Source of the DNA: a virus
Length of the DNA stretch: 64,000 nucleotides
Direction: 5' to 3' (one strand)
Virus record (IMG/VR): IMGVR_UViG_3300043446_004155
Span: 1-64,000 of that record
The translations under genes and the position numbers were made by a program. Below the pieces are notes generated by a model. That model searched no databases and was not told where the DNA came from. It saw only the letters and a list, made by a program, of their open reading frames with translations. This document shows positions 1-64,000 of the stretch, in pieces (the first letter of the stretch is position 1; each line of letters starts with the position of its first letter).

Positions 1-169
1 ACCACCATCCACCTTCCTCTGGACCGCCGTAGTTGAGCGTCGTTTCGTGGATGGTGATGACCGTTGGATCTTCGTGTTCGAAGTACTTGTGAGTTTTGTA
101 GGCTCCGATTGCGTATCGGGCTTTGTAAGTGTTGGGATAGAACTTCTTGAGTTCTGAGATGTAAGACAT
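1..169 (-). CDS. Hypothetical protein, C-terminus cut by window edge
   Basis: A minus-strand frame opens at an ATG at 169 and runs off the left edge without a stop, giving 56 residues that begin MSYISELKKFYPNTYKARY. A GGAG Shine-Dalgarno site lies about ten bases before the start. The composition, rich in Tyr, Lys, His and Glu, looks like a real protein and not a shadow frame. I do not recognise a family. It continues the run of small minus-strand genes that fills the first 3.2 kb. Confidence 0.6.
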   Translation of the reverse strand, partial: MSYISELKKFYPNTYKARYAIGAYKTHKYFEHEDPTVITIHETTLNYGGPEEGGWW

Positions 170-273
170 GATACAAACTCCGTGATGATGATTGAAATGA
201 TTGAGATCAGGATGACGATGATGTCACCGTCATCCCAAGCTTGTTTCAGTGTGTAGTTAGTAGTGGTAGTCAT
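1..273 (-). CDS. Possible small membrane protein overlapping its neighbour
   Basis: An ATG at 273 has a GAGAGG ribosome-binding site and opens a frame starting MTTTTNYTLKQAWDDGD. A hydrophobic, Ile-rich segment at about residues 18-34 would make one membrane helix. The frame then overlaps the whole of the gene starting at 169 and stays open to the window edge, where it is Ser/Thr-rich and looks like shadow sequence. Either a short membrane protein has lost its stop or this is a chance frame. Its start overlaps the end of the upstream gene by 17 bases. Confidence 0.3.
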   Translation of the reverse strand, partial: MTTTTNYTLKQAWDDGDIIVILISIISIIITEFVSCLTSQNSRSSIPTLTKPDTQSEPTKLTSTSNTKIQRSSPSTKRRSTTAVQRKVDGG

Positions 274-457
274 GGATTAAATACCTCTCGTTGTAATGGT
301 CGCATGCGTTGCGCTCTGCTGAGCTGATCTCTTCGATACCATCCCAGTCAGATTCGTTGCTTTCACGCATGGCTTCTTCTTGTTGGTGTGCAATGTCAGC
401 CATTGCATCGAGGTAATCAGCATTGCGTTGTTCATCAATGAAGTTAGGGTCTCTCAT
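257..457 (-). CDS. Small acidic hypothetical protein
   Basis: This 66-residue protein begins MRDPNFIDEQRNADYLDAM, is Glu/Asp/Asn-rich and ends in a Tyr/His-rich tail. I chose the ATG at 457 over an upstream in-frame ATG at 505 because the bases just before 457 (CACTCAACTCAACTC) match the leader repeated before other starts in this cluster. The longer form would add 16 residues. The family is unknown. It is probably an early host-takeover gene, judging only from its place in a run of tiny co-directional genes. Confidence 0.6.
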   Translation of the reverse strand: MRDPNFIDEQRNADYLDAMADIAHQQEEAMRESNESDWDGIEEISSAERNACDHYNERYLIHDYHY

Positions 458-507
458 GAGTTGAGTTGAGTGAAAGAATTGGTTGAACCTGGGACTTATA
501 TCCATTG

Positions 508-524
508 TTGAGAAGAGTTCTCAA
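508..524. promoter_or_regulatory. Palindrome TTGAGAA-N3-TTCTCAA
   Basis: A perfect 7-bp inverted repeat with a 3-base centre sits directly before the alternative start at 505. The arms TGAGAA/TTCTCA are the same as those of the Fur-box-like palindrome at 3436-3450, which suggests that one DNA-binding protein may read both. It could also be an RNA hairpin over the start codon. Confidence 0.4.
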
Positions 525-545
525 TAAGGAATGCCCAGGTATACG

Positions 546-561
546 TAGTACAAAAGTACTA
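546..561. promoter_or_regulatory. Hairpin TAGTAC-AAAA-GTACTA
   Basis: A perfect 6-bp stem with a 4-base loop lies in the short gap after the stop of the minus-strand gene at 572-1000. There is no T-tract, so it is not a normal intrinsic terminator. It could be an mRNA 3'-end or processing structure. Confidence 0.35.
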
Positions 562-571
562 GTGGCGGTGA

Positions 572-1000
572 TCAAACTGTGATGTGCGCCCAGGCAGTGC
601 CGTTGGCAATTTGGGCGATACGACAGTGGCTGACACCATACATACGACCAAGTTCGTGATAAGCCTTGGTCTTGCTGTTGAACTTAGTCATCAGCTCTGG
701 ATCAGCCAAGATCTGCTTCAGTTCTCTCACCTGAGATTCTGTGAGTTTCTGCTTGAAACGACGGCCCATCTCAAGGGCACGCGAAGGAGAAACTTGGGTC
801 TTCTTAACAGCCATAACCTGTGGTGCCGGCTGTTGCTGCAGGGGGATGTGGGGGGTTGTATCAAAGACTTTCGTCTTGAGTTGAAACCCAAGGGTCACTG
901 ATGATCCGTCTTTAACGACGGAGATGGTGACCTTGCCATCCCGTGTAATGACGCTGACGTGATCAGGGTTGTTGACGTCGAGCTGACTGAGCGCTTCCAT
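572..1000 (-). CDS. HTH protein with homing-nuclease-like C-terminal domain
   Basis: 142 residues. The N-terminal half has no recognised domain and ends in a Gln/Pro linker. Residues about 85-140 begin KLTESQVRELKQIL and continue through YHELGRMYGVSHCRIAQIANG. This is the helix-turn-helix pattern (resumption helix, tight turn, recognition helix) found at the C-terminus of HNH homing endonucleases and in small phage regulators. No HNH nuclease motif is present, so I infer a DNA-binding regulator built from such a domain. Its start follows a leader containing ACTCAAC and lacks a clear Shine-Dalgarno site. Confidence 0.6.
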   Translation of the reverse strand: MEALSQLDVNNPDHVSVITRDGKVTISVVKDGSSVTLGFQLKTKVFDTTPHIPLQQQPAPQVMAVKKTQVSPSRALEMGRRFKQKLTESQVRELKQILADPELMTKFNSKTKAYHELGRMYGVSHCRIAQIANGTAWAHITV

Positions 1001-1042
1001 GAGTGTTGCTGTGTTGAGTGCAGTGGATGCAGATGGAGAATA

Positions 1043-1072
1043 GCTGGTACCAGCAAGGATGCAAGTACCAGC
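1043..1072. repeat. Palindrome GCTGGTACCAGC plus second half-site
   Basis: A perfect 12-bp palindrome at 1043-1054 is followed at 1065-1072 by another GTACCAGC. The first arm and the distant half-site can also pair as an 8-bp stem with a 14-base loop. The element fills the gap between the stop of the gene at 1115-1465 and the start at 1000. It may be an operator or an mRNA structure. Confidence 0.4.
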
Positions 1073-1114
1073 CGTAGTGGTTCAGGCAGTGATGACACTA
1101 GTGGTAGTGCGTGG

Positions 1115-1465
1115 TTACTTCATGTACAAATACGATCCAGCCCAGTCGGCTTTCAGAAGGCAGGTCTCATACGACACATCGTCAAGCAGGTTGTACCGCA
1201 CATGTTTGGCTGGTGCCTTCCATGTGGCGGGCTTGTAAACAGCACCTGACTGGCGATGGATAAATGCATGGACACTGCCTTCGTAATTGCCGAGACTGTT
1301 ACGTGTAACATTCCGCTGGATGATCTTGTAGTACTTGGTGCCACGAACAATGTTGAATTCGATGCCACCATCTCCGTACTGCTTGTTGTAGTGTTCCAAA
1401 AGCTTATCGATCAAACGATTGATGCGGGCTTCTAGAACTTCAGTGTGTTCAGCGAGTGAGTACAT
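1115..1465 (-). CDS. Conserved cyanophage-type hypothetical protein
   Basis: 116 residues. The N-terminus is helical (MYSLAEHTEVLEARINRLID). The C-terminal half has a pattern I associate with small proteins in many cyanophages: GSVHAFI, GAVYKPATWKAPAKHVRYNLLD and a terminal DWAGSYLY. No catalytic motif is evident and the function is unknown. The start at 1465 overlaps the previous gene by 17 bases and is preceded by CCAACTCAAATC, a variant of the cluster leader. Confidence 0.75.
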   Translation of the reverse strand: MYSLAEHTEVLEARINRLIDKLLEHYNKQYGDGGIEFNIVRGTKYYKIIQRNVTRNSLGNYEGSVHAFIHRQSGAVYKPATWKAPAKHVRYNLLDDVSYETCLLKADWAGSYLYMK

Positions 1466-1643
1466 GATTTGAGTTGGATGGAAGTTGAATAAGGTCTACG
1501 CCAACCATTGCAGAGCCAGTGATGCCTGCAATGATGATGACGAATAGACCTTGAAGGATTCGACTACCGAGAGTCTCATTAGACGCATGGTAAGAATCAA
1601 GGGTGATGAACTTGTTCTTGCCCATGGAATAGATACGTTTCAT
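1449..1643 (-). CDS. Small single-pass membrane protein
   Basis: 64 residues with a basic N-terminus (MKRIYSMGKNKF) and one hydrophobic segment, LFVIIIAGITGSAMVGV, at about residues 33-49. A short tail follows. It is likely to sit in the host inner membrane. The start at 1643 follows CAATTCAACTCAG; an internal ATG at 1625 is possible. It overlaps the downstream gene. The function is unknown. Confidence 0.6.
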   Translation of the reverse strand: MKRIYSMGKNKFITLDSYHASNETLGSRILQGLFVIIIAGITGSAMVGVDLIQLPSNSNHVLTR

Positions 1644-1667
1644 CTGAGTTGAATTGATGAAGTGAAC

Positions 1668-1710
1668 GTAGTCCTGTGGTGAGGACTACAGAAAAGGGCC
1701 GAGGCCCCTT
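1668..1710 (-). terminator. Hairpin pair with terminator-like element
   Basis: Just after the stop of the gene at 1728-2114, read on the minus strand, comes a GC-rich stem (AAGGG...CCCTT with an inner CC/GG) followed by a short T-run. Then comes a perfect 8-bp hairpin, GTAGTCCT-loop-AGGACTAC, at 1668-1689. The first part looks like an intrinsic terminator of modest strength. Confidence 0.5.
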
Positions 1711-1727
1711 CGTGTAGTCGTCTGATG

Positions 1728-2114
1728 TCAGAACGGAATTTCTTCCAAGGTTGGTTCAGTCTTTGGTGCAGTAACCTCAGGCCGTACCTTGGGACGAGGA
1801 GCAGATCCTATGACGGCACGTACTTTCGTCAGTGCCATCTCCGGATACTTCAGTGCGACGAGATCGCCGTCCTTGAAGTAATGCGTACGGATGCTGTTGA
1901 GTCTGACATCAAATTGGGTGAGGATGAGCTGCTGACCAACCACGAGTGTGCCGTTGTTGTAGGCAGTCATCAAACCATTGGCATTATTGAACTTAATGCG
2001 GCAAGTACCTTCGTACATGTCGTTAACAACCATGGAGATCGCAAGGAACTCGCGACCTTCATGTGTAGCCAGCTCCATGTAACTGATGTTGCCAACAATG
2101 GTGTTAGAGAACAT
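1728..2114 (-). CDS. Candidate single-stranded DNA-binding protein
   Basis: 128 residues. It begins MFSNTIVGNISYMELATHEG with alternating beta-type strands (EFLAISMVVND, GTCRIKF, QQLILTQFDV), compatible with an OB fold. A Pro/Thr/Lys-rich linker follows and the last residues are TLEEIPF. That ending matches the acidic -DDIPF tail by which bacterial SSB recruits repair and replication proteins. The fold is inference; the tail is seen directly. It lies in the early-type cluster, consistent with replication. Its start follows CACTCAACTCAG. Confidence 0.5.
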   Translation of the reverse strand: MFSNTIVGNISYMELATHEGREFLAISMVVNDMYEGTCRIKFNNANGLMTAYNNGTLVVGQQLILTQFDVRLNSIRTHYFKDGDLVALKYPEMALTKVRAVIGSAPRPKVRPEVTAPKTEPTLEEIPF

Positions 2115-2161
2115 GATTGAACTGAGTTGAGTGAACTAGCAGACGATGAGGTCTGCAGAAA

Positions 2162-2179
2162 CCCATCCTTGTGGATGGG
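2162..2179 (-). terminator. Hairpin CCCATCC-loop-GGATGGG
   Basis: A perfect 7-bp stem with a 4-base loop follows the stop of the gene at 2192-2401. On the minus strand it is followed by TTTCT, a weak T-run. It is a probable intrinsic terminator or 3' stabiliser. Confidence 0.45.
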
Positions 2180-2191
2180 AAAGTGCAAACG

Positions 2192-2401
2192 TCACTTGAT
2201 CTTTAACTCTGCATTGTGGATGCAGTAGTACGTATCACCAAGGAAACCTTGGGTGTAAATGAGATTGTGATTGGGGCGTGAATTGCATGTTGCCTTGTAG
2301 TGCTGGTTGATGGCCTTCTGGCCAAACACAGATAGCATCATGCCTACGCCAGTGCCAAGCACAAGAGCGAGCGTTGCATCAAACATGTAGTTCTTAGTCA
2401 T
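2192..2401 (-). CDS. Small membrane-anchored hypothetical protein
   Basis: 69 residues. A hydrophobic helix, ATLALVLGTGVGMMLSVFG, at about residues 9-27 follows a short N-terminus and would anchor the protein. The rest is polar with two Cys residues. The family is unknown. The start at 2401 follows CACCTAACTGAACAGTC, a diverged copy of the cluster leader with no Shine-Dalgarno site. Confidence 0.6.
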   Translation of the reverse strand: MTKNYMFDATLALVLGTGVGMMLSVFGQKAINQHYKATCNSRPNHNLIYTQGFLGDTYYCIHNAELKIK

Positions 2402-2407
2402 GACTGT

Positions 2408-2575
2408 TCAGTTAGGTGAGATGAAGTTGGACAGAGCAGTGCGGTAACCATTGACCTCATGGATCAATGCCTCCCTTCGTACTTTGAGCTGAGCCTTAAC
2501 ACGCTCAGGGGTCTGGTCTTGGGCAACCTTGACTGCTGCGACAGCAAGGAGTTGCGATAGTTTTGCACGTAACAT
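2408..2575 (-). CDS. Small helical hypothetical protein
   Basis: 55 residues, predicted helical and basic (MLRAKLSQLLAVAAVKVAQD at the start). I chose the ATG at 2575 because CTAACTCAACTC lies right before it. A start at 2629 would add 18 residues but would run through the hairpins at 2588-2634. The function is unknown. It sits 6 bases from the start of the next gene, so the two are probably co-transcribed. Confidence 0.6.
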   Translation of the reverse strand: MLRAKLSQLLAVAAVKVAQDQTPERVKAQLKVRREALIHEVNGYRTALSNFISPN

Positions 2576-2587
2576 GAGTTGAGTTAG

Positions 2588-2634
2588 GCCACCCTCGGTG
2601 GGTGGCAATGATTGTCCAGGGGTTTGCACCCTGG
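2588..2634. repeat. Twin hairpins; one resembles a tRNA T-arm
   Basis: Two perfect stems sit side by side: GCCACCC-5-base loop-GGGTGGC (2588-2606) and CCAGGG-7-base loop-CCCTGG (2616-2634). They lie between the stop of the gene at 2651-2944 and the next start. The 7-base loop on the minus strand is TGCAAAC, like a tRNA T-loop. The arrangement matches the gap at 2944-3032. Confidence 0.45.
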
Positions 2635-2650
2635 AACCCGCTTAGACGGA

Positions 2651-2944
2651 TCAATCCTGGTCGGCGTCTGCCAACTCGATCTTCATAAGCTGTCGCATTG
2701 ACAGCTCAGCAAGATCAAACTTCTCAACAGACCATTCGTAGAAGAAGTGCTCACGATAATCGCAGTTACGATCACCGCATTCACAAGGCTTGGTAATCCA
2801 ATCCGTCTCTTCTTCCTTGGCCTGCTTTGAAGATAGTTCCACAGCCTTAGCTTCAGCTTTACGCTTAGAAGCGTAATACGCAACGACACAAGGCTCGTTA
2901 TAGTAAGCCCTACGGTTGAACTCGGTGAGCGTGTAGACGTGCAT
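2651..2944 (-). CDS. Hypothetical protein with Cys cluster
   Basis: 97 residues, starting MHVYTLTEFNRRAYYNEP. A CECGDRNC motif near residues 54-61 could bind a metal ion, and the C-terminus is acidic. I chose the ATG at 2944 because GGAGAG lies six bases before it. A frame from 3019 would cross the tRNA-like structure. The N-terminus has the look of short cyanophage proteins that format host signals, but I cannot name a family. Confidence 0.65.
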   Translation of the reverse strand: MHVYTLTEFNRRAYYNEPCVVAYYASKRKAEAKAVELSSKQAKEEETDWITKPCECGDRNCDYREHFFYEWSVEKFDLAELSMRQLMKIELADADQD

Positions 2945-2988
2945 GGATCTCTCCATGTGTGCGGTGCCCATCTCCGCTGGGGGCAATA

Positions 2989-3032
2989 CTGAGTGGGGGA
3001 TTCGATCCCCCGGCATCACGCCTGGTACTCAG
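2989..3032 (-). ncRNA. tRNA-like three-stem structure
   Basis: On the minus strand a 44-base segment folds as an outer stem CTGAGT/ACTCAG, a small stem GGC-GTGAT-GCC, and a T-arm-like hairpin GGGGG-ATCGAAT-CCCCC with a 7-base loop close to the tRNA consensus. It has an acceptor-like stem and T-arm but no anticodon arm, so it is not a working tRNA. It includes the stop codon of the gene at 3029-3226. It may protect or process mRNA 3' ends, or be a tRNA remnant. Confidence 0.4.
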
Positions 3033-3226
3033 AACGGAATCTCGTCCAGCACTTTGGGCCAAGGCCCATAGCTGTGGATCTCGTTATCTTCCAGAGTCAC
3101 GAGGTAAGCTTCCATGGCTTCTTTGCTACGGAAAAACTTACGCTCGTACTCGGGCTCAAAGTCGTCGCAATAAACATCAACGGTGGTGACAAAATAATGC
3201 ATGGTGTTAAATGCAATGGACTGCAT
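3029..3226 (-). CDS. Small protein with SSB-like C-terminal tail
   Basis: 65 residues (61 or fewer if translation starts at the internal MHYFVTTVDVYCDD). The middle is rich in Glu, Phe and Lys. The last residues are VLDEIPF, again the acidic tail that bacterial SSB uses to bind partners, as in the gene at 1728-2114. There is too little sequence for a full OB fold. It could mimic the SSB tail to compete for host replication or repair proteins. That role is inference. Confidence 0.55.
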   Translation of the reverse strand: MQSIAFNTMHYFVTTVDVYCDDFEPEYERKFFRSKEAMEAYLVTLEDNEIHSYGPWPKVLDEIPF

Positions 3227-3296
3227 GCGTGTTACGGATGCGCAACCCCCGATTAATCCTCATCTAATCCCGATCTATTAGGTCGGAATTAAATAA

Positions 3297-3381
3297 CAAA
3301 CTCCTGGAACCTCCACGCTCACTGTCCTATTTGGACCGCCGGAGAGCGGGAGGCGAAACCCCAGTTCGGGCGCGGAGTTTG
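3297..3381. ncRNA. Structured noncoding segment
   Basis: The 3227-3675 gap holds no convincing gene. Within it, CAAACTCC (3297-3304) pairs perfectly with GGAGTTTG (3374-3381), enclosing nested CGCTC/GAGCG and other GC-rich stems. The overall size is 85 bases, but there is no T-arm or anticodon arm in the right place, so it is not a tRNA. It may be a small RNA made near the junction between the early cluster and the virion module. Confidence 0.35.
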
Positions 3382-3399
3382 GAGGATTTAACCTCGTTC

Positions 3400-3415
3400 G
3401 ATACGAATTCGTATC
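3400..3415. promoter_or_regulatory. 16-bp perfect palindrome
   Basis: GATACGAATTCGTATC is a perfect palindrome with no spacer, seven bases before the terminator stem at 3422. A dimeric repressor or a nuclease could read it. It lies in the noncoding hub between the minus-strand early cluster and the plus-strand virion genes. Confidence 0.4.
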
Positions 3416-3421
3416 AAAAAT

Positions 3422-3471
3422 CCCGACGATATTAATGAGAATCATTCTCAATAACGCGTCGGGTTCTTTTT
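3422..3471. terminator. Two-way intrinsic terminator
   Basis: CCCGACG (3422-3428) pairs with CGTCGGG (3457-3463). On the plus strand a run of T residues follows; on the minus strand the stem is followed by ATTTTTG. The loop carries the 15-bp palindrome at 3436-3450, so the whole unit can form one long hairpin. It insulates the two opposite-facing halves of the window. Confidence 0.6.
3436..3450. promoter_or_regulatory. Fur-box-like operator
   Basis: TGAGAATCATTCTCA is a perfect 7-1-7 inverted repeat that agrees closely with the bacterial Fur box pattern TGATAAT-N-ATTATCA. It sits in the loop of a terminator and not next to an obvious promoter, so its operator role is uncertain. A related palindrome lies at 508-524. 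Confidence 0.4.
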
Positions 3472-3624
3472 TTCTACGCGCATCTACTCTCGGTTGGGGG
3501 TTGGGAGAAGCGTCAGGTAATTTTGTACCCTTTTCAGCGGTGTATAGGCCCCCTTTTGGTATAAACGTGTACCATTTATTGCAATTTTGTATGTAATTTC
3601 CCTAATTAGCCCAAAAATTGACAC

Positions 3625-3648
3625 AAAAAAGCCGGGGTTGGCCCCGGC
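3625..3648 (-). terminator. Intrinsic terminator
   Basis: On the minus strand, GCCGGGG-CCAA-CCCCGGC (7-bp stem, 4-base loop) is followed by six T residues. It lies 28 bases after the stop of the gene at 3676-3888, which it most likely terminates. Confidence 0.75.
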
Positions 3649-3675
3649 AATTAACCCAAATATTACAGTGTTGTT

Positions 3676-3888
3676 TTAGACGGCGCCTTTTTGTATGTGC
3701 TGTGTCGCCAAACTGACGGCCTGTTGGTATTTTTGCGTGTCTGGCACAGCTCTTGCTAGCTCCTGGCCCGCAGCTGCCCTCATTTTTTGGACTTCGAACG
3801 GGTGCATTCCACCTTCACGCAGTTCATTGGCGCGTTGGTCAATTGTTTGACGAATATTTTCGCGCCTTTCCTGCTGTTCTTCGTTCAT
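3676..3888 (-). CDS. Small helical hypothetical protein
   Basis: 70 residues, highly charged and probably all helix (MNEEQQERRENIRQTIDQRA). No domain is recognised. No Shine-Dalgarno site is visible before the ATG at 3888. A strong terminator follows. It is divergent from the large virion gene at 4010, with a 121-base shared upstream region that is AT-rich and likely holds promoters for both. Confidence 0.6.
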   Translation of the reverse strand: MNEEQQERRENIRQTIDQRANELREGGMHPFEVQKMRAAAGQELARAVPDTQKYQQAVSLATQHIQKGAV

Positions 3889-4009
3889 TTGTAGAGTAAC
3901 TTACCGGTTTTACGGTTTATATTCCTAAGTTTACAGGATACTTACGTTTTTTAATTACCCAAAGTTAGAATGTAACCAATAAAAGTTAAAAAGATACGTC
4001 TTAAAGGTT

Positions 4010-6130
4010 ATGGCGCTTTCTCCAGCTGATTTTTACGCCTATAGCCGCGCCACTGGGGCTCCAATCCCCGAAGATCCCGAAGAACGGGCACAAATGGCGC
4101 CAGATGTCCTGGAGTTCCGCCGTAATCAACTCAAAGCCCCAGAAGGTGAGCTTGTTGTGGCTGGTCTTCGGGGATTTGGTCCGTATAAAAATGTTAATCC
4201 GGCCGAATTAGAGCAACGTCGTCAAGAACTCCTTAATCAAGACAAACGTGAAGAGTCAAATCCCCTCGGTGCGTTGGGTGCTGCCGCAGCTGCTGTAGGT
4301 GCATTGGCAGGTTTAGGGTTTGGTGCCAGGGCATTAATGCGTCGTGGGCAACAGATCCCCAAAGGTCCGGCTAAATCCGCAACCGCTGGTGTACGCCAAG
4401 TCAATCTTGCGGACATGGAGCAGGCAGTACGTCGTGTTGCTGCTGAACCTGCACCTTCTACACCTCCGCCCGCCCCATCAAAAGTTGTAGCCCGTAGCGT
4501 AATGCCTACGGAGGAAGAGGCATTTGCTAAATATGCGCGTGAATTAGGTGAAGCTATTCCAGAACCTACGGCAGAAGAGCTGAATTTCCCTCCTGCTCAA
4601 TACCGTACGTACGGTGTTGGATATCGTGAACGCGCAGCTGAACCTGGATATCGCTCTAATGCACTTGCCGCATTTGAAAAGCGTTACCCACCTTCCCCAG
4701 AAGTACAGGCCGCACGTCGTGCTGCGGCACAAGAAGATTTATTAAGTGCTGCAGCAAGGCTTCAAACAAATACTGAAACCCTAACCGACATCCAAAAGGT
4801 CCAAGCTGTTTCCAATGCAGATCAATTCATTAACGCGGTTGAATCTGGTGAGGATCAAACGACAGGACGTTTAATTCAAAAGTTAAACATCGCAGATCCC
4901 TGGGGCCAATCCACCATTCCTCCATCTGCTGTAAATGACCAACAACCCACCCTTTTACTTCCGGCAGCAGCGGTTAGCCCGAGGGAAAAGGCACAAGAGT
5001 TTCTTCAGTCTCGTTTTGAAGAATTAGGTGCCACTATCCCAGGTCGTTATCGGCGCGAACGTGCCATGGGTCAGGATCCTGCTATTGCAGAAGCCATGGA
5101 GCTTTATGCATCCACTGGTGATCCAGCCGTCTTGTCTCGTTTGTCTGCAGCACCGTCTTCTCCGCTGTCTGTAGTGCCGCGTGTTCAAACAGAACTCCGA
5201 GAGAAAGAAGAGATCCCAACCGGTATGTTCTTCAAGCCCACAGGGCAGGGTGAGTTTATTGACGACTTGTTTGAAAAAGATATTGCGTTAACAAACAAAA
5301 TCTCCAGCCTTGGAGCTGAAAAGCAAAACATCTTGAATCGCCTGGAAGAGATCGATCAGCTCGAACCGCAGTTGCGTTTTGCTGCTGCAGATGAACCAGG
5401 CCAAGGCGGGTATTACACCCGGATGCTTAACAAGATGATGTTTGAGCGTCAGAGTCTTAATCCTGATGTCATCAATGCTGATCTCGGTGACGCAATTGCC
5501 CAACGCGACTTTGTCCGTTCACAGATGGAATCCCTGGAATCCCTGGGATCTAAATACAAAATGATCTCACGCCAAGAAGGCGTGCGTCCCTTTTTTGAAG
5601 TGGATCCAGTCACTAACGAACCAATTGCTGAAACCCTTGAGCTTCGTAGTGGGCGCCCCACCATTGATACTGAACGCAAAGGTGGGGGAGGAAGGAATAT
5701 TGCTGAGTTTACCGCTGGAGCAGGTAATGTAACAGCAGAAGCAGTTCGGGAAATATTACAAGGCGGACAAAAAACTAGAGTTCGTGACTTTGATATTGAG
5801 ACAGGAGGTCTTCCTGAAGTCTTTGAGTCAGATCGTTCTCAAACAGGACGTTCCATTGGAATTTACGGAATTGAGCCAAGAAATGAACCTATTGCTGATC
5901 CAACCCTTCGTCCAACTGTTCTTCAACGAGAAGAAACAAAGATGGCAATTCGCCGTAAACCACAAGAGGGTGAAGCGCTCAAAACTTACATAGAAGAGGT
6001 TCGTCGCGCCAAAGCTGCAACACCTGAAACAAAGCGCCGCTCCTTGGAAGTAAGTGAGGCATTACGTCGGGCTACAATTGAAGGACGTGATCCGCAAGCA
6101 ATCCTCAAACAGTTTGGTATTGGTATTTGA
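4010..6130 (+). CDS. Large virion-type protein, probably internal or ejected
   Basis: 706 residues. It starts MALSPADFYAYSRATGAPIP. A single Ala/Gly-rich hydrophobic segment at about residues 85-110 is followed by basic residues, and long Ala/Glu/Arg-rich helical and Pro-rich parts make up the rest. No enzymatic motif is evident. It opens the plus-strand virion module and resembles the 760-residue protein at 61102-63384 in style: an Ala/Gly membrane-type stretch in a long soluble protein. Proteins of this kind are often carried inside podovirus heads and ejected with DNA; that assignment is inference. Confidence 0.7.
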   Translation: MALSPADFYAYSRATGAPIPEDPEERAQMAPDVLEFRRNQLKAPEGELVVAGLRGFGPYKNVNPAELEQRRQELLNQDKREESNPLGALGAAAAAVGALAGLGFGARALMRRGQQIPKGPAKSATAGVRQVNLADMEQAVRRVAAEPAPSTPPPAPSKVVARSVMPTEEEAFAKYARELGEAIPEPTAEELNFPPAQYRTYGVGYRERAAEPGYRSNALAAFEKRYPPSPEVQAARRAAAQEDLLSAAARLQTNTETLTDIQKVQAVSNADQFINAVESGEDQTTGRLIQKLNIADPWGQSTIPPSAVNDQQPTLLLPAAAVSPREKAQEFLQSRFEELGATIPGRYRRERAMGQDPAIAEAMELYASTGDPAVLSRLSAAPSSPLSVVPRVQTELREKEEIPTGMFFKPTGQGEFIDDLFEKDIALTNKISSLGAEKQNILNRLEEIDQLEPQLRFAAADEPGQGGYYTRMLNKMMFERQSLNPDVINADLGDAIAQRDFVRSQMESLESLGSKYKMISRQEGVRPFFEVDPVTNEPIAETLELRSGRPTIDTERKGGGGRNIAEFTAGAGNVTAEAVREILQGGQKTRVRDFDIETGGLPEVFESDRSQTGRSIGIYGIEPRNEPIADPTLRPTVLQREETKMAIRRKPQEGEALKTYIEEVRRAKAATPETKRRSLEVSEALRRATIEGRDPQAILKQFGIGI

Positions 6131-6132
6131 TC

Positions 6133-6345
6133 ATGGCAAAAAACAAGAAAGATAAAAAGTGGATCCAAGGGATGGAGATGAAGGAGGGCGCCTTCACCGC
6201 TAAAGCTAAATCCCGCGGCATCAGTTCAGCCCAACTTCAAGAGAACGTACTGTCTAATCCAGATAAGTACGACGAAAAAACGGTAAAGCAAGCAAACCTT
6301 CGTAAAACACTGGTAGGCTTACATAAGAAAAAGAAAGCTAAATGA
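6133..6345 (+). CDS. Small basic cyanophage-type protein
   Basis: 70 residues, about one quarter Lys. It begins MAKNKKDKKWIQGMEMKEGA and ends in a Lys run. The pattern WIQ-x-M-x-x-KEGAF-x-x-A, followed by KQANLRKTL, is one I associate with short conserved phage proteins of unknown role. I use the ATG at 6133; an in-frame TTG at 6127 overlaps the upstream stop. It overlaps the next gene by four bases (ATGA), which suggests translational coupling. Confidence 0.7.
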   Translation: MAKNKKDKKWIQGMEMKEGAFTAKAKSRGISSAQLQENVLSNPDKYDEKTVKQANLRKTLVGLHKKKKAK

Positions 6346-6872
6346 AACTAGATAAACCCAAAACCTCTCCAGGGCAATACATTGGTTTTGGTGGCAACAA
6401 AGATAAAAAATTATCATTTAAAGATCAATACGATCTACCGGCTCAGTCTCAGGAAACACCCTGGGTCACATCACGGTTTGGTCCGCAGGATCTTGTAAAA
6501 GCAATTGCCAATAAACGTTTGAATTTCAACGACCTTAACTTTCTTCCCGAAGGGCAGCAAGTCCAAGGTTATGAGATGTTCCCTGGACGTGGACGTTTCA
6601 ACATGAAGGATGATTATGATTTTTCAATCGGTCGTCCAGCAACTCCTAATTTTCCAGAACAGCAGCCTGACTTTGATCCAGCCTGGAACGACTTCTATCT
6701 TTCTAGTCCGGTCATTCCACCTGAAGAGAAAACCAAAAATCCTTTCCCGCGTCAAGATAACATTGATCCCAATGGTTATCTAATGGCCATGATGCAAGGT
6801 GAAGGCAGTACAGCTATTGCTCCTTTCCCAGATCTTATTAACGAGAATCCACAGTCTTCTCCTTCGATCTAA
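6342..6872 (+). CDS. Hypothetical virion-module protein
   Basis: 176 residues, Pro/Asn/Phe-rich, with many aromatic residues and little predicted helix (MKLDKPKTSPGQYIGFGGNK). It starts inside the ATGA overlap with the previous gene. No family is recognised. Its position among terminase-proximal structural candidates suggests a minor virion protein. Confidence 0.65.
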   Translation: MKLDKPKTSPGQYIGFGGNKDKKLSFKDQYDLPAQSQETPWVTSRFGPQDLVKAIANKRLNFNDLNFLPEGQQVQGYEMFPGRGRFNMKDDYDFSIGRPATPNFPEQQPDFDPAWNDFYLSSPVIPPEEKTKNPFPRQDNIDPNGYLMAMMQGEGSTAIAPFPDLINENPQSSPSI

Positions 6873-6910
6873 GTTAAACAAATTAAAATAAAAAGATATA
6901 GGTAAACAAT

Positions 6911-7483
6911 ATGAACCCGTTTACGCGCCTGCTTCAGTACGCATCCAAGAATAAAGACCTGGTTGGTAATGTGGCCGCTGGCAGTGCGTTGTCTGCTGGA
7001 TTCGGCATGATGGCCGGTGGTCCAGCAGCTGGTCTTGCCTATGGCCTTGGAGACTTTGCCACTGCTCTTCCGTTAACTGCAGCAGCACGCAAGCTTCGGC
7101 CAGCCAAAAGTCGTCGTGTTGAAGTTGCTCCAGGTAAGTTCGAAGAAGAGCTTGTCCCCTCCCGCTTGGAGACTGCAGCAAACCTTGGCGGCTCTTTGGT
7201 TTCCCCCTTTGCAACAGAAGCTTTAGTTGGAGGTCTGCTGCCCCAACCGCAAGTGATGCCAACGCAAGTCTCACAAGAGCAGCAAATCATGCAGCAGATG
7301 ATGCAACGTCAAGCAATCAATAACTTAGAAGTCCCACAAGCTGTTGCCCCTGGCACCCAGTTCCAATCTCAAGGTATTGAACAAACGTTCCTCGACAACT
7401 ATCGCCAGCAAGTCACCAAAATGCTTCCCAACCTCCCTCCTGGTTACGTGGAAGAGATGATTGCAATGGGCGGAGCAGGCTGA
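6911..7483 (+). CDS. Ala/Gly-rich virion-type membrane-active protein
   Basis: 190 residues. The N-terminal 60 residues contain long small-residue hydrophobic stretches (NVAAGSALSAGFGMMAGGPA) of glycine-zipper type, and the C-terminal part is Gln/Met-rich. Such sequences often insert in membranes. The preceding spacer contains the AT-rich motif TTAAAATAAAAA found before several genes here. It overlaps the next gene by one base (TGATG). Confidence 0.65.
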   Translation: MNPFTRLLQYASKNKDLVGNVAAGSALSAGFGMMAGGPAAGLAYGLGDFATALPLTAAARKLRPAKSRRVEVAPGKFEEELVPSRLETAANLGGSLVSPFATEALVGGLLPQPQVMPTQVSQEQQIMQQMMQRQAINNLEVPQAVAPGTQFQSQGIEQTFLDNYRQQVTKMLPNLPPGYVEEMIAMGGAG

Positions 7484-8397
7484 TGAATCCCCTTAATTTT
7501 TTAAAAGAATATAAACGCGGTTTTAAAAAAGCTGACGTTGCCCAGATCCGCATGGTTCGTGAGGGACTTGGCTATGGCGAAAGTGTTTTAGACCCACGGT
7601 TTAAACAAGCAATTAAGGCAAAAGGAATCTCAGCGCGTGAGACACCAGCACAATTCCTGGGCGCTTATACCTCTCGCATGTTAATTGATGTGAGTAATGA
7701 TGGCACACGAACCTACTGGTGGCGCTGGAATCATCCTCTTGCTATTGCGCAGCGTGTAGCTGAGGTTGGTGTTCAAGAAATTGATACGCCTACGGGACGT
7801 GCTGCAGCAGGTTTGGCTATTGCAGTACCCGCTGTTGCTGCCGCTGGCACTTACGACATTACTAATGTGGGCCAAGCATTCAGGCCAGAAGGATATGCCC
7901 AAAGTTATTCTGAGCCTGGTACCGACGACCGTAGAGAAACGCAGCAACCAGTACAAGAAATTATTGAACGCTTTTTCTTGGGACGAACTGGTGATCCCTT
8001 GAAGTATGCAACTGCTAAAGAAGAAATTCCTGATTTAACACCAGAGCGTTACGGTAATTATCTCAATTTCCTTTACAACGAAAAAGGTTTGTTGGGCCTT
8101 GGAGTTGTCAAAGGGACCATGGAAAACCTTCAAGGGTATCCGGAAGCTCGTATGTTGGGCTTCCCCGTCAACCTTCCCATGGCAGGTGGCTTTGTTGCTG
8201 GTACGGCAGGAGCCAAACTTGCGGCATCTGGGGGAGGTACTCCTAAGCAACGTGCAATCCGTGGTGCAATTGGTGGCGCGGTTGGTTCTCTCTTGGGCGT
8301 GGCAACAGGCAATGCTGCCAATGAAATGATTGCATCCGGTAACCGACCTCAGTTACCAACAACTGCAGAATATGGTGTGACTACTGGTAAAATTTAA
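7483..8397 (+). CDS. Virion-type protein with hydrophobic glycine-rich segments
   Basis: 304 residues. A soluble N-terminal part is followed by an Ala/Val-rich helix at about residues 105-125 (RAAAGLAIAVPAVAAAG), a central soluble domain, and a C-terminal Gly/Ala segment (about residues 230-285). It is coupled to the previous gene through a one-base stop/start overlap. The role is unknown; DNA ejection or head-internal location is inferred from composition and neighbours. Confidence 0.65.
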   Translation: MNPLNFLKEYKRGFKKADVAQIRMVREGLGYGESVLDPRFKQAIKAKGISARETPAQFLGAYTSRMLIDVSNDGTRTYWWRWNHPLAIAQRVAEVGVQEIDTPTGRAAAGLAIAVPAVAAAGTYDITNVGQAFRPEGYAQSYSEPGTDDRRETQQPVQEIIERFFLGRTGDPLKYATAKEEIPDLTPERYGNYLNFLYNEKGLLGLGVVKGTMENLQGYPEARMLGFPVNLPMAGGFVAGTAGAKLAASGGGTPKQRAIRGAIGGAVGSLLGVATGNAANEMIASGNRPQLPTTAEYGVTTGKI

Positions 8398-8419
8398 AAT
8401 ATAAGAAATAATCAAATAG

Positions 8420-9343
8420 ATGGCTCGCATTTTTACGGATCCGGCCACTGGCAAAACTTACATGGGAGATCCAGTCTCCGGTGAAGTAATGGAAGTCGGC
8501 GCAACTGCACAGCCGCAAGGTCGTCGTGCAAAAGCTCAACAACAACTGCAAGATCTTGTGGGACGGCTGCAAACCGGCGCTGGCACTGCTGTTGAAGGCA
8601 TCCAGCAACGTGCAGCAGGTGCAGGTGAATATATTCGCAATAAACCGATGCGTGCCGGTCTTCGCGGTGGCTTAGCCGGTGGCGCGTTAATGGCGATTCC
8701 CTCCTTAATGGAAGGCCGTCCCGCTGAAGCATTTGGTGGTCTTGCCGGCTCTGCCGCTGGTGGCGCCGCTGGCGCAGCTCTTGGTTCTGCACTCCTTCCC
8801 GGCGTTGGTACCGTTATTGGCGGTCTTGCTGGTTCCGCTCTGGGCGGCATGCTTGGTGGCAACTTAGCCGAGACTGCAGTCTCTGCGTACACCGGTAAGC
8901 CCCCAACGGGTAAAACAGGTACCGAGATTCCGCAACCCCCACGTTACGTTGATACTCCCCTGGGACGCATCAACCTGAATGAAGCGGCATCGATGGAAGA
9001 TGCCATGAACCGTAATCAAAAGCGTCAGCTTGATTATTACGGCACCATGATGGGAATGACCACGTCCAACCTGAAGGACCTGACTCAGTTCCAAAACGAT
9101 CAAGAAATCAATATGCAAAAAGCAATGCTTCCAATTACCACGAAACTTGCTAACGATCAGTTGACCCGTGCACAAGCACTGATCAATACTCAGAACAACG
9201 CTTATATCCAACAGATGATGGTTGGCGCACAAGCTAATCTTGCTCTTGGTGCACAACGTGAGCGTGGCGCCACGATGCGTCAAGCCCTGGCCACTAACCC
9301 CTATGTGGTTGCCCTTGGCGCCCCCAACATTTCTATTAGCTGA
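8420..9343 (+). CDS. Glycine-zipper virion-type protein
   Basis: 307 residues. It begins MARIFTDPATGKTYMGDPVS, a short beta-type N-terminus. Residues about 75-155 are dense in Gly and Ala (GLAGSAAGGAAGAALGSALL and similar), the glycine-zipper pattern of membrane-inserting proteins. The C-terminal third is a Gln/Asn/Ala-rich helix. The family is unknown. The spacer before it carries TTTAAAATATAAG. Confidence 0.65.
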   Translation: MARIFTDPATGKTYMGDPVSGEVMEVGATAQPQGRRAKAQQQLQDLVGRLQTGAGTAVEGIQQRAAGAGEYIRNKPMRAGLRGGLAGGALMAIPSLMEGRPAEAFGGLAGSAAGGAAGAALGSALLPGVGTVIGGLAGSALGGMLGGNLAETAVSAYTGKPPTGKTGTEIPQPPRYVDTPLGRINLNEAASMEDAMNRNQKRQLDYYGTMMGMTTSNLKDLTQFQNDQEINMQKAMLPITTKLANDQLTRAQALINTQNNAYIQQMMVGAQANLALGAQRERGATMRQALATNPYVVALGAPNISIS

Positions 9344-9354
9344 GGTATAAACCC

Positions 9355-9810
9355 ATGGCAGATGCTTCTTTATTTGGAGATTACTATTCTTCTTTTTCTG
9401 GCATGGGCAGTCCTGCGACGCCTAAAGCTAGAGCTTATGATCCATGGGAGCAGGATATCTTAAGCAAAATGAGCCCAGATATTGCTGGCGCCATCATGCT
9501 TAACAAAAAACGTGAAGATGTCTATAACGATCCCACACGTTTTGGTGAACTCCTTAATGTAATGAAAGAGTTCCGAGCAGAAGAAGCTGCTAACGCGGCA
9601 AAGATTCAAGCTGAACGTGATAAACGAGCATTCCAATACAATTTAATTGCAAGCATCCCACAGACAATCAACCAGGTCAGCAGTAACCTGGCGCAAATGA
9701 CGTATAACGCACCACGACTGCAGATCCTTGCTGGCATCCCTGATCAGATCCGTGCTGCCTATGGTTCGATGCCGGCAATTAACGTTGCCCGTACCCGAGG
9801 TTTTAGTTAG
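9355..9810 (+). CDS. Hypothetical virion-module protein
   Basis: 151 residues, starting MADASLFGDYYSSFSGMGSP. The middle is helical with AEEAANAAKIQAERDKRAF, a likely coiled-coil stretch. It starts eleven bases after the previous stop. No family is recognised. Confidence 0.65.
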   Translation: MADASLFGDYYSSFSGMGSPATPKARAYDPWEQDILSKMSPDIAGAIMLNKKREDVYNDPTRFGELLNVMKEFRAEEAANAAKIQAERDKRAFQYNLIASIPQTINQVSSNLAQMTYNAPRLQILAGIPDQIRAAYGSMPAINVARTRGFS

Positions 9811-9830
9811 TACTGACATATAATTAAACC

Positions 9831-10361
9831 ATGGCAGGATCTTTTTCTTTTGGTACATCTTTAAGTAGTATTCCAAATACTAGCTTTTTGAATGTATCTT
9901 CCCCAATTTCCTCGGCAGCGCCAGGAGCAAGTGCTGCATATCAACAAGCTATCTCGAAACCTACAGGAGCCGGCATGGATCCCTTTTCAATTGGCGCAGC
10001 AGTCTTGGCTCCCGTCATTGGCGGGATCTTTGGGCAAAGTGCAGCTGAAAAACAAGCAGCTGCAACAGAAGAAGCAGCTCGGATGGCTGCTCAATCTACA
10101 AAACAAGCCGCAAAGATTGGCGCTCAAGCCCAAATTGCCGGTCAGCTTGGAGGTTTCGGTCTCGACTACCTTACGTCTCGTTACGAAGGTGGCGCTGGTG
10201 GCGCCTTAAACCGTATTAACGCTGCTCGTGATTATGTTCAACGAGCAAACATCGAAGCTAATAATCCTTCTGTAGTTGCACTGCGTTCCGTGGAGCGGTA
10301 CGAAAATCGCTTACGTAATGCAATGCCTGGCTATATGCCTCCTTCTGCTTTGTTTGTGTGA
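9831..10361 (+). CDS. Virion-type protein with membrane segment and Ala-rich helix
   Basis: 176 residues. A Ser/Pro-rich N-terminus precedes a hydrophobic stretch (GAAVLAPVIGGIFG, about residues 55-68), then a long Ala/Gln helix (AEKQAAATEEAARMAAQSTK). This one-helix-plus-coiled-coil design is common in podovirus ejection proteins. TATAATTAAACC lies right before the ATG, one of several AT-rich leaders here. Confidence 0.65.
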   Translation: MAGSFSFGTSLSSIPNTSFLNVSSPISSAAPGASAAYQQAISKPTGAGMDPFSIGAAVLAPVIGGIFGQSAAEKQAAATEEAARMAAQSTKQAAKIGAQAQIAGQLGGFGLDYLTSRYEGGAGGALNRINAARDYVQRANIEANNPSVVALRSVERYENRLRNAMPGYMPPSALFV

Positions 10362-10390
10362 TTTAAAATAAAAACAATATTGAGGTTGAC

Positions 10391-11116
10391 ATGGCAGGTA
10401 CTAACTTTTTTGAGTATGCATCTAACAAACGTTCCGGAGACGATGAGATCTCGGATCGTCTTGGTGCAATTGAAACTGCCTTGGGTATTAAGCAACAATC
10501 TCCTTTAGAGTCTTATTTTGGTGGCGGTATAACCCAAGAAAAGAAAGGGAAAGATGGAGGCCTGGGCACTAAAAAATTATTTAGAATTGGCAACATTCCC
10601 CTCAAACAAATTCAAAGAACCGAAGAAGACATCACGCGTACTGCACCAGATTACGCTGAGTTCCTGGCTGGGCAGGTTTCCCGTGGTGAGCGCAGCCCTC
10701 TGGAAGCATCAGATCTATATGCAGACTTTGGCCTTGCTTATGGTATTCCGGATGCATTCAAAACGGCTTCCACCCTGGGCAGTATGGCCATGGGAGCCGC
10801 CCCTGAAGGTGTTGTAGAGCGTTACCGTCCTTTCCAACAGTTTGCAGCTCAACAACTTGGAATCAATTTATCCGAGCAAGATATTAAGTCAACGGAAGCA
10901 GCAGCTCGTGCTTTAGGTAAAACAAGTCCAGAGGCCTTTTCCCAGTTCCTTGGTCAAAAGATGCTGACCTCACCGGAGTATATCCGTAAGACGCCTTTGG
11001 CATTTGCAGCCAATCTTCCCTTTGGCGGCCAATACGGTGTTGGTTACTCACAACCTGATGGAACACAGACAGGCACCTATCGTTTTAAACCGCCCTCCAC
11101 TGTGGATTACAGTTGA
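10391..11116 (+). CDS. Hypothetical virion-module protein
   Basis: 241 residues, starting MAGTNFFEYASNKRSGDDEI. It is mainly soluble and helical, with RTAPDYAEFLAGQVSRGERS in the middle and an aromatic Gly/Gln C-terminus. TTTAAAATAAAAA and a TTGAGG Shine-Dalgarno-like site precede it. The function is unknown. Confidence 0.65.
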   Translation: MAGTNFFEYASNKRSGDDEISDRLGAIETALGIKQQSPLESYFGGGITQEKKGKDGGLGTKKLFRIGNIPLKQIQRTEEDITRTAPDYAEFLAGQVSRGERSPLEASDLYADFGLAYGIPDAFKTASTLGSMAMGAAPEGVVERYRPFQQFAAQQLGINLSEQDIKSTEAAARALGKTSPEAFSQFLGQKMLTSPEYIRKTPLAFAANLPFGGQYGVGYSQPDGTQTGTYRFKPPSTVDYS

Positions 11117-11155
11117 TTTCCGCTCTTATACTAAATATTAATAGAGAAAATAAAC

Positions 11156-11959
11156 ATGGCCGGCGCTCTTGAATCGTTTTTTGAACAACAACGCAAGCGT
11201 GGCGTTCAGCTTTCTGGCGCACCTAAAAAACAATTAACAAAAGCACTTCAACAAAAGGGTAAAGCTGGTCAGGGCAAAAAGATCACAGCTGCTGAACTCG
11301 CAAAAGGGCGTGCAGCTTACACAAAAAGTGGGGGCACAGATTATTTGGCAACTATTGGCCGCACTTACAAGCCAACGCAGCTTTCTAAAGATGTAAAGTC
11401 AAGGCTACAAAAAGCAGGCTTCGGCTTAGATGAAAGTGGTTATTACACTCAAAGCGGTCCAATCACAGGCAGTGTTTTAAACAAAGCCCTTTCTGCTGGG
11501 TACGACCCACAAGAAGTGCGTTCTTATCTTGCGGGCAACTTCGCTCAAAGTGCGCTAGATGATCAAATTTCTAAATTCCTTGGCCAAGGTGGCCAATATA
11601 AATTAGATCCAACAACAGGTCGTTGGTCTAAGCAGTCTTTAGATGTAGATCCTAACGCTGTAGCAGGCCTTGGAACAGTTACCGGAGGACAAGGTATTTA
11701 CGGTGGCATAAACCCAGACGCTGCCCCTGGAGCGACTCCGTTTGAAATGGAGTACGCCGCAGCAATTGATCCCTATAAGATCCAAGCTAAATCAGCTGAA
11801 CGACTTGGGCGCCTGGGACAAGCTACCGATCTTCTTGGCCGCAAAATGGCCTATGGCACTGAGTACGACATTGCCAAAATGAATCGCCTTCAAAATCTAC
11901 AACAAGCTCAGATTCAACAAGCTAATTACTTGTACAACTTAATTCCTTCCGCTTTCTAA
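11156..11959 (+). CDS. Hypothetical virion-module protein
   Basis: 267 residues. The N-terminus is very basic (QQRKRGVQLSGAPKKQLTKA), the middle contains Gly/Gln-rich turns, and the end is a Gln/Asn helix. The basic head could bind DNA. The AT-rich spacer before the ATG contains AATATTAATAGAGAAAATAA. The function is unknown. Confidence 0.65.
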   Translation: MAGALESFFEQQRKRGVQLSGAPKKQLTKALQQKGKAGQGKKITAAELAKGRAAYTKSGGTDYLATIGRTYKPTQLSKDVKSRLQKAGFGLDESGYYTQSGPITGSVLNKALSAGYDPQEVRSYLAGNFAQSALDDQISKFLGQGGQYKLDPTTGRWSKQSLDVDPNAVAGLGTVTGGQGIYGGINPDAAPGATPFEMEYAAAIDPYKIQAKSAERLGRLGQATDLLGRKMAYGTEYDIAKMNRLQNLQQAQIQQANYLYNLIPSAF

Positions 11960-11964
11960 ACCCC

Positions 11965-11973
11965 TGGTATAAT
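11965..11973 (+). promoter_or_regulatory. Extended -10 element TGGTATAAT
   Basis: TGG directly before TATAAT matches an extended sigma-70-type -10 box. It lies 17 bases before the ATG at 11991. The same nine bases recur at 29931-29939. No good -35 box is visible. Confidence 0.4.
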
Positions 11974-11990
11974 TAGTTTCAGTAGATCTT

Positions 11991-12137
11991 ATGGACTTTA
12001 GTTCTCCGCCGGTAAAGCCAGAGGTTATCTCCGAGGCTCCTTTTGATATTCAAGGGTTTAAAGGACTTTTAAGCACACTAAGAAAATCAAAAGAACAACA
12101 AGAGAACAAAGCAAAACCTTTATACATTCCTGAGTAA
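11991..12137 (+). CDS. Short hypothetical protein
   Basis: 48 residues starting MDFSSPPVKPEVISEAPFDI, ending in a Lys/Gln/Asn helix and PLYIPE. It fills the gap between two virion-module genes, leaving four bases before the next ATG, and follows the TGGTATAAT element. Proline-rich short proteins like this can be linkers or chaperones, but I cannot assign one. Confidence 0.55.
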   Translation: MDFSSPPVKPEVISEAPFDIQGFKGLLSTLRKSKEQQENKAKPLYIPE

Positions 12138-12141
12138 TAAA

Positions 12142-12828
12142 ATGGCTAAAAAGGGCGATAATAAAAAAAGCAGTGGGTCACAAGCTGCTGTAACGCCCAC
12201 CAAGGCCTCGTCTTCTAGTGGGTCTTCGGTTGGAGCCCCCAAATCTTCTGGATCCTCAACAAAAAGCGATCGTGTTTCGACCCTTACTCAGAAAGCAAAA
12301 AATTTAATTGCCACTGCTAGTGGTGGGGCTATTGCCGATCCGGCTAAGTTTAAAGATATTCTTGGCAAACTAAAAAAATTAGATGCCGACAAAAGAGTAA
12401 AAAATTTACGGCAGCAAAAACAGCAAGCAGTTCAGGCATCAAGATTAAAGCCGTCTTCAGACGAAAAAGATACTTCTTCAGTCGTTAACAACGATACAGA
12501 ATTGACAAAATCACTATATCTACCTGGATCCTCTGTGTCCACTGGTTCGTTCAGTTCAGGATATGACGGTGGAGGCGGAGGTAGCTCCGGTGGATCGTAT
12601 TCATGGGATACAGGATACAATTCTGATCTTAATAAATGGCTGTCTGAATACCAAACTGAACAGGCCGGACGTGCTGCTGATTACCAATCTATGTTGACTG
12701 ACCTTGCTTCTCAAGAAGGTCAATTTGACCCAAATCTCTTCCGCAGCCTTCTGCTTGAGTTAGAATCTTCTAAGAAACGCCAAAAGGAATGGAATGAGCA
12801 GTCGGCAAAAGCAGCGTATAAGTATTAA
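12142..12828 (+). CDS. Low-complexity hypothetical protein
   Basis: 228 residues. The N-terminal half is Lys/Ser/Gly-rich, a GGGGGSSGGSYSWDTGYNSD linker sits near the centre, and the C-terminal 75 residues form a helix with EYQTEQAGRAADYQSMLTDL. It ends 35 bases inside the next gene. The arrangement (disordered basic head, glycine linker, helical tail) suggests a flexible adaptor. The function is unknown. Confidence 0.6.
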   Translation: MAKKGDNKKSSGSQAAVTPTKASSSSGSSVGAPKSSGSSTKSDRVSTLTQKAKNLIATASGGAIADPAKFKDILGKLKKLDADKRVKNLRQQKQQAVQASRLKPSSDEKDTSSVVNNDTELTKSLYLPGSSVSTGSFSSGYDGGGGGSSGGSYSWDTGYNSDLNKWLSEYQTEQAGRAADYQSMLTDLASQEGQFDPNLFRSLLLELESSKKRQKEWNEQSAKAAYKY

Positions 12829-13339
12829 AGAAGAAAGCACCATTGACACTGGTGCTTTTGAAGATTGGTTTATTGAACAGCCAGAAGATGTTCAAGAATC
12901 TTTTCATGCGTTTGCAGCTGACAACTATTCGTTTATCGAATGTTTTCTTTATGCTCGCTTCCTTGGCTACGTAGGAAATATCCTTGCTTGTGAAGCTTGG
13001 GTTAAAAATCGCTACCCCAAGCCAGACCACAGGAAGACTCTTCTGATTGAAATCGAAGAGATGAGGGAAGACATTCGCAAACTTCGTGATGACATTGAAA
13101 ACTGTGTTGTAAAACGCGATGCAGGCGTAGCGCGTATTGCATCAATGCAAAAAGAATTGCGTGGAACTATTCATCAGGTTGAACAGTACACATCCGCCAA
13201 AGATCGCAAAGGCTTGCTCATGGCTGGAGCTGACCGTGCTATTCGTGAGTTGATGTTTATTTTCAAAGACGATCCAATTGAAGCGCCTCTTCATGAAGCA
13301 AGTATGAGCGTCTGGGCTCGTATGCAACTTGAAGAATAA
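12794..13339 (+). CDS. terS: Candidate small terminase subunit
   Basis: 181 residues. Aromatic and acidic residues dominate the N-terminal 75. A heptad-like helix follows from about residue 83 (EIEEMREDIRKLRDDIENCV), probably a coiled coil, and the C-terminus is again helical. It lies two genes before the large terminase, the normal place for TerS, which recognises DNA and oligomerises. The assignment rests on position, size and the coiled coil. I see no clear helix-turn-helix. Confidence 0.45.
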   Translation: MSSRQKQRISIKEESTIDTGAFEDWFIEQPEDVQESFHAFAADNYSFIECFLYARFLGYVGNILACEAWVKNRYPKPDHRKTLLIEIEEMREDIRKLRDDIENCVVKRDAGVARIASMQKELRGTIHQVEQYTSAKDRKGLLMAGADRAIRELMFIFKDDPIEAPLHEASMSVWARMQLEE

Positions 13340-13370
13340 CCAAAGCTTAAAATAAAGAAAAACATCTGTT

Positions 13371-13532
13371 ATGGCCAAAGGTAAAATGCCTCCTCAACTT
13401 CTTGAGCATTTCAAGAAGAAAGAAGCCAAAAAAGAAGATGGCACTGAGATGAGCGATAAAGAAAAACGTCGCGCTGCTTTAGATAAAGCTCGTCAGTACC
13501 AAAATAAAAAACGTAAGAACAAAGGAGAATAA
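13371..13532 (+). CDS. Small basic cyanophage-type protein
   Basis: 53 residues starting MAKGKMPPQLLEHFKKKEAK and ending in KNKKRKNKGE-like Lys/Asn. The MAKGKMPP-x-LLE-x-FKKK pattern is familiar to me from short genes next to terminase in cyanophages. TTAAAATAAAG lies before the start. The function is unknown; strong charge suggests nucleic-acid contact. Confidence 0.65.
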   Translation: MAKGKMPPQLLEHFKKKEAKKEDGTEMSDKEKRRAALDKARQYQNKKRKNKGE

Positions 13533-13535
13533 GTT

Positions 13536-13560
13536 AGTATTCATTAACTGGTTGAATACT
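13536..13560 (+). promoter_or_regulatory. Hairpin at the foot of the terL start codon
   Basis: AGTATTCA (13536-13543) pairs perfectly with TGAATACT (13553-13560) around a 9-base loop. Four bases later comes the GTG start of terL, which has no Shine-Dalgarno site. A stable stem here would control ribosome access. A similar arrangement precedes the gene at 22645. Confidence 0.5.
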
Positions 13561-13564
13561 TCTC

Positions 13565-15091
13565 GTGCCTTCTTATCTTCATCTGGCTTATCGCAGGAAT
13601 GCACGTGCTGCTTCCAAGAACTATCAACTTAAGCCAAATAAAAACCTTGAAGATTTAAAGAAAGCACGGGAAGATTTTGGTTTCTTTTGTGAGTACGTAG
13701 CTGATAAACCTCCTGCACAACATCATAAAGATTGGCATCGGCATTTTGTCACAGAAGAGAATAGTAGCTGCCTTCTTCGGATCGCTGGTCCTAACGTAGA
13801 CCTGCTTGCCCCCCGTGGCTCTGCCAAGAGCACTGTTCTGGGTCTTCTGACTGCATGGGCCATTGGCATCCATACGCAGGCCAAACGCCCTCTCCAGATT
13901 CTTTATCTGTCTTATACGGTTGACATTGCACGTTCCAAGTCTGCAACGATCAAACGCATCATTGAAAGCAAGCGATACCAAGAAGTTTTTCCAGAAGTTC
14001 GCCTTTTGAAAAATGTCACCAGCAACGAGTACTGGTCAATTGACCACAAGTTTGCTGGCATTGATGTAACCGGTGACGAACAATTTACACTCTGCGCAGC
14101 AGGCCTAAAAGGTTCGGTGACCTCCAAGCGTTCTCATCTCGTCATGATTGATGACGCTATTAAATCTGCTGCGGATATCTCCAACCCTGATATCAGGAAG
14201 ATGATGCAGGACAACTGGAATGCCGTGATCGCACCCACCATGTTTGAAGGAGGACGAGCCATCTGCCTTGGTACTCGCTTCAGACATGATGACATTCATG
14301 CCACTACATTCAACGAACAAAACAACTGGACTCAGATTGTTCTTTCTGCAATTACAAACGATCCCAAGACTGGTGACGAGCTTTCATACTGGCCCGACAT
14401 GTGGTCGTTGGATTACCTGAAGGAAAAGAAACGGCAAGCACCTATTGCTTTTTCGTTCCAGTACATGAATCAAATCATCAGGCAAAACGAGCTGTCGCTT
14501 GCGCCTGAACTGATTGTTAAAGCTGAAATTTCAACGGAGTTCGATACGCTTGGTGTTGGGGTTGACCTCTCTGCTGGCACTAAAGAAAAGAATGATTACA
14601 CCGTCATGATCCTTGGGGGTCGTATTGGTGATCGCATCCATATTATTGATTACCGCAGGTTACGTGTGATGGGCAACCTGGAAAAACTAGACGCCCTCAA
14701 GGAACTTTTAAATGACTGGTCAATCCTTGGCAAAGATGCAAACGACAACTACTTCCCAACGTATTCAACGTGTGATATTTGGTCAGAAGCTGTACAGTAT
14801 CAGGCATCCCTGGAAGCCGACTTCAAGCGAGTCTGTTTAAATCAAGAGAGTCTCTACAACTTGATTTGGCATCCTGTTAAAGGATTCCGAGCAGATAAAC
14901 TGGCCCGCTTCCGTGGGATCATGGGCATGTTTGAAGACCGCAAAATCATCTTCAATCGTTACAGAAATTTCACCAATCTTTTTGAAGAGTTAACTAATTT
15001 TGGTGTTAGCAGTCACGACGATTGCGTTGACGCCCTCGTTTGGCTTGTAACCGGTTTGGCAAGAAAAGGACAATTGCAAGTTGATTACTAA
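13565..15091 (+). CDS. terL: Terminase large subunit
   Basis: 508 residues, normal for TerL. It pumps DNA into the prohead and cuts it. The ATPase half has Walker A APRGSAKST at residues 82-90 and Walker B HLVMIDDA near 191-198. The RNase H-like nuclease half has GVDLSAG with Asp334, and HDDCVDALVW near 484-493 supplies further acidic metal ligands. All key sites appear intact. The start is GTG because a stop lies in frame 12 bases upstream. It follows the small-terminase candidate and precedes portal, scaffold and capsid, the usual packaging-head order. Confidence 0.95.
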   Translation: MPSYLHLAYRRNARAASKNYQLKPNKNLEDLKKAREDFGFFCEYVADKPPAQHHKDWHRHFVTEENSSCLLRIAGPNVDLLAPRGSAKSTVLGLLTAWAIGIHTQAKRPLQILYLSYTVDIARSKSATIKRIIESKRYQEVFPEVRLLKNVTSNEYWSIDHKFAGIDVTGDEQFTLCAAGLKGSVTSKRSHLVMIDDAIKSAADISNPDIRKMMQDNWNAVIAPTMFEGGRAICLGTRFRHDDIHATTFNEQNNWTQIVLSAITNDPKTGDELSYWPDMWSLDYLKEKKRQAPIAFSFQYMNQIIRQNELSLAPELIVKAEISTEFDTLGVGVDLSAGTKEKNDYTVMILGGRIGDRIHIIDYRRLRVMGNLEKLDALKELLNDWSILGKDANDNYFPTYSTCDIWSEAVQYQASLEADFKRVCLNQESLYNLIWHPVKGFRADKLARFRGIMGMFEDRKIIFNRYRNFTNLFEELTNFGVSSHDDCVDALVWLVTGLARKGQLQVDY

Positions 15092-15124
15092 ACTTAGAAT
15101 TGAAAGAAAGTATTTGTTGGTCTT

Positions 15125-15418
15125 GTGGGTCCGGAATACATTGCCATTGGCTTGACAGCCATTGTCTCAGCCATTACTGGCGGAGGGTGGGTAGCTAATC
15201 GTCTTCTTGATCGACAACGCGAACGCATCCAACAAGCGTTGGACTATACCGGATCCCAAAAACGGAGGATTGACATCTTGGAAGATCAGATCAATCGCAT
15301 GCCGATGGAGTACGTACTCAAGGTTGACTTCCTAAGAGAAATCAAAGAGATGCACGATAATTTTCGCGAAATTAATAATAAACTTGATAAGCTAATGGAA
15401 AAGATTTTATCCAAATGA
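15125..15418 (+). CDS. Single-pass membrane protein with coiled coil
   Basis: 97 residues with a GTG start. A hydrophobic helix, YIAIGLTAIVSAITGGGWVA, at the N-terminus is followed by a charged heptad helix (about residues 26-95). This is the layout of small phage lysis or membrane-tether proteins such as spanin or XhlA-type factors, but in reverse order to XhlA. It overlaps the next gene by four bases (ATGA). The function is unresolved. Confidence 0.6.
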   Translation: MGPEYIAIGLTAIVSAITGGGWVANRLLDRQRERIQQALDYTGSQKRRIDILEDQINRMPMEYVLKVDFLREIKEMHDNFREINNKLDKLMEKILSK

Positions 15419-15597
15419 CCTACGTCGTTGAAGTCCAGGAAGACGAGAACGGAGATCAGTTCATCGTCTTACCAGACGAAGTAATTGAAGATTTGGGTTG
15501 GCAAGAAGGGGATATTCTCAATTGGGATGTACGCGGAGAAGGGATTGTTCTCTCCAAAGTCCACGATCCATCTGGTTACGAAGTTTTAGAAGAGTAG
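15415..15597 (+). CDS. AbrB/SpoVT-like DNA-binding protein
   Basis: 60 residues. The core VLPDEVIEDLGWQEGD followed by L-x-W and IVLSKV fits the swapped-hairpin AbrB fold (LP-x-x-V-x-x-x-LGW-x-x-GD) shared by AbrB regulators and MazE antitoxins. The usual N-terminal arm is replaced by TYVVEVQEDENGD. No toxin gene lies beside it, so a transcription regulator is more likely than an antitoxin. It is coupled to the upstream membrane protein by an ATGA overlap. Confidence 0.65.
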   Translation: MTYVVEVQEDENGDQFIVLPDEVIEDLGWQEGDILNWDVRGEGIVLSKVHDPSGYEVLEE

Positions 15598-15623
15598 AAT
15601 ATAAAAACTAAAAGAGTTAGAAA

Positions 15624-16241
15624 ATGTTTTATAGCGGTGAATCCAACGTACCCGGAGCCCCAGGCAATCTCTTTGCAGGCGGAAACTTCATGGGTGGCGC
15701 AGGCAGCGCAATTAATCCGGAAGCATTCAAACGTGATGCGCGTCAACAAAAAATATATAACAAAGGTGTAGGAACGGACAATCCAAACGAAAAAGAGATC
15801 TTTCTCCAGCGCACCGGACCTCAACTCCCCTTTGCGTACCAAGGCGGAACGTCCTTCCCCATTGCTCAAGCTTATCCAGGAGGACAAGCCATTGGTAATG
15901 CTGGAGTTTTGGGTGGCCCCATGGAAATGGGCCCCCGCCTTGGTCCCCGCCCATTGAACTTAAATATCAACGCAGCCGATGATCGTGTGGAATCGATTGG
16001 CGGCAGTGCCAATATTCAGCTTGATCCAAATCAAACTCTTCGTTTAGGTGCTAACTTCAATCCTGCTTACACTGATGAGCTTGGCATGCAAACACCTCAA
16101 GGCTATTCAATCTACGGGTCTTACGAAACACCAGGCCTTGGCGTGAATGTAAACTATCGGAACACGGGTCGCCGTACTAATCCTGTTCCTGGTGCAGGCT
16201 TCCCCGGTGAACTTACTGCGGGATTCAAGGGCCGTTTTTAA
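15624..16241 (+). CDS. Hypothetical virion-module protein with beta-rich C-terminus
   Basis: 205 residues. The N-terminal half is Gly/Pro-rich. The C-terminal half alternates polar and nonpolar residues (VESIGGSANIQLDP, LRLGANFNPAY, YSIYGSYETPGLGVNVNYRN) and ends in GFKGRF, resembling an outer-membrane beta-barrel strand pattern with a terminal Phe. That likeness is intriguing in a phage but unproven. It overlaps the next gene by one base. Confidence 0.6.
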   Translation: MFYSGESNVPGAPGNLFAGGNFMGGAGSAINPEAFKRDARQQKIYNKGVGTDNPNEKEIFLQRTGPQLPFAYQGGTSFPIAQAYPGGQAIGNAGVLGGPMEMGPRLGPRPLNLNINAADDRVESIGGSANIQLDPNQTLRLGANFNPAYTDELGMQTPQGYSIYGSYETPGLGVNVNYRNTGRRTNPVPGAGFPGELTAGFKGRF

Positions 16242-16390
16242 TGAAAAAGAAAAAGTTAGCCAAACAAGCACTTAAGCACCCGGAGTTGTTCACTCCCGCT
16301 GAATTAGCTTATTTTGATCGCTGGCTTTGGCAACGAAAACAACACAAGAAAGCTGCTAAGATTGAGTTAAGTAAAAAGGAAAATAGTTAA
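16241..16390 (+). CDS. Small basic protein before portal
   Basis: 49 residues starting MKKKKLAKQALKHPELFTPA and continuing ELAYFDRWLWQRK. This KHPE-x-FTPAELAYF-x-RWL pattern is one I know from short cyanophage genes next to portal. It shares one base with the stop before it and one with the portal start after it, so the three genes are translated as a coupled set. The function is unknown. Confidence 0.7.
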   Translation: MKKKKLAKQALKHPELFTPAELAYFDRWLWQRKQHKKAAKIELSKKENS

Positions 16391-18639
16391 TGTCCGTCGA
16401 CGCAAAGGCCAGGCTGCGGGAAATCGTCGAATCGTACCTGGAAAAAGATTCTGGTACTGTTGTCGACACTGGTGTCGTTGCGTCGCACCTGGCACAGATG
16501 AAACTCTTTGGCATCCGCCAAGGGGTTGAGTTTTTTCCTGGCCAAGACAACTTCGGTGCACAGCGCAAGGACTTTGTTGACCGAGTTGTTAAATACAACC
16601 AAATTGATGTACGCCTGGATTCCATCTGGGATTACTTCCTGTGCGATGGTAAGGGCATTTTCTACATCCGTCCCACAAAACAAAACTATCGCGTTTATTA
16701 CTTCCGCGAACACGAGTATCGCAGTTATTACAACGTAGACGGTGAACTGGAAGAGGTGGTGATCATCTACAGCTACAAGGTCCGCAAGGCTGGTAGTTCG
16801 TACGATGGTATCAACATTGTGAACGCCACAGGCACATCAATCACTGGTGAGCCGGGCTCCAAGCGTTACATTCGTCTTTCGATCAAAGCAAATGAAATTG
16901 AAGAAACTCATTCAGACGCAGAATTAAATTTTGATATGCCCTCTGGCATGGCGCCAGGGAAAAATAAAACATTTAAAAACTCACTTGGTTTTATCCCTTG
17001 CGTTGAGATCTTCAACAATCCCAAAGGTTTTGCAAAAGAAGGGGTTGGTGAGTTCGATGCATTAGCCAACCACATCGTGACGCATGATGAGTTGGTGCGC
17101 ACCATGCGGAAGAACGTTCAGTTCTTTGGCAATCCAACGCTGTTGTCGTCTCGCCCTAAGACCGACCTGATCGAGTCCGGTGGCGAGTCCGTGGTTCAGC
17201 GCCCCTCAATTGCAGCAAACTCTGGTTTTGCTGGTGCCAGCCCCTTAAGCCGTTCAATGTTTAAGGCGGATCCTGTCTCCCGTGGTGTTGATGGTCAGAT
17301 CCGTGTGCCACGCGTCATTGCAAACCTGGAGCCTAACGACCGCGTCGGTTACATTGTTCCAGATGCAATCACTGGAGATCAAAACAATTTTGCCCGTCAG
17401 TACCGAGAAGAAATTCGTACCGCCCTTGGTGGCGTTGATGAACTTTCCATTTCGGCGGGTGTTACTGCAACTGAATACAAATCACTGTTTGGTCGTGTTT
17501 CTGCTACATCCAAGAAAAAAGCAAATGCTATTTACACTTATGGCATCTGCCGTTGTCTTGAGCTAATTATTTATCAAGAAGAACAACTATTCCGCATGTC
17601 ATTGGCTGCGGCACTTGGTATTGAACGCCCCGTTGAACCAGCCCCTACTGCTCCCCAAGAAGAAAAAGACGCTTATAAACAAGCCCAGGAACAATTTGAA
17701 CAACAAGTTCAAGATGCAATTAATGCATGTGTTCAGGCCCAGGATGTTCCTCCTGGTGTAACGGGCCTCATCCCAGATGGTGATCTCACTATGCTGTGGA
17801 GGTGGACAGGACCTGTTTACGAAGATTCGACGCAAGACGTACTTAACAATTCAATTGTGGTACGAAATCTGCAAGAATTAGGTGTTGATAGCATTGAAGC
17901 ACTGAAATACCTCTTTCCGTCTAAGACGGATGAGGAACGGGCCGAGATGCTATCTGGGTTCCCGTTCAGGATGGTGAGTGAACTACAGGGCGCTTTTGCT
18001 CAATTCTCTCGCCTGGTGGGTGGCCTGATGCAGACCCCTCACCCGCAGTCACCGAACCTTCCGATGGCTGCCGATCCCAGGTTGGATTTAACTCCATATC
18101 TGTATCGAACTCTAGAGGCTTTACAAAAGGAGATGAGTTATGCAGGACGCTACCGTCCAATCGATCCCACAGACGAGCCCGACTCCGGCAGTAGCGCCGA
18201 GCAGTTACGTGACTCCGTCTTACCAGCCGAGCCAAGCCCCGGTCTCGTACCAAGCAGCCCCGGCGAATTACCAGGTGGCAGCACCTCAGGCGGCCCCGGT
18301 TTACCAACCCTCAGCCCCTACTCAGTACGCCCCCCAATCCCAACCGGCGGAAGCCCAGAGCAATCCGTGGGAATCGGCGTTCAACAAGGTGGTGAACCTG
18401 CTGAGCGCACCAGTTCAATCCCCATTCCAGGGTCAACCATCAGCTCCGACGACGAGCTACGCCCCGGCCAACTACGGTTCGGTGAGCAGCCCAGCTACGC
18501 AACAATCGGTTCCGCAGACCTGGTCAACCAACCAGGCTTACTCGCCCAGCTCTTCCCCAACTTACTCGGAGAGCCTGAGTCAGGAAAGCCAGCAGGTCCT
18601 CGCCGCGTTCGGAAGCGAAGCTCCCGCAATTCTAAATAA
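16390..18639 (+). CDS. Portal protein with overprinted C-terminal tail
   Basis: 749 residues, similar in size to the large portals of N4- and P22-type podoviruses. It forms the ring through which DNA enters and leaves the head. The assignment rests on length, mixed alpha/beta core (RLDSIWDYFLCDGKG, NPKGFAKEGVGEFDALANHI, a clip/stem-like region with GVDELSISAGVTATEYKSL) and position between terL and scaffold/capsid. The conserved-looking part ends near residue 585 (LQKEMSYAGRY). The last 165 residues are Pro/Ser/Gly-rich and overlap the next gene in another frame for 500 bases, so they may be a secondary extension. Confidence 0.85.
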   Translation: MSVDAKARLREIVESYLEKDSGTVVDTGVVASHLAQMKLFGIRQGVEFFPGQDNFGAQRKDFVDRVVKYNQIDVRLDSIWDYFLCDGKGIFYIRPTKQNYRVYYFREHEYRSYYNVDGELEEVVIIYSYKVRKAGSSYDGINIVNATGTSITGEPGSKRYIRLSIKANEIEETHSDAELNFDMPSGMAPGKNKTFKNSLGFIPCVEIFNNPKGFAKEGVGEFDALANHIVTHDELVRTMRKNVQFFGNPTLLSSRPKTDLIESGGESVVQRPSIAANSGFAGASPLSRSMFKADPVSRGVDGQIRVPRVIANLEPNDRVGYIVPDAITGDQNNFARQYREEIRTALGGVDELSISAGVTATEYKSLFGRVSATSKKKANAIYTYGICRCLELIIYQEEQLFRMSLAAALGIERPVEPAPTAPQEEKDAYKQAQEQFEQQVQDAINACVQAQDVPPGVTGLIPDGDLTMLWRWTGPVYEDSTQDVLNNSIVVRNLQELGVDSIEALKYLFPSKTDEERAEMLSGFPFRMVSELQGAFAQFSRLVGGLMQTPHPQSPNLPMAADPRLDLTPYLYRTLEALQKEMSYAGRYRPIDPTDEPDSGSSAEQLRDSVLPAEPSPGLVPSSPGELPGGSTSGGPGLPTLSPYSVRPPIPTGGSPEQSVGIGVQQGGEPAERTSSIPIPGSTISSDDELRPGQLRFGEQPSYATIGSADLVNQPGLLAQLFPNLLGEPESGKPAGPRRVRKRSSRNSK

Positions 18640-19066
18640 TTACGCCCTTCAGCTGGAAGGTCTTCTGGACAGTGCTGTTGCCTGGGGCCAGGAAATGACC
18701 GAGACTCTCCAGGGTTATGCAGAATTTGCCACCGAGTCTCACACTGAGAACCTGGCTTACAACGAGATCCTGACCAACCCCGATGTTCTGAGCGATTACA
18801 CGCTCCGTTTCTTCGGTCCCGAAGGTCCGTATCCTGTGCACGAAGGCGAAGCAGATCTGGAAGCTTATGGCTATCCAACTGAGCAAGTTGATCCCGCTCT
18901 CTATGGCGAGTTCCCTGCTCCTCCTGCCGCAGCTGCTCCTCAGCAACCTGCCAACTTCTGGGGCACCTTCAACGAAATGATGGCGCGTGATCCCCAGAAT
19001 GCATGGCGTGTTCTGAACCAGGCCCAGCCTAACGTTGTGTCCAACAAACTCTTCGTGATGGAGTGA
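18140..19066 (+). CDS. Candidate scaffold protein
   Basis: 308 residues. The ATG at 18140 has a strong AAAGGAG site seven bases upstream, so this start is well supported although it lies 500 bases inside the portal frame. The N-terminal 140 residues are Pro/Gln/Ser/Ala-rich and disordered. The C-terminal half is acidic and helical and ends with FWGTFNEMM, AWRVLNQAQPN and NKLFVME. Disordered acidic-helical proteins between portal and capsid are typically scaffolds that shape the prohead. The assignment is by position and composition. Confidence 0.65.
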   Translation: MQDATVQSIPQTSPTPAVAPSSYVTPSYQPSQAPVSYQAAPANYQVAAPQAAPVYQPSAPTQYAPQSQPAEAQSNPWESAFNKVVNLLSAPVQSPFQGQPSAPTTSYAPANYGSVSSPATQQSVPQTWSTNQAYSPSSSPTYSESLSQESQQVLAAFGSEAPAILNNYALQLEGLLDSAVAWGQEMTETLQGYAEFATESHTENLAYNEILTNPDVLSDYTLRFFGPEGPYPVHEGEADLEAYGYPTEQVDPALYGEFPAPPAAAAPQQPANFWGTFNEMMARDPQNAWRVLNQAQPNVVSNKLFVME

Positions 19067-19070
19067 GGCA

Positions 19071-19688
19071 GTGGTAAAACTTGCTGGTAAGTATGCAAAT
19101 GTAATCAGCAGGAATCCGATTGCTTCTGCAGTGGCTGGCGGCCTTGGCGCCGCCGGCCTTGCTACGTTAGGGAACGTCCTTTCTGGCGAAGCTCAAACGG
19201 AACAAGGGGGTCGTCTTGGCCTTGAAGCAGTGGGTGCTGGTGCCTTAGGTGCAGTCCTTGGAGCCCAAATTCCAGCCCTTCGAGGTAAAGCGTCTCAGCT
19301 TTATCGCAATATCGGCAACGTTAGCCTGGAAAATCCAGGTGCAGTTGCGCGTAAAGCGCAAATGTCTCCAAGAGAAATTCAACAAGCTGAATTCATGCGA
19401 GACATTTTAAATGAGACAGTTAAAACTGGTGTGGTATCTCCGCAACAAATGCGTGACGATATTAAAACTAGCTTAAAGCGTTCCCAAGCCGGTATTAATG
19501 CCGGTGTTATTCCTGCCGGCGTGTTGGCAGCAGGTGCCTTAGGTGGAATGACTGGTGGCGGCATTGCAAATCTTGCAGCTGGCATGGGTCTTCCAGGCAT
19601 GGGCATTGACCCAGAGGGCTACGGTTCCAACAACACACCAAGCGCACAATTTGGCGTCAAATCGCTTGCATCCACACAATATGTGTGA
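19071..19688 (+). CDS. Ala/Gly-rich virion-type protein
   Basis: 205 residues with a GTG start, four bases after the scaffold stop, and a GAGG ribosome site. Two Gly/Ala hydrophobic regions (about residues 17-65 and 140-180, GVLAAGALGGMTGGGIANLA) flank a soluble helical part. It resembles the glycine-zipper proteins at 6911-9343. It may be a minor head or ejection protein. Confidence 0.6.
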   Translation: MVKLAGKYANVISRNPIASAVAGGLGAAGLATLGNVLSGEAQTEQGGRLGLEAVGAGALGAVLGAQIPALRGKASQLYRNIGNVSLENPGAVARKAQMSPREIQQAEFMRDILNETVKTGVVSPQQMRDDIKTSLKRSQAGINAGVIPAGVLAAGALGGMTGGGIANLAAGMGLPGMGIDPEGYGSNNTPSAQFGVKSLASTQYV

Positions 19689-19719
19689 TCTAAGCTAAGT
19701 ACCTGCTAAAATTTGTGTT

Positions 19720-19746
19720 AGATAAGACACACGTGTCTTTATCTTT
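19720..19746 (+). terminator. Hairpin between scaffold block and capsid
   Basis: GATAAGACAC-AC-GTGTCTTTATC forms a stem with one bulged base and is followed by TCTTT. It could attenuate transcription between the portal-scaffold unit and the major capsid gene, which must be made in large excess, or mark mRNA processing. Confidence 0.4.
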
Positions 19747-19769
19747 CACCCGATAAAAACACTGACACT

Positions 19770-21772
19770 GGAGGATAAACCAAGGTGTTTATTGATAGCT
19801 AGTTCAGATCCTGGTAGGTATGACCTTTCAAGATTTGGTAAATAGCTCCGTGGTTACAGTCAAACTTTTCAGCAATCTTTCGATACGAGAGTCCTGCTTC
19901 TTTTAAAGCTTTGATTTGAATCACGTCTTCCGAAGAAAACTTTCTCAAAGTCTTTTTCGGTTTCCCTTTACTGGCAAAGCCATTGTTTTTATAACAACCG
20001 GTTTCCCAGGCTCTTGTTAAGTTTTCTTGTTTGGTAACGATCTCAAGATTGTCAAGTCGATTATTCCTCTTGTCATTATCTTTGTGATCAACTTGAAGGG
20101 AAAAGTTACTGGTTCCATGAGAACGCAGATCTAATCCCAAAAAAGCTACAGCCATCAAGACGTGAAGATGAAAACGTTTTCTCTTCCCATCAACAAGAAC
20201 TGAAATACGGTCATAAACACTGGTTGAGCGAATAGGGATCTCTTGAAAATATTCTTGATTATCGGGATCAAGTTGTTTTTCAAAAGCTTTCCCCTCTTCC
20301 GTTAAGTAAAGATTACCAAATCCAGGAACAAGTTTTGGATTCATGTTGTTCATAAACAAGTTTCCAAAGCGTAGCATGCCTCAACTGAACGCTCAACGTT
20401 GTCACCCCACCGAGCAATCGATGGGTGCAAACCGGATGAATTCAGGGAAGCCCTAACGTTAAGACGAGGGTAATCCTGAGCCAAGCCAATCAAGCGTGAT
20501 TGGAAGGTGCAGAGACTACTGGGTGTAACACGACCTTGTTACGTAATACCAGATTTAGCGTCCGGCATCCCACAGGGATGAAGAGATAGTCCACCCCTCT
20601 AAGAAACTAGAGACCAGGAGAACGACTTTCCAAAAATTCTTGGTGCGGAACTTTACCGTCCCCACCCTGCTTACATTGCTGAAATGGCAGTGGAGCCCGT
20701 GGTCGTCCACGACTTCACCCGTCAGCCTGGTCAAACCGTTCAGTTAGACCGCTACAAGTTCTGGGGTACCCCTGGCACCAAGGATAGCCGGGAGCGTATC
20801 GCTGACCAGACTATTGGTACCGCCAACAGCCGCAACATCACCAAAGAGAAGGTGCTTGTTGTGCTGAAAGAGTACACTGGCCCTGCTGACCCGGGTGATC
20901 CGACCCAGCCTTCGACCTTCAAGATCGCTCGTGAAACCCTGATTACCGCCCAGCGCCTGCTGCTGGACACCGGTAACCTCAACATGTTCCACCAGTCGAT
21001 CGGCAGCCTGACTCTGCTCGACGACTATCGCCGTTGGCGTGACCGCGTGTTCATCGATGAACTCGCTAAAGCCGAAGCCAATGGTGAAGCTTCCAGCACC
21101 CAAGGTGGTTACTACTTCCCTGGTGGCAAGAACAAAGCTTCTAACGGTTCTATTGCTTACACTGCTGCTGAATACGCCGCTCAGGTGCAGCAGTTCCAGG
21201 TGCGTACCGACCTGCTGACCGTTGTTAAGGACCTGCGTAAGCGCAACGTTCCTACCTTCGCTGATGGTCTGTATCGTTGCATCTGCGATCCCACCTTCAT
21301 GATGCACCTGCGTCGTGATCCTGACTTCCGTGAGATCGCTCGTTACAGCGGCAACCCTGGCCAAGGCATGTACATGGGCAACCCCATGATGCCTAACAAC
21401 GCCAGCTTCTACATGGGTCCCCAAGCTGGTCAGGGTTACTTCCTGGCTGGTGAGCCTGTGATGCCGACTGGTGTTCAGTTTGAAGGTGTGAAGTTCTTCG
21501 AGTCGACCAACTTCCCGACCAAGACTGTTAGCGCAAGCTTCACCGACACCCCTTCGTACAGCAACCAAGAAGTTGCCCAAGGTTACTTCTTCGGTCCTCA
21601 GTCCATCGGTGTTGGTATCGGCGGTCCTAACGCTCAGGTGCTCATCAACAACAACGATGACTTCAGCCGTTTCATCATCCTGATCTGGCAACTGTACGCT
21701 GGCTTCGAGATCCTGAACAAGGACTTCGTAACCACCGCCTTCAGTTTTGTTTCTGACGACGGCACCATCTGA
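19770..21772 (+). CDS. Major capsid protein, split by a group I intron
   Basis: I infer two exons: GTG at 19785 to 19796 (Met-Phe-Ile-Asp) and 20621-21772, giving 387 residues; 19770-19774 is the GGAGG ribosome site, so the feature span includes it. Exon 2 is open upstream of the ATG at 20684, reading NDFPKILGAELYRPHPAYIA, which joins in phase to exon 1. The rest has a P22/N4-type coat look: a VRTDLLTVVKDLRKRNVP helix, GLYRCICDPTFMMHLRRDPD, and a C-terminal beta region. Exon 1 ends in U and the intron in G, as group I splicing needs. Without splicing, translation would stop after five codons. A start at 20684 would lose 25 residues. Confidence 0.8.
19797..20620 (+). ncRNA. Group I self-splicing intron in capsid gene
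   Basis: The core at 20420-20620 has the conserved group I order: a UCAGGG strand (P4), GCCCU/AGGGU (P5), AAUCCUGAG, perfect CCAAUC/GAUUGG (P6), GCAGAGACUA with the matching UAGUCC (P7, GACUA/UAGUC), GUAACA/UGUUAC (P8), CAUCCC/GGGAUG, and CUCUA/UAGAG (P9). The AUUCAGGG and GAGAUAGUCC stretches are diagnostic. I could not resolve P1 or the guide sequence, so the 5' boundary at 19796/19797 rests on the in-phase protein junction. An HNH gene lies inside on the opposite strand. Confidence 0.85.
19799..20377 (-). CDS. HNH homing endonuclease, antisense inside the intron
   Basis: 192 residues. It has an HNH core, VDHKDNDKRNNRLDNLEIVT (about residues 95-114), typical of HNH homing enzymes, then a C-terminal helix-turn-helix (DVIQIKALKEAGLSYRKIAE...GAIYQILKG) that would recognise the target. 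It occupies most of the intron's 5' part but is transcribed against it; its stop codon lies two bases from the intron's 5' end. Intron homing genes usually run with the host gene, so the opposite orientation is unusual. The start could also be the internal ATG at 20353. Confidence 0.85.
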   Translation of the reverse strand: MLRFGNLFMNNMNPKLVPGFGNLYLTEEGKAFEKQLDPDNQEYFQEIPIRSTSVYDRISVLVDGKRKRFHLHVLMAVAFLGLDLRSHGTSNFSLQVDHKDNDKRNNRLDNLEIVTKQENLTRAWETGCYKNNGFASKGKPKKTLRKFSSEDVIQIKALKEAGLSYRKIAEKFDCNHGAIYQILKGHTYQDLN

Positions 21773-21805
21773 TAAAGATATAAATCCAACTTAACGGAGA
21801 AATAA

Positions 21806-22603
21806 ATGTCCTACTTGTCTTCTAAAAAGATCTATCCAGGTAACTGGACCAACGCCCTGAACGGCTGGTACAAGAACATTGATGTCGCCGCTGACGGCAG
21901 CAATGACTATTCCAAGGGTGGCCCCACTTCGGTGCTGGCCGTCCCTGGTTACCGCTACTTCCAGCAGCGTGGTTACGCCGTGGTGGATTGGGCCTCTGGT
22001 GATGCTGCCACCAAGGGCCAAACCCTGAACGTGATCGTTCCTTCGCCTTACCGCCAGGACGACACCCGCCCCGACATCACCGGCATGGTGATCTCTGGTA
22101 ATGCCACCCAACCTGCTTTCGTGTATCGCGCTGCGATCTCGGTTGCTTCTGGCTGGGGCGATGGTCGTGTTGCCACCGGCATCTATGCTGCCACCGGTAA
22201 CATCATCACTTTCGGTGCTGGTCCTACCGCCGTGACTGGCGTGGGTGAGCCTATTGCTCAGGCCAACCTGACCTCCACCACTTCTGGTGACGCCGCCACC
22301 AAGATTGTGTTCGCTGCTGGTGCTCAAGCCCTCAGCTCCACTCCGTTCCTGACCGCTACCGGCGCAACCGGCCTTGGTCCTTCTGGTGTGTATAAGTCTC
22401 TGACTGGCGCTACCACCTTTAAGGTCTTCGCTCGTGGTGCCAACACTGACACTGGTGTGTCTGGTGGTATCTACCTCGCTGACGGTGATTACAACGCTGG
22501 TCTCAAGGGTTACCTCGTGGTTGAAGTGTGCTACATCCAACCTGATGATGCACCTGGCTACGAAGATATCGAAGAGTACATCATTGGCCGCACTGTTAGC
22601 TGA
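21806..22603 (+). CDS. Capsid-accessory candidate (decoration or minor capsid)
   Basis: 265 residues, rich in Gly, Ala, Thr and beta-type stretches, with almost no charge clusters (MSYLSSKKIYPGNWTNALNG at the start, DDAPGYEDIEEYIIGRTVS at the end). High codon quality, matching the capsid gene just before it, suggests strong expression. An AACGGAG ribosome site precedes the ATG. Position right after the coat gene and composition fit a decoration or cement protein, but no family is recognised. Confidence 0.6.
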   Translation: MSYLSSKKIYPGNWTNALNGWYKNIDVAADGSNDYSKGGPTSVLAVPGYRYFQQRGYAVVDWASGDAATKGQTLNVIVPSPYRQDDTRPDITGMVISGNATQPAFVYRAAISVASGWGDGRVATGIYAATGNIITFGAGPTAVTGVGEPIAQANLTSTTSGDAATKIVFAAGAQALSSTPFLTATGATGLGPSGVYKSLTGATTFKVFARGANTDTGVSGGIYLADGDYNAGLKGYLVVEVCYIQPDDAPGYEDIEEYIIGRTVS

Positions 22604-22615
22604 TTAGGTTAAACT

Positions 22616-22643
22616 AGGACCAGAAATTAAAACATCTGGTCCT
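22616..22643 (+). promoter_or_regulatory. Hairpin abutting a start codon
   Basis: AGGACCAGA (22616-22624) pairs perfectly with TCTGGTCCT (22635-22643) around a 10-base loop. The ATG at 22645 follows after one base and has no separate Shine-Dalgarno site, though the first arm contains AGGA. The stem would hide or present the start site. Confidence 0.55.
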
Positions 22644-22644
22644 C

Positions 22645-23055
22645 ATGCTTTATCAGCATCGTAAAACCGGCGCTCGCGTCAAAGTTGTAAGCGAATGGGA
22701 TAACGGCGATTGGTTCATGGTCGAAGATCAGGACGGTCGCCTTTATACCGCTTACAAAAATGAATTGACCCCTGATGAAGCCGCAACTAAAAAAGTTGCT
22801 ACTCTTCAGGTTAAGGATAAGGCAGCCCAAGAAGAGCCTCGTACTTTCCCACCCGAAACACGTTTAAACATTAATAGTGCCACCCCTCAAATGATCGCTG
22901 ATCATATTAAGGGTATCGGTCTTAAGACAGCTCGAGAGATCAAAGATCTTCAGATGTCCTTATCGGGTGAGAAGTTTAATAGCCTTGAGCAGTTAAAACA
23001 GATTAAGCGTGTGGATTGGGAAGCTGTGCTTGCCGCCGACTTAATCAGGGTTTGA
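22645..23055 (+). CDS. Helix-hairpin-helix protein, connector candidate
   Basis: 136 residues. The N-terminal half is a small beta domain (GARVKVVSEWDNGDWFMVED). Residues about 73-136 match the ComEA-type helix-hairpin-helix pattern: LNINSATPQMI, HIKGIGLKTAREI, FNSLEQLKQIKRVD. Such domains bind DNA backbone without sequence preference. In the head-gene block it could sit at the connector and touch packaged DNA. The DNA-binding domain is well supported; the virion role is inference. Confidence 0.65.
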   Translation: MLYQHRKTGARVKVVSEWDNGDWFMVEDQDGRLYTAYKNELTPDEAATKKVATLQVKDKAAQEEPRTFPPETRLNINSATPQMIADHIKGIGLKTAREIKDLQMSLSGEKFNSLEQLKQIKRVDWEAVLAADLIRV

Positions 23056-23074
23056 TCCATTTCACAAAAGAAAG

Positions 23075-23097
23075 CCCCTGGGAGACCAGGGGTTTTT
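23075..23097 (+). terminator. Intrinsic terminator
   Basis: CCCCTGG-GAGA-CCAGGGG is a perfect 7-bp stem with a GAGA tetraloop, followed by five T residues. It closes the capsid transcription unit after the gene ending at 23055. Confidence 0.9.
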
Positions 23098-23123
23098 CGT
23101 TTTAAAATAAAAAGAAAAAGATA

Positions 23124-23756
23124 ATGGCCGAACGCTCTATTGTTGATATCGGTAAAGCTCTTCAACGTTACGGGCTTAACATCGGAGAGCATCCAGAATT
23201 TGGTGGTGTCGGCTCAGGGCACTCGCCCAAAGGTTATCATCCTGTTGGCCAAGCGATTGATGTGCGTGATTGGCGTGCAGATGTTGGACCTGCCTATGAA
23301 GGAGGCAAGCCAATTCCCTGGAAACAAAGAACTGAAGAGTTGGCATGGCGTGCTAAAAAACTAGGACTGTTTAATGAAGCATTGGGGCCTGGCGATCCGG
23401 GGCACGATACGCACGTTCATCTTGCTTTAGCAGGGAAAAAGTTCATTACAGACCCTCAGCTTGAGTGGCTTGCCACTGGACGTTACAAAACTCCCGAGGG
23501 AAAACTAACAGACTTGATGCCAGGATCTTCAAATGTCTCGGCAACCACTCTTCCGCTAGATCAAGCATCCGCTGGAGCAACTGGAGATGATCTTTCAACA
23601 TTGATGTCACTTCTTCAGTTAACTAATCCAAAACAAAAAACTGTACAAGAATCATTACTTGAGCAGTCTTTGGGCGAGTTATTTTCTCCTCAGCAAAGTC
23701 TTGCGCAACAGTTTTTGATGGAGTACATGAACTCTCCCATCCCAGGAGTGGGTTAA
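23124..23756 (+). CDS. Virion-associated M15-type peptidase
   Basis: 210 residues. Residues 30-50 read GSGHSPKGYHPVGQAIDVRD, the H-x6-D zinc site of D-Ala-D-Ala carboxypeptidase/endopeptidase families (His39, Asp46), and GHDTHVHLAL holds the second His pair (His97, His99). The enzyme would cut peptide cross-links in peptidoglycan. The C-terminal 70 residues are a Gln/Leu-rich extension. Position among virion genes suggests a cell-entry role. TTTTAAAATAAAAAG precedes the start. Confidence 0.75.
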   Translation: MAERSIVDIGKALQRYGLNIGEHPEFGGVGSGHSPKGYHPVGQAIDVRDWRADVGPAYEGGKPIPWKQRTEELAWRAKKLGLFNEALGPGDPGHDTHVHLALAGKKFITDPQLEWLATGRYKTPEGKLTDLMPGSSNVSATTLPLDQASAGATGDDLSTLMSLLQLTNPKQKTVQESLLEQSLGELFSPQQSLAQQFLMEYMNSPIPGVG

Positions 23757-23795
23757 ATTGATGCCTTTATAATTAAACTATAACGAAAGGTAGAC

Positions 23796-24257
23796 GTGCA
23801 ATTATCTGAATTTGATAAAAGCAGGGTCAGGTATCACCTGGGCTACTTTACCGTGTCTGTTCCAGCGGGTGACTATGCCCGTCTGGAAGAAGCCATGAAT
23901 ACCATCCCGGATTCATACTTCTATGACAAGGTTGTTATTCAACTTGGCCGTTGCGATACAGCCGAGAAGAAGACAGAAGTTGCATCGACACCTTCTACGC
24001 GAGTTGAAAGCATCCTCGGTGACGTGGATCGTACAATTCGCTCCAGCAATGCTAAAGAGTCATTAAAGGTTTGGGACGAGATTTATCTCTACGAAACCAA
24101 CCGTCTTGCTGGCATCCTTTACGTTCCCAACTACAAGGATCCTTTCCAGGCCAGGTACCGTTATGAACGCTCTGGTGCTGAATTCATCCAGGCATTACCT
24201 GGTCCTGCCGACACTGCTGTTGGTTCACGTCTTTATTTACATGAGGTTTGGAGGTAG
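23796..24257 (+). CDS. Head-tail connector candidate
   Basis: 153 residues with a GTG start and an AAAGG site. It begins MQLSEFDKSRVRYHLGYF; the S-x-V-R-YHLGY pattern is one I associate with small connector-region proteins in cyanophages. A helical middle part and GSRLYLHEVWR at the end follow. No enzyme motif is evident. TATAATTAAACTATAACG just upstream is a likely promoter or leader. Confidence 0.55.
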   Translation: MQLSEFDKSRVRYHLGYFTVSVPAGDYARLEEAMNTIPDSYFYDKVVIQLGRCDTAEKKTEVASTPSTRVESILGDVDRTIRSSNAKESLKVWDEIYLYETNRLAGILYVPNYKDPFQARYRYERSGAEFIQALPGPADTAVGSRLYLHEVWR

Positions 24258-24259
24258 TT

Positions 24260-25120
24260 ATGCCTATTCCCATTAATCGAAATACAGATACGTCCTATGG
24301 ACTTCTTGGGGCGATTAGGAATTTTATTTCGCCTCCAGGTTACGTTTCCCGTGGACCCCTTGGCTCTTTACCAGCGGGTGCAGCAGCTGGCGGTCGTCCT
24401 CCAATGCCTGGCCTGCCTAGCAACTATAAACAAACGGAATTAGCCGCAGGTGCCGCAGCTGAAGCGTTTCGCCCTGGAGCAGGATTCCCTGGTCAGCAAG
24501 CTGCTGCCGAACGTGATTACCAACAGAAGAAATCTGAAATTGCTCAGTTAACCGCTCAGAACCCAGAGTTCCAACGTTACGAAAGAGCACGGGCTGTCGC
24601 CAAAAGTCAAGAGGAAATGAACGCTGTTCGTGACGAGGGCATGCGTATTTGGGCCGCAAATAATCCTGAATTAGCGGCAAAAGTAAAGCCTGGCTCCACG
24701 GGATATGAAGCCATCCAAGGCGCTATTGGGGCTTCTCAGCCCTCCGCCTTAAGTGGTGAGCAAGTACCGGGTGTCATGAGCTTTGATCCCAATACAGTTC
24801 TTTCGACAACTCAAAACATTCAAGGGCAGTTCCGTCCGAATCAACCGTTAACAGATCAAGAAATCCTGGCGGCAATGAGCTTCGATCCGAACGTTGCCAT
24901 GCGCAGTGCAGCTAACATTGGATTTGCTCCTATGTCTCCAGCGGAATCAGCCATGCTGCAAGCCGTGGGAGGAGCACAAGGTGAATACGTCACACCAATG
25001 CCTGCCGTTGGTGCATTAGATCAAGCTGGTCTTACCTTTACTACACCCGCAGAGAAACGTCGCCAAGAAAGCTCCGCTCTTTTCCAAGAGCTTTTGAAGC
25101 GGGCCTTAAGCGCCCAATGA
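24260..25120 (+). CDS. Hypothetical virion-module protein
   Basis: 286 residues. I use the ATG at 24260 because GGAGG lies five bases upstream. The N-terminus is Pro/Gly-rich, a helical stretch (AERDYQQKKSEIAQLTAQNP) follows, and two copies of a MSFDPN motif (VMSFDPNTVLSTTQNI and AMSFDPNVAMRSAANI) lie near residues 175-220, a small internal repeat. The function is unknown. Confidence 0.65.
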   Translation: MPIPINRNTDTSYGLLGAIRNFISPPGYVSRGPLGSLPAGAAAGGRPPMPGLPSNYKQTELAAGAAAEAFRPGAGFPGQQAAAERDYQQKKSEIAQLTAQNPEFQRYERARAVAKSQEEMNAVRDEGMRIWAANNPELAAKVKPGSTGYEAIQGAIGASQPSALSGEQVPGVMSFDPNTVLSTTQNIQGQFRPNQPLTDQEILAAMSFDPNVAMRSAANIGFAPMSPAESAMLQAVGGAQGEYVTPMPAVGALDQAGLTFTTPAEKRRQESSALFQELLKRALSAQ

Positions 25121-25209
25121 TTTGAATCTGGCAGTGCTTCTCACGTAAGCCCAGCCGACTGGACACGAATCTTTTGATTCACGGGGGCCAGTGTTGTTGC
25201 TTTAAACCC

Positions 25210-25326
25210 ATGATTCTCTGTCCCAAGTTTGTTAAACGAACCCTGACCCATCTCGCAACAGTACTAACGCTTCAAACAGTATTTGTTCCCGCACTCAGGG
25301 CAAGTTCAAACTGGGTAGCAAGTTAA
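25210..25326 (+). CDS. Possible small membrane peptide
   Basis: 38 residues ([20 protein letters not shown] and on), with a basic N-terminus and a hydrophobic middle like a signal anchor. It ends ten bases before the lytic transglycosylase gene. No Shine-Dalgarno site is visible. The 216-base gap between 25121 and 25336 otherwise shows no feature that I can name. Confidence 0.25.
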
Positions 25327-25336
25327 CAAGAAACCC

Positions 25337-25960
25337 ATGTCTTACAACACCGAACAACTAAAAGAAATTGCGCGGCAGAAGGCCCGTGATTTTGGTGTGA
25401 ATGAAGACATTTTCTTGAAGCTTGTAGGCGCCGAATCAGGCTGGAATCCACGCGCCAAAAGCAGTGCCGGCGCCGAAGGGCTTGTTCAGTTGATGCCTGC
25501 CACCGCACAAGGTCTTGGTGTATCTAATCCCTATGATCCCGTTCAAAGCCTGACAGGTGGTGCTCGTTACTTGAGTCAACAACTCAAGCGTTTTGGTTCT
25601 TACGACAAAGCCTTGGCCGCTTATAACTCTGGTCCAGGCACTGTTGAAAGGTATGGTGGTATTCCTCCCTTCAAGGAAACACAGAACTACGTGAAAAAAA
25701 TCCTTGGAGGCGGAACTCCACCCGCAGCCAAGCCGCAAGCTCAAGTCGCAGAAGCCCCTGGAGCAAATCCACAAGATTTCTTAAAGGGTTACCTTTTGCA
25801 AACTTTGCTGATGGGCGCACAAAACCCTGTTCCTTCACTGGGAGAACAGTTATTTAAGACTGCGTTCCAGCGGCCAATGACTCAAGCTGAGTCGGACATT
25901 TCAACGGCGTCTTTATTTACGCCTAGGACACCGTTCCTTGAATCGTTGACTCAGTTTTAA
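25337..25960 (+). CDS. Soluble lytic transglycosylase
   Basis: 207 residues. Residues 20-115 form an SLT domain. [10 protein letters not shown] places the catalytic acid at Glu33, [14 protein letters not shown] follows, and AYNSGPGTV supports the fold. It cleaves the glycan chains of peptidoglycan without water. A Pro/Ala linker and an 80-residue tail follow; the tail may attach it to the virion. Beside the M15-like peptidase at 23124 it likely helps DNA entry. Confidence 0.85.
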
Positions 25961-25965
25961 TTCAT

Positions 25966-25990
25966 AGGCTCCACTTACCTGGGGCCTTTC
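25966..25990 (+). terminator. Probable intrinsic terminator
   Basis: AGGCTCC-8-base loop-GGGGCCT (one G-U pair) is followed by TTTCTC. It lies five bases after the transglycosylase stop. Confidence 0.6.
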
Positions 25991-26067
25991 TCATCTAAAG
26001 AGTTTTTACATTAAAATAGATTTTAAAGGCCCTGTACTTGGCAAAAGTTTAATACACGAGAACGCAC

Positions 26068-26847
26068 ATGTCATCGACGAGTTCGAACAAGCAACCCCTG
26101 TTTATTGACCGTCCGTTATTTGACACGGTCCGGGTTACTACGCAGACTGTTGGCAGTCAAGCCAGTAATACGATTTTCGTGCAGGGTGGCCAGGCTCCAT
26201 CGATCCTGGTGGACATGGACGCTGCTCTTAGCGAAGACAATAACAATGGCGGTGTTGTTGATTCGATTACGATTGCACGTAACGACCGTTATCGAGATGC
26301 CGATTACACCGTCAATGCTTCAACGTCTGGTACCGTTGTTGCATTGACGAGTGGGCAAGTCGTTTATATTCAATCTTCTGCGGTTCTTACCAATGGCACC
26401 GCAAGTGGCGTAGGTTACTACACCTATACCGGCTCGGGTACTTTAACCGGTGTCAATACTGCCTTGAATTATTCGGGTGCTATTGCAAGTGGTTTTCAAT
26501 ATCAAGGTGTCGCTTACGGGTATCAACCAGCCGTAACTTTTGTTTTCTATCAGACCCGTAATACGACCACTCCTATCCCAGCCAGTGGCGATTACCGTGT
26601 CCTGTTCGCCAAGACAGTCCCAGCTAACAGCGGCATTGTTGACTGCTCAGACGTGATGCCGCAATTGGCGATTCCGATGCCAACCGCAGGCAATACCAAC
26701 GGTCTTGGTCCCAGCGCACCTCTCCGCAACAAGGGGATTTACCTGGAGCGCGGTGACCGTATTTATGTGGGTGTCTTTGCGGAAGGCCCCAACATTTCTG
26801 GTTATAACCCAGGCGCTCATGTGTATGCACAAGGCGGATTCTTCTAA
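26068..26847 (+). CDS. Virion structural protein
   Basis: 259 residues, almost all beta-type: Thr/Gly/Ser/Val-rich with regular alternation (MSSTSSNKQPLFIDRPLFDT at the start, GYNPGAHVYAQGGFF at the end). GDYRVLFAKTVPANSGIVDC and RGDRIYVGV suggest a jelly-roll-like fold seen in tail or decoration proteins. A co-oriented 512-residue partner follows after six bases. The exact role is unknown. Confidence 0.65.
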   Translation: MSSTSSNKQPLFIDRPLFDTVRVTTQTVGSQASNTIFVQGGQAPSILVDMDAALSEDNNNGGVVDSITIARNDRYRDADYTVNASTSGTVVALTSGQVVYIQSSAVLTNGTASGVGYYTYTGSGTLTGVNTALNYSGAIASGFQYQGVAYGYQPAVTFVFYQTRNTTTPIPASGDYRVLFAKTVPANSGIVDCSDVMPQLAIPMPTAGNTNGLGPSAPLRNKGIYLERGDRIYVGVFAEGPNISGYNPGAHVYAQGGFF

Positions 26848-26853
26848 TGTGCT

Positions 26854-28392
26854 GTGACTAAATCAAAAGGTACGTTTGGATCCTTTGCGTCTTTCACTAA
26901 AGAAAAAGACAAGGGTCCATTTCGCTTGAAGCCGATCACAACCGAGTTCTCGAAGGGTTCGATCCCTGATTCCATAAGCACGGCCAATCGGGAATCAGCA
27001 TGGTCCAGATGGCGTCGTGGCTATGAGTTGGCCACGGCAACTTTTTACGATAACGATTTCACTTATCAATTTCAATATCAAATTCCTGTTCCTTCGGGAA
27101 CTCCAAGTTCGGTAGCCAATCCAAACCCTATTATTTCGGGTGCATTTGTTGGGTTCCCTACGACCAACAAAGAGCTCGGCATGCATTGGGCAGGTTGGCG
27201 TTACGCCGGTTCCATGAGAAGTGATAAGTTAAAAGACCCCATTACAAACGACAGACTTTACATTGAATCAATTACACAGGACCAGAGCAACTGGTATGTA
27301 AAGCTTGCGGGTTCCTGGAGCGCAGCCAACCCACTTCCTCCTCCCTTTTATGTCGCCGTTCCAGGTGTGCCAGGAGGTTTAAAACCTTTAATTACTGAGA
27401 TCCTGGAGGATCGCGTCATCACAATTGATGGTGACATTATTGATAAAGATACAATTGACCCGACAACTCAAAAACGATATGGTTACGTTCAGGCTGTATT
27501 GACAGCCGTTAATCAAAACACAGGTATACTGACTTTCAAGAAAGCTGGTTCAGTGCAAGTGACACCGGACCAAGAATACTTAACTCCCTCTCCAGCTCAG
27601 TTTACCGTTGGGAGGTACTTAATTACTGGCGCAAGATTCTGCTGTTCATGTCAAGATTTTACCCACAGGGATTATGCCTTCTTGACAAACCCTTCCGCTA
27701 AAGACAAGAAATTTTTTCCACGCAATAACATTTCATCGGTTAAACCCGGACGTTATGAGGTCACAACACTGAGCGGAGTTGTTGATAACAATGCAATGAA
27801 TCCGGCTACCGTCAATAGACAGATGGATGTTTATGCACCTTCTGGATACAGCGTACCGTTTTCTTTATCCACTTCAACAACAATTGATAACAACGCCACT
27901 CGAGATAATGTTGGCGTTTATCGTGAATTTGGTGCAACGTATTTAAGAAGTACTTCGAACCCTGCAATCCCTGGATCAAAAGCAGAAGGGATGCCACTCT
28001 ACGATGACTACACATCTGAACAAGGTGTTATCACGGCAATCACAGATAACTGGACGCCGTTATTAGATGAGATGCGTTATTGCAAACATATTTACGCACT
28101 TAAATTCAAAGACAATACGTTCCCTCCTGAGCCTTCTGATTTTCCTGTTCAAATCGGAAGCATGGCTGCGTGGGAACAAAAGCTAGTCGAAAATACCGAA
28201 AACGAACAGAAGGAAGCAGCATCATTTGTGATGACCATGAGATCTCTTGCAGATATGGACGTTCCTCCATACAACTGCCAAAGCCCGATGATGATGCCAA
28301 TGATGCAAAAACTATTTAATGTTCCTGCTGACTTTATCGTGATGCAAGGTTTTACCATGTTTGATAAAGACGGGAAACCATATAAGCCTTGA
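26854..28392 (+). CDS. Virion structural protein
   Basis: 512 residues with a GTG start. Mixed alpha/beta, with a CCSC cluster near residue 267 and a Met-rich stretch near the end (MMMPMMQKLF). GWRYAGSMRSDKL, DRVITIDGDIIDKD and GRYLITGARFCC look like structural domains. No enzyme site is evident. It is paired with the upstream beta-rich protein and ends the main virion run, so a tail or receptor-end protein is plausible. Confidence 0.65.
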   Translation: MTKSKGTFGSFASFTKEKDKGPFRLKPITTEFSKGSIPDSISTANRESAWSRWRRGYELATATFYDNDFTYQFQYQIPVPSGTPSSVANPNPIISGAFVGFPTTNKELGMHWAGWRYAGSMRSDKLKDPITNDRLYIESITQDQSNWYVKLAGSWSAANPLPPPFYVAVPGVPGGLKPLITEILEDRVITIDGDIIDKDTIDPTTQKRYGYVQAVLTAVNQNTGILTFKKAGSVQVTPDQEYLTPSPAQFTVGRYLITGARFCCSCQDFTHRDYAFLTNPSAKDKKFFPRNNISSVKPGRYEVTTLSGVVDNNAMNPATVNRQMDVYAPSGYSVPFSLSTSTTIDNNATRDNVGVYREFGATYLRSTSNPAIPGSKAEGMPLYDDYTSEQGVITAITDNWTPLLDEMRYCKHIYALKFKDNTFPPEPSDFPVQIGSMAAWEQKLVENTENEQKEAASFVMTMRSLADMDVPPYNCQSPMMMPMMQKLFNVPADFIVMQGFTMFDKDGKPYKP

Positions 28393-28415
28393 CATAATTC
28401 TTAATAAGGTATACT
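28389..28415 (+). promoter_or_regulatory. Sigma-70-type promoter
   Basis: TTGACA (28389-28394) and TATACT (28410-28415) are separated by 15 bases. It overlaps the stop of the gene before and would drive the integrase-like gene at 28512. The spacer is short, so the strength may be low unless regulated. A perfect palindrome lies six bases after the -10 box. Confidence 0.55.
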
Positions 28416-28420
28416 TATGT

Positions 28421-28438
28421 TAAGTCTCACGAGACTTA
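28421..28438. promoter_or_regulatory. Operator-like palindrome TAAGTCTC-AC-GAGACTTA
   Basis: A perfect 8-bp inverted repeat with a 2-base centre sits at the expected transcription start of the promoter at 28389. A second inverted repeat, CCGTGAC...GTCACGG, lies before the ATG at 28512. Repressor binding here would control the integrase-like gene. Confidence 0.5.
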
Positions 28439-28511
28439 TTAGGAATTCCTTAAGAAATCGCGCCCCGTGACGTACCATTCCTAGGTTCTGGTCACGGAGA
28501 CTGTTTTAACC

Positions 28512-28934
28512 ATGACTCAGCCCATCCCTGTTGACCAGAGGATTGTTGACGAGTTTTTTCAGTTGAGCTCCCAGCGTGCCCACAAGGGAGTTGCCTGGTT
28601 GTTTGGTATGATTGCAACTTATGGCGTTAAGCCAGAAGAACTTTCTTCCTTTGACTGGGGACCGGAGAGCACGTTGATCGTGACCAACAAAAAACGTCCG
28701 ATCCGCCCGCTGCACCCACAGTGGGTCTTTCTATTTGACCTACAGAAAAAACGGCCTTGCGAAATGCAAGACCGTCTACCCATCCTTTCGTCGAGTCTAT
28801 ACAGGCTGATGGCTCACCAGGTCATCAGCGTTAACATCACAGATTTACTGTTGGCTCATAGGCTACGGAAACAACACTACAAGCAAATCAAGCAACAGCA
28901 GCAAGCTTCTCCTGCTTACGCAGGTGCTTTCTGA
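28512..28934 (+). CDS. Integrase-like protein, reduced
   Basis: 140 residues. GVAWLFGMIATYGVKPEELS followed by FDWGPESTLIVTNKKRPIRP resembles the start of a tyrosine recombinase catalytic domain (A-x-YG-R-P-x-E-L, then a K-x-R-x-x-x-x-P hairpin). The first catalytic Arg position holds Lys and I do not see a clear H-x-x-R or Tyr nucleophile. It is either a degenerate integrase or a non-catalytic relative. It overlaps the convergent excisionase-like gene by 47 bases, a pairing that supports an integration origin. Confidence 0.4.
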   Translation: MTQPIPVDQRIVDEFFQLSSQRAHKGVAWLFGMIATYGVKPEELSSFDWGPESTLIVTNKKRPIRPLHPQWVFLFDLQKKRPCEMQDRLPILSSSLYRLMAHQVISVNITDLLLAHRLRKQHYKQIKQQQQASPAYAGAF

Positions 28935-29106
28935 CTGCTTCCACATTCCAGCGGTAACCATCCCTGGAACGAGTCTCCGGGAATGCGGCGAAATGGGGAC
29001 CGAGCTTTAGCGTGCCATTGTCCCGCATGCGGAAGAGTTCCTTGCGGTCAATACCGAGGAGTTCTTCGGCGCGGGTAACGGAGACCCAGCCTGTGTTTTG
29101 AGCCAT
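28888..29106 (-). CDS. Excisionase/MerR-like HTH protein
   Basis: 72 residues. WVSVTRAEELLGIDRKELFR then RMRDNGTLKLGPHF, and YRWNVEAVRKHL, match the small winged helix-turn-helix of phage excisionases and MerR-type factors: HTH, wing with aromatic residues, final helix. It would bind DNA near the integrase-like gene, either as a directionality factor or a regulator. It is convergent with that gene. Confidence 0.65.
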   Translation of the reverse strand: MAQNTGWVSVTRAEELLGIDRKELFRMRDNGTLKLGPHFAAFPETRSRDGYRWNVEAVRKHLRKQEKLAAVA

Positions 29107-29246
29107 GACTTAGGCGTCAGGGTGAACAACTCTCGTACGGTAACGGTTTAGAGCCTTGGGTCAAGGGCATTCATACTTTTTTAATGCTCGCATGAAGAAC
29201 TGTAAAGCTTAAGGAAATTAAAATAAGGTAACGGCAACTAAAGAGC

Positions 29247-29741
29247 ATGTATTACAGCGAGCATGAGCCCATTGCCCTTCTCGTTGAAATCACGCCAAAG
29301 TTAGCAAAGAAACGTTTTAGGGATGAGATCTATAAGTCCTGGAACCACAAATGCGCTTATTGTGGAGACGATGCAACAAGCTTGGACCATGTGATTCCGC
29401 GTCATAAATCAGGTGAGACAACTCGCAAAAATTTAGTGCCAGCCTGCAGGCGCTGCAATGCTTCCAAGGCATCTTACAAGTTACACGAGTGGTACTTAAA
29501 TCAAGATTTCTTTTCTAAAGCTAGGCTCAATAGAATTGAGAGATGGATTGATCAGAATCCTTTCCAGGTATTGCATTGGGAAGAAGAAACAGATTCATCA
29601 TTAGTACGAGTTAATTATGTCGGACAAACCAAGGAAAGCTGTGGCTGCTGCCAAGCGATACCAGAAGGACAAGATGAAATGCAACTCGCCGCAGCGTACC
29701 CCCGGTCACAAGACCAAATCTCATATTGTCAAAGCTTGTGA
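29247..29741 (+). CDS. HNH endonuclease
   Basis: 164 residues. CAYCGDDATSLDHVIPRHKS, then NLVPACRRCNASK, is a complete McrA-type HNH site: two CxxC zinc pairs (one around residue 39, one near 71), the DHV catalytic His and an Asn. The last 40 residues overlap the next gene in another frame for 125 bases and look less conserved. It is a free-standing nuclease of homing or restriction type. Confidence 0.85.
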   Translation: MYYSEHEPIALLVEITPKLAKKRFRDEIYKSWNHKCAYCGDDATSLDHVIPRHKSGETTRKNLVPACRRCNASKASYKLHEWYLNQDFFSKARLNRIERWIDQNPFQVLHWEEETDSSLVRVNYVGQTKESCGCCQAIPEGQDEMQLAAAYPRSQDQISYCQSL

Positions 29742-29919
29742 AGGAGGTGAGGAGAAGATCATTCGCTTTGGACAGCAAGGCGTAGAAGGCGCCGGCAAGA
29801 ACCCCAAAACAGAAAAGGACAAAGCCCGCAAGAAGTCGTATTATGCACGACATAATGCCCAGGATCCCAATCCTGACAAGATGTCTGCACGGTACTGGAG
29901 TCATAAAACGAAATGGTAA
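29617..29919 (+). CDS. Conserved basic phage protein
   Basis: 100 residues, very basic (MSDKPRKAVAAAKRYQKDKM). KTKSHIVKACEGGEEKIIRF, GQQGVEGAG, ARKKSYYARH and MSARYWSHKTKW are striking and familiar from many phage and virus proteins of unknown function. It is likely a virion or DNA-associated protein. It starts inside the HNH gene, which suggests the HNH gene was inserted beside it. Confidence 0.75.
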   Translation: MSDKPRKAVAAAKRYQKDKMKCNSPQRTPGHKTKSHIVKACEGGEEKIIRFGQQGVEGAGKNPKTEKDKARKKSYYARHNAQDPNPDKMSARYWSHKTKW

Positions 29920-29930
29920 ATAGCGTCAAG

Positions 29931-29939
29931 TGGTATAAT
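29931..29939 (+). promoter_or_regulatory. Extended -10 element TGGTATAAT
   Basis: Identical to the element at 11965-11973. It precedes the small basic gene at 30032 by 92 bases. Confidence 0.4.
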
Positions 29940-30031
29940 GTTCGATGGGTCACTCCTAAGGAACAATCCAACAACAGGCGTGCCAGGAACTCAGTTTGCC
30001 GCTAAACTGCGTGGGCTGATTTCTTTCCAGC

Positions 30032-30157
30032 ATGGCAAAACCCAAATCCTCCGGCTCCATCAAAATTCAATCCAAGCCCAAAAAAACTCGTCAGGGACAG
30101 GGAATGAATTCACTTCCTAATCACGGACGTAAACAACGTCGCGGTCAAGGGAAGTAA
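30032..30157 (+). CDS. Small basic cyanophage-type protein
   Basis: 41 residues: MAKPKSSGSIKIQSKPKKTR, then QGQGMNS and KHGRKQRRGQGK-like Arg/Gly-rich end. More than a third of residues are Lys or Arg. The pattern is one I recall from short genes in many cyanophages. It may coat nucleic acid. It was too short for routine ORF calling, but the composition and clean stop support it. Confidence 0.65.
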   Translation: MAKPKSSGSIKIQSKPKKTRQGQGMNSLPNHGRKQRRGQGK

Positions 30158-30193
30158 TTATTTGTGTATATTGGGGGTAATTAAGTTACCCCC

Positions 30194-30859
30194 ATGTCTG
30201 ATTTTTCTGCTGCAATTGAACTAATCAGAAAATACGAAGGGTATAACGAGAAGGCTTACCCAGATCCAACCACTGGTGCCGAGCCGTACACCATTGGTTA
30301 TGGCACCCAGTTTTATCCGGACGGCTCTCCAGTCAGGCGCGGACATCTTTGCACAAAACGCAAAGCTCTGGAGTACCTGTACCACGAATTAGAAGTCCTT
30401 GATACAGAGCTAAAGAAACTAAATCTTGGCCTTGATGATTCAATGCATCAAGCTTTGCTTTCGTTTTGTCATTCCGTAGGCTGGAGCTCCTTCCTGTACA
30501 GCAATATCATCGATTGCCTAGAACGAGAAGACTGGCGTGGTGCAAGCCAAGAGATTCCCAAATGGGTCTTTGATCAAGACCATAAGATGGTTGGCGCCCT
30601 TTTGCACCGCCGCCAGGAAGAGGTAGCGCTGTTCTTGCGTCAGGCCAATGACAACCCCTGGATCTCTGCAGAGATTCTCTTGACGGCTTTCCGTAATTAC
30701 AGCGCAGCTGCCCACCAGGTACGTGCAATCCGCATCCTTGAGGAATCCATCAATCCTTACACCTTGTCTGAATTTGCTAATAACTACAGGATTGACGAAG
30801 ACCCCTGGTGCGCCTCAGAGTACGAGGATTTCGATCCTCAAGGCATCTGTGACATTTAG
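30194..30859 (+). CDS. GH24 lysozyme (endolysin)
   Basis: 221 residues. IRKYEGYNEKAYPDPTTGAE then YTIGYGT gives the T4-lysozyme catalytic pattern: Glu15, Asp24 and a Thr in the GYGT region. The N-terminal 150 residues cover the GH24 domain; the last 70 are an acidic helical tail ending DPQGICDI that is not part of the usual domain. It cuts peptidoglycan for lysis. No signal peptide or signal anchor is present, so a holin is needed for release. Confidence 0.85.
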   Translation: MSDFSAAIELIRKYEGYNEKAYPDPTTGAEPYTIGYGTQFYPDGSPVRRGHLCTKRKALEYLYHELEVLDTELKKLNLGLDDSMHQALLSFCHSVGWSSFLYSNIIDCLEREDWRGASQEIPKWVFDQDHKMVGALLHRRQEEVALFLRQANDNPWISAEILLTAFRNYSAAAHQVRAIRILEESINPYTLSEFANNYRIDEDPWCASEYEDFDPQGICDI

Positions 30860-30883
30860 CCCTAGAATAGTTCTAATTGAAGT

Positions 30884-31183
30884 ATGAAACCAGGAATGGA
30901 CAGATCGGTTGAACCTCACCAATTTGAGCTTCCTTTAGAGCTTCAATTCTCGATGCGCAAGGCCGAGCTACAGGCTCAGGAGATGACGTGGGATCAGCTT
31001 TATTCCGCACTTCTGAATTTGTACCACCAACGCCTGATGGAGTGGTATGCGGTTAAATCATTGATGGCCGATGAGAATGTCAATATCGAGTTTGACATCC
31101 CCACCGACCTTGAATTAGCAGAACTTGCCGCCGCATGCATTTACGACGACGAGGATGATGACGACGAACTTCAGCCGTTCTGA
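30884..31183 (+). CDS. NblA/Ycf18-like phycobilisome-degradation protein
   Basis: 99 residues. FELPLELQFSMRKAELQAQE and MTWDQLYSALLNLYHQRLME match the NblA pattern (E-x-x-L-E-QQF-S-R...M-x-x-x-Q-x-x-x-L-L-x-LY-x-Q-x-M). NblA binds phycobilisome rods and directs them to Clp protease, freeing amino acids. The extra acidic C-terminal 40 residues are unusual for NblA (about 60 residues). If correct, the phage likely breaks down the host antenna. It overlaps the convergent DUF3310-type gene by 13 bases. Confidence 0.65.
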   Translation: MKPGMDRSVEPHQFELPLELQFSMRKAELQAQEMTWDQLYSALLNLYHQRLMEWYAVKSLMADENVNIEFDIPTDLELAELAAACIYDDEDDDDELQPF

Positions 31184-31458
31184 GCTTCGTCAAATTGAAT
31201 GAGGCGATCCAAGTACCACTGAGCTTTTTTCAGGGACTTTGTACCGCCTTTCAGTCGTTCACGCCATCCATATTTCATCAAATTGCCTTTGCAGTAACCA
31301 CGGAATTCTTCCGGAGTTAACGAAGCCTCAATAGCTTCAATGCACTCAATTTCACCATCGGTGTAGTGCGGAGGATGGTTCACCTCGTCTGGTTGAACCA
31401 CAGGTGCTTCTTCCTTGACAGCCCAAGGTACCGGGCAGACGCCGTCTTTACATTCCAT
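31171..31458 (-). CDS. DUF3310-type phage protein
   Basis: 95 residues. VNHPPHYTDGEIECIEAIEA, then YCKGNLMKYGWRERLKGG and KAQWYLDRL, fit the DUF3310 family of short phage proteins often encoded with nucleotide-metabolism genes. I prefer the ATG at 31458 (MECKDGVCPVPW) to one at 31680, because the longer form would overlap the upstream gene by 200 bases. The CKDGVC at the N-terminus could bind metal. The family's function is unknown. Confidence 0.7.
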   Translation of the reverse strand: MECKDGVCPVPWAVKEEAPVVQPDEVNHPPHYTDGEIECIEAIEASLTPEEFRGYCKGNLMKYGWRERLKGGTKSLKKAQWYLDRLIQFDEAQNG

Positions 31459-31478
31459 CTTGAGAGTATCGTCAGTTT

Positions 31479-31835
31479 CTACCGGAGCAAACCACGCCTT
31501 TTCTGGGACAGAAGCAGTTCTTCCTCCGGAGCCATTCCCAAGTCCAGCACTAAGGTCTTTGGTCGTGGAGATGAAGCTGGGTACATCTCCACTGCTTCCT
31601 CCATCGATGGGATATAACCCGTCATTCCAGGCCGTGCCCCCTCGAGTTCCAGTGGATTCCTCTCCAGTCCCTCTTCGCATAACGTCAAGCCGCGATTGTA
31701 CTGGTCATATAATGGCACATCATTTTCTTCATTGTCGAGATCAGTGCCAAATGTTGCCTGATTCAGACAACGGCACATGACTTCATCAATGATGCTTTGA
31801 CCGAGACCGTCGCGGTAATCAGCAGGGCTATGCAT
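31479..31835 (-). CDS. Acidic hypothetical protein
   Basis: 118 residues, starting MHSPADYRDGLGQSIIDEVM. Acidic, with CRCLNQATFG and a C-terminal Glu/Leu-rich helix (GMAPEEELLLSQKRRGLLR). No family is recognised. It lies just before the DUF3310-type gene on the same strand and probably shares its transcript. Confidence 0.6.
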   Translation of the reverse strand: MHSPADYRDGLGQSIIDEVMCRCLNQATFGTDLDNEENDVPLYDQYNRGLTLCEEGLERNPLELEGARPGMTGYIPSMEEAVEMYPASSPRPKTLVLDLGMAPEEELLLSQKRRGLLR

Positions 31836-31876
31836 GGAAATATCCTGGCCTAAATTGCCTCGATTACAATATTAAC

Positions 31877-32338
31877 ATGGCAAGATTCTATAACCCACGT
31901 CGAGAAAATATCGACCAACCGGTGGATACACCAGTTGGTTACAAAGGTCGGCTTGAGTACGACCCACGCCATGATTCTGGTTCTTCTGGTGGTGAAGTCA
32001 GTGACCTTACGCCGGAACGTCAATATGACGTTGACTTACGTCGACTAGATCGAGAGGAGCGCGATACAGCTGCAGCCGCTGATACCGCCAACGTTATTCA
32101 GCAGGGTCGTGTTTCGCGTTACCTCAATGCAGCACGTTTGGCCGAGAAGTATAAATCTCAGGCCGATACAAAGTATCCAATCATTGGTAATTCCGTGGGA
32201 CGTTATCCATCAGGCCGACAGGGTGTTGTTCTACCAAGCTTGGGTGATGCTCCAGGGGCTCGTGGAAGTGTCAACTATCCCAACAAGCCCCAGCCGCGTA
32301 CAGGCCGTGCTTACAACTGGCTTGATTCCTTTGCTTGA
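31877..32338 (+). CDS. Hypothetical protein
   Basis: 153 residues, starting MARFYNPRRENIDQPVDTPV. The N-terminal part is Pro/Gly/Asp-rich, followed by a charged helix (DVDLRRLDREERDTAAAADT) and a basic Gly/Pro end. It lies alone on the plus strand between two minus-strand blocks. The look is that of a small virion or DNA-binding protein; no family is known. Confidence 0.55.
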   Translation: MARFYNPRRENIDQPVDTPVGYKGRLEYDPRHDSGSSGGEVSDLTPERQYDVDLRRLDREERDTAAAADTANVIQQGRVSRYLNAARLAEKYKSQADTKYPIIGNSVGRYPSGRQGVVLPSLGDAPGARGSVNYPNKPQPRTGRAYNWLDSFA

Positions 32339-32926
32339 TCAGACCTTACTGAAGACAACTTCAGGGGCTTGATTCTGGTATTTACCCTTGCGGTCCTGGT
32401 AGCTAACTTCGCATGGGTTACCGCGATAGAAGAGGAGTTGGGTCACACCTTCATCTGCGTAAATACGGTTGAACAGTCCCGTGCAGTTACTGATTTCAAG
32501 CGTCAGGTAACCTTCCCAGCCACTCTCAGCAGGAGTGATATTAACCAGGATTCCCGATCGGGCATACGTAGATTTGCCAACGGCAACGACAGTCACATCA
32601 CGGGGGAGCTTGAGTCGCTCTCGTGCCACACCCAGGCAATACCCGTAGGGAGGAAGCAGGAAGTATTTGCCCTTCTCGTCTTCCAGCAATTCGGCATTAG
32701 TTAGGATCTCTGGCTTGAAATCCTTTGGATCGCATTCACCCTCTGAGATGCGTCCAAAAATAAGACATTGCTCCGGCGATAAACGAATGTCGTACCCATA
32801 AGAGCTCAGTCCATAGCTGAGAATACGGCGGCCATCTTCTTTGCTGACGAGGCGATCCTGGAACGGAACGATCATCTCCTCATCTTCCGCCAGCTGACGG
32901 ATTTCCTTATCGCAGAGAACGCTCAT
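32339..32926 (-). CDS. dcd: dCTP deaminase
   Basis: 195 residues, normal length for Dcd. YGYDIRLSPE, GKSTYARSGILVNITPAESG and GWEGYLTLEISN match the dCTP deaminase family: catalytic Glu at 138, with Ser119 and Arg123 in the substrate site. It makes dUTP from dCTP for thymidylate synthesis. No dUTPase or thymidylate synthase lies in the window, so these must come from the host or from elsewhere in the genome. It begins a minus-strand run up to 34852. Confidence 0.9.
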   Translation of the reverse strand: MSVLCDKEIRQLAEDEEMIVPFQDRLVSKEDGRRILSYGLSSYGYDIRLSPEQCLIFGRISEGECDPKDFKPEILTNAELLEDEKGKYFLLPPYGYCLGVARERLKLPRDVTVVAVGKSTYARSGILVNITPAESGWEGYLTLEISNCTGLFNRIYADEGVTQLLFYRGNPCEVSYQDRKGKYQNQAPEVVFSKV

Positions 32927-32958
32927 AGACCCTTTAAAGCTTTTTCAATATAGATCAT

Positions 32959-33546
32959 TTAGCAAAGAACACGCCCTTTTTCAGCGTAAATGTCGATAAA
33001 TTTCTGGGTTGCTTCACCGACATTGTCCTTGGGTTGCAGATAAACCAAGAATGAAGTACAGGTGTTGTGTTTCTTGATTCCTTCGTTTGTTCGTGCAACA
33101 AGCGTTGGTACAGTACGGAGAATGCACACAGGAAAATCAAAGAGACGCTGCTCGTACCTAAACATATCGGGGCAGTTGGAGAAATAAAGTCCTTCCTCAA
33201 TCTCGTTGTGGTACCAAGCTTTGAAAAGACGCCGAAACCAAACGGCATGGGACGATGTCAAAGTCGCAGAGCATGCCCTGGTCATTTTCCACCGCTCGTT
33301 CTTCTTATCCCAAAAGTACGTTCCGCTGGGTGGGAATAAGTAAACTTTGCCGAACCATTCTTGATCGTTCAGTCCATCATCCGTAGGTGTAAAGAAGTTT
33401 TTTGCGTTGATGTATTCATTGGCAAAAGCAGAGCTGGCTACATCAAGGTCGATGTGACCCATTAGGCCGTGCGCTGCTGCAACGAGATCTGCATTAGTCA
33501 CAAGCTCCAGATCTTCACGGCGCATGCCGCTTTTTGTAATTGCCAT
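32959..33546 (-). CDS. Phage Dam-like DNA N6-adenine methyltransferase, diverged
   Basis: 195 residues. IDLDVASSAFANEYINAKNF, FTPTDDGLNDQEWFGKVYLF then PPSGTYF resembles phage Dam proteins, which read LDVCA...NAK...F-T-x-x-DGL-x-x-W-G-x-V-x-NPPY. The catalytic N/D-PPY is here F-PPS, so normal methyl transfer is doubtful. A later CILRTVPTLVARTN fits the family's last strand. It may protect DNA weakly, or be a non-catalytic binder. It overlaps the next gene by one base. Confidence 0.5.
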   Translation of the reverse strand: MAITKSGMRREDLELVTNADLVAAAHGLMGHIDLDVASSAFANEYINAKNFFTPTDDGLNDQEWFGKVYLFPPSGTYFWDKKNERWKMTRACSATLTSSHAVWFRRLFKAWYHNEIEEGLYFSNCPDMFRYEQRLFDFPVCILRTVPTLVARTNEGIKKHNTCTSFLVYLQPKDNVGEATQKFIDIYAEKGRVLC

Positions 33547-33932
33547 TACGAGTTGGTTGCTTTGTTGTAATCCACTTCAAAATATCGAATGCCCTCGTCA
33601 TCATTAATGACGTATCCAGCTTTTTCAGTTGGATCAATTTTTTGTGCTGCAGAGAGAATACGACGGAAGCTCTCGGCTAAATCACCGTCATTTGCCCGTT
33701 CACACTCCTCTTGTGCTGAGTGAATTTCTTTAAGTGTCCAGAAGAACATCGAGCGTTCTTTGTTCCTTGGCTGGAACACCATCACGCCAGGCCCCTCTGC
33801 ATCCCACATTTTGCAGTAATGTTCGCCCATGTCACCAAGGATTAAACGCACTGTGGCATCCAGCATGCGGACCTTGGTATCGTCCATGTCAGGACCGATG
33901 GCCTGAGCAATTAATTTCTCGCGCCTATTCAT
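33546..33932 (-). CDS. Hypothetical protein
   Basis: 128 residues, starting MNRREKLIAQAIGPDMDDTK. Mixed alpha/beta, with GPGVMVFQPRNKERSMFFWT in the centre and an acidic end (DDEGIRYFEVDYNK). It overlaps both neighbours by a few bases, so it is translated with them. No family is recognised. Confidence 0.65.
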   Translation of the reverse strand: MNRREKLIAQAIGPDMDDTKVRMLDATVRLILGDMGEHYCKMWDAEGPGVMVFQPRNKERSMFFWTLKEIHSAQEECERANDGDLAESFRRILSAAQKIDPTEKAGYVINDDEGIRYFEVDYNKATNS

Positions 33933-34407
33933 TGGATGCTAACCCTTGCTTTTGGAGGACTTCTTGGAGTTTGGGCAGTGGTTGATAGATGACAACCAAC
34001 TTGCCAAGAACCCCGCGTTTTTTAATAAGCTTACCGCTTTCGTCCCGAAGTTTGTCAAATTCACCGGAACGGATCAGATATTCGGCAACACAACGCAACC
34101 TCCGCTTAAGAGGAAGTTCTGCCGCTGGGAACTTGCTACAAATGGTATCGGGCTTCATGTCGCGGAAAGCAACACGTAATCGATTGGCCAAGGTCATGTT
34201 GGAATTCACGTCTTCTTCCTCGTAGTTCCTGATCACTTCCAGATAACGACGCAGGCAACCACCATCAAAAGACCCCTCGGGTGGCATAAAACATTCCACC
34301 TGCAGAGCCAAGGAAACTGGAAGGAGTTCTTTGTAATTCTCCAGGCTGACTTCCTCGATTAGAAAGGTTTCGAACCTATGAGCCAGAGGTACTGTTTTCT
34401 TCTGCAT
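33925..34407 (-). CDS. Hypothetical protein
   Basis: 160 residues, starting MQKKTVPLAHRFETFLIEEV. Mainly helical, with ANRLRVAFRDMKPDTICSKF and LKRRLRCVAEYLIRSGEFDK that could be a small DNA-binding bundle. It overlaps the upstream gene by 32 bases and the downstream one by 8. It belongs to the same minus-strand operon as dcd. The function is unknown. Confidence 0.65.
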   Translation of the reverse strand: MQKKTVPLAHRFETFLIEEVSLENYKELLPVSLALQVECFMPPEGSFDGGCLRRYLEVIRNYEEEDVNSNMTLANRLRVAFRDMKPDTICSKFPAAELPLKRRLRCVAEYLIRSGEFDKLRDESGKLIKKRGVLGKLVVIYQPLPKLQEVLQKQGLASNE

Positions 34408-34852
34408 CTGGAGAGTTTTCTAAGGAAGCCAAGTAAGCATCAATGGAATGCTCGTTAATTCGATAAGCGTGAGAATTTCTTTCTTTGTAGTCTCGATTAG
34501 TCAGTTCAGGGTTTTTGGCAAAAGAACGCACCAGGTGATTCCAGGGGATCCGAAGCTTGTTCTTTTTGCCGGCACCTGGATTGATGTTGACGTAATGAAC
34601 ACCCTCCGTCCAGCCAGCGCCTCTTGTACTGGTTTTGCCAATAGAAATCCAGTTGCGAATTGTTTGGTCAGACACTGACAAACGCCTGGCACACTCCTCG
34701 GTTGAAATGTATTCGTCTGCATACATCTCAGGGTTCGGACTGTTTTTATCTTTGGCACCTTGCTGTAGAGCCCAAAGACTGCCAAGAATGTTACGAATTC
34801 CTTTTAATTCGTAAGCGATGTCCTCTAGGCCTTTGCGAATTCCGTACGACAT
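34376..34852 (-). CDS. Excisionase/MerR-like HTH regulator
   Basis: 158 residues. A helical N-terminus is followed by EYISTEECARRLSVSDQTIR then NWISIGKTS (about residues 47-75), a classic helix-turn-helix that starts with an aromatic, and a wing with KNKLRIPWNHLVRSF. This is the excisionase/MerR-type winged HTH. It is the first gene of the minus-strand run down to dcd and may control it. The last part is acidic. Confidence 0.65.
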   Translation of the reverse strand: MSYGIRKGLEDIAYELKGIRNILGSLWALQQGAKDKNSPNPEMYADEYISTEECARRLSVSDQTIRNWISIGKTSTRGAGWTEGVHYVNINPGAGKKNKLRIPWNHLVRSFAKNPELTNRDYKERNSHAYRINEHSIDAYLASLENSPDAEENSTSGS

Positions 34853-34900
34853 ACCTCAACTGTTTTGGCTAAATGCTAATGTATTTGAACAAGAGTTGTA

Positions 34901-35251
34901 ATGACCATGGACGAACAAGTCCAAAACAGCATTCCACCTGAGTTTCGTCAGCTGCCAAAACTATCGGCGGAACAAATTGAAATGCTGAAAGCTGTCGCCA
35001 AGGAACGTGCGATTGCCCAAGCAGCCGCCGAAGCACCTCCTCAACCGCCCCAGAATCAACGACTTGCTGCACCGCCACCGTCCATGGTGCCACCCCAAAC
35101 GCAACCTCAGATCATCTATTTGCGACGCAACTTTACGGTTGCAGAACTCCTGTTGGTTCTTCTCCTATCCTGTGGCTTGGTTGCTGGGACACAAGCATTA
35201 TGGGGAATTGGATCGCGCATCTTACCTCAGATCGAAATAAAGGTCAAATAA
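34901..35251 (+). CDS. Single-pass membrane protein with Pro/Gln-rich domain
   Basis: 116 residues. The N-terminal 70 residues are helical then Pro/Gln-rich. A C-terminal helix, AELLLVLLLSCGLVAGTQAL, spans a membrane, leaving a short basic tail. Such tail-anchored small proteins can be holins or antiholins; no evidence decides here. A start at 34907 is also possible. It is divergent from the regulator at 34852. Confidence 0.6.
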   Translation: MTMDEQVQNSIPPEFRQLPKLSAEQIEMLKAVAKERAIAQAAAEAPPQPPQNQRLAAPPPSMVPPQTQPQIIYLRRNFTVAELLLVLLLSCGLVAGTQALWGIGSRILPQIEIKVK

Positions 35252-35304
35252 AAATACGGCAAACCTAAACTATAATTTTAGTTATAAGGTTTGCAGGCGT
35301 ATAC

Positions 35305-37725
35305 GTGGCCAACAGGCGGATTTCTGATCTACCAGCAATTACTTCGATCGACATCAATGATGCCGATCTATTTACTGTTGTCCACGTTGCAGAGGTTGAT
35401 CCTGGTCTAAAGAATAAGCGTTTTACGGTAGCAGAACACAAAACTTATCTAAACAATTACTACCTCCAACTCAGTGGTGGAACCATCGTCAATGATTTAG
35501 TCATTGGTGATGATCTGAGTGTTTCCGGAGATTTAACAGTCGCCCAAAACATGGCGATTGTTGGGACCGGTACATTTGGAACCCTTATTATCAGCGGTTT
35601 CACAAGCACTGGTGTTATTAGCGGTGTAACAATTACTGGTACCAATATTCTTGGTGTCAACGTCAACGGCAACAACGGTTACTTTGCGTCTCTCCAGGCA
35701 CCTGCAGCAGCCCTTGGCGCAGCCACAGCCACGACATTAAGCGGCGGAGCGATCACTGGTAACACAATTGCCGCAAGTGGAATTACCGGTCAAACAATCA
35801 CTGGAAATAACGTTTTTGGTCTAAGCATCAGCGGCACCACGATCACAGGTGTTACCGGTGTTTTTACTACGTCTTTATCCGGTGCGACAATCACTGGCAA
35901 TGTAGGAAACTTTGCAAATCTAACTGGAGTTTCTGGGACCTTTACAAGCCGCCTGTCTGGTGCTGTTATCACAGGAAACACCGGTACGTTTAGCCGGATT
36001 ACAGGTGTTTCTGGTGCTTTTACTTCTAACCTGTCTGGTGCCGTTATTACCGGTGTCACCGGTCAGTTTACGCAACTTAATGGAGTTACCGGCCAATTTA
36101 CCGTTGTTTCTGGTACGACTGTTACAGGTGCAACTGGTCGATTTACTAATATCACTGGCCAGAGTATTTACGGAGTCACCTTGTCGGGTGAAACCATCAA
36201 TGCTTCAACTGGCAACATTCTTGATCTCTTAACCGTTACTGGCGTTTTCCTTGACCGCCTCTCTGGTGCTGTTATTACAGGTCAAACTGGTCTATTCAAT
36301 TCGTTAACAGTTGGTGGAATCAACATCACCGGAAGTGTCAGCGGTGGAACTGTTACCGGTACCAGTGGTCAATTCATTACCATCACTGCTCAAACCGGTA
36401 TCTTTACCGATACCATCTCGATTCCTTCTATTACGACCACGGGCAATTTGTCTGCCAGTGGCGATTTAATTGTTGAAGGCAGCGGTTACATTACTTCCGG
36501 CCTTGTTGTTTCCGGAACCATCTCTGGAAACACCGTAACAGGCGAGACTTTTATCTTTAACACGGCTACTGGCTCTTCACTCAACGCCACTGGCTTAATT
36601 TCTGGTGTTTTAATTACTGGAGATGTCATCCAGGCAGCATCTCTTACGGGTGTTACTGGTACGTTTACGTCTTTAAGCGGAGCTTCCATTACTGGAAGTA
36701 CGGTTTCCGCCACCACCGGCACGTTTGTATCCGGTATTTTCACAAATCTATCGGGAACGACCGTTACTGGTGCAACTGGTTTATTTGGCAGCGTTACAGG
36801 CGCAACAGGTACCTTCACAACCAGGGTCTCTGGTGCAACCGTAACTGGCAATACAGGTCTGTTTGGAAACCTCTCTGGCATTTCCGGTACATTCACCAAT
36901 CTTTCTGGTAACGCAATTACCGGTAATACGTTCAGTGGAACCGTAGGTACATTTACAACCCTTAATGCAACCTTTGTTAATTTCACCGCTACGTCAACGG
37001 GCAATATTGTTGCCAGCGGTAGTGGTATTTTTGCCTCTGGACTCTTAACAAGTGGTGATTTATTTGTCAGTGGCTCGGGTTATTTTGCGTCTGGCGTCAA
37101 TATTACCGGAACCCTATCCGGCACCACTGGAATCTTTACTGCCTTAAGTGGGGATTTAATTTCAGGTGTTTCTGGTACGTTTACAACACAACTTTCTGGC
37201 GCGTTAATTACTGGCAATACGATTCAAGCAACATCCATCACTGGTGTTTCTGGTACGTTTACAACACGACTTTCTGGCGCGTTAATTACTGGCAATACGA
37301 TTCAAGCAACATCCATCACTGGTGTTTCTGGAGTTTTTACGACTCTTACTGGCACTACAATCCAATCAACAACAATTAACACATCTAGTGGCGTTCGTTG
37401 GTTAGATGCTGATGCCAGCAATTGGGTTGCTTTCCGTGCCCCCACTGTTGTTCCCGCAGATGTTACTTGGATTCTGCCATCTGGCGATGCCACGACATCA
37501 GGCTATGCATTAATCAGTGATGCCTCCGGAAACCTGACATGGGGTGAAGCCGGCGGTGGCGCAAAAGGCGGTGGCACAGACGAAGTGTTTTATGAGAACG
37601 ATCAGTTTGTTACCGCGAATTACACGATTACCACCAACAAAAATGCCATGACAGCAGGCAGGATTAGTATTAATTCTGGAATATTTGTCACAGTGCCCAG
37701 TGGCAGTAATTGGGTTGTGGTCTAA
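35305..37725 (+). CDS. Tail fibre with TG-rich repeats
   Basis: 806 residues with a GTG start. The N-terminal 60 residues form an attachment domain (MANRRISDLPAITSIDINDA then LFTVVHVAEV). Residues 60-690 repeat a pattern like S-G-x-x-I-T-G-x-T-G-x-F-x-x-L, typical of a triple beta-helix fibre shaft. The C-terminus is a short distinct domain (SNWVAFRAPTVVPADVTWIL...). A perfect-looking 78-bp tandem repeat lies near 37165. The fibre would bind host surface glycan or protein. TATAAT at 35271 precedes the gene. Confidence 0.85.
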   Translation: MANRRISDLPAITSIDINDADLFTVVHVAEVDPGLKNKRFTVAEHKTYLNNYYLQLSGGTIVNDLVIGDDLSVSGDLTVAQNMAIVGTGTFGTLIISGFTSTGVISGVTITGTNILGVNVNGNNGYFASLQAPAAALGAATATTLSGGAITGNTIAASGITGQTITGNNVFGLSISGTTITGVTGVFTTSLSGATITGNVGNFANLTGVSGTFTSRLSGAVITGNTGTFSRITGVSGAFTSNLSGAVITGVTGQFTQLNGVTGQFTVVSGTTVTGATGRFTNITGQSIYGVTLSGETINASTGNILDLLTVTGVFLDRLSGAVITGQTGLFNSLTVGGINITGSVSGGTVTGTSGQFITITAQTGIFTDTISIPSITTTGNLSASGDLIVEGSGYITSGLVVSGTISGNTVTGETFIFNTATGSSLNATGLISGVLITGDVIQAASLTGVTGTFTSLSGASITGSTVSATTGTFVSGIFTNLSGTTVTGATGLFGSVTGATGTFTTRVSGATVTGNTGLFGNLSGISGTFTNLSGNAITGNTFSGTVGTFTTLNATFVNFTATSTGNIVASGSGIFASGLLTSGDLFVSGSGYFASGVNITGTLSGTTGIFTALSGDLISGVSGTFTTQLSGALITGNTIQATSITGVSGTFTTRLSGALITGNTIQATSITGVSGVFTTLTGTTIQSTTINTSSGVRWLDADASNWVAFRAPTVVPADVTWILPSGDATTSGYALISDASGNLTWGEAGGGAKGGGTDEVFYENDQFVTANYTITTNKNAMTAGRISINSGIFVTVPSGSNWVVV
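37165..37331 (+). repeat. 78-bp tandem repeat in fibre gene
   Basis: GGTGTTTCTGG occurs at 37165, 37243 and 37321 with an exact 78-base period. The two full units differ at one position (ACACAACT/ACACGACT), so duplication is recent. It adds one 26-residue shaft unit and keeps the frame. Confidence 0.85.
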
Positions 37726-37788
37726 TTTTCTAATCTATTGAGTAGAATTGAATTAAACTAAACAGTAAGGAAACACTGAGAAGAAAAG

Positions 37789-38418
37789 ATGGCTTACGGT
37801 AACCTGGCGGTTGACTATATTACTTATACATTCAATAGCAATGACGCGATTGCAACCGTAAGCAGTGTCGTTAACGGAAGTTTTCCTAATATTACAACTA
37901 CCGGAACCCTTTCTGGTGCAACGGTCACAGGAACGAGCGGACAGTTTACGACCGTTAGAGCTGTTACAGGCATCTTTACAACAACCCTTAGCGGCGCAAC
38001 GGTTACTGGTACAACTGGAAACTTTACAACCTTAAACGCATCATCGATCCCAGGTTTTGCAGTACTATCAGGCACTCAAACTTTTAGTGGTGGACAGATT
38101 GGACGTGTCAGTGTTGTTAGTTTTGCCACTGGGATTGCCTTGGATCTAGCTACAAGTAATAATTTTCAAATTACGTTGACGGGAAATACGACCCTTCAAA
38201 ACCCAACTAATGCTGTATCTGGTCAAGCTGGTATTGTTACAATTATCCAAGGCACTGGGAACAATACAATGGCGTTTGGATCTAACTGGAATTATCCCGG
38301 TGGATCAGGCAGTGTTCCAGCCTTGACAACAACCAGTGGGGCCAGAGATGTTTTGGCATATTACTGCATAAGCTCCACCCAAGTTGCTTATCGTTTAATC
38401 CAGGATATTAAAGCTTGA
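37789..38418 (+). CDS. Short tail fibre-like protein
   Basis: 209 residues. The N-terminus MAYGNLAVDYITYTFNSNDA is a fibre-base motif similar to the gene at 41441. About 60 residues of TG-type shaft repeats follow (TLSGATVTGTSGQF), then a beta-rich globular end (NFQITLTGNTTLQNPTNAVS). It is likely a fibre or a separate knob chain of the fibre complex. The leader GAATTAAACTAAA is shared with 41441. Confidence 0.75.
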   Translation: MAYGNLAVDYITYTFNSNDAIATVSSVVNGSFPNITTTGTLSGATVTGTSGQFTTVRAVTGIFTTTLSGATVTGTTGNFTTLNASSIPGFAVLSGTQTFSGGQIGRVSVVSFATGIALDLATSNNFQITLTGNTTLQNPTNAVSGQAGIVTIIQGTGNNTMAFGSNWNYPGGSGSVPALTTTSGARDVLAYYCISSTQVAYRLIQDIKA

Positions 38419-38419
38419 T

Positions 38420-40861
38420 ATGTCTATCATCAACGGAGGCTCTACTTTAGGTTTTTTTGGTGGATCAACACCTTACGAAATCTCTCGTTCGTTGCGGTTT
38501 AATTCAGCAGATTCGGCGTACCTGAGCCGCACCCCCGCATCCGCCGGCAACCGCAAGACGTGGACCTGGGCGGGGTGGGTGAAGCGGAGTTCGCTGGGAA
38601 CCGAACAGACGTTGTTTTGTTCAACTGATTTAACAGCAAATACAACATATCTAGGGTATAACGCTACTACAAATTGCCTTGATTTCTACCAGAATACAAG
38701 CTCGGCTATCGTCGCCAGAAAAACTACTACTGCCGTATTTAGAGACTCAGGCGCATGGATGCATGTTTGCGCTATTTGGGACACTACAAACAGCACTGCC
38801 ACAGATCGCATGCGGCTCTATGTCAATGGTAGTCGTATTACAGTGTTCAACACAACTACTGATCCAGCGTCTAGTACAGATAGCAGAGTCAATAGTACAT
38901 TAGAGCACAATATCGGCAGAGCCGGCGCATCAACTTACCATTTGGATGCTTACCTTGCCGACATCCACTTCATCGACGGCCAAGCGTTAGACCCCACCAG
39001 CTTCGGTGAGTTCTCCGCCACCACCGGCGTCTGGATGCCGAAGAAGTACACCGGCACCTACGGCACCAACGGTTTCCACCTGGACTTCAGCGATAACTCC
39101 GCCGCCACTGCCACCACGCTGGGTAAAGACAGCTCCGGCAACGGCAACAACTGGACGCCGAATAATCTCAGTGTCACCGCTGGTGCAGGCAACGACAGCC
39201 TGGTGGATGTACCCGTCAACGGCACGCAGACCGACACCGGCGCCGGCGGTGAGGTGAGGGGGAATTACTGCACTTGGAACCCGCTGGACCTTGTTTCTAC
39301 AACGCTGGCTAACGGGAATCTTCAAGCGTCTGGGTCAACTGATGTAGCAGGGGTTTCTGGAACGATTGGAGTCAGCTCTGGTAAATGGTACTGGGAAGTC
39401 ACTGCAGGTTCTACTTACGATGTTATTGGAATCTGGTCGACAACATCACGGGTTACTAGCTACCCAGGCGACACATCAAGTTCTTACGGCTATTTTGGGT
39501 CAACTGGTAACAAGATAAACAGCGGTGCCGGCTCTGCGTACGGCGCAACATTTACAACTAACGATGTTATTGGTGTTGCTTTAGATCTAGATGCTGGCAC
39601 CCTAACTTTTTACAAGAATGGAGTCAGTCAAAGCACTGCATTTTCAAGTTTGGCAGGAGGTTTTAGACCGGCGGTTCGTGCTGGAAGCGCATCTGGGGCT
39701 AGTACCGCAACCTACTTAAATGCAGGCGCTCGTCCCTTTGCCTACACAGCCCCCAGCGGCTTCAAGGCGCTCAATACCAGCTCGTTACCGGCCCCAGTAG
39801 TCACGAAGCCCTCCACGGTTTTTGATACATACTTATGGTCTGGCAATGGTGGCACTCAAACAATATTCACCAGCTTTAGTCCAGATTTCGTCTGGGTCAA
39901 GCAACGCGATAACACCAATGTCGCATCTCATGTTCTGGTTGACATAGTTCGTGGCAATAACAACGTGCTTCGGACCAACGGAACTGATGCAGAAAATGCA
40001 GCCGGTATTGATCCAGCGCTGTATGACGGGGTTACAAACTTAAGCACTGCATCTTTCGATGTAGTCAAGGGATCCAGTGGAACGTATAACGGAACCAACG
40101 GCTCAGGTAAATCGTACGTGGGCTGGGCCTGGGACGCCGGCAGCAGCACCGTCACCAACCCCGCTGGCACCATCTCATCGCAGGTGAGGGCGAATACAAG
40201 TGCTGGGTTTTCGATTGTTACTTATACGGGAAATGGAACAAATGGGGCGACAGTTGGACATGGATTAGGCGTCGCGCCTTCTTTTGTTATTTGGAAGAGA
40301 AGAGACACAGCTTCTAATTGGTTGAGCTACCATGTCTCACTTGGTAACAATCAATACTTTTACTTAAGTAGTACAGCGGCGGCGGCAACAGCATCCGGCA
40401 TCTTCGGATTTAGCTCGGCAACTGCGACGCTTCAGAATTACACCGATTACAACGCAAGCAGCGGTACATACGTCGCCTACTGCTTCGCCCCAGTCGCGGG
40501 CTACAGCGCCTTCGGTTCCTACACCGGCAACGGCAACTCGGATGGGCCGTTTGTTTACACAGGACATAGAAGTCGCTGGATAATGATAAAAGCGTCTTCT
40601 GGCACTTCTGCCGGAAGTGCTAACTGGATGATCATTGATACTGCCAGAGATGCGTATAACTTGTCTGTCTACAAACTTGCTCCCAATCTCAGCGACGCTG
40701 AAAACTCCATAAATATAGGCAACACAACTCAAAACACAATGGACATTTTAAGCAATGGCTTCAAATTGAGAAGCACCACTGCCAGCACTAATGAAAGTGG
40801 TACGACGTATGTGTGGGCAAGCTTTGCTGAAAATCCCTTCTCCCTGGCTCGTGCCAGGTAA
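38420..40861 (+). CDS. Tail fibre/adhesin with LamG-like and SPRY domains
   Basis: 813 residues. An N-terminal LamG-type (concanavalin-like) domain covers about residues 20-210 (RKTWTWAGWVKRSSLG, MRLYVNGSRI). A SPRY domain follows near 310-440 (SSGKWYWEVTAGS, DVIGVALDLDAGTLTFYKNG). The C-terminal 350 residues are repeats with aromatic and Gly-rich turns. Both domain types bind glycan or protein ligands, so this is a receptor-binding protein. GC-rich and AT-rich blocks alternate strongly along it, a sign of mosaic exchange. Confidence 0.8.
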   Translation: MSIINGGSTLGFFGGSTPYEISRSLRFNSADSAYLSRTPASAGNRKTWTWAGWVKRSSLGTEQTLFCSTDLTANTTYLGYNATTNCLDFYQNTSSAIVARKTTTAVFRDSGAWMHVCAIWDTTNSTATDRMRLYVNGSRITVFNTTTDPASSTDSRVNSTLEHNIGRAGASTYHLDAYLADIHFIDGQALDPTSFGEFSATTGVWMPKKYTGTYGTNGFHLDFSDNSAATATTLGKDSSGNGNNWTPNNLSVTAGAGNDSLVDVPVNGTQTDTGAGGEVRGNYCTWNPLDLVSTTLANGNLQASGSTDVAGVSGTIGVSSGKWYWEVTAGSTYDVIGIWSTTSRVTSYPGDTSSSYGYFGSTGNKINSGAGSAYGATFTTNDVIGVALDLDAGTLTFYKNGVSQSTAFSSLAGGFRPAVRAGSASGASTATYLNAGARPFAYTAPSGFKALNTSSLPAPVVTKPSTVFDTYLWSGNGGTQTIFTSFSPDFVWVKQRDNTNVASHVLVDIVRGNNNVLRTNGTDAENAAGIDPALYDGVTNLSTASFDVVKGSSGTYNGTNGSGKSYVGWAWDAGSSTVTNPAGTISSQVRANTSAGFSIVTYTGNGTNGATVGHGLGVAPSFVIWKRRDTASNWLSYHVSLGNNQYFYLSSTAAAATASGIFGFSSATATLQNYTDYNASSGTYVAYCFAPVAGYSAFGSYTGNGNSDGPFVYTGHRSRWIMIKASSGTSAGSANWMIIDTARDAYNLSVYKLAPNLSDAENSINIGNTTQNTMDILSNGFKLRSTTASTNESGTTYVWASFAENPFSLARAR

Positions 40862-40904
40862 TTAACAGACATTGAGCTAAAATAAAAGAAAACGATTTAA
40901 AAAT

Positions 40905-41381
40905 ATGTTTATTCTTGATGGGAAAACTTTATCTCCAGATGTACCGTTTAGCCATGACGGTGTAAATTACCCAGCGAATTGGCTGCGTTTATCCAGCCTG
41001 GAAGAGAAAGAAGCTATTGGTATCCAGGAAGTACCCGATCCTCCAACCTGGGATCAAAGGTTCTACTGGGGATACGATCAAGATGGCAACTTAATTCCCA
41101 AGGATCACGGCCAGCTTGTTGAGCAGTGGACTCAACAAACTCGGCAGACGGCCAACACATTACTCTTTCCAAGTGATTGGATGGTAGTACGAGAGGTCGA
41201 TAACGGCATCCAGGTTGATCCAGCCTGGCGTACATGGCGAGAAAGCATCCGTTTAGCAGCAGGAAGCAAGGTTTACGAAATTGAACAGACCACAACCACC
41301 GATCAATTAGCTGCTTATATCACTGGTCCTGACTACAGCGCATGGCCGGCAGATCCCTCGCAACCTCAGCCAACTGTTTGA
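40905..41381 (+). CDS. Tail fibre assembly chaperone-type protein
   Basis: 158 residues. The C-terminal half has LLFPSDWMVVREVDNGIQVD, P-x-WRTWRESIR, the pattern L-x-x-SDW-x-V-x-R...G-x-x-V-P...W-R-x-x-I-R of small fibre-assembly or tail-associated proteins. The N-terminal half reads a pre-formed DGKTLSPDVPF. It follows the adhesin gene, as such chaperones do, and probably helps fold or trimerise it. Confidence 0.65.
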   Translation: MFILDGKTLSPDVPFSHDGVNYPANWLRLSSLEEKEAIGIQEVPDPPTWDQRFYWGYDQDGNLIPKDHGQLVEQWTQQTRQTANTLLFPSDWMVVREVDNGIQVDPAWRTWRESIRLAAGSKVYEIEQTTTTDQLAAYITGPDYSAWPADPSQPQPTV

Positions 41382-41440
41382 ATAAAATAAAGGATAAAAA
41401 CTCTTGAATTAAACTAAAACATAGGAAAGTATAAAAAGAG

Positions 41441-42196
41441 ATGAGCTACGGAACTGTAAAAGTTGATACTATTATTTACACCTCCGGTGGCTTAGATGCG
41501 TCTGGAACAATAAGCGGAATTGTTAATGGTAATTTCCCAAGTGTTCAAACAACTGGTGTAATTAGCGGATCAACCGTTACAGGTGCAACTGGAAATTTTA
41601 CTGTTATTAATGCTGTTACAGGTGTTTTTACTTCTACATTAAGCGGTACTACGTTTACCGGCACTACGGGTAACTTTGCATCAATTAACTCTGCAACGGG
41701 GTCGTTTAGTTCTGGTTTAACGCTTCAAAGTGGTAATGCAACTTTAAACTCTCAATCCGAAGCGCGTTTTGCAGATAGTGACAGTAGTAATTGGGTTGCC
41801 TTTAAAGCATCTGCAACTATTGCAAGCAATGTAACTTGGACATTGCCAAGTGGAGATGGCACAAGTGGCCAAGTTCTACAAACAAACGGATCAGGAGTTT
41901 TTGGCTGGACAACTCCCCTTGGTGACTATATAATTACAGTTACGGCTACAGGAAAAACACTTACAAATCGAGAGCGTTGTACAATAACAGCATCAGGTCA
42001 AACATTAACTTTACCTGCGTCACCCAGTGCAGGCAATGAGGTAACAGTAACCATTGCTGGTACATTTCTTGATACTGTTGTCGCTAGAAACGGATCAAAT
42101 ATTATGTCACTTGCCGAAGACCTCACTGTGGACAAGGGAAATATCTCCGTTACCCTCTACTACGTTGATGCCACTCGCGGCTGGAGGATTATCTAA
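41441..42196 (+). CDS. Tail fibre-like protein
   Basis: 251 residues. MSYGTVKVDTIIYTSGGLDA at the N-terminus, then a TG-rich shaft (TGVISGSTVTGATGNFTVIN) and a C-terminal domain with SNWVAFKASATIASNVTWTL, clearly related to the end of the 806-residue fibre at 35305. It is a paralogue built from the same parts. It overlaps the next gene by one base. Confidence 0.8.
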   Translation: MSYGTVKVDTIIYTSGGLDASGTISGIVNGNFPSVQTTGVISGSTVTGATGNFTVINAVTGVFTSTLSGTTFTGTTGNFASINSATGSFSSGLTLQSGNATLNSQSEARFADSDSSNWVAFKASATIASNVTWTLPSGDGTSGQVLQTNGSGVFGWTTPLGDYIITVTATGKTLTNRERCTITASGQTLTLPASPSAGNEVTVTIAGTFLDTVVARNGSNIMSLAEDLTVDKGNISVTLYYVDATRGWRII

Positions 42197-42510
42197 TGTC
42201 TACGCTTAGTCAATTTGTTGGCGGAAGTCCAATTAAATCAATTCAAAGAGGAGTAATCAGTACTGGAACCAATGATTCTAGTGCAACAGCTACAATTTCT
42301 TCCGTCGATACAACAAAAGCAATTGTCAACTATTTAGGATCAAGATTGCCCATTAACAACACAAGTGCAGTTGTTGTAAATGATTTTGGCAATACCCTTG
42401 CTCATGTTGCCCTTACAAACGCTACTACAATAACCATCACAAGAGGCAGAGCACCTGGAGGTGGATGGGGGGCTATTAATATTTCTTACGAAGTCATTGA
42501 GTACAACTGA
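42196..42510 (+). CDS. Small fibre-module protein
   Basis: 104 residues, beta-rich: MSTLSQFVGGSPIKSIQRGV, then Thr/Ala/Val strands and an R-G-R-A-P-G-G-G-W loop. It follows the fibre paralogue with a one-base overlap and probably forms part of the distal tail. No family is recognised. Confidence 0.6.
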   Translation: MSTLSQFVGGSPIKSIQRGVISTGTNDSSATATISSVDTTKAIVNYLGSRLPINNTSAVVVNDFGNTLAHVALTNATTITITRGRAPGGGWGAINISYEVIEYN

Positions 42511-42511
42511 A

Positions 42512-42679
42512 ATGGAAATTTTTTATTACGCACAAATTGACGGCAATAGCATTTGCTATGCAGTCACCCAAACGGCGGGGGAAATTATCCAAAACGATAT
42601 GATTCGTATAAATTCATATGACATTAATCTCCTTGGTAAAAAATGGGAAAACGGAACTTGGGTTGACCCTGACGTTTAA
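42512..42679 (+). CDS. Small fibre-module protein
   Basis: 55 residues. MEIFYYAQIDGNSICYAVTQ then GEI and MIRINSYDINLLGKKWENGT. I start at 42512, one base after the previous stop; an earlier in-frame start would overlap it. The ending K-x-W-x-NG-x-W-V resembles short fibre-tip accessory proteins of phages. The role is unproven. Confidence 0.6.
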   Translation: MEIFYYAQIDGNSICYAVTQTAGEIIQNDMIRINSYDINLLGKKWENGTWVDPDV

Positions 42680-42736
42680 ACGCCACAGCACAAAGATCAT
42701 GGACCTGACCTAGAGTTAATAAAAATAGTTAGGTCA

Positions 42737-43747
42737 ATGACAATAAAATTTACGGATGCAGCCAAATTCTACGAAGAGCTTCCACATCAAAAAGAAGCCT
42801 GGGACTGGCTTCAAAATGTAGTATCTGCTGAAACCTTGGCGGAATTTGCCAAGCGTTATCGCAAAGAAACAAAAGCGGCAATTGAAAATACCTGGGAAGG
42901 TGTACGTGCAGCGGCCAAAAAAGCCGGAGCTGCATTTCCTGATGTTGTTTGTGCACAATGGGCACTTGAGTCGGGATGGGGGAAACATTTTTCAGGTAAA
43001 TGGAATGCATTTGGTCTGAAAGGATCAGGTAGTGCGGTTAGCACCCAGGAATTTATCAATGGCAAGTGGATCACAATTACAGATAGCTTTATTGATTTCC
43101 CTGATTTAGAGACTTGTGTTTTCTATTTAGTTGATCGGTGGTACAAAGATTTTGGCCGGTTTAAAGGTGTTAACCGTGCCAAGACTCGCAATGAATGCGC
43201 TCAGCTATTGGTCGTTGAAAAATATGCAACTGATCCCGATTACAGCACAAAATTAATTCAGATCCTTGACCGACAGCTTGGTACAGCTGGAAACATTGAG
43301 AAGAAACCAGAAGCAGAAAAGAAAGATCGGTTTAATCCCTGGAGCCCATTTACATTTAAAGTAACGCCCAACATTACGTATGGCGAGCTCACACTCAACC
43401 AAGAGGCAAGGCGGTTTACCAAACAGTACCAATGCGACACAGCACTGGAGATTTGCGAGTTTCTTGAAAAAGTGCGTAGTGCGTTCGGCAATAAACCTTT
43501 GATCATTACCAGTGCCGCTCGACCGGAGCCCATCAATACACAAGTTGGTGGCGCCAAAAATAGCGAACATACCTACAACGCTCCCTCTAAAGGTGCGGTT
43601 GATTTTTATATCGAAGGCGCCAACATTTATGTCGTGCAAGATTGGTGCAACAAGAATTGGCCGTACTCATTGGGTTACGGCGCATTAAAAGGTTTTGTGC
43701 ACATCGGTATTAGGGAAGGACGGCAACGTATTCGCTGGGACTACTGA
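42737..43747 (+). CDS. Bimodular lysin: glucosaminidase plus M15-type peptidase
   Basis: 336 residues. Residues 55-185 form a GH73/FlgJ-type glucosaminidase with the motif ALESGWGKHFSG (catalytic Glu78) and FGLKG. Residues about 215-336 form a DD-peptidase of M15_3 type with RPEPINTQVGGAKNSEHTYN, then AVDFYIEG (zinc His and Asp) and GFVHIGI (final His). It would cut both glycan and peptide bonds. The neighbour is a probable small lysis protein, so it may act in lysis. Confidence 0.85.
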   Translation: MTIKFTDAAKFYEELPHQKEAWDWLQNVVSAETLAEFAKRYRKETKAAIENTWEGVRAAAKKAGAAFPDVVCAQWALESGWGKHFSGKWNAFGLKGSGSAVSTQEFINGKWITITDSFIDFPDLETCVFYLVDRWYKDFGRFKGVNRAKTRNECAQLLVVEKYATDPDYSTKLIQILDRQLGTAGNIEKKPEAEKKDRFNPWSPFTFKVTPNITYGELTLNQEARRFTKQYQCDTALEICEFLEKVRSAFGNKPLIITSAARPEPINTQVGGAKNSEHTYNAPSKGAVDFYIEGANIYVVQDWCNKNWPYSLGYGALKGFVHIGIREGRQRIRWDY

Positions 43748-43748
43748 G

Positions 43749-43910
43749 ATGAAAAAATACAGGGAACCGCTCATTAGAGTGAATGTTTGCTGGCAAGTTG
43801 GAGACGAAAAAAAGTGCGTAACCCTGCCGAAAGAGCAGGCCTACGCAACAAGGGATTGGGTTGAAAGAGAAGGGGGCGTTTGCTTTTGGTTTCAAGCTTT
43901 GCCTGATTAA
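43749..43910 (+). CDS. Small hypothetical protein
   Basis: 53 residues: MKKYREPLIRVNVCWQVGDE then KKCVTLPKEQAYATRDWVER. Two Cys residues and a Trp/Phe-rich end. It begins two bases after the lysin stop, so it is likely co-translated with it. The function is unknown. Confidence 0.65.
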   Translation: MKKYREPLIRVNVCWQVGDEKKCVTLPKEQAYATRDWVEREGGVCFWFQALPD

Positions 43911-44075
43911 TCAACGTTGTTTGGCGCGACCAATGACCAGAGCTGCGATCTCGATCAACTTATAGAGCTTGCCCACGAGTTTATCGTCGGAAGGAGTGGG
44001 GGTTAAAGCGCAAATTGCAGAAGCAGCGGCATGAATAGCCAGTGCAACTTCCAGATACTGATTAAGGTGTTCCAT
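43911..44075 (-). CDS. Small helical protein next to lysin, possible lysis factor
   Basis: 54 residues. MEHLNQYLEVALAIHAAASA, then ICALTPTPSDDKLVGKLYKL, and a second helix IEIAALVIGRAKQ. Two amphipathic or weakly hydrophobic helices surround a PTP hinge. I associate this pattern with short cyanophage genes beside endolysins. It may be a holin or lysis regulator, but the helices are not strongly hydrophobic. It is convergent with the lysin gene. Confidence 0.6.
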   Translation of the reverse strand: MEHLNQYLEVALAIHAAASAICALTPTPSDDKLVGKLYKLIEIAALVIGRAKQR

Positions 44076-44126
44076 GACTGATCTATAGATCTGTTTACAT
44101 TCTAAAGCTTGGTGTAAAGACTTTAT

Positions 44127-44264
44127 TTAATCTTCATAAATACGGCAGCTTCTTTCCCAGGGATTGTTGTCACAGTACGTTTTGAATCTCTTTGCGGGAC
44201 TTGGTGTACCCAGATGAAAGCGCCTGGAAAGTTTACAGACAATCCAGTTGTAAAAATTAATCAC
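44127..44264 (-). CDS. Small cyanophage-type protein
   Basis: 45 residues. MINFYNWIVCKLSRRFHLGT then PSPAKRFKTYCDNNPWERSC. The CDNNPW-x-x-x-C-x-IYED ending is distinctive and familiar from short cyanophage proteins. The GTG start shares four bases (GTGA) with the stop of the upstream gene, so translation is coupled. Missing from length-filtered calls. The function is unknown. Confidence 0.65.
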   Translation of the reverse strand: MINFYNWIVCKLSRRFHLGTPSPAKRFKTYCDNNPWERSCRIYED

Positions 44265-45001
44265 GGTACCGTTGCGAAGGGCACAAGAAAAGCAGGGAAT
44301 CTGTCATCAACTTGATGTTCACGTTGCCAGGCTGCTTCCCATTCAGCTAACGAATGATCGTGCGCATCTTGACCATCATAAGTTTCTGTGTGGTCATTCA
44401 GAATAAAGTCATTGTTTTCTAACAGAATGTAGGCAAAATCTTCCAGCAATAAATTGAAATCTCCCGAGAGAAACTCAAGGACTACGGCAACTTCATAATC
44501 GAGCGGTTCATTACGTGTTGTAGATATGCACAACAGATAACTCCCAGGAGGCAACGGGTAGTAACGCTCGTCTCCTTTGTCTAATCTGTTGGGATCAAAG
44601 GTGTTGTATAGGTCTGACTGGGCATCCATCACGTGTCCAACGTATGGGTTGTACACTTTCCCGTCAATTGTTGTCGTGATGCTGTCATCCTGAAAGATTC
44701 CGCGTCCCTGGATGGGATTGAGATTCAGGTCATACACAGACGTATTGATGTACTTAGGCCTTGGACCGCCTTTAACCACAATGATCCAGGCCTGTGCCGT
44801 GATCGTAAAACTAAACCAGTGGTTATAGGTTCCACCTCCATAACCACCATTGGAATTTAAACTTGTATCACGACGACCAACAACCTGGTTCTTGGGCCCC
44901 AGGCTTCCTTTTAAGTTACGAATGGATAGTTGACTGAATTGACCCATGTTTAATGGGTTGTCTTGAGTTCGTTGCCGTTGAATATCTTGATTACGGGCCA
45001 T
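44261..45001 (-). CDS. Beta-rich hypothetical protein, possible tail protein
   Basis: 246 residues. The N-terminus is basic and polar (MARNQDIQRQRTQDNPLNMG). The middle forms beta strands (HWFSFTITAQAWIIVVKGGP, YINTSVYDLNLNP) like pre-peptidase C-terminal or jelly-roll domains. The C-terminus is acidic (DFAYILLENNDFILNDHTET) and ends in Trp/Glu-rich helix. It lies near the fibre module but on the opposite strand. A surface protein is plausible. Confidence 0.6.
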   Translation of the reverse strand: MARNQDIQRQRTQDNPLNMGQFSQLSIRNLKGSLGPKNQVVGRRDTSLNSNGGYGGGTYNHWFSFTITAQAWIIVVKGGPRPKYINTSVYDLNLNPIQGRGIFQDDSITTTIDGKVYNPYVGHVMDAQSDLYNTFDPNRLDKGDERYYPLPPGSYLLCISTTRNEPLDYEVAVVLEFLSGDFNLLLEDFAYILLENNDFILNDHTETYDGQDAHDHSLAEWEAAWQREHQVDDRFPAFLVPFATVP

Positions 45002-45029
45002 TTATTACAGTTGAACCAATCAAACTATT

Positions 45030-45692
45030 CTACTCGTTCGGTATTTCTATATTTTCTGGAAACGTAATGGTATTACGAAACGCTTTATTGAACACCAGGG
45101 GTTGATCTTTGTTCTTGCCGTAAGCCATCAGCTTTTCCGCTTTGAACTCAATTTCAAATGGTTGGATGTCTTCTGGATAAAAGAGTTTGTTCCAACTTGA
45201 AATCAAGTGCAGTGGGTTGCCACATCTTGGGTTCCCGCATAGGTGTGTGACGACCATATTCCCGATGTCGCCCCAGGCACAGTTGTAAATAGCTTTATGA
45301 AAACTTAAGTTTTCAGCCTTTTGGTGGCTGTAGGCCGACCGATAGGACGGCATACAAATACGCTTGGGTGTGTACGGGCCAGGTGATTCGATTGTCCAGC
45401 ACTCATCCGCAGATCCTCTGGTGACCTTTTGCCACAACTTTTGGTATCTGGCTTTGTACTCAACATTGAGGTAGTTAATGTCAAAACCACAGAGGTTTGA
45501 TTGGATCTTGTGAACGCAGTGGTAGCACCAGTGGCGTTCCTTATCCCGTATGTAGTGGTTGTGTGGACAAACAAAACCCCGGTAGTAGCCCTTGACATCA
45601 AGCTCTTCATCGGAGAGATCGTCGATACCAACAACAAAACGAAAGTCCGTTGCTTTGGATGCCCTGCGTTCAGAACGATGGAGGTTTGCCAT
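45030..45692 (-). CDS. HNH-type homing endonuclease, zinc-rich
   Basis: 220 residues. FVCPHNHYIRDKERHWCYHC is a C-H...C-C zinc cluster near residue 45; a second cluster, THLCGNPRCGNPLHL, near 165 matches the HNH finger of homing enzymes (DHLC-x-N-x-x-C-x-NP-x-HL), with Thr in place of the catalytic Asp. I start at the ATG at 45692, which directly follows the stop of the upstream gene. It belongs to a cluster of two such genes. Confidence 0.65.
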   Translation of the reverse strand: MANLHRSERRASKATDFRFVVGIDDLSDEELDVKGYYRGFVCPHNHYIRDKERHWCYHCVHKIQSNLCGFDINYLNVEYKARYQKLWQKVTRGSADECWTIESPGPYTPKRICMPSYRSAYSHQKAENLSFHKAIYNCAWGDIGNMVVTHLCGNPRCGNPLHLISSWNKLFYPEDIQPFEIEFKAEKLMAYGKNKDQPLVFNKAFRNTITFPENIEIPNE

Positions 45693-45693
45693 T

Positions 45694-46077
45694 TTAGAAA
45701 AGGGCAGGTGCACTAGGAATCATTCGCTCTCCCCTGGGCTTCACAACGTTTGCGTGACGTTTTTTGTTGAATTTTTGAGTTGGAATTAATTGTTTTCTGT
45801 TGTCTTTGTCAAAGTTCTTGTATTCATGCATGATATCTAGCTCAATGGGATCCTCTTGCGTACGCAGGAAATAAACGAGTCGGTGCGCCAGATAGACCGT
45901 GTTGTCGATGCAGACCATATAAAAGCCTGTCACCTTGTTCATGCGTCCAGCTTGAGTCCCAGCCTTATTACAAGCCTTGTCGACCACCCACTCCAAACCA
46001 CTGGGGTACCGATCCGAAAGTTTGATCAGTTCTTGGACGCGCCAGAGGGGCGGCATGGGCTTGCGGTTACGAGACAC
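45694..46077 (-). CDS. HNH-like homing nuclease, possibly degenerate
   Basis: 127 residues. VYLAHRLVYFLRTQEDPIEL then DIMHEYKNFDKDNRKQL fits the HNH homing core (AHRLVY-x-L-x-TG...D-H-x-x-x-x-x-x-DNR-x-x-x-L). The first His is present, but the usual IDH has become IMH. A zinc finger is absent. It may be an inactive remnant or a DNA-binding partner of the next gene, which starts two bases after its stop. Confidence 0.55.
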   Translation of the reverse strand: MSRNRKPMPPLWRVQELIKLSDRYPSGLEWVVDKACNKAGTQAGRMNKVTGFYMVCIDNTVYLAHRLVYFLRTQEDPIELDIMHEYKNFDKDNRKQLIPTQKFNKKRHANVVKPRGERMIPSAPALF

Positions 46078-46141
46078 GGCCTGTGAGTTGAGTGTTCCGA
46101 GATTTTACGGCGAACCAGCCACGGTGTCTAGTGCAGCAAAA

Positions 46142-46311
46142 AACTAAGAATCAAATAGGATTATTCTATATATAACTTAAATGACGCCGCTTGACCAAAG
46201 TGTATGTACTTTATTTCTCTTCACCCTCTTTTGCACCTTCTGAAACTTACAGTATTTTCCTAAAGTGTCATTTGTCTATAGGGGGGATATAGCGGGGTCT
46301 GATTCTTAGTT
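46142..46311. repeat. 12-bp inverted repeats bounding a noncoding segment
   Basis: AACTAAGAATCA (46142-46153) and TGATTCTTAGTT (46300-46311) are exact reverse complements. The enclosed 146 bases are AT-rich and show no gene. The longer string AAAAACTAAGAAT recurs at 54105-54117, just before a small gene. The 46078-46407 gap holds this element and, on the minus strand, the terminator at 46356-46386; nothing else is evident. Confidence 0.5.
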
Positions 46312-46355
46312 CTTATGCACCGCACCTAAGTCTCAACCTAAGACTCGTTATCCAT

Positions 46356-46386
46356 AAAAAAGGAGCCCCTGGCGGGACCCCTCCTT
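46356..46386 (-). terminator. Intrinsic terminator
   Basis: On the minus strand, AGGAG-GGG-CCC-GCCA-GGG-CTCCT with an inner CCC/GGG stem is followed by six T residues. It closes the long minus-strand run from 51652 down to the cupin gene at 46408. Confidence 0.8.
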
Positions 46387-46407
46387 CGCGACCTCGGAAC
46401 TTTAGGG

Positions 46408-46749
46408 CTACTTCCGCCCGTAGTCGTCTTCCAGGCGAGTGATGTCCCCCTCATACAGGAGGTTACCCCTCTGGACCTCGATTAACCTGAGCTCGCAATC
46501 CCCTGCTTCCAAGCGGTGCCACTGGTCTTTGGGGATTGTGACGGTGACACCAGGGGCGGCGGGGATCGTCTCCTCACCAACGGTGATGGTCCCGGAACCA
46601 CCAACAACCACCCAGTGCTCATCTCGATACTCATGCTTTTGCAGACTGAGACGCTGCTTGGCATGAACAACGATCACCTTCACCTGGTACTGAGGACCCG
46701 TGAGTATGCTCTCAAACCATCCCCAGGGTCTGGTCTCCGAATAGGTCAT
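46408..46749 (-). CDS. Cupin, mannose-6-phosphate isomerase type II-like
   Basis: 113 residues, only the cupin domain. RPWGWFESILTGPQYQVKVI, RLSLQKHEYRDEHWVVVGGS, HRLEAGDCELRLIEVQRGN and DITRLEDDYGR match the C-terminal domain of ManC/type II PMI, which makes mannose-6-phosphate from fructose-6-phosphate. The metal ligands (H, E, H and a later H) are present. It lacks the usual N-terminal GDP-mannose pyrophosphorylase domain. It overlaps the GT4 gene by four bases and likely supplies GDP-sugar for the enzymes at 54485-57457. Confidence 0.8.
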   Translation of the reverse strand: MTYSETRPWGWFESILTGPQYQVKVIVVHAKQRLSLQKHEYRDEHWVVVGGSGTITVGEETIPAAPGVTVTIPKDQWHRLEAGDCELRLIEVQRGNLLYEGDITRLEDDYGRK

Positions 46750-48017
46750 GCCGTGACCTCTGCCAGTTCCTTGGCCTTAGTAATGGCGGCCTTCTTCTTG
46801 CGCTTGCTGGTCTTAATTTGAGGCTCATCCACCTTGGTCAAAACTTCCTGGAACACATCGTTGAAGTCAGATGCGACCGTATCCCAGTTGAAGCAAGGAT
46901 CCGTGACGCGGTCGTAGCACTTCTGCGCCACTTCATCAAGCATCTCACGGTTTTCGTAAAGATCTGTAAGGATGCTTGCCAGATGGTTGTCATCCGGGCA
47001 TGGCATGATGCGACCAAAGTTGGTGTCCACATCTGCGTGGAGGTTGCGAATCAGAGGGCCGCAGCCGTCAAAGATTTCTTTACAGGAGGTGTGATCGGGT
47101 ACCACCTGGGCCACACGGCAGGCAGCGTGTTCGAAGTTAACCAGACCCCAGCCTTCCCCTTTACAGGTGTTAACACCTACGTCAGCAACGTTGTAAATGG
47201 TGTTGAGTAGCTCCACATCCACGGAGGGACCATGGGGAGTGGGCGCTGTCATGATGATGCGACCGTTGGGATCCAGACCTTGACGGGTCATTTCCCGGTG
47301 GAAGAGGGGCATGATGTCCCAACCTTGGTCCTTTTGCCCCATGTGCAGGTAAAGCTTGGCGTCTGGCCTACCGACAGCAAATTTGGCAAAAGCGGAAATG
47401 GTGAGGTCAATCCGTTTGCGGAACTGGTTTCGATTCCCGTTGAAAACAATGAAGTCGTTGGGGTCCAGGTTGAGTTTTTTCCGTGCCTCTACCTTGTCAA
47501 TGGGATAGAACTGACCAGCAGTCACACCGTGAGGCACCACCCAAATCGGCTTTTCAACCCCAGCCTTAATCGTTTCTTCTGCACCGAATTTGGTGTAGCA
47601 GATCGCTGCATCCCACTCATTCATGGTATCGGTCAAGCAGCCGTACCACCCATAGGAATCCATGGGGTAGTAACCCACAAACTTAAAACCGATCTGCTCC
47701 CTGAGATCTTTGATCTGACCCCACTGGTTGTTGATGATCCAACAGTCGTTAATCGTGAAGATCACATCGGGACGAATGCGTTCAGTGATTTCACGAATCC
47801 GGGCCTCACCAAAAGGCTGGTTTTGGTACATGTTGGAGGCGGGGTACATGAAGTACTCCTTTTGCAGCGGCGTGTAATCACCGTGCCAGTTGCAACCCAG
47901 TACATGGATTTCGTACTGATCCTTCAGGCGGCTCAGCACGTTTTCAGTTACACGAGCAAAGCCAGTGGTTGCAACAATGTCACCAACCCACAGCAGTTTG
48001 GGTTTATTTTCAGCCAT
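46746..48017 (-). CDS. GT4-family glycosyltransferase
   Basis: 423 residues. LLWVGDIVATTGFARVTENV at the N-terminus is a GT-B-type GxGG-like loop. VVPHGVTAGQFYP, FNGNRNQFRKRIDLTISAFA and GEGWGLVNFEHAACRVAQVV (the E-x7-E nucleotide-sugar site) are GT4 hallmarks. It transfers a sugar from a nucleotide donor, probably onto a surface or virion glycan. The C-terminal 40 residues are Lys-rich. It is followed by the cupin gene with an ATGA overlap. Confidence 0.85.
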   Translation of the reverse strand: MAENKPKLLWVGDIVATTGFARVTENVLSRLKDQYEIHVLGCNWHGDYTPLQKEYFMYPASNMYQNQPFGEARIREITERIRPDVIFTINDCWIINNQWGQIKDLREQIGFKFVGYYPMDSYGWYGCLTDTMNEWDAAICYTKFGAEETIKAGVEKPIWVVPHGVTAGQFYPIDKVEARKKLNLDPNDFIVFNGNRNQFRKRIDLTISAFAKFAVGRPDAKLYLHMGQKDQGWDIMPLFHREMTRQGLDPNGRIIMTAPTPHGPSVDVELLNTIYNVADVGVNTCKGEGWGLVNFEHAACRVAQVVPDHTSCKEIFDGCGPLIRNLHADVDTNFGRIMPCPDDNHLASILTDLYENREMLDEVAQKCYDRVTDPCFNWDTVASDFNDVFQEVLTKVDEPQIKTSKRKKKAAITKAKELAEVTA

Positions 48018-48050
48018 TTAATTAATTATTGACTGAAAATAGTATACGAA

Positions 48051-48401
48051 TTATTGAGGAGTTATAGACCTTACCAGCTCTTTCTCCTCTGATTGTTTCG
48101 CTTTTAGTTTCGTCTTTAAGAATTCGGCTGCCTTGTGAGTATTGGTTGTATCACCACAGGTGTAGAGATCAATAGCCGCATAACCCAACTCCGGCCAGGA
48201 GTGGATGGATGCATGGGATTCGGCCAACAATGCCAGAAGTGTTACCCCTTGCGGCTGAAATTTCTCACCAAAAACACGCAGGATTTTGGCACCCGCCATG
48301 TTGAGGGCTACCTGGAGTAGCCGCTCAAGCTCATCGTAATCATCGAGGAGTTCTTGATCACAGTCATAAAGATCAAGAATCAGGTGCCGCCCGTTGCTCA
48401 C
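48051..48401 (-). CDS. speD: S-adenosylmethionine decarboxylase
   Basis: 116 residues, normal for bacterial SpeD. GVTLLALLAESHASIHSWPE contains the Glu61-Ser62 cleavage site where Ser62 becomes the pyruvoyl cofactor; GYAAIDLYTCGDT holds the catalytic Cys82. It makes decarboxylated AdoMet for spermidine synthesis, and is a common cyanophage auxiliary gene. The GTG start overlaps the primase stop by four bases (GTGA), so the two are translationally coupled. Confidence 0.9.
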   Translation of the reverse strand: MSNGRHLILDLYDCDQELLDDYDELERLLQVALNMAGAKILRVFGEKFQPQGVTLLALLAESHASIHSWPELGYAAIDLYTCGDTTNTHKAAEFLKTKLKAKQSEEKELVRSITPQ

Positions 48402-51025
48402 AGTTCGTTTGCTACCTCTTCCATTGTCGCACTAGATGCTTTATCTATCACGTCACCATAGAACGTACGCCATTCTTCCTTATTAAGACCCACTTCTACA
48501 AGGGATGGATATTGTTCGTACTTCGGACTGGACGCCCGCAGTGCGATGTTGACTACCCGCATGCCGCGACTGTTCTTGAATTGATAGACATTTAGCTTCA
48601 GCTGGTGAACACATACGTCCATCAACAGGGATTCAAAACGGCTACGGCCCAGGATGTTGCTGTTGGAACCACGAGAGAACTCACAGTAGCTGGCATACAA
48701 CCACTTGTCCCAGTTGATGTACAGGTTTGAGACACCACCAGGTGCGTGCTTAGCCAGACCCACCGGAGACGAAATACCTGGATCAAAGACCACACAGTGC
48801 TGCATCCAATCCAAGATCTGGTTGGATTTCAGGATCTGCTCTTTGTGATGCTTGGCAAAGAAGTCAACTTTTTCGTTGGTCTCCATCAGATATTCCCGCA
48901 TCTCAGCTTCCGTCATATCAAGAACCCAATTCACAAGTCCTGGAAGCAAAGCAGCAAATTCACCGAAGGGACGACCGTGATCATCCATATCGATGAGGGT
49001 ACGTTGCTCGGCAGAGCTACCGGTGAAAGGCCGATCAAAAGGAATGGTGAGACGACGACGTGCCAAACCAGAAGTCGGATCAGTCGTTTGAATGGGTTCG
49101 TTGGCGGTGATCATGACCAGACCATTGAACTTAAACGGCTTCTGGCTCCCAGCCTGGAACTTGCGCTCATTACGAATTAGGTCACGACCGGTGATTGCTT
49201 TCAATACGGATACCGAACCGCCGTAACGTTCCACATCATTGAAGAGCAGAAGTTTTTTCTTATAGAGGTTGGCAGTTTCAAATCGGTTCTTCTCTAGATG
49301 CTCCAGCGAAGAAATCATGGCATTGTCATCACCCACCAGTGCGTGAGCCAAGTTGCTGTAGGTGGACTTACCGGACTTACCAGGTCCAACAATCTCAACA
49401 AACTTCTGGATATCGGAGTGACTCAGTAGTACCGCCCGCAACCAAGCCCTCAACACCTGGACTCGACCCCAGCTGTCATTTTGTGTGGACTTCAGCCACT
49501 TAATGATGGGCTCACATGCGGCGTAGGGATCGTATTCGTATGGCAATTGTTGTGTGATGTAGAGCTCACGGTTGAACGGCATGAGTTCCCGCGTCTCAAC
49601 ATTCAAGATTCCATTAGTAAACAACAGGTATTCATTCCCTTCATACCAATCGTCAAAAATAGTTGAAATCCTCAATTGCTCCATTAAGTCGGAGATGAGG
49701 TTCATGGAGTAACCGCTGTGCAGCAAACCATCCTTGATGGAATCCAACCGGCCTTTGATGTCGCCTTTGACTTCATATTCCGACAGTTGAGACCACAGCC
49801 CCTTCCGTTGATATTGATACATAAAGAATGCGCCATGCGATTGGCTGTAGCGCAGATTTCCCTGGTAATCCTGCAACAAGATTCCAGCGATCACATCAGA
49901 GGATGGATTACGTGTCTTTTGTTCTTTACCGTTGCGTCCCTTAGCCGCCTTTACTTTCCAGCCGCCTTGAATCACAGGTTTCTCTTCTGTCTCCACGGAA
50001 TCTCCAGACGAGAGTCCCAAGTCTTCTTCCAGTTCTGTTAATAATTTTGCAACGTGATCAAGCATGGCATCATCTACATTCATTGACTTGTGATTTTGAG
50101 AGGGCTCCCAACCGTTCTCTTTGGCAACGTGCACGAGCGAACCAATGCCACGTCCACCACCTTTCGAGAAAGAACGCCAGCGCCTATGACATTCACCCTC
50201 TTGATACTTTTCTGATTGGCGAGACCATTCATCCCAGTGATCAAGCAGGGATTCATCTAGTGAATGGAGCGATTGACCCACCATGATCCAGATGTCGTAA
50301 TCATCTGTTGCTTCTGGCGGCATGCCCCACATGGCTTCCAGTGCCAACTGCATATCCCTTTCCAAGGAGACTTCAGCGTTGATGGCAAAGGATGGACCAA
50401 TGATGCGAGTGGTCTCTTTGGCGGGAACACCCTGCTTGACATTCTTCTGGATAATGCAATTCAGCAGCCAATCCGGAAACTCAGGCAGCTCCTGGATCCA
50501 CTCAAACCCTTGGTCAGAAGCGGTGAAATATCCTTCCGTCTCTGGATGCAGTCCCATCAGCACCCCTTGGTGCCGCTTCCAGAGAATTTCTAGTTTTTCC
50601 TTTTCCCCTTCCGCGTGCCAGGTGTATTTGTTGCGGACAAGATGCTTGTGTTGATCGCGGGAAAGGCGATACAGTTTCCGCTCCCGACCTTCTTTACCAC
50701 TGAGGATTGTCAGGGTATTGGGCAGTGCCTCATTAAATGACAGTTCCGACAGTGACTCAATGAGTGCGTAGACGGTTGGACCGTCAACATCAACCCAGAT
50801 CAAACCATAGGGATGGTTGTAGACAGGACCACCAAGCAGACCAACTGCTTTGCAGCGGCCCAGCAACATTTCATTTTCTATCTCTTGCGGGCTGAATGGT
50901 TTGTTCTGCCACCCCGCGATGTATGGGTCTTTGTTTGGACCCAATGGAGTCAGGGGCCAATCAATGGGGATGTAATCGAGCCGAATTTCACCGGGCTTGA
51001 GAGCTTGCTGGTTGGTATTGGTCAT
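48398..51025 (-). CDS. Primase-helicase (PrimPol-SF3)
   Basis: 875 residues. An N-terminal archaeo-eukaryotic primase domain (about 1-200) has VDVD at 78-81. A PriCT-type segment follows (about 220-300). The C-terminal SF3 helicase has Walker A GPGKSGKST at 547-555, Walker B LLLFNDVE near 592-599, sensor MITANEP at 638-644 and Arg finger RRR at 656-658. The enzyme opens DNA and makes primers, and is probably the main replication initiator. No DNA polymerase is in the window. Confidence 0.9.
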   Translation of the reverse strand: MTNTNQQALKPGEIRLDYIPIDWPLTPLGPNKDPYIAGWQNKPFSPQEIENEMLLGRCKAVGLLGGPVYNHPYGLIWVDVDGPTVYALIESLSELSFNEALPNTLTILSGKEGRERKLYRLSRDQHKHLVRNKYTWHAEGEKEKLEILWKRHQGVLMGLHPETEGYFTASDQGFEWIQELPEFPDWLLNCIIQKNVKQGVPAKETTRIIGPSFAINAEVSLERDMQLALEAMWGMPPEATDDYDIWIMVGQSLHSLDESLLDHWDEWSRQSEKYQEGECHRRWRSFSKGGGRGIGSLVHVAKENGWEPSQNHKSMNVDDAMLDHVAKLLTELEEDLGLSSGDSVETEEKPVIQGGWKVKAAKGRNGKEQKTRNPSSDVIAGILLQDYQGNLRYSQSHGAFFMYQYQRKGLWSQLSEYEVKGDIKGRLDSIKDGLLHSGYSMNLISDLMEQLRISTIFDDWYEGNEYLLFTNGILNVETRELMPFNRELYITQQLPYEYDPYAACEPIIKWLKSTQNDSWGRVQVLRAWLRAVLLSHSDIQKFVEIVGPGKSGKSTYSNLAHALVGDDNAMISSLEHLEKNRFETANLYKKKLLLFNDVERYGGSVSVLKAITGRDLIRNERKFQAGSQKPFKFNGLVMITANEPIQTTDPTSGLARRRLTIPFDRPFTGSSAEQRTLIDMDDHGRPFGEFAALLPGLVNWVLDMTEAEMREYLMETNEKVDFFAKHHKEQILKSNQILDWMQHCVVFDPGISSPVGLAKHAPGGVSNLYINWDKWLYASYCEFSRGSNSNILGRSRFESLLMDVCVHQLKLNVYQFKNSRGMRVVNIALRASSPKYEQYPSLVEVGLNKEEWRTFYGDVIDKASSATMEEVANEL

Positions 51026-51207
51026 GCCTGGTTACTCGTTCGAACTTCTACTTTAAAGTTTTTATCTGCAAAACTTGCCTCTTTCAATAGCCAGAAGGCG
51101 TGAAGATGCATGTCAGTGGGCAGATAAAAACAGTCCCCATCCGCCGCATTCATCATGCGACTCATGAGACTATTCATCCACTCACCCATACAGACGTTGA
51201 TGTCCAA
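51022..51207 (-). CDS. Small hypothetical protein before primase
   Basis: 61 residues. MDINVCMGEWMNSLMSRMMN, then DGDCFYLPTDMHLHAFWLLK. Its stop overlaps the primase start by four bases, which suggests shared translation. The DCFYLP-x-DMHLHAF part looks conserved. No family is recognised. Confidence 0.65.
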   Translation of the reverse strand: MDINVCMGEWMNSLMSRMMNAADGDCFYLPTDMHLHAFWLLKEASFADKNFKVEVRTSNQA

Positions 51208-51208
51208 C

Positions 51209-51652
51209 TTAGGAAGCCTCCCGAAGGTATTGGATTGCCTGAGAAAGGAGGTTTATGTCATCCTTAAAGAATCCAATGCCTTTATTGCACCGAGTACACA
51301 AAAGGCCACGGACCCTCCCGGTTGCATGACAGTGATCGACAGAAAATCGTTTGACGTGCCCATAGGAAGGGTTTTCAGTCTTGCATATCGCGCATTTATT
51401 CTGTTGGTTTTTTACTTTCTCTTCATATTCTGAAAGTGTAATTCCATACCTTTGTTTTAATTGAGTACTTGATTGTGTTTTTAAGTATTTTTCTCTATTT
51501 TTTTGCCTGTACAATGCTGATTCTTTTCGAGCACATTCTTTACATTGTGTTTTATATTTTTTGTTTCTTTTATGAAAACCGTATTTTTGAAGCTCTTTTG
51601 TTTGTTTACAGACGCGGCAGATTTGCCACAAACCGTTGAGGCCTGTGTCCAT
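51209..51652 (-). CDS. Endonuclease VII-like HNH nuclease
   Basis: 147 residues. RYGITLSEYEEKVKNQQNKC AICK is split here as RYGITLSEYEEKV and CAICK; FSVDHCHATGRVRGLLCTRC then NKGIGFFKDD follows. This is the recombination endonuclease VII (T4 gp49-type) finger, with two CxxC zinc pairs and the DHCH catalytic site. It resolves branched DNA or acts as a homing nuclease. The AT-rich base composition, unlike the primase gene, suggests later arrival. Confidence 0.85.
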   Translation of the reverse strand: MDTGLNGLWQICRVCKQTKELQKYGFHKRNKKYKTQCKECARKESALYRQKNREKYLKTQSSTQLKQRYGITLSEYEEKVKNQQNKCAICKTENPSYGHVKRFSVDHCHATGRVRGLLCTRCNKGIGFFKDDINLLSQAIQYLREAS

Positions 51653-51726
51653 GGTGAGGGCTTGACTTGTTTGTCTTCTTATCCTACGGCGACCAATCCA
51701 GACGATCCATTACGAGTTTCTAAAAA

Positions 51727-51879
51727 TCAGTAAGTCTCATCAGACTCATCTAGAGGATCAATCTTTTCAAATTGTTTCATTAGTCTCTGATACACCAGCA
51801 GAGCATCCTCCTTTGTCACCACGGCAGTTTGGCAGGCCACATCCCAGGCATGCCGTTTTCGATTCTCCAGTTTGTTCAT
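51727..51879 (-). CDS. Small acidic cyanophage-type protein
   Basis: 50 residues: MNKLENRKRHAWDVACQTAV then VTKEDALLVYQRLMKQFEKI and DPLDESDETY. The RHAWDVACQ-x-x-VVTKEDALLVYQRLMKQF pattern looks strongly protein-like and familiar from short cyanophage genes. It overlaps the 3' end of the gene at 51767-52123 in another frame by 113 bases. Too short for routine calling. Confidence 0.65.
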   Translation of the reverse strand: MNKLENRKRHAWDVACQTAVVTKEDALLVYQRLMKQFEKIDPLDESDETY

Positions 51880-52123
51880 CTTTGTACCACGGTGCAGTCA
51901 GCTGCATTGCTCCACCCAGTTTTTGTGATTCACCTGTTTGGAGCACAGGATCAATCGGATGTTCTCTATAGATTGGTTTGTTTTGTTTTTCAAGCTCAAT
52001 CTCAGCCTGGATCCGATTATCCAACTCGATCATATCAAGCCTGGCTTTAAGTTTTGCCTCAAACCAAATACGTTTCCACCATTGAACAATGGCGTCAATC
52101 ATGAGAAATAACAGTTGTTTCAC
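51767..52123 (-). CDS. Hypothetical protein with N-terminal helix and Cys motif
   Basis: 118 residues. A hydrophobic-aromatic N-terminus (MKQLLFLMIDAIVQWWKRIW) may anchor it. A charged helix follows, then Pro/Gly linker and CLGCGLPNC-x-x-D-x-GGC, a possible zinc site. Its last 38 residues are encoded in a segment that also encodes the 50-residue gene in another frame. Either both are made or this C-terminus is a shadow. Confidence 0.5.
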   Translation of the reverse strand: MKQLLFLMIDAIVQWWKRIWFEAKLKARLDMIELDNRIQAEIELEKQNKPIYREHPIDPVLQTGESQKLGGAMQLTAPWYKDEQTGESKTACLGCGLPNCRGDKGGCSAGVSETNETI

Positions 52124-52178
52124 GGAATGACCCTAAGTATCTTTAATTTAAAATAAGAAAATAGAAAAGCATAGTCAC

Positions 52179-52859
52179 ATGGCTGCTCCACGCCCCACTC
52201 CTGGCCGCGACCATTTAAATCGTTTGCGCTCAAGCCGCGCACAACAAAGATCTGCATCACCAAGCAGCCCAGATCAAGGGGATACCACTTGGAATTCGTA
52301 TGACTGGGGACAAGGATGGGCCAAATCACCAGGTGGAGTAGGGCGTCAGCTTGGTTTATCGGGTCGTTCTTTAGGCGAATTTGCGCGTTTTGTTAATGCA
52401 CAACAACGGCTTGCCAACGAACAGGAACATGGAGGCGATTGGGGATACAATCCTAAATACTCGGTTGAGAATATGCCGAGCTGGATTAAAGAGTTGTACG
52501 CATCTAAAGGCGCCTCTGGAGTTGATCAGGCTACTGGGACTAGTGGTACCGGCCAACGTGTAACAGGAGGCGGCTCCTCCAGTCAAGGAGCAAGCGGTTT
52601 AAGCTATGACCCTGCAGCAAAACCAGATTGGGAGCAACGTTACACGGGCGGTTATACAAATGTACTTCCATATGTCCGCAACACTTTGGGTTTAAAGGGC
52701 CGCGATCTTGGTAGGGTGATGCGTGCGTACAACCAACAATATCGCCGCAACCCAACCGAAAAATTTATTAATAACGATTTATTACAGAGCATGGGACTTT
52801 ACAACCCCTATGCCCCAAACAACCCAGGCGGAATGCAACGAGGCTCAGGTCACTGGTAA
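52179..52859 (+). CDS. Hypothetical protein with internal repeat
   Basis: 226 residues, Gly/Ser/Arg-rich (MAAPRPTPGRDHLNRLRSSR). Two related segments (GRQLGLSGRSLGEFARFVNA near residue 55 and RNTLGLKGRDLGRVMRAYNQ near 166) suggest a duplicated helical unit with the pattern LGL-x-GR-x-LG. The flexible linker between is Gly/Ser-rich. The role is unknown. TTTAAAATAAG precedes the start. Confidence 0.6.
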   Translation: MAAPRPTPGRDHLNRLRSSRAQQRSASPSSPDQGDTTWNSYDWGQGWAKSPGGVGRQLGLSGRSLGEFARFVNAQQRLANEQEHGGDWGYNPKYSVENMPSWIKELYASKGASGVDQATGTSGTGQRVTGGGSSSQGASGLSYDPAAKPDWEQRYTGGYTNVLPYVRNTLGLKGRDLGRVMRAYNQQYRRNPTEKFINNDLLQSMGLYNPYAPNNPGGMQRGSGHW

Positions 52860-52890
52860 CAACACAGACAATTTTTTTTGAGGTTTAAAC

Positions 52891-53211
52891 ATGGCCACCC
52901 CAACACCCGCTCCATCGTTGAGTTCCTATCAGAGTTTACTTAATAAATTAAAGGCATCCAGAGCACAAACGTCGACAGGATCTACGACAACTTCTACGCC
53001 AGCCCCTACCGGCGGAAGTTTTATTGGTGGAAATTTTGCCAATGCATCCACTAGTCCAACTTCTGGGCTGCCCAAGAAACCAACACCTTCTCCTACGCCA
53101 AATCCATCATTTCCTTCTACGGGCGGTGGTTTTATTGGCGGTAATTTTGCTACTGCATCCACTCGTCCAATTAGCGGATTACCTCGCAAGCCATCACCTT
53201 TTCCCCGTTAA
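52891..53211 (+). CDS. Pro/Thr-rich repeat protein
   Basis: 106 residues. Two copies of the motif GG-x-FIGGNFA-x-AST-x-P-x-SGLP-x-KP lie near residues 40-63 and 77-100. The rest is Ser/Thr/Pro-rich. It resembles a surface or linker protein. It ends one base before the convergent exonuclease gene. Confidence 0.6.
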   Translation: MATPTPAPSLSSYQSLLNKLKASRAQTSTGSTTTSTPAPTGGSFIGGNFANASTSPTSGLPKKPTPSPTPNPSFPSTGGGFIGGNFATASTRPISGLPRKPSPFPR

Positions 53212-53212
53212 T

Positions 53213-54067
53213 TTAAATTAAGTCAGGATCGTAAACATTACAGTTCTCAATTTGGGAATAGTATTCGGCTACGATCTTGCACCAATCTTCCCTTAACGAA
53301 TCCAGGAATCGCCTGGAGATCTTAAAGACTTGAGTACGAACAGGCGTCGATACCAAGATGGCCGCCTGTTGTACTTTCATTCCAAGGGTCTGCTCGATAG
53401 CAATATCATACGCAGCAAGTTGCTTGCAAGTCTTTTTGAATTTCATGTGACCGCCTAAAAGATCACGCCATTCAGGCGAACCTTTCTCCAGGTCTTTGGG
53501 CCACTTGCGGCTATATGGTTTAACGCTGGTTTTTAAGTCAGCCAGCGTTAGTTTGTTATTGGCAACAGCAATAATATCAGGAGCACCAGCCCAAGCACGG
53601 CCTTCGTCATCACAACCCCAGACGCGAGCAACGTCATCAGCACCAATAGTAAAATCAAATTTATCCAGAACAGGGGACTCTGCCCAGAGAACTTCCTGGA
53701 ATTGATCCAGGATTTTTGGCATTCCCGCCCAAAAGTCCGCATATTCTTCTTTGATCTCTGGATTTTTATTCCCCTTTAGATACTGTTCCATTCCATAGTG
53801 GATAGCAGTACCACGTTCCGCTGCGGCTTCTTTAACGCCTGGATTTGCCTTTGACCACATTTCAAGCTTCCGTTTGTTTGCTTCGGAAGCTGTTTCGCTG
53901 ATGATTGTGGTTACGGACGGCGCAGGTCCAGTGGGTAACGGAGTTGTATAGTGACGTTTTCCGTTAAGTGTTATCCTGGCTGCGGTCCGATTAATTGACC
54001 GCATAACTTCTGGTTGCTCATCCTTGGCTTTAATCCAAGGATCCTCGTTATTTAGTTTAGCAACCAT
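53213..54067 (-). CDS. PD-(D/E)XK exonuclease
   Basis: 284 residues. RGTAIH near residue 90, GAPDIIA with Asp164, and LADLKT with Asp177 and Lys179 form the PD-(D/E)XK catalytic core; KQLAAYDIAIEQ supplies the following helix. This matches RecB/Cas4-like and phage lambda-type exonucleases used in recombination and DNA turnover. It may degrade host DNA or make single-strand ends for annealing. It is alone on the minus strand between small plus-strand genes. Confidence 0.85.
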   Translation of the reverse strand: MVAKLNNEDPWIKAKDEQPEVMRSINRTAARITLNGKRHYTTPLPTGPAPSVTTIISETASEANKRKLEMWSKANPGVKEAAAERGTAIHYGMEQYLKGNKNPEIKEEYADFWAGMPKILDQFQEVLWAESPVLDKFDFTIGADDVARVWGCDDEGRAWAGAPDIIAVANNKLTLADLKTSVKPYSRKWPKDLEKGSPEWRDLLGGHMKFKKTCKQLAAYDIAIEQTLGMKVQQAAILVSTPVRTQVFKISRRFLDSLREDWCKIVAEYYSQIENCNVYDPDLI

Positions 54068-54115
54068 TAACAGGTTTTGTATATTGTCTATAATTTAGCA
54101 GGTTAAAAACTAAGA

Positions 54116-54205
54116 ATGATTGAATTTGGGCGCATTGTTCTGACAATTCTGTCGGCTATGCTAATCACAGCACTGATTGAGCTAGTCCCACATTGGATCC
54201 GTTAA
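54116..54205 (+). CDS. Small membrane peptide
   Basis: 29 residues: MIEFGRIVLTILSAMLITAL then IELVPHWIR. Almost the whole peptide is one hydrophobic helix, so it likely sits in the inner membrane. A TATAAT box at 54089-54094 lies 22 bases before the ATG. The start is inside the AAAAACTAAGAATG copy of the repeat seen at 46142. Confidence 0.5.
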   Translation: MIEFGRIVLTILSAMLITALIELVPHWIR

Positions 54206-54243
54206 CCAAAACACGGCTTTTCATCCAAGGTTGGTGGTCCTGC

Positions 54244-54357
54244 ATGAGTGTATTGATGCAAATCTTGTGGAATTGCATTAAGGTGAACTGGGTTTGGGTC
54301 CTGGCATGGTGTGCAACATTAGCCGTTTTTATTACTGTGATCCTGACATTGACGTAA
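54244..54357 (+). CDS. Small Trp-rich membrane peptide
   Basis: 37 residues: MSVLMQILWNCIKVNWVWVL then AWCATLAVFITVILTLT. One strong membrane helix; four Trp residues. It overlaps the next gene by 52 bases in another frame. With 54116 it forms a pair of tiny membrane genes. Confidence 0.5.
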   Translation: MSVLMQILWNCIKVNWVWVLAWCATLAVFITVILTLT

Positions 54358-54488
54358 AAACGTTCATCCGCCTGGAAGAACACAGCAGAAACGGTGTCGC
54401 TTTTGACGATATCGAGACGCTAGAAGCGGATGAGTTTGAGGCAAAGCTCCTGGAAGAGCAGGAGCCTTACCTGCGTGTTGATCTTTAG
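54306..54488 (+). CDS. Small acidic hypothetical protein
   Basis: 60 residues. Its later part, KTFIRLEEHSRNGVAFDDIE then TLEADEFEAKLLEEQEPYLR, is helical and clearly protein-like. The start is uncertain: ATG at 54306 overlaps the upstream peptide gene, and no later start exists in frame before the helix. It overlaps the convergent gmd stop by four bases. Confidence 0.5.
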   Translation: MVCNISRFYYCDPDIDVKTFIRLEEHSRNGVAFDDIETLEADEFEAKLLEEQEPYLRVDL

Positions 54489-55507
54489 ACGGTCGCCAAA
54501 TCGTAGGTGATCATCTCTTTGACCATGTCTTCAAAGGAGATGCGAGGCTCCCAGTTAAGCTCCCGGTAAGCCTTGGTGCAATCCCCCAGGAGAGTATCGA
54601 CCTCAGCCGGACGATAGAACTGTGGGTTGATACTGATAATCGTTTTATCAAGCGTCCTACTAAAACCAATTTCATCAACGCCCTCACCTCGCCATTCCAA
54701 GTTGAGGTTCAGATAGTCCGCAGCAATCTCACAGAATTGACGAACGCTGTGTTGCATGCCCGTTGCGATCACATAATCTTTAGGCGTTTCTTGCTGCAGG
54801 ATTAGGCGCATGGCATCCACATAGTCTTTGGCATGTCCCCAATCCCGTTTGGCCTCCAAGTTTCCCAGCTCAAGCACCGGGATTTTGTGGCGCATGACAC
54901 CAACCAATCCCTTGGTGATCTTCTTAGTTACAAAATTGTCGCCCCGGATTGGGCTCTCATGGTTAAAGAGGATTCCGTTGGCGGCAAATAGGTCGTAGCT
55001 CTCGCGGTAATTGACGGTCAACCAATAGCCAAACAGTTTGGCCACACCGTATGGACTCCTGGGATAGAAACCTGTCTCTTCATTTTGAGGAAACGACTGC
55101 ACCTTCCCAAACATTTCGGAGGTAGATGCCTGGTAGAACTTGGGCGACTTGGCTGCAGCACGGCATGCCTCTAGGACATTCATCACACCAATTGCGTTAG
55201 CCGATGCGGTGCTGACAGGAGACTTAAAGCTGACACCCACATGACTTTGGGCAGCCAAGTTGTACACCTCATCAGGAGCAAAGTCCTGGATAACCCTGGT
55301 CAAAGAAGGTGCATCAGTCAGGTCAGAATATTCAATTGTCACATCCTTGGGAATTTCACCACCAAAAACCCATTTGAGTTTGTCGAGATGGTTGGGTTGG
55401 GTATGGTTTCTTACGACGCCACAAACTTTGTAGCCATTATCGATCAGGTTACGCGCCAGATAGGAACCATCTTGGCCAGTGATTCCAGTGATCAGTGCTT
55501 TTTTCAT
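54485..55507 (-). CDS. gmd: GDP-mannose 4,6-dehydratase
   Basis: 340 residues, normal for GMD. ALITGITGQDGSYLARNLID has the GxxGxxG cofactor loop (8-14). STSEMFGKV at 128-136 and YGVAK with Tyr153 and Lys157 form the SDR catalytic triad, and NLAAQSHVGVSF is a family signature. It turns GDP-mannose into GDP-4-keto-6-deoxymannose. I start at MKKALITG (55507); an in-frame extension to 55654 is mostly non-conserved. It is divergent from the ColD-like gene, 49 bases away. Confidence 0.95.
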   Translation of the reverse strand: MKKALITGITGQDGSYLARNLIDNGYKVCGVVRNHTQPNHLDKLKWVFGGEIPKDVTIEYSDLTDAPSLTRVIQDFAPDEVYNLAAQSHVGVSFKSPVSTASANAIGVMNVLEACRAAAKSPKFYQASTSEMFGKVQSFPQNEETGFYPRSPYGVAKLFGYWLTVNYRESYDLFAANGILFNHESPIRGDNFVTKKITKGLVGVMRHKIPVLELGNLEAKRDWGHAKDYVDAMRLILQQETPKDYVIATGMQHSVRQFCEIAADYLNLNLEWRGEGVDEIGFSRTLDKTIISINPQFYRPAEVDTLLGDCTKAYRELNWEPRISFEDMVKEMITYDLATV

Positions 55508-55556
55508 TTGCAATATCTGCGTGGTTAAAGTATAACCATTAAAAAGACTATTAGTT

Positions 55557-56732
55557 ATGACGGTGTTTGATTGGCCTCTCCAGAAAAATACGATTGGATG
55601 GAAGGAGCGCCTGGCACTGGCAAAATTTATCCTTACTTCTGATCGCTTCACCAACGGTCCCGAGTGCCGTCAATTTGAAGAAGAATGGAGCCAATGGCAA
55701 GGCGTACCGTATTCCTTGTATGTAGCCAATGGATCGGTCGCCAACTTCCTACTGCTTGATGCAGTACATGAATACTACTTTCCAGAGAAGGAGCAGCTGA
55801 CCATTTTTGCGCCAGCCATCAACTGGGCAACAAACATCTCAACTTTCTGCCAGCAGCATCACAACGTTTACTTCTACGACATCGATTACGAAACCTACAG
55901 CCCCACCGTTGAATCAGCCAATCAACTCTCGGCCAAAGGCCTGGAGCCAGATGTTGTTTACTTGACGCACGTCCTTGGTATCTCCAATGACATGCAAAGG
56001 GTCAAGGAGTTGTGGCCTAATGCAATGATCATCGAGGATTGCTGCGAATCCCATGGCGCGCGTGACCTTAAGAGCGGAGTAAAAGTCGGTACAACAGGCG
56101 TTGGTTCAACCTTCTCCTTTTACTTTGGGCACCACATGACGACTGTCGAAGGTGGCATGGTGTGCATCAAGAACGAAGGATTGTACAACCTATTGCGTGC
56201 CAAGCGATCTCACGGTTTATCACGCGAGATGATTCCGTCCTATCGCGTTGAACTTCAAGATCGATACCCCGACGTTGACCCGACTTTCCTGTTCCCGACC
56301 AAGGGATACAACTTCCGCAACGTAGAAACAGGAGCTGTTTTGGGCCGCATCCAGCTGAAAAAGCTCGACGCTTGGAACGAGCAGCGTGCCAAGAACTATG
56401 AGTTGTTCCGCAAGGAAATGCTAAAGCGTCCTTGGTTTGAAACCTTACCCAAGGCGAAGGGCAACAGTGCCATGACCCTACCGTTCCATTGCACGGACGA
56501 AACAATTGCCACTGAAGTCAAGAAGTTTCTCCAGTTAATCGGTATTGAGACGCGCCCATTTCTGGTTGGTAATCTCTTGCGTCAACCCTTCATGGAGGAC
56601 TATGAATCGGTCATCCCTCTTCCCAATAGTGAACGGATGCATACCAATTCTTTCTACATTGGCAACAACCACTTCATTAACGAAGCCGACATCTACAAAC
56701 TTTCGGAGCAATTGGACAAATGCGGATACTGA
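55557..56732 (+). CDS. ColD-like PLP enzyme (GDP-4-keto-6-deoxymannose 3-dehydratase)
   Basis: 391 residues, DegT/DnrJ/EryC1 fold. The usual PLP-binding Lys in F-S-F-x-x-x-K-x-x-T-T-x-EGG is His192 here (FSFYFGHHMTTVEGGM), exactly the change that marks ColD, which removes the C3 hydroxyl from GDP-4-keto-6-deoxymannose. The PLP-nitrogen Asp is in IIEDCCESHG (Asp161). With gmd divergent beside it, it would give a 3,6-dideoxy GDP-sugar. A Lys-free aminotransferase homologue is the alternative. It overlaps the next gene by 13 bases. Confidence 0.75.
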   Translation: MTVFDWPLQKNTIGWKERLALAKFILTSDRFTNGPECRQFEEEWSQWQGVPYSLYVANGSVANFLLLDAVHEYYFPEKEQLTIFAPAINWATNISTFCQQHHNVYFYDIDYETYSPTVESANQLSAKGLEPDVVYLTHVLGISNDMQRVKELWPNAMIIEDCCESHGARDLKSGVKVGTTGVGSTFSFYFGHHMTTVEGGMVCIKNEGLYNLLRAKRSHGLSREMIPSYRVELQDRYPDVDPTFLFPTKGYNFRNVETGAVLGRIQLKKLDAWNEQRAKNYELFRKEMLKRPWFETLPKAKGNSAMTLPFHCTDETIATEVKKFLQLIGIETRPFLVGNLLRQPFMEDYESVIPLPNSERMHTNSFYIGNNHFINEADIYKLSEQLDKCGY

Positions 56733-57457
56733 TTTGTAGCATCATCCGGAACCGGGAACCATTCTTGTTTGGATGGAAGGATCAAATCTTATGCCTCAAG
56801 GATGAAAACCCTGGCATTACGTTTGATCTTTCTGTCTTTGAGAATGACTCTACCGATGGAACGGTTGAGTACCTGCAAGAAATTGAGCCCGAGCTCAAGG
56901 AGGAACTAAACAAGGTCTGGATCCAAACCCGCAAAAAGGACTGGCCTTATTTCGGTTCAATTCGAGCCGAGGATCGGGTGAAGTACCTGGCCATGGCACG
57001 CAACGAATGCCTGGATCGAGCAGACAAAGAAGTTGGCCTCCAGTATTACGACAAGGTTGTTTTCATTGAACCTGACGTTGACTATGACCCCGAGCAGGTC
57101 AGCCAACTTTTTTGGGTGGACGACGACATTGCGTCGCCCTATAGCGTGCATCCCATGAACGTCCAGAGTCATCGCTGGATCTATGACAGCTGGGCAACCC
57201 GCATCAATCCAGAGGATGACATCTTCAAGGGTCCCCGCATCTTCGAGATGCCGCCCCGCCTTGACGTAGCATCAACCTTCAATTGTTTCTGCGTTTATCG
57301 TGCCAAGCCACTTGAGGAAGGTGCACGTTTCTCCGGCATCAACCCATATACCGATTCCTGGGACTGCGACACCACAAACATTTGTTATGAGTTTGCAGAT
57401 CGAGGTTATGACAAGATTGGGCTCTACAATATTCTTTTAACCCACTTAGGAAACTAA
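56720..57457 (+). CDS. CMT1-like (GT69) glycosyltransferase
   Basis: 245 residues. It begins RILICSIIRNREPFLFGWKD, then FDLSVFENDSTDGTVEYLQE. DKVVFIEPDVDYDPEQVSQL holds the DxD-like metal site, and STFNCFCVYRA is the acceptor-side strand. These match the capsule alpha-1,3-mannosyltransferase CMT1 family. It could transfer mannose or the deoxy sugar made by its two neighbours. The start overlaps the ColD-like gene. Confidence 0.7.
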   Translation: MRILICSIIRNREPFLFGWKDQILCLKDENPGITFDLSVFENDSTDGTVEYLQEIEPELKEELNKVWIQTRKKDWPYFGSIRAEDRVKYLAMARNECLDRADKEVGLQYYDKVVFIEPDVDYDPEQVSQLFWVDDDIASPYSVHPMNVQSHRWIYDSWATRINPEDDIFKGPRIFEMPPRLDVASTFNCFCVYRAKPLEEGARFSGINPYTDSWDCDTTNICYEFADRGYDKIGLYNILLTHLGN

Positions 57458-57500
57458 GGCAAACCGTACTGTTTATTCAGGTTCACCGTATTTACGCATC

Positions 57501-57707
57501 ATGGAAAAACTCCCAGAATATATGCAGGTGATTGAAGAGGGTAAAACCCTGGTCGCCAACCACAACAAACTTTTGGAAAGTTTATTGCTATCGAGGCAAG
57601 CTAATGACAACAACATTTATACTGACCAAACAACCAACGGAATCGCAGATGGCTCTTTCAGCGCAGGTGAAGGAATCAGTAGCACAGGCGACGGCACACC
57701 TGCGTGA
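57501..57707 (+). CDS. Small hypothetical protein
   Basis: 68 residues: helical MEKLPEYMQVIEEGKTLVAN, KLLESLLLSRQAN, then a Gly/Ser/Thr-rich end. The last 34 residues overlap the next gene in another frame and could be a readthrough tail. No family is recognised. Confidence 0.5.
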   Translation: MEKLPEYMQVIEEGKTLVANHNKLLESLLLSRQANDNNIYTDQTTNGIADGSFSAGEGISSTGDGTPA

Positions 57708-57876
57708 CGCCCTTGCGTTTGCTGCACGATCCGAACATCCGATTACAATTAGTTCATTGTCAGATCTTTTGATTCGTTGTGAATCATTAGAGCAGATGGA
57801 TGAGATCATGCAGAAGTTTGGCTCATCCTCCAGTCGATCAGGCAACTTGCCCTCCCAAAACTTTGGCAAAGAGTGA
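57604..57876 (+). CDS. Small helical hypothetical protein
   Basis: 90 residues starting MTTTFILTKQPTESQMALSA, mainly helical (VKESVAQATAHLRDALAFAA). A GAGG site lies nine bases before the ATG. It overlaps both neighbours. No family is recognised. Confidence 0.6.
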   Translation: MTTTFILTKQPTESQMALSAQVKESVAQATAHLRDALAFAARSEHPITISSLSDLLIRCESLEQMDEIMQKFGSSSSRSGNLPSQNFGKE

Positions 57877-58030
57877 ACGGTATCGCTTAACAGAAGAGGA
57901 TCGACTCCTCAGATACTTCGCGGAGCTGGAGCGGTTGATACCCAATCCTCCGGCCAATTGGGCTGTGAATGCTAAAGAATGTAAGTGGGCTAAAATATTG
58001 AAAGAAAGAAACAATAAGCCAGATGGCTGA
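57863..58030 (+). CDS. Small cyanophage-type protein
   Basis: 55 residues from a TTG start: MAKSERYRLTEEDRLLRYFA then ELERLIPNPPANWAVNAKEC and KWAKILKERNNKPDG. The RLLRYFAELERLIPNPPANWAVNAKE pattern is very protein-like and familiar from short cyanophage genes. No ATG or GTG fits in frame before it, so the TTG that overlaps the previous stop is preferred. The function is unknown. Confidence 0.6.
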   Translation: MAKSERYRLTEEDRLLRYFAELERLIPNPPANWAVNAKECKWAKILKERNNKPDG

Positions 58031-59213
58031 TATTAACCAACAGATTCTTGGTCAAGCGCTAGGCGGTCAGTTTGATGCCGCATCTTTTTATCGCGCTAAG
58101 AAGGCCGGTTTTTCTGACAGAGATATTATTAACGCAATCAACGCGTCGCCTTCATCTGCCACAGGCCAGATGAAGTTTATTGCACAAAACTATGAAAAAG
58201 CGTTATCGCAGACAGGTCCATCCAGATATCGCAGCGGTTCTTATAGCGCAGGCGGGCAGGAGTGGGGTCCTCAGTTGATGGTTACTCCTAACAAATACAA
58301 CCCTCTTCTCGGCGGACGAGATCCTTACGGTGGAAAATTTTCAAACGTAATGACTGGCGAGGACCCTGGACAAAATTTTGCAAAACGCGGCATGAGTTTT
58401 GCGTACGGTCCCGTAAACGCACAGGATTATGTAAACGAGCAATATTGGAAGGGCCAAGTCAATGTAAACCCAGAAGTTAACTACCGCTGGAATACCGGAG
58501 ACAGTTTGGACCCAGAACGCGACATCGACAATCAGTACGGTCGCCTTGCTGAGATGGACCTGGCTGGCCTAGGGGGCACCGAAGAATATAAAAAATTAGC
58601 GAGGCAGCGGGCAGAAGCATACGAAAAAGGAGGTACGTTAGCGGTTAATGAGTGGGGGGCCGGCTTACATGAAAGCGACCCTCGATTTGCTCAAATTGCA
58701 CAAGATCCAAAAGCATATGCTGCTTACTTTACAGAAACGAGCCCGACTCGCGGTAGCTCTGAAGCAGCGCGTTGGATGGAAGAAGCACTTGGTGGTAAGG
58801 TCATGACACCTTTAGCAGGGGCACCAGGCAAGACAACAACCCCTGGCACACAACCCACCCAGCTTGCCGGCAAAGATTACAAGAATGTTCAAAGTGCTTT
58901 TAAAGCAGCACAAGAAACCGGACAGCGTTTTGGTACGGAAGACATCCGCGCTTTGCGTGAAAGCACTGGCCAAAGCACAAAACAAATTGTGAGGGGGCTG
59001 CGTGAGCAACGTGACGAGGCTGGTCAAACCGGTGGTGTATTGACGCAAGAAGCACGTGATATGTTCCGTGCAATCAAAGAGCCTCGCGGTGAAAGGCCAG
59101 AAGATAAGCCAACGCCAGAAAAAATGGAGAAGCGTCGGCAAGCAGCAAAAGTTGCCGGTAAAGTCGCTGGTGAAAAAGCAGCGCAAGGCGCTTCTAGAGC
59201 AACTGGTATGTAA
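58023..59213 (+). CDS. Large hypothetical protein, possible virion component
   Basis: 396 residues, Gly/Arg/Ala/Lys-rich. It begins MADINQQILGQALGGQFDAA and DRDIINAINASPSS, has a middle part with Asn/Gly/Tyr turns, and a C-terminal basic helix (MEKRRQAAKVAGKVAGEKAA). Repeated R-A-L-R-E-S and R-G-L-R-E-Q patterns lie near residue 300. It overlaps the gene before by eight bases. The function is unknown. Confidence 0.6.
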   Translation: MADINQQILGQALGGQFDAASFYRAKKAGFSDRDIINAINASPSSATGQMKFIAQNYEKALSQTGPSRYRSGSYSAGGQEWGPQLMVTPNKYNPLLGGRDPYGGKFSNVMTGEDPGQNFAKRGMSFAYGPVNAQDYVNEQYWKGQVNVNPEVNYRWNTGDSLDPERDIDNQYGRLAEMDLAGLGGTEEYKKLARQRAEAYEKGGTLAVNEWGAGLHESDPRFAQIAQDPKAYAAYFTETSPTRGSSEAARWMEEALGGKVMTPLAGAPGKTTTPGTQPTQLAGKDYKNVQSAFKAAQETGQRFGTEDIRALRESTGQSTKQIVRGLREQRDEAGQTGGVLTQEARDMFRAIKEPRGERPEDKPTPEKMEKRRQAAKVAGKVAGEKAAQGASRATGM

Positions 59214-59241
59214 AGCTTGCGGGTTCCTGGTTTGAATAAAA

Positions 59242-59523
59242 ATGACTGAAGAAAACAAATATACAAAACCAGGATTGCGCAAGAGTATCAAAGATCGCGT
59301 GATGGCTGGTTCCAAGGGCGGCAAGCCGGGCCAGTGGAGTGCACGCAAGGCTCAGCTTGTTGCACAGGAATACGAGAAAGCAGGTGGCGGATACAGGGGT
59401 GGCAAAGACGAAAAGCAAAAGTCCTTAGAGAAGTGGGGCAAGGAGAAGTGGATGACCAAGGACGAATACGAAAAGCGCGGTAAAGCTAAAGCTGCCGCCA
59501 AGAAATATAAAGAAAGTAAATAA
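59242..59523 (+). CDS. Conserved phage protein (DUF5872-type, tentative)
   Basis: 93 residues. KPGLRKSIKDRVMAGSKGGK then PGQWSARKAQLVAQEYEKAG and LEKWGKEKWMTKDEYEK match a compact, highly conserved family of viral and bacterial proteins I recall as DUF5872; the number is from memory. The KPGQWSARKAQL core is distinctive. It may bind nucleic acid; the function is unknown. It is paired with a similar small basic gene next. Confidence 0.7.
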   Translation: MTEENKYTKPGLRKSIKDRVMAGSKGGKPGQWSARKAQLVAQEYEKAGGGYRGGKDEKQKSLEKWGKEKWMTKDEYEKRGKAKAAAKKYKESK

Positions 59524-59547
59524 AGGTCAAGTATTAGGAATACTGTT

Positions 59548-59751
59548 ATGGCAGACAAGGCTATACAAAAGGGATATACCAAGCGTTATCTACCAGAATC
59601 CGCCTGGGCCTCATTGTCCAAAGAGGAACGTCAAGAGACCGACCAAAAGAAACGCGCTGCTAGCCGCGAAGGAAAACAATTTGTACCAAATACTAGAAAA
59701 GCAAAACTTGCTGGACGCGCAGCCCGCCGTTACCGCGACAGTAAATCCTGA
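59548..59751 (+). CDS. Small basic conserved phage protein
   Basis: 67 residues. KGYTKRYLPESAWASLSKEE then RQETDQKKRAASREGKQFVP and NTRKAKLAGRAARRYRD. The KGYTKRYLP-x-x-AW-x-x-L-S...KK-x-AS-x-x-GKQFVPNT pattern recurs in cyanophages. It sits right after the DUF5872-type gene, as often seen. The function is unknown. Confidence 0.7.
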   Translation: MADKAIQKGYTKRYLPESAWASLSKEERQETDQKKRAASREGKQFVPNTRKAKLAGRAARRYRDSKS

Positions 59752-59762
59752 TATGCTGACAC

Positions 59763-59861
59763 ATGGAGCAATACCGCTCTGGGACTAATAGTCGAAAAGT
59801 CCCTCCACGTTACAAACGTGGTGCTCAACAAAGCGCGGAAGGAAGTATGACCCCGGCTTAG
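59763..59861 (+). CDS. Short basic hypothetical peptide
   Basis: 32 residues: MEQYRSGTNSRKVPPRYKRG then AQQSAEGSMTPA. It has a clean start and stop and ends inside the terminator. It may be a real small gene or chance. Confidence 0.4.
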   Translation: MEQYRSGTNSRKVPPRYKRGAQQSAEGSMTPA

Positions 59862-59877
59862 TACACCGGGGTTTTTT
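59851..59877 (+). terminator. Intrinsic terminator
   Basis: CCCCGG-9-base loop-CCGGGG is followed by six T residues. It closes the small-gene run that begins near 57500. A TATAAT box follows at 59881, marking a new transcript for the gene at 60013. Confidence 0.85.
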
Positions 59878-59886
59878 ATGTATAAT

Positions 59887-60012
59887 ACTTACGTTCCCGC
59901 TCTCTTTTAATCGGGCTGCAAGGGTACGACAAGGAACGTTGTATTAAATGAAGAGTCCCCTAGGCCGCATCGTAGATCATCGTAGGCGGATACTCTCGCC
60001 CTTCCAACAATA
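59887..60012 (+). other. Structured leader before YkgJ-type gene
   Basis: The 126 bases after the TATAAT box and before the ATG at 60013 can form two stems: ACGTTCC/GGAACGT spanning about 45 bases, and AGAGT/ACTCT enclosing CCGC/GGCGG. No gene is present. A long folded 5' leader could be a riboswitch or translational control element. Confidence 0.35.
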
Positions 60013-60357
60013 ATGTCAGACTTTCCTTGTACTGGTTGCGGACTTTGTTGCAAAATGGTTGCCAATGTTCTGGCTAACGCAGCAAATGTACATGAGCCAA
60101 TACTTAAAGATGCGTTAAATAGTTTTCCGTATCAAGCCAAGGAAGATGGAAGTTGCGAAATGCTAGTTGACGACCGTTGCTCTGTATACGAGAACAGACC
60201 TACGATCTGCAATATTGAAAGCATGCAAAAAATTTACGAGAAAACACAAGGCATCTCCAAGGAAGATTACTACACCCTTAACATTTCAATTTGCAATGCT
60301 TTGATTAAGGAGCAAGGATTGCCCCAAAAATATTTTATTCCCCATTTAGGCTCTTAA
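60013..60357 (+). CDS. YkgJ/UPF0153-type Cys cluster protein
   Basis: 114 residues. CTGCGLCCKM at residues 6-15 and CEMLVDDRCSVYENRPTIC near 48-66 give the C-x-x-CG-x-CC...C...C-x-x-Y-x-x-RP-x-x-C pattern of the YkgJ family, thought to chelate iron or zinc. It is a small metalloprotein, possibly an Fe-S or zinc carrier in the cytoplasm. It has its own promoter region and leader. The biological role of the family is poorly known. Confidence 0.75.
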   Translation: MSDFPCTGCGLCCKMVANVLANAANVHEPILKDALNSFPYQAKEDGSCEMLVDDRCSVYENRPTICNIESMQKIYEKTQGISKEDYYTLNISICNALIKEQGLPQKYFIPHLGS

Positions 60358-60377
60358 TAGGGTAAGCTGTTTTTATC

Positions 60378-60452
60378 CGGGGATTAGCTCAGTTTGGCCA
60401 GAGCGCTGCGTTTGGGACGCAGATGCCGCAGGTTCAAATCCTGCATCTCCGA
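60378..60452 (+). tRNA. tRNA-Pro(UGG)
   Basis: A full cloverleaf: acceptor CGGGGAT/ATCTCCG (one G-U pair), D-arm GCTC/GAGC, anticodon arm CTGCG-TTTGGGA-CGCAG with anticodon TGG, and T-arm GCAGG-TTCAAAT-CCTGC. CCA is not encoded. It reads proline codons, perhaps to match phage codon use. Confidence 0.95.
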
Positions 60453-60505
60453 TATCAACAATTCCAATAAATGCCTTATATTAATTACACGAATAAAAAC
60501 TATGA

Positions 60506-60832
60506 ATGCCCTGGAGAGATTCCAAGGAACGCATCAACAAGAATCGACAGAAGCTTCTGGAGTACAAGAAGACTCTGCAATGCGAGCAATGTGGGTTGAA
60601 CGATCATCGTGTCCTTGAGTTTCACCACATCAAGGATAAGGATCAAAACGTTTCACGGATGGTGAGCACTGGGTTAAGCTGGCAAAGAATTGAAAATGAA
60701 ATTAAAAAATGTATTCCATTGTGTTGTAACTGTCACAGGATAGAACACTTTAGACTGATACAAAAGGAAAAAACAAATGCTGTCAACCGATACACGCCTG
60801 AAGGTTCAGTTCATTTGCGATTGTATTGGTAA
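60506..60832 (+). CDS. HNH endonuclease
   Basis: 108 residues. CEQCGLNDHRVLEFHHIKDK then CIPLCCNCHRIEH gives an HNH site with C-x-x-C zinc pairs, catalytic HH and terminal H. The N-terminus is basic (MPWRDSKERINKNRQKLLEY). The last 19 residues overlap the next gene. Such genes often home beside tRNA genes. Confidence 0.8.
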   Translation: MPWRDSKERINKNRQKLLEYKKTLQCEQCGLNDHRVLEFHHIKDKDQNVSRMVSTGLSWQRIENEIKKCIPLCCNCHRIEHFRLIQKEKTNAVNRYTPEGSVHLRLYW

Positions 60833-61094
60833 GGGCGCACCAGTTGAATTAAAGGATATGGCATGGGTGCAAAAACTTGCCACCCGTAATCCAACGGTGG
60901 ATACCTGGCTTCGGCAAGCAAGACGCAAAGCTATACAGGCCGATCAACCCAGCAATGACCTGGATGATTTCTGTAATGCCTTGGACCTTGGTGAACCAGA
61001 CCCCAGTGATCACCTAGTGGGACCACAAGATCCAGTGACATTAGCTGAGTGGTTTACCAGCAGACAGAAATGGTTTCGTGGACAAGCTGATTAA
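60777..61094 (+). CDS. Conserved cyanophage-type hypothetical protein
   Basis: 105 residues. MLSTDTRLKVQFICDCIGKG then APVELKDMAWVQKLATRNPT and VDTWLRQARRKAI. A strong AAAAGGA site lies before the ATG. The mostly helical pattern is familiar from short cyanophage genes, function unknown. It overlaps the 3' end of the HNH gene, so the HNH gene may have been inserted upstream. Confidence 0.7.
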   Translation: MLSTDTRLKVQFICDCIGKGAPVELKDMAWVQKLATRNPTVDTWLRQARRKAIQADQPSNDLDDFCNALDLGEPDPSDHLVGPQDPVTLAEWFTSRQKWFRGQAD

Positions 61095-61101
61095 ATTTTT
61101 G

Positions 61102-63384
61102 TCAACGGAAGAATAGTCCACCTGCTTCTGAGATACCCAACTCTGGAATGCTTAACGTACCAAATGGAGTTGGAAATTTCCATTTACTTCCCCGGCGACG
61201 AGCAGCTTCTGCCCGTGCCAACTGTGATTTAGCTGCTTGTTCGTCTGCTTTCTTATTTAATTTAGTTGAACCGCCTAGTTGCGAAACAACAGCAAGAGGA
61301 TTAGCAATACGAAGACCACCAGCAACTGCTGGAAGAACAGCAGCAGTTGTTGCAGGCGCTAAGCGTTGAGCAAGTCCTGCTCCTGCACCAATGACTGGAG
61401 CGGCCGCTGTTCCAATTGCATATTCGGTAGCAACTTGTTGAGCCGCTTTGCGAAGATTGCCGGTTTCAACAGCTTGCCTGAAGGCGGGATCAAATAATGG
61501 AACAGAACCTGCTAAATCAGTTGTAGTATTAAAACCAGTCCCTATAGCTTGAGAAATTTTTGGTAGAGCTTTGTTGTATACTTCTGCTTGTTTTGCTTTA
61601 GCAGCAATATCAAGTAAAAGATCAGAAGAATTAACACCAGCGCTTTCTAAAACGCGCACAGTGTCACTATCCATCTGAGGACGTTGAATTGTTCCTTGAG
61701 GATTTGCGCCTAAATTTGCGGGGTTAAGATACGTTCTACCGCCTTCTCTAAAATCCATTGGCGCGGCAGACGTAAAACCTCCCATGCCTACACCACGCGC
61801 TTTATCAATTGCAGATCTAATAGAATTATCCGCATAAGTTAAGGCGTCTTCAAAAAAGTCAGGATCACTAGGAGGTGTCCAGCTTCCAAGAAGTGAATTT
61901 GTTGCTCTTGTTACAGGAGGTCTTTGGGGAGTTGAGGGACGCTCTCCCAACGTGTCTTCTAAAATTTGGAAGTTTTTAGGATTAGCTTTAGCTAATGCTT
62001 CATAAACGCGTCGATCTCGCTGGAACTCAGGGGAGTCAATATCTAAACCCTGTTCTGCATAATTTTGACGAACAAAATTTATATAACCAGGGTCTGTTTC
62101 ACCCATTAGCTTTATCAAAGCATTCTTTTTAACATCCCATTCACCGCTTAATGCTCTTGCTTTAATTTGCTCAGGAGAGTTATAAGTAATTTGTTCTTGG
62201 GTTATTTTTTCTTTTAATGCAGGGACTGCGATTTCAGCAGCTTTATTGAGTTCTTGTTGCCACAAATTAGTGTCAACTGTAGGCACTAAAGGAGCATTCA
62301 TCAACGAAAGAGGATTGCCATATGGAATCCCACCAGTGTTGTATCCACCTGCAATTTGTTGTGTAATTACCCGTGGCGGCCCATATTCATTATTCATGAA
62401 TTGGTTAGCAGCCTCTGAGCGTATTGTTCTGCCTTGCCAGTTATCTTTATCAGACCACTCAACACTGCCTCCCCTCTTAAAAGCGTCCCAATTTGCCTGG
62501 ACCTGATCGTAAAATTCTTGCCCTCTTTGGGCCATTGTATTAAATTCTTCTTGACTGATTGGAGGACTCAAGAAAGAAGCAACATTATTTGCGTCCCTAA
62601 ACAAAGAACTTCCTTGTGCTGCACCACGTTGTTGCACAAGAGTACGTCCACTCATTCGTGCATTTCGCTTTGCATCTTCAATCCCTGCTTCATATGCAAG
62701 CGAAGGATCAGATGTAAATACCGGCGCTTGTTGAGTTAAATTTTCTAAGCCAATATTTTGAGCTGCCAGCGGTGTAGCACCAACATTTTCTGCAATCGTA
62801 ATAAGTTCCTCGCCACGCAACGTATTTCCAACGTTGGCAAAGTCATGCATTGCATCGTGTAGTTTTAGCTCATTACCATAAGCCCTTCCTGTTGCCGGAT
62901 TAATTACTGGCCCTGGATCTTGCCCCTCAAAATATTGATTAAGAAAACGTTTAGCTTTTTCTTGTACTGATTCAGTATCACGAATATTTACAGGTGGTTG
63001 TGTAAAATCAAACTCTCTGCCAAAAGGTTGATTTGAATTACTAGAAAATAAACCAGCTTCGTTTGGATTAACAGGAACTACTTTAGGATACAGCTCTTCC
63101 CAATCCGTAACAGGAAGACTACTTGCCGGACCAGAGTGAGGAACAATCTGTACGGCAGCGCCTGGTTTGTTAAAACGAATACCCTGACTTGTATCAACTG
63201 TTTTATCCCAAATTATATCGGATACATTACGAGTTGGGTATTGAGGTTGCGCAAGTCTTACTTGCTCTGTTTCGGCTGCTCGGTTATACAAACTTTGCAG
63301 ATCAGGAGAGAGAGGTTCGCCTGTTTTAGTTGAACGAAGAATTGCAGCGTTTAATTTTACGCGTTCTGCAGGAGTTAATTCCAT
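61102..63384 (-). CDS. Large virion-type protein
   Basis: 760 residues from the ATG at 63384. Mostly soluble, Asn/Gln/Ala-rich; the last 150 residues contain small-residue hydrophobic stretches (ATEYAIGTAAAPVIGAGAGL, ATTAAVLPAVAGGLRIANPL) and basic residues before a C-terminal FPTPFGTLSIPELGI. It resembles the 706-residue protein at 4010 in size and style. A head-internal or ejection protein is inferred. It overlaps the Dps-like gene by one base. Confidence 0.65.
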   Translation of the reverse strand: MELTPAERVKLNAAILRSTKTGEPLSPDLQSLYNRAAETEQVRLAQPQYPTRNVSDIIWDKTVDTSQGIRFNKPGAAVQIVPHSGPASSLPVTDWEELYPKVVPVNPNEAGLFSSNSNQPFGREFDFTQPPVNIRDTESVQEKAKRFLNQYFEGQDPGPVINPATGRAYGNELKLHDAMHDFANVGNTLRGEELITIAENVGATPLAAQNIGLENLTQQAPVFTSDPSLAYEAGIEDAKRNARMSGRTLVQQRGAAQGSSLFRDANNVASFLSPPISQEEFNTMAQRGQEFYDQVQANWDAFKRGGSVEWSDKDNWQGRTIRSEAANQFMNNEYGPPRVITQQIAGGYNTGGIPYGNPLSLMNAPLVPTVDTNLWQQELNKAAEIAVPALKEKITQEQITYNSPEQIKARALSGEWDVKKNALIKLMGETDPGYINFVRQNYAEQGLDIDSPEFQRDRRVYEALAKANPKNFQILEDTLGERPSTPQRPPVTRATNSLLGSWTPPSDPDFFEDALTYADNSIRSAIDKARGVGMGGFTSAAPMDFREGGRTYLNPANLGANPQGTIQRPQMDSDTVRVLESAGVNSSDLLLDIAAKAKQAEVYNKALPKISQAIGTGFNTTTDLAGSVPLFDPAFRQAVETGNLRKAAQQVATEYAIGTAAAPVIGAGAGLAQRLAPATTAAVLPAVAGGLRIANPLAVVSQLGGSTKLNKKADEQAAKSQLARAEAARRRGSKWKFPTPFGTLSIPELGISEAGGLFFR

Positions 63385-63935
63385 CAACCGTTCCGCAATG
63401 TAGCTTTAACAAACCAAGCAGCCTTAAAGGCTTGACCACACAGCTCAGCCATGTAGTTTTGGATATCAATGGCACCCACCTTGGCAGCAACGGGCTCCAA
63501 CTTTTTGGTCTTCATGCCCAGCTCTTCCAGGTTTTTGTAGTACGTGGTGAGCTGATCGGTTCCCTTATAGCTGGTAACGTGTTGGATGCCAGGACCAGCA
63601 TCAGCCAGCCCCCTGGCGCACATAGGCATCAGGTAGTCCATGGACCTGATGAATTCCGACAAAGTATCGAACTGAGTTTGATGAGCCTCGTACTGATCTC
63701 CAAGGAAGGCATGCACCCCGAGGAAGTTCGACCCCTCGTAGTTCAGGTGAATGAGATGGGCTTGTGTCTGAAGTTCCTTGAGGTAGGAAGCCAGGGAGAT
63801 GCACTGCTGGATAAAAGCCCCGACATCACCATTCTTTGAACGGGCAGGACCTTTTGGTTTGGATTGAGGCTCTGGAACAGCTTGCATCGGCGCTGTTTCA
63901 GGAGCAGGAACTGTTTGAGGACCAGGAGTATACAT
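63384..63935 (-). CDS. Dps-like ferritin
   Basis: 183 residues. A Pro-rich N-terminal tail of about 35 residues precedes a four-helix bundle. LIHLNYEGSNFLGVHAFLGD and QFDTLSEFIRSMD hold His63, His75, Asp90 and Glu94, with H-to-D and H-to-E spacings of 27 and 31, equal to those of the Dps ferroxidase ligands. Dps oxidises and stores iron and can cover DNA. The Pro-rich tail is unlike the Lys-rich tail of E. coli Dps. It is unusual in a phage. Confidence 0.7.
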   Translation of the reverse strand: MYTPGPQTVPAPETAPMQAVPEPQSKPKGPARSKNGDVGAFIQQCISLASYLKELQTQAHLIHLNYEGSNFLGVHAFLGDQYEAHQTQFDTLSEFIRSMDYLMPMCARGLADAGPGIQHVTSYKGTDQLTTYYKNLEELGMKTKKLEPVAAKVGAIDIQNYMAELCGQAFKAAWFVKATLRNG

Positions 63936-63961
63936 GGTTTTTAATCAGTAATAGCAGTCTA

Positions 63962-64000
63962 TCAAAGAGAAATTTCTTCCCAATCTAAAGCTGCATAGAC
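63962..64000 (-). CDS. C-terminus of a gene cut by window edge
   Basis: The last 12 codons of a minus-strand frame, reading VYAALDWEEISL, then a TGA stop. The end is protein-like and lies 27 bases before the Dps-like start, so it is likely the preceding gene of the same operon. Too little is present to name it. Confidence 0.45.
   Translation of the reverse strand, partial: VYAALDWEEISL

Follow-up and report, generated by a model that had tools for sequence, protein, structure and literature searches.

The minus-strand gene cluster and its leaders

The window, a 64,000-nt stretch at positions 1 to 64,000 of viral record IMGVR_UViG_3300043446_004155, opens with a group of minus-strand genes, whose starts at 457, 1000, 1465, 1643, 2114, 2401, and 2575 were all confirmed. 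Since the two ends of the 82,624-nt record share a 127-base repeat, the genome is a circle of about 82.5 kb. The nearest named relative of the window's phage, by best match, is Synechococcus phage S-EIV1 (KJ410740): the window from 4010 onward is collinear with S-EIV1 from 45021 onward, and protein P0001 is 41% identical to its S-EIV1 counterpart over 99%. Homologous proteins arranged in the same gene order thus place this phage among the S-EIV1-like cyanophages. The minus-strand genes of the window form the tail of a longer cluster, which runs from about 66 kb via the contig junction to 3.9 kb and encodes DNA polymerase A, SSB, GP88- and PcfJ-type proteins, and many small unknown genes; from this content, we infer that the cluster of replication and small genes is "early." In these lake viruses of cyanobacteria, many genes lie behind a short, G-poor, repetitive RNA and not behind the usual ribosome-docking signal. 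The features of the window part of the cluster, all on the minus strand, are as follows.

458..486, minus: G-free AYTCA-repeat leader of gene 257-457, reading ...TTTCACTCAACTCAACTC up to the ATG; motif in 30/32 orthologs
487..540, minus: H2 element, adjoining the 257-457 leader upstream; covarying stem and conserved internal loop, not in Rfam; this copy is ACCTGGG-CAT-(variable hairpin TTGAGAACTCTTCTCAA)-TATAAGT-CCCAGGT
1001..1030, minus: leader of gene 572-1000, with ACTCAAC at 1013-1019; motif in 19/28 orthologs
1043..1072, minus: predicted intergenic hairpin GCTGGTAC/GTACCAGC upstream of the 1000 leader
1466..1495, minus: leader of gene 1115-1465 (DUF7717 family), CAACTCAAATC, contained in the 3'-terminal part of upstream ORF 1449-1643; motif in 20/26 orthologs
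1644..1673, minus: leader of ORF 1449-1643, ATTCAACTCAG
1684..1719, minus: strong intergenic hairpin upstream of the 1643 leader (fold prediction)
2115..2144, minus: leader of gene 1728-2114, CACTCAACTCAGTTCAATC
2162..2179, minus: predicted intergenic hairpin CCCATCC/GGATGGG, then TTTCT, upstream of the 2114 leader
2402..2431, minus: leader of gene 2192-2401, C/A-rich and without an exact motif, a weak case; motif in 4/23 orthologs
2576..2587, minus: short leader of gene 2408-2575, TAACTCAACTC
2588..2606, minus: hairpin GCCACC/GGTGGC in the sequence adjoining the 2575 leader

A tandem AYTCA repeat precedes the cluster starts

An exact ACTCAAC or TCAACTC lies no more than 30 nt from the starts 457, 1000, 1643, 2114, and 2575. 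Start 1465 has only a near match of six bases, CCAACTCAAAT, and start 2401 has no copy (CTAACTGAACAG), so the motif that the sequence-only reading had seen as shared by these starts is exact at five of the seven. This frequency (5/7) exceeds that of shuffled leaders: the mean was 0.7 in 1,000 dinucleotide shuffles of these leaders, none of which reached 5. Within positions 1-3900, the 7-mer occurs in 4.6% of all minus-strand 30-mers and in 0% of those on the other strand. For TCAACTCA, nine copies are present in the window versus 2.7 expected, six of them on the minus strand within 1-2600.

In the window's phage and S-EIV1 together, the exact 7-mer is found at 18/89 cluster starts versus 0/90 late starts, and a G-free run of at least 20 nt directly before the start is found at 23/89 versus 0/90. 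The deposited S-EIV1 starts give the same picture (7/43 versus 0/45). The motif is therefore confined to the cluster, as had been proposed, insofar as late genes lack it, but the cluster itself exceeds the window part, continuing over about 66-82.6 kb. When relatives L126-L155, fetched by protein similarity, are added to these two phages, the spacers between folded element and ATG contain 4.2% G, and ACTCAAC and TCAACTC exceed dinucleotide shuffles about 6- to 13-fold (20 versus 2.7 and 25 versus 1.9, respectively). The leaders have a 5-nt period, with a lag-5 z of 7.0 in the window's phage and S-EIV1 and of 24.5 in 311 leaders of relatives; no such period was found in late genes. The repeat unit is AYTCA, in an (AYTCA)n array ending at or near the ATG, and therefore ACTCAAC and TCAACTCA both represent a single tandem repeat. 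Predicted secondary structure around the start is lower for the G-poor early leaders, with an unpaired probability of 0.66 versus 0.50 for late genes (P = 4e-10).

The leader is retained with its gene. Compared with shuffles, the motif lies upstream of 30/32 orthologs of gene 257-457 (versus 2.0), 20/26 of gene 1115-1465 (versus 2.1), 26/27 of gene 80948-81130 (versus 1.9), and 19/28 of gene 572-1000 (versus about 1-2 expected), these counts being biased upward by related sequences and by loci fetched by pattern. Kinship and pattern-based fetching hardly inflate the counts to the observed size, and the leader is retained among orthologs at about 60% protein identity. In most loci, we called the gene starts ourselves. 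SSB orthologs carry the motif in 0/33 leaders, though a pseudoknot is present upstream in 26/33. In the regions of syn9, S-H35, and DSL-LC03 representing T4-like cyanophages, whose hosts are similar, the motif is essentially absent. A direct scan of IMG/VR with the pattern ACTCAACTCAAC-N-ATG was too unspecific.

Shine-Dalgarno sites in the cluster and in late genes

The seven starts have no nearby Shine-Dalgarno core in register, in agreement with the sequence-only reading. Over the whole cluster, cores resembling Shine-Dalgarno sites show no clear excess, being present at 16/89 starts versus a shuffled expectation of 12.9 +/- 2.2. Outside the cluster the figure is 30/90 versus 24.4 +/- 3.0, whereas the T4-like cyanophage syn9 exceeds chance (23 versus 14.7 +/- 1.8). 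The lack of Shine-Dalgarno sites is thus not special to the minus-strand cluster, as late genes barely exceed chance too, and the proposal that the leader "replaces" such sites holds only in part. Because late genes with almost no Shine-Dalgarno excess also have no leader, the leader is not needed for initiation of this kind as such. Genes without Shine-Dalgarno sites, which are common in cyanobacteria, initiate translation in start regions that lack local structure (PMC3121790), and those of cyanobacteria have weaker 5' untranslated region structure (PMC6847405).

A pseudoknot behind stop codons and its exchange with H2

The sequence-only reading had overlooked folded RNA upstream of the leaders. 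Aligned leaders of gene 78914-80638 revealed a conserved upstream block, CGUC-C-UGGGCA-U-GACG-UUAAAC-UGCCCA, in which UGGGCA pairs with the 3' end to form S2 and GACG pairs with the initial four bases to form S1. The resulting 28-nt H-type pseudoknot has the consensus YGUC-C-URRGYA-N-GACR-UUAAAC-UGYYYA, and its two crossing stems each show covariation. When orthologous leaders were picked by the loop alone, both stems formed, with every pair present in 10/10 distinct sequences. Among 98 distinct IMG/VR matches listed for a pattern that constrained neither most of S2 nor the outer S1 pair, the unconstrained S2 pairs form in 86, 95, and 95 (shuffles, 70, 76, and 74) and the outer S1 pair forms in 87 (shuffle, 57). 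S1 also varies as a whole stem, in the versions CGUC/GACG, UGUC/GACA, GGAC/GUCC, CGAC/GUCG, UCUC/GAGA, and UGAC/GUCA.

The pseudoknot also occurs in phages of Staphylococcus, Lactobacillus, Streptococcus, Mycobacterium, Arthrobacter, Corynebacterium, Vibrio, Nostoc, and others. For the more distant of these, the blastn E-values are weak, and each match named here was inspected individually. In the match from Escherichia coli Bp7, S1 is not properly formed. A search of 84,980 bacterial and archaeal species with a pattern for one S1 version yielded just three contigs, and the pseudoknot is therefore essentially a phage element.

Among the matches listed, it lies inside an ORF in 15/104 cases, compared with 78% for random positions on the same contigs. 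Of 116 listed copies within 12 nt of a stop codon, 66 lie 5 nt and 21 lie 6 nt behind it, and only 3 lie closer than 5 nt. Exactly 5 nt after the stop, the most frequent position, is where mRNA would enter a terminating ribosome. Given this spacing, the pseudoknot could possibly affect the terminating ribosome. Stop-codon readthrough was also considered: frame 0 is open through the pseudoknot in 52/62 cases and frame -1 in 49/62, and since the two are equally open behind the stop, a readthrough product is not favored. The pseudoknot is followed either by a gene, in many cases at a distance of 20-100 nt, or by a phage tRNA. One copy precedes a conserved 39-amino-acid ORF (MFESILGIV...), which starts where ORF 67068-67853 had been wrongly called.

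H2 is an internal-loop stem, CUGGG-CAUC-variable hairpin-GUGUAAGU-CCCAG, with a single copy in the window (487-540). Among the 116 matches listed, the first three outer-stem pairs beyond GGG/CCC form in 110, 103, and 81, respectively, compared with 81, 63, and 44 in shuffles. H2 was also found in phages far from S-EIV1; the spread of both elements is a lower bound, taken from the matches listed. Its distance to the stop codon has no lower limit like that of the pseudoknot, but, like the pseudoknot, it also precedes phage tRNA genes, and therefore neither element is simply a translation signal. Of the 32 orthologs of gene 257-457, 13 have H2 upstream, 11 have the pseudoknot there, and 8 have neither one (calls with near-zero false positives on shuffles). 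Since either one can precede the same gene, the pseudoknot and H2 seem interchangeable while the leader stays.

Neither element belongs to a family in Rfam 15. In openly licensed papers, neither a search for the pseudoknot loop nor a topical literature search yielded a relevant description, and either element may already have been described in other papers.

Interpretation and alternatives

Of the three roles suggested in the sequence-only reading, translation enhancement fits the leader best, since it is G-poor, less folded than other starts, adjacent to the ATG, and kept with its gene. We consider it somewhat probable that the leader is unstructured RNA serving initiation independent of Shine-Dalgarno pairing and is not a promoter. 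The mechanism that we propose would start from a stretch of 20-30 nt, almost free of G, made of AYUCA units and reaching to the start codon or close to it. Being nearly devoid of G and of self-complementarity, it would remain single stranded, so that the 30S subunit, probably via ribosomal protein S1, could land there and find the AUG without Shine-Dalgarno pairing. The leader often follows an intercistronic fold, which may be an H-type pseudoknot (mostly 5-7 nt past the stop), the H2 stem, or an ordinary hairpin. This folded element probably separates cistrons: one message segment would end there, and the following one would have its boundary or a protected end there. The leader would then supply the downstream gene with a start site of its own. 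The motif, its periodicity, G depletion, lower predicted folding, and retention in orthologs were observed, as were the covarying elements and their position; the promotion of initiation, the role of S1, and the boundary role of the folds are inferred. In reporters, AU content was uncorrelated with expression (PMC3121790), which counts against a simple S1/AU-binding role.

Openness by itself leaves the repetition of one 5-nt unit unexplained. The 5-nt period makes protein binding, another of the suggested roles, attractive: an RNA-binding protein encoded by phage or host, possibly ring shaped or cooperative and reading one repeat per subunit, would bind the AYUCA repeats and turn the early/replication genes on or off together. 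The sequence conservation goes beyond composition, the leader is limited to one gene class in one phage group, and a pseudoknot lies upstream of the phage SSB gene, recalling T4 gene 32. However, the SSB leader lacks the repeat, unlike that of the autoregulated gene 32, and the number and register of repeat units vary; we regard this explanation as doubtful. We consider it quite unlikely that the leaders are a functionless by-product of G avoidance or of duplicated intergenic cassettes. Simple repeats can expand, and the loci of related phages share leaders by descent, their relatedness being evident, but dinucleotide shuffles fail to yield the motif, and the leader is kept at about 60% protein identity and, in the 257-457 orthologs, while the adjoining folded element is exchanged.

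A promoter close to the start, the remaining suggestion, is disfavored. The repeated sequence does lie near the starts and almost next to the ATG, as might be expected if it belonged to a promoter or operator, but the coding (minus) strand of 1-4000 contains no sigma-70-like site with -35 and -10 elements; the two matches in this region are both on the plus strand, versus 5.1 expected by chance. Moreover, many leaders sit within gaps of about 55-65 nt, directly after a stop codon and structured RNA, and the 1466-1495 leader lies within an upstream ORF. A candidate TTGAGA-N18-TATAAG before gene 257-457 was rejected as a promoter, as it is the variable hairpin of H2. A DNA-level signal is thus very improbable.

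For the folded elements, a role as boundary, in processing, or in end protection is possible. We give about an even chance to a broader reading, in which two phage RNA elements absent from Rfam and spread over phages of many host phyla serve as interchangeable cistron-boundary modules, placed behind stop codons and before genes or tRNAs, and are coupled in S-EIV1-like phages to the (AYUCA)n leader. As part of this reading, the modules might act in processing, in end protection, or in the control of post-termination ribosomes. Structured RNA 5 nt past stop codons, in phages whose hosts are Firmicutes, actinobacteria, cyanobacteria, and others, would suggest a shared, undescribed way for phages to partition their long messages; the pseudoknot and H2 are two widespread phage RNA elements covered by no Rfam family. 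The compact AYUCA leader may drive expression without Shine-Dalgarno sites in cyanobacteria, a possible tool.

Comparison with known systems

The readthrough and frameshift pseudoknots used for recoding in RNA viruses are H-type and are positioned 5-7 nt after the codon that occupies the ribosomal A site. The same 5-7-nt spacing is seen here from the stop codon, but here neither frame 0 nor frame -1 is the more open one past the stop, and a tRNA gene may follow. In T4 gene 32, the SSB protein binds a leader pseudoknot and the adjacent single strand, resulting in autoregulation. The resemblance is that an unpaired leader is preceded by an H-type pseudoknot of comparable size, with a phage SSB gene among the targets. 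In contrast to gene 32, the pseudoknot described here precedes several genes as well as tRNAs, occurs in phages of unrelated hosts, and lies right behind stop codons, and the SSB leader is without the repeat.

The STAXI RNA (RF01728; PMC2864571) consists of two or three tandem pseudoknots with UUCG loops in Enterobacteriales and is similar in that a pseudoknot lies near SSB genes in phage-related DNA. No Rfam scan, at gathering or E-value thresholds, gave a STAXI match, not even for locus L264, which has tandem-like pseudoknot copies. The leader itself is most akin to initiation independent of Shine-Dalgarno pairing (PMC3121790; in cyanobacteria, PMC6847405), with which it shares the missing Shine-Dalgarno site, a G-poor open leader by the AUG, and a cyanobacterial host. 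For that general mode of initiation, no shared sequence motif was reported (PMC3121790; PMC6847405), whereas here a specific 5-nt unit is repeated, in one cluster only and usually behind folded RNA.

Genome organization and structured RNA elements

Since the two ends of the contig, which is made up of the window (1-64000) and the remainder of the record (L005), repeat 127 bases, the phage genome is circular. The contig cut is arbitrary and falls within the minus-strand replication/small-gene cluster bearing the AYTCA-repeat leaders, which spans both sides of it. The H-type pseudoknot is present in four copies, all on the minus strand, in the whole-record numbering (G000), in which further copies of H2, the covarying internal-loop stem, also lie.

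G000 67,925-67,952, minus: pseudoknot copy 1
G000 about 72,386-72,413, minus: pseudoknot copy 2
G000 75,540-75,567, minus: pseudoknot copy 3
G000 80,661-80,688, minus: pseudoknot copy 4
Window 487-540, minus: H2
G000, upstream of 80948-81130 and of 81717-81977: further H2 copies
Window 20372-20613, plus: group I intron in the late region (Rfam RF00028, 90 bits)

Pseudoknot copy 1 lies upstream of a 39-aa ORF and copy 2 upstream of SSB; copy 3 precedes a gene of the GP88 family, and copy 4 a PcfJ-like one. Subtracting 64,000 from the coordinates of these four copies gives their positions in L005.

Occurrence in other phages

No Rfam family matched the H-type pseudoknot, which is widespread, being shared by many phages. 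In the IMG/VR locus L264, the pseudoknots are tandem-like, with the loop GACGTTAAACT recurring about 30 nt after the first copy. A tRNA-like sequence lies just 3' of H2 copies in other phages (L048, L297, and L340), and a phage tRNA-Asn gene directly follows the pseudoknot in several related contigs (L158, L169, L177, L181, L235, L239, and L245). In Staphylococcus B166, D6E, and Streptococcus Javan383 (L271, L279, and L281), the pseudoknot occupies the gap 5' of the gene preceding the major capsid gene, and this intervening gene is, where annotated, of the scaffold type.
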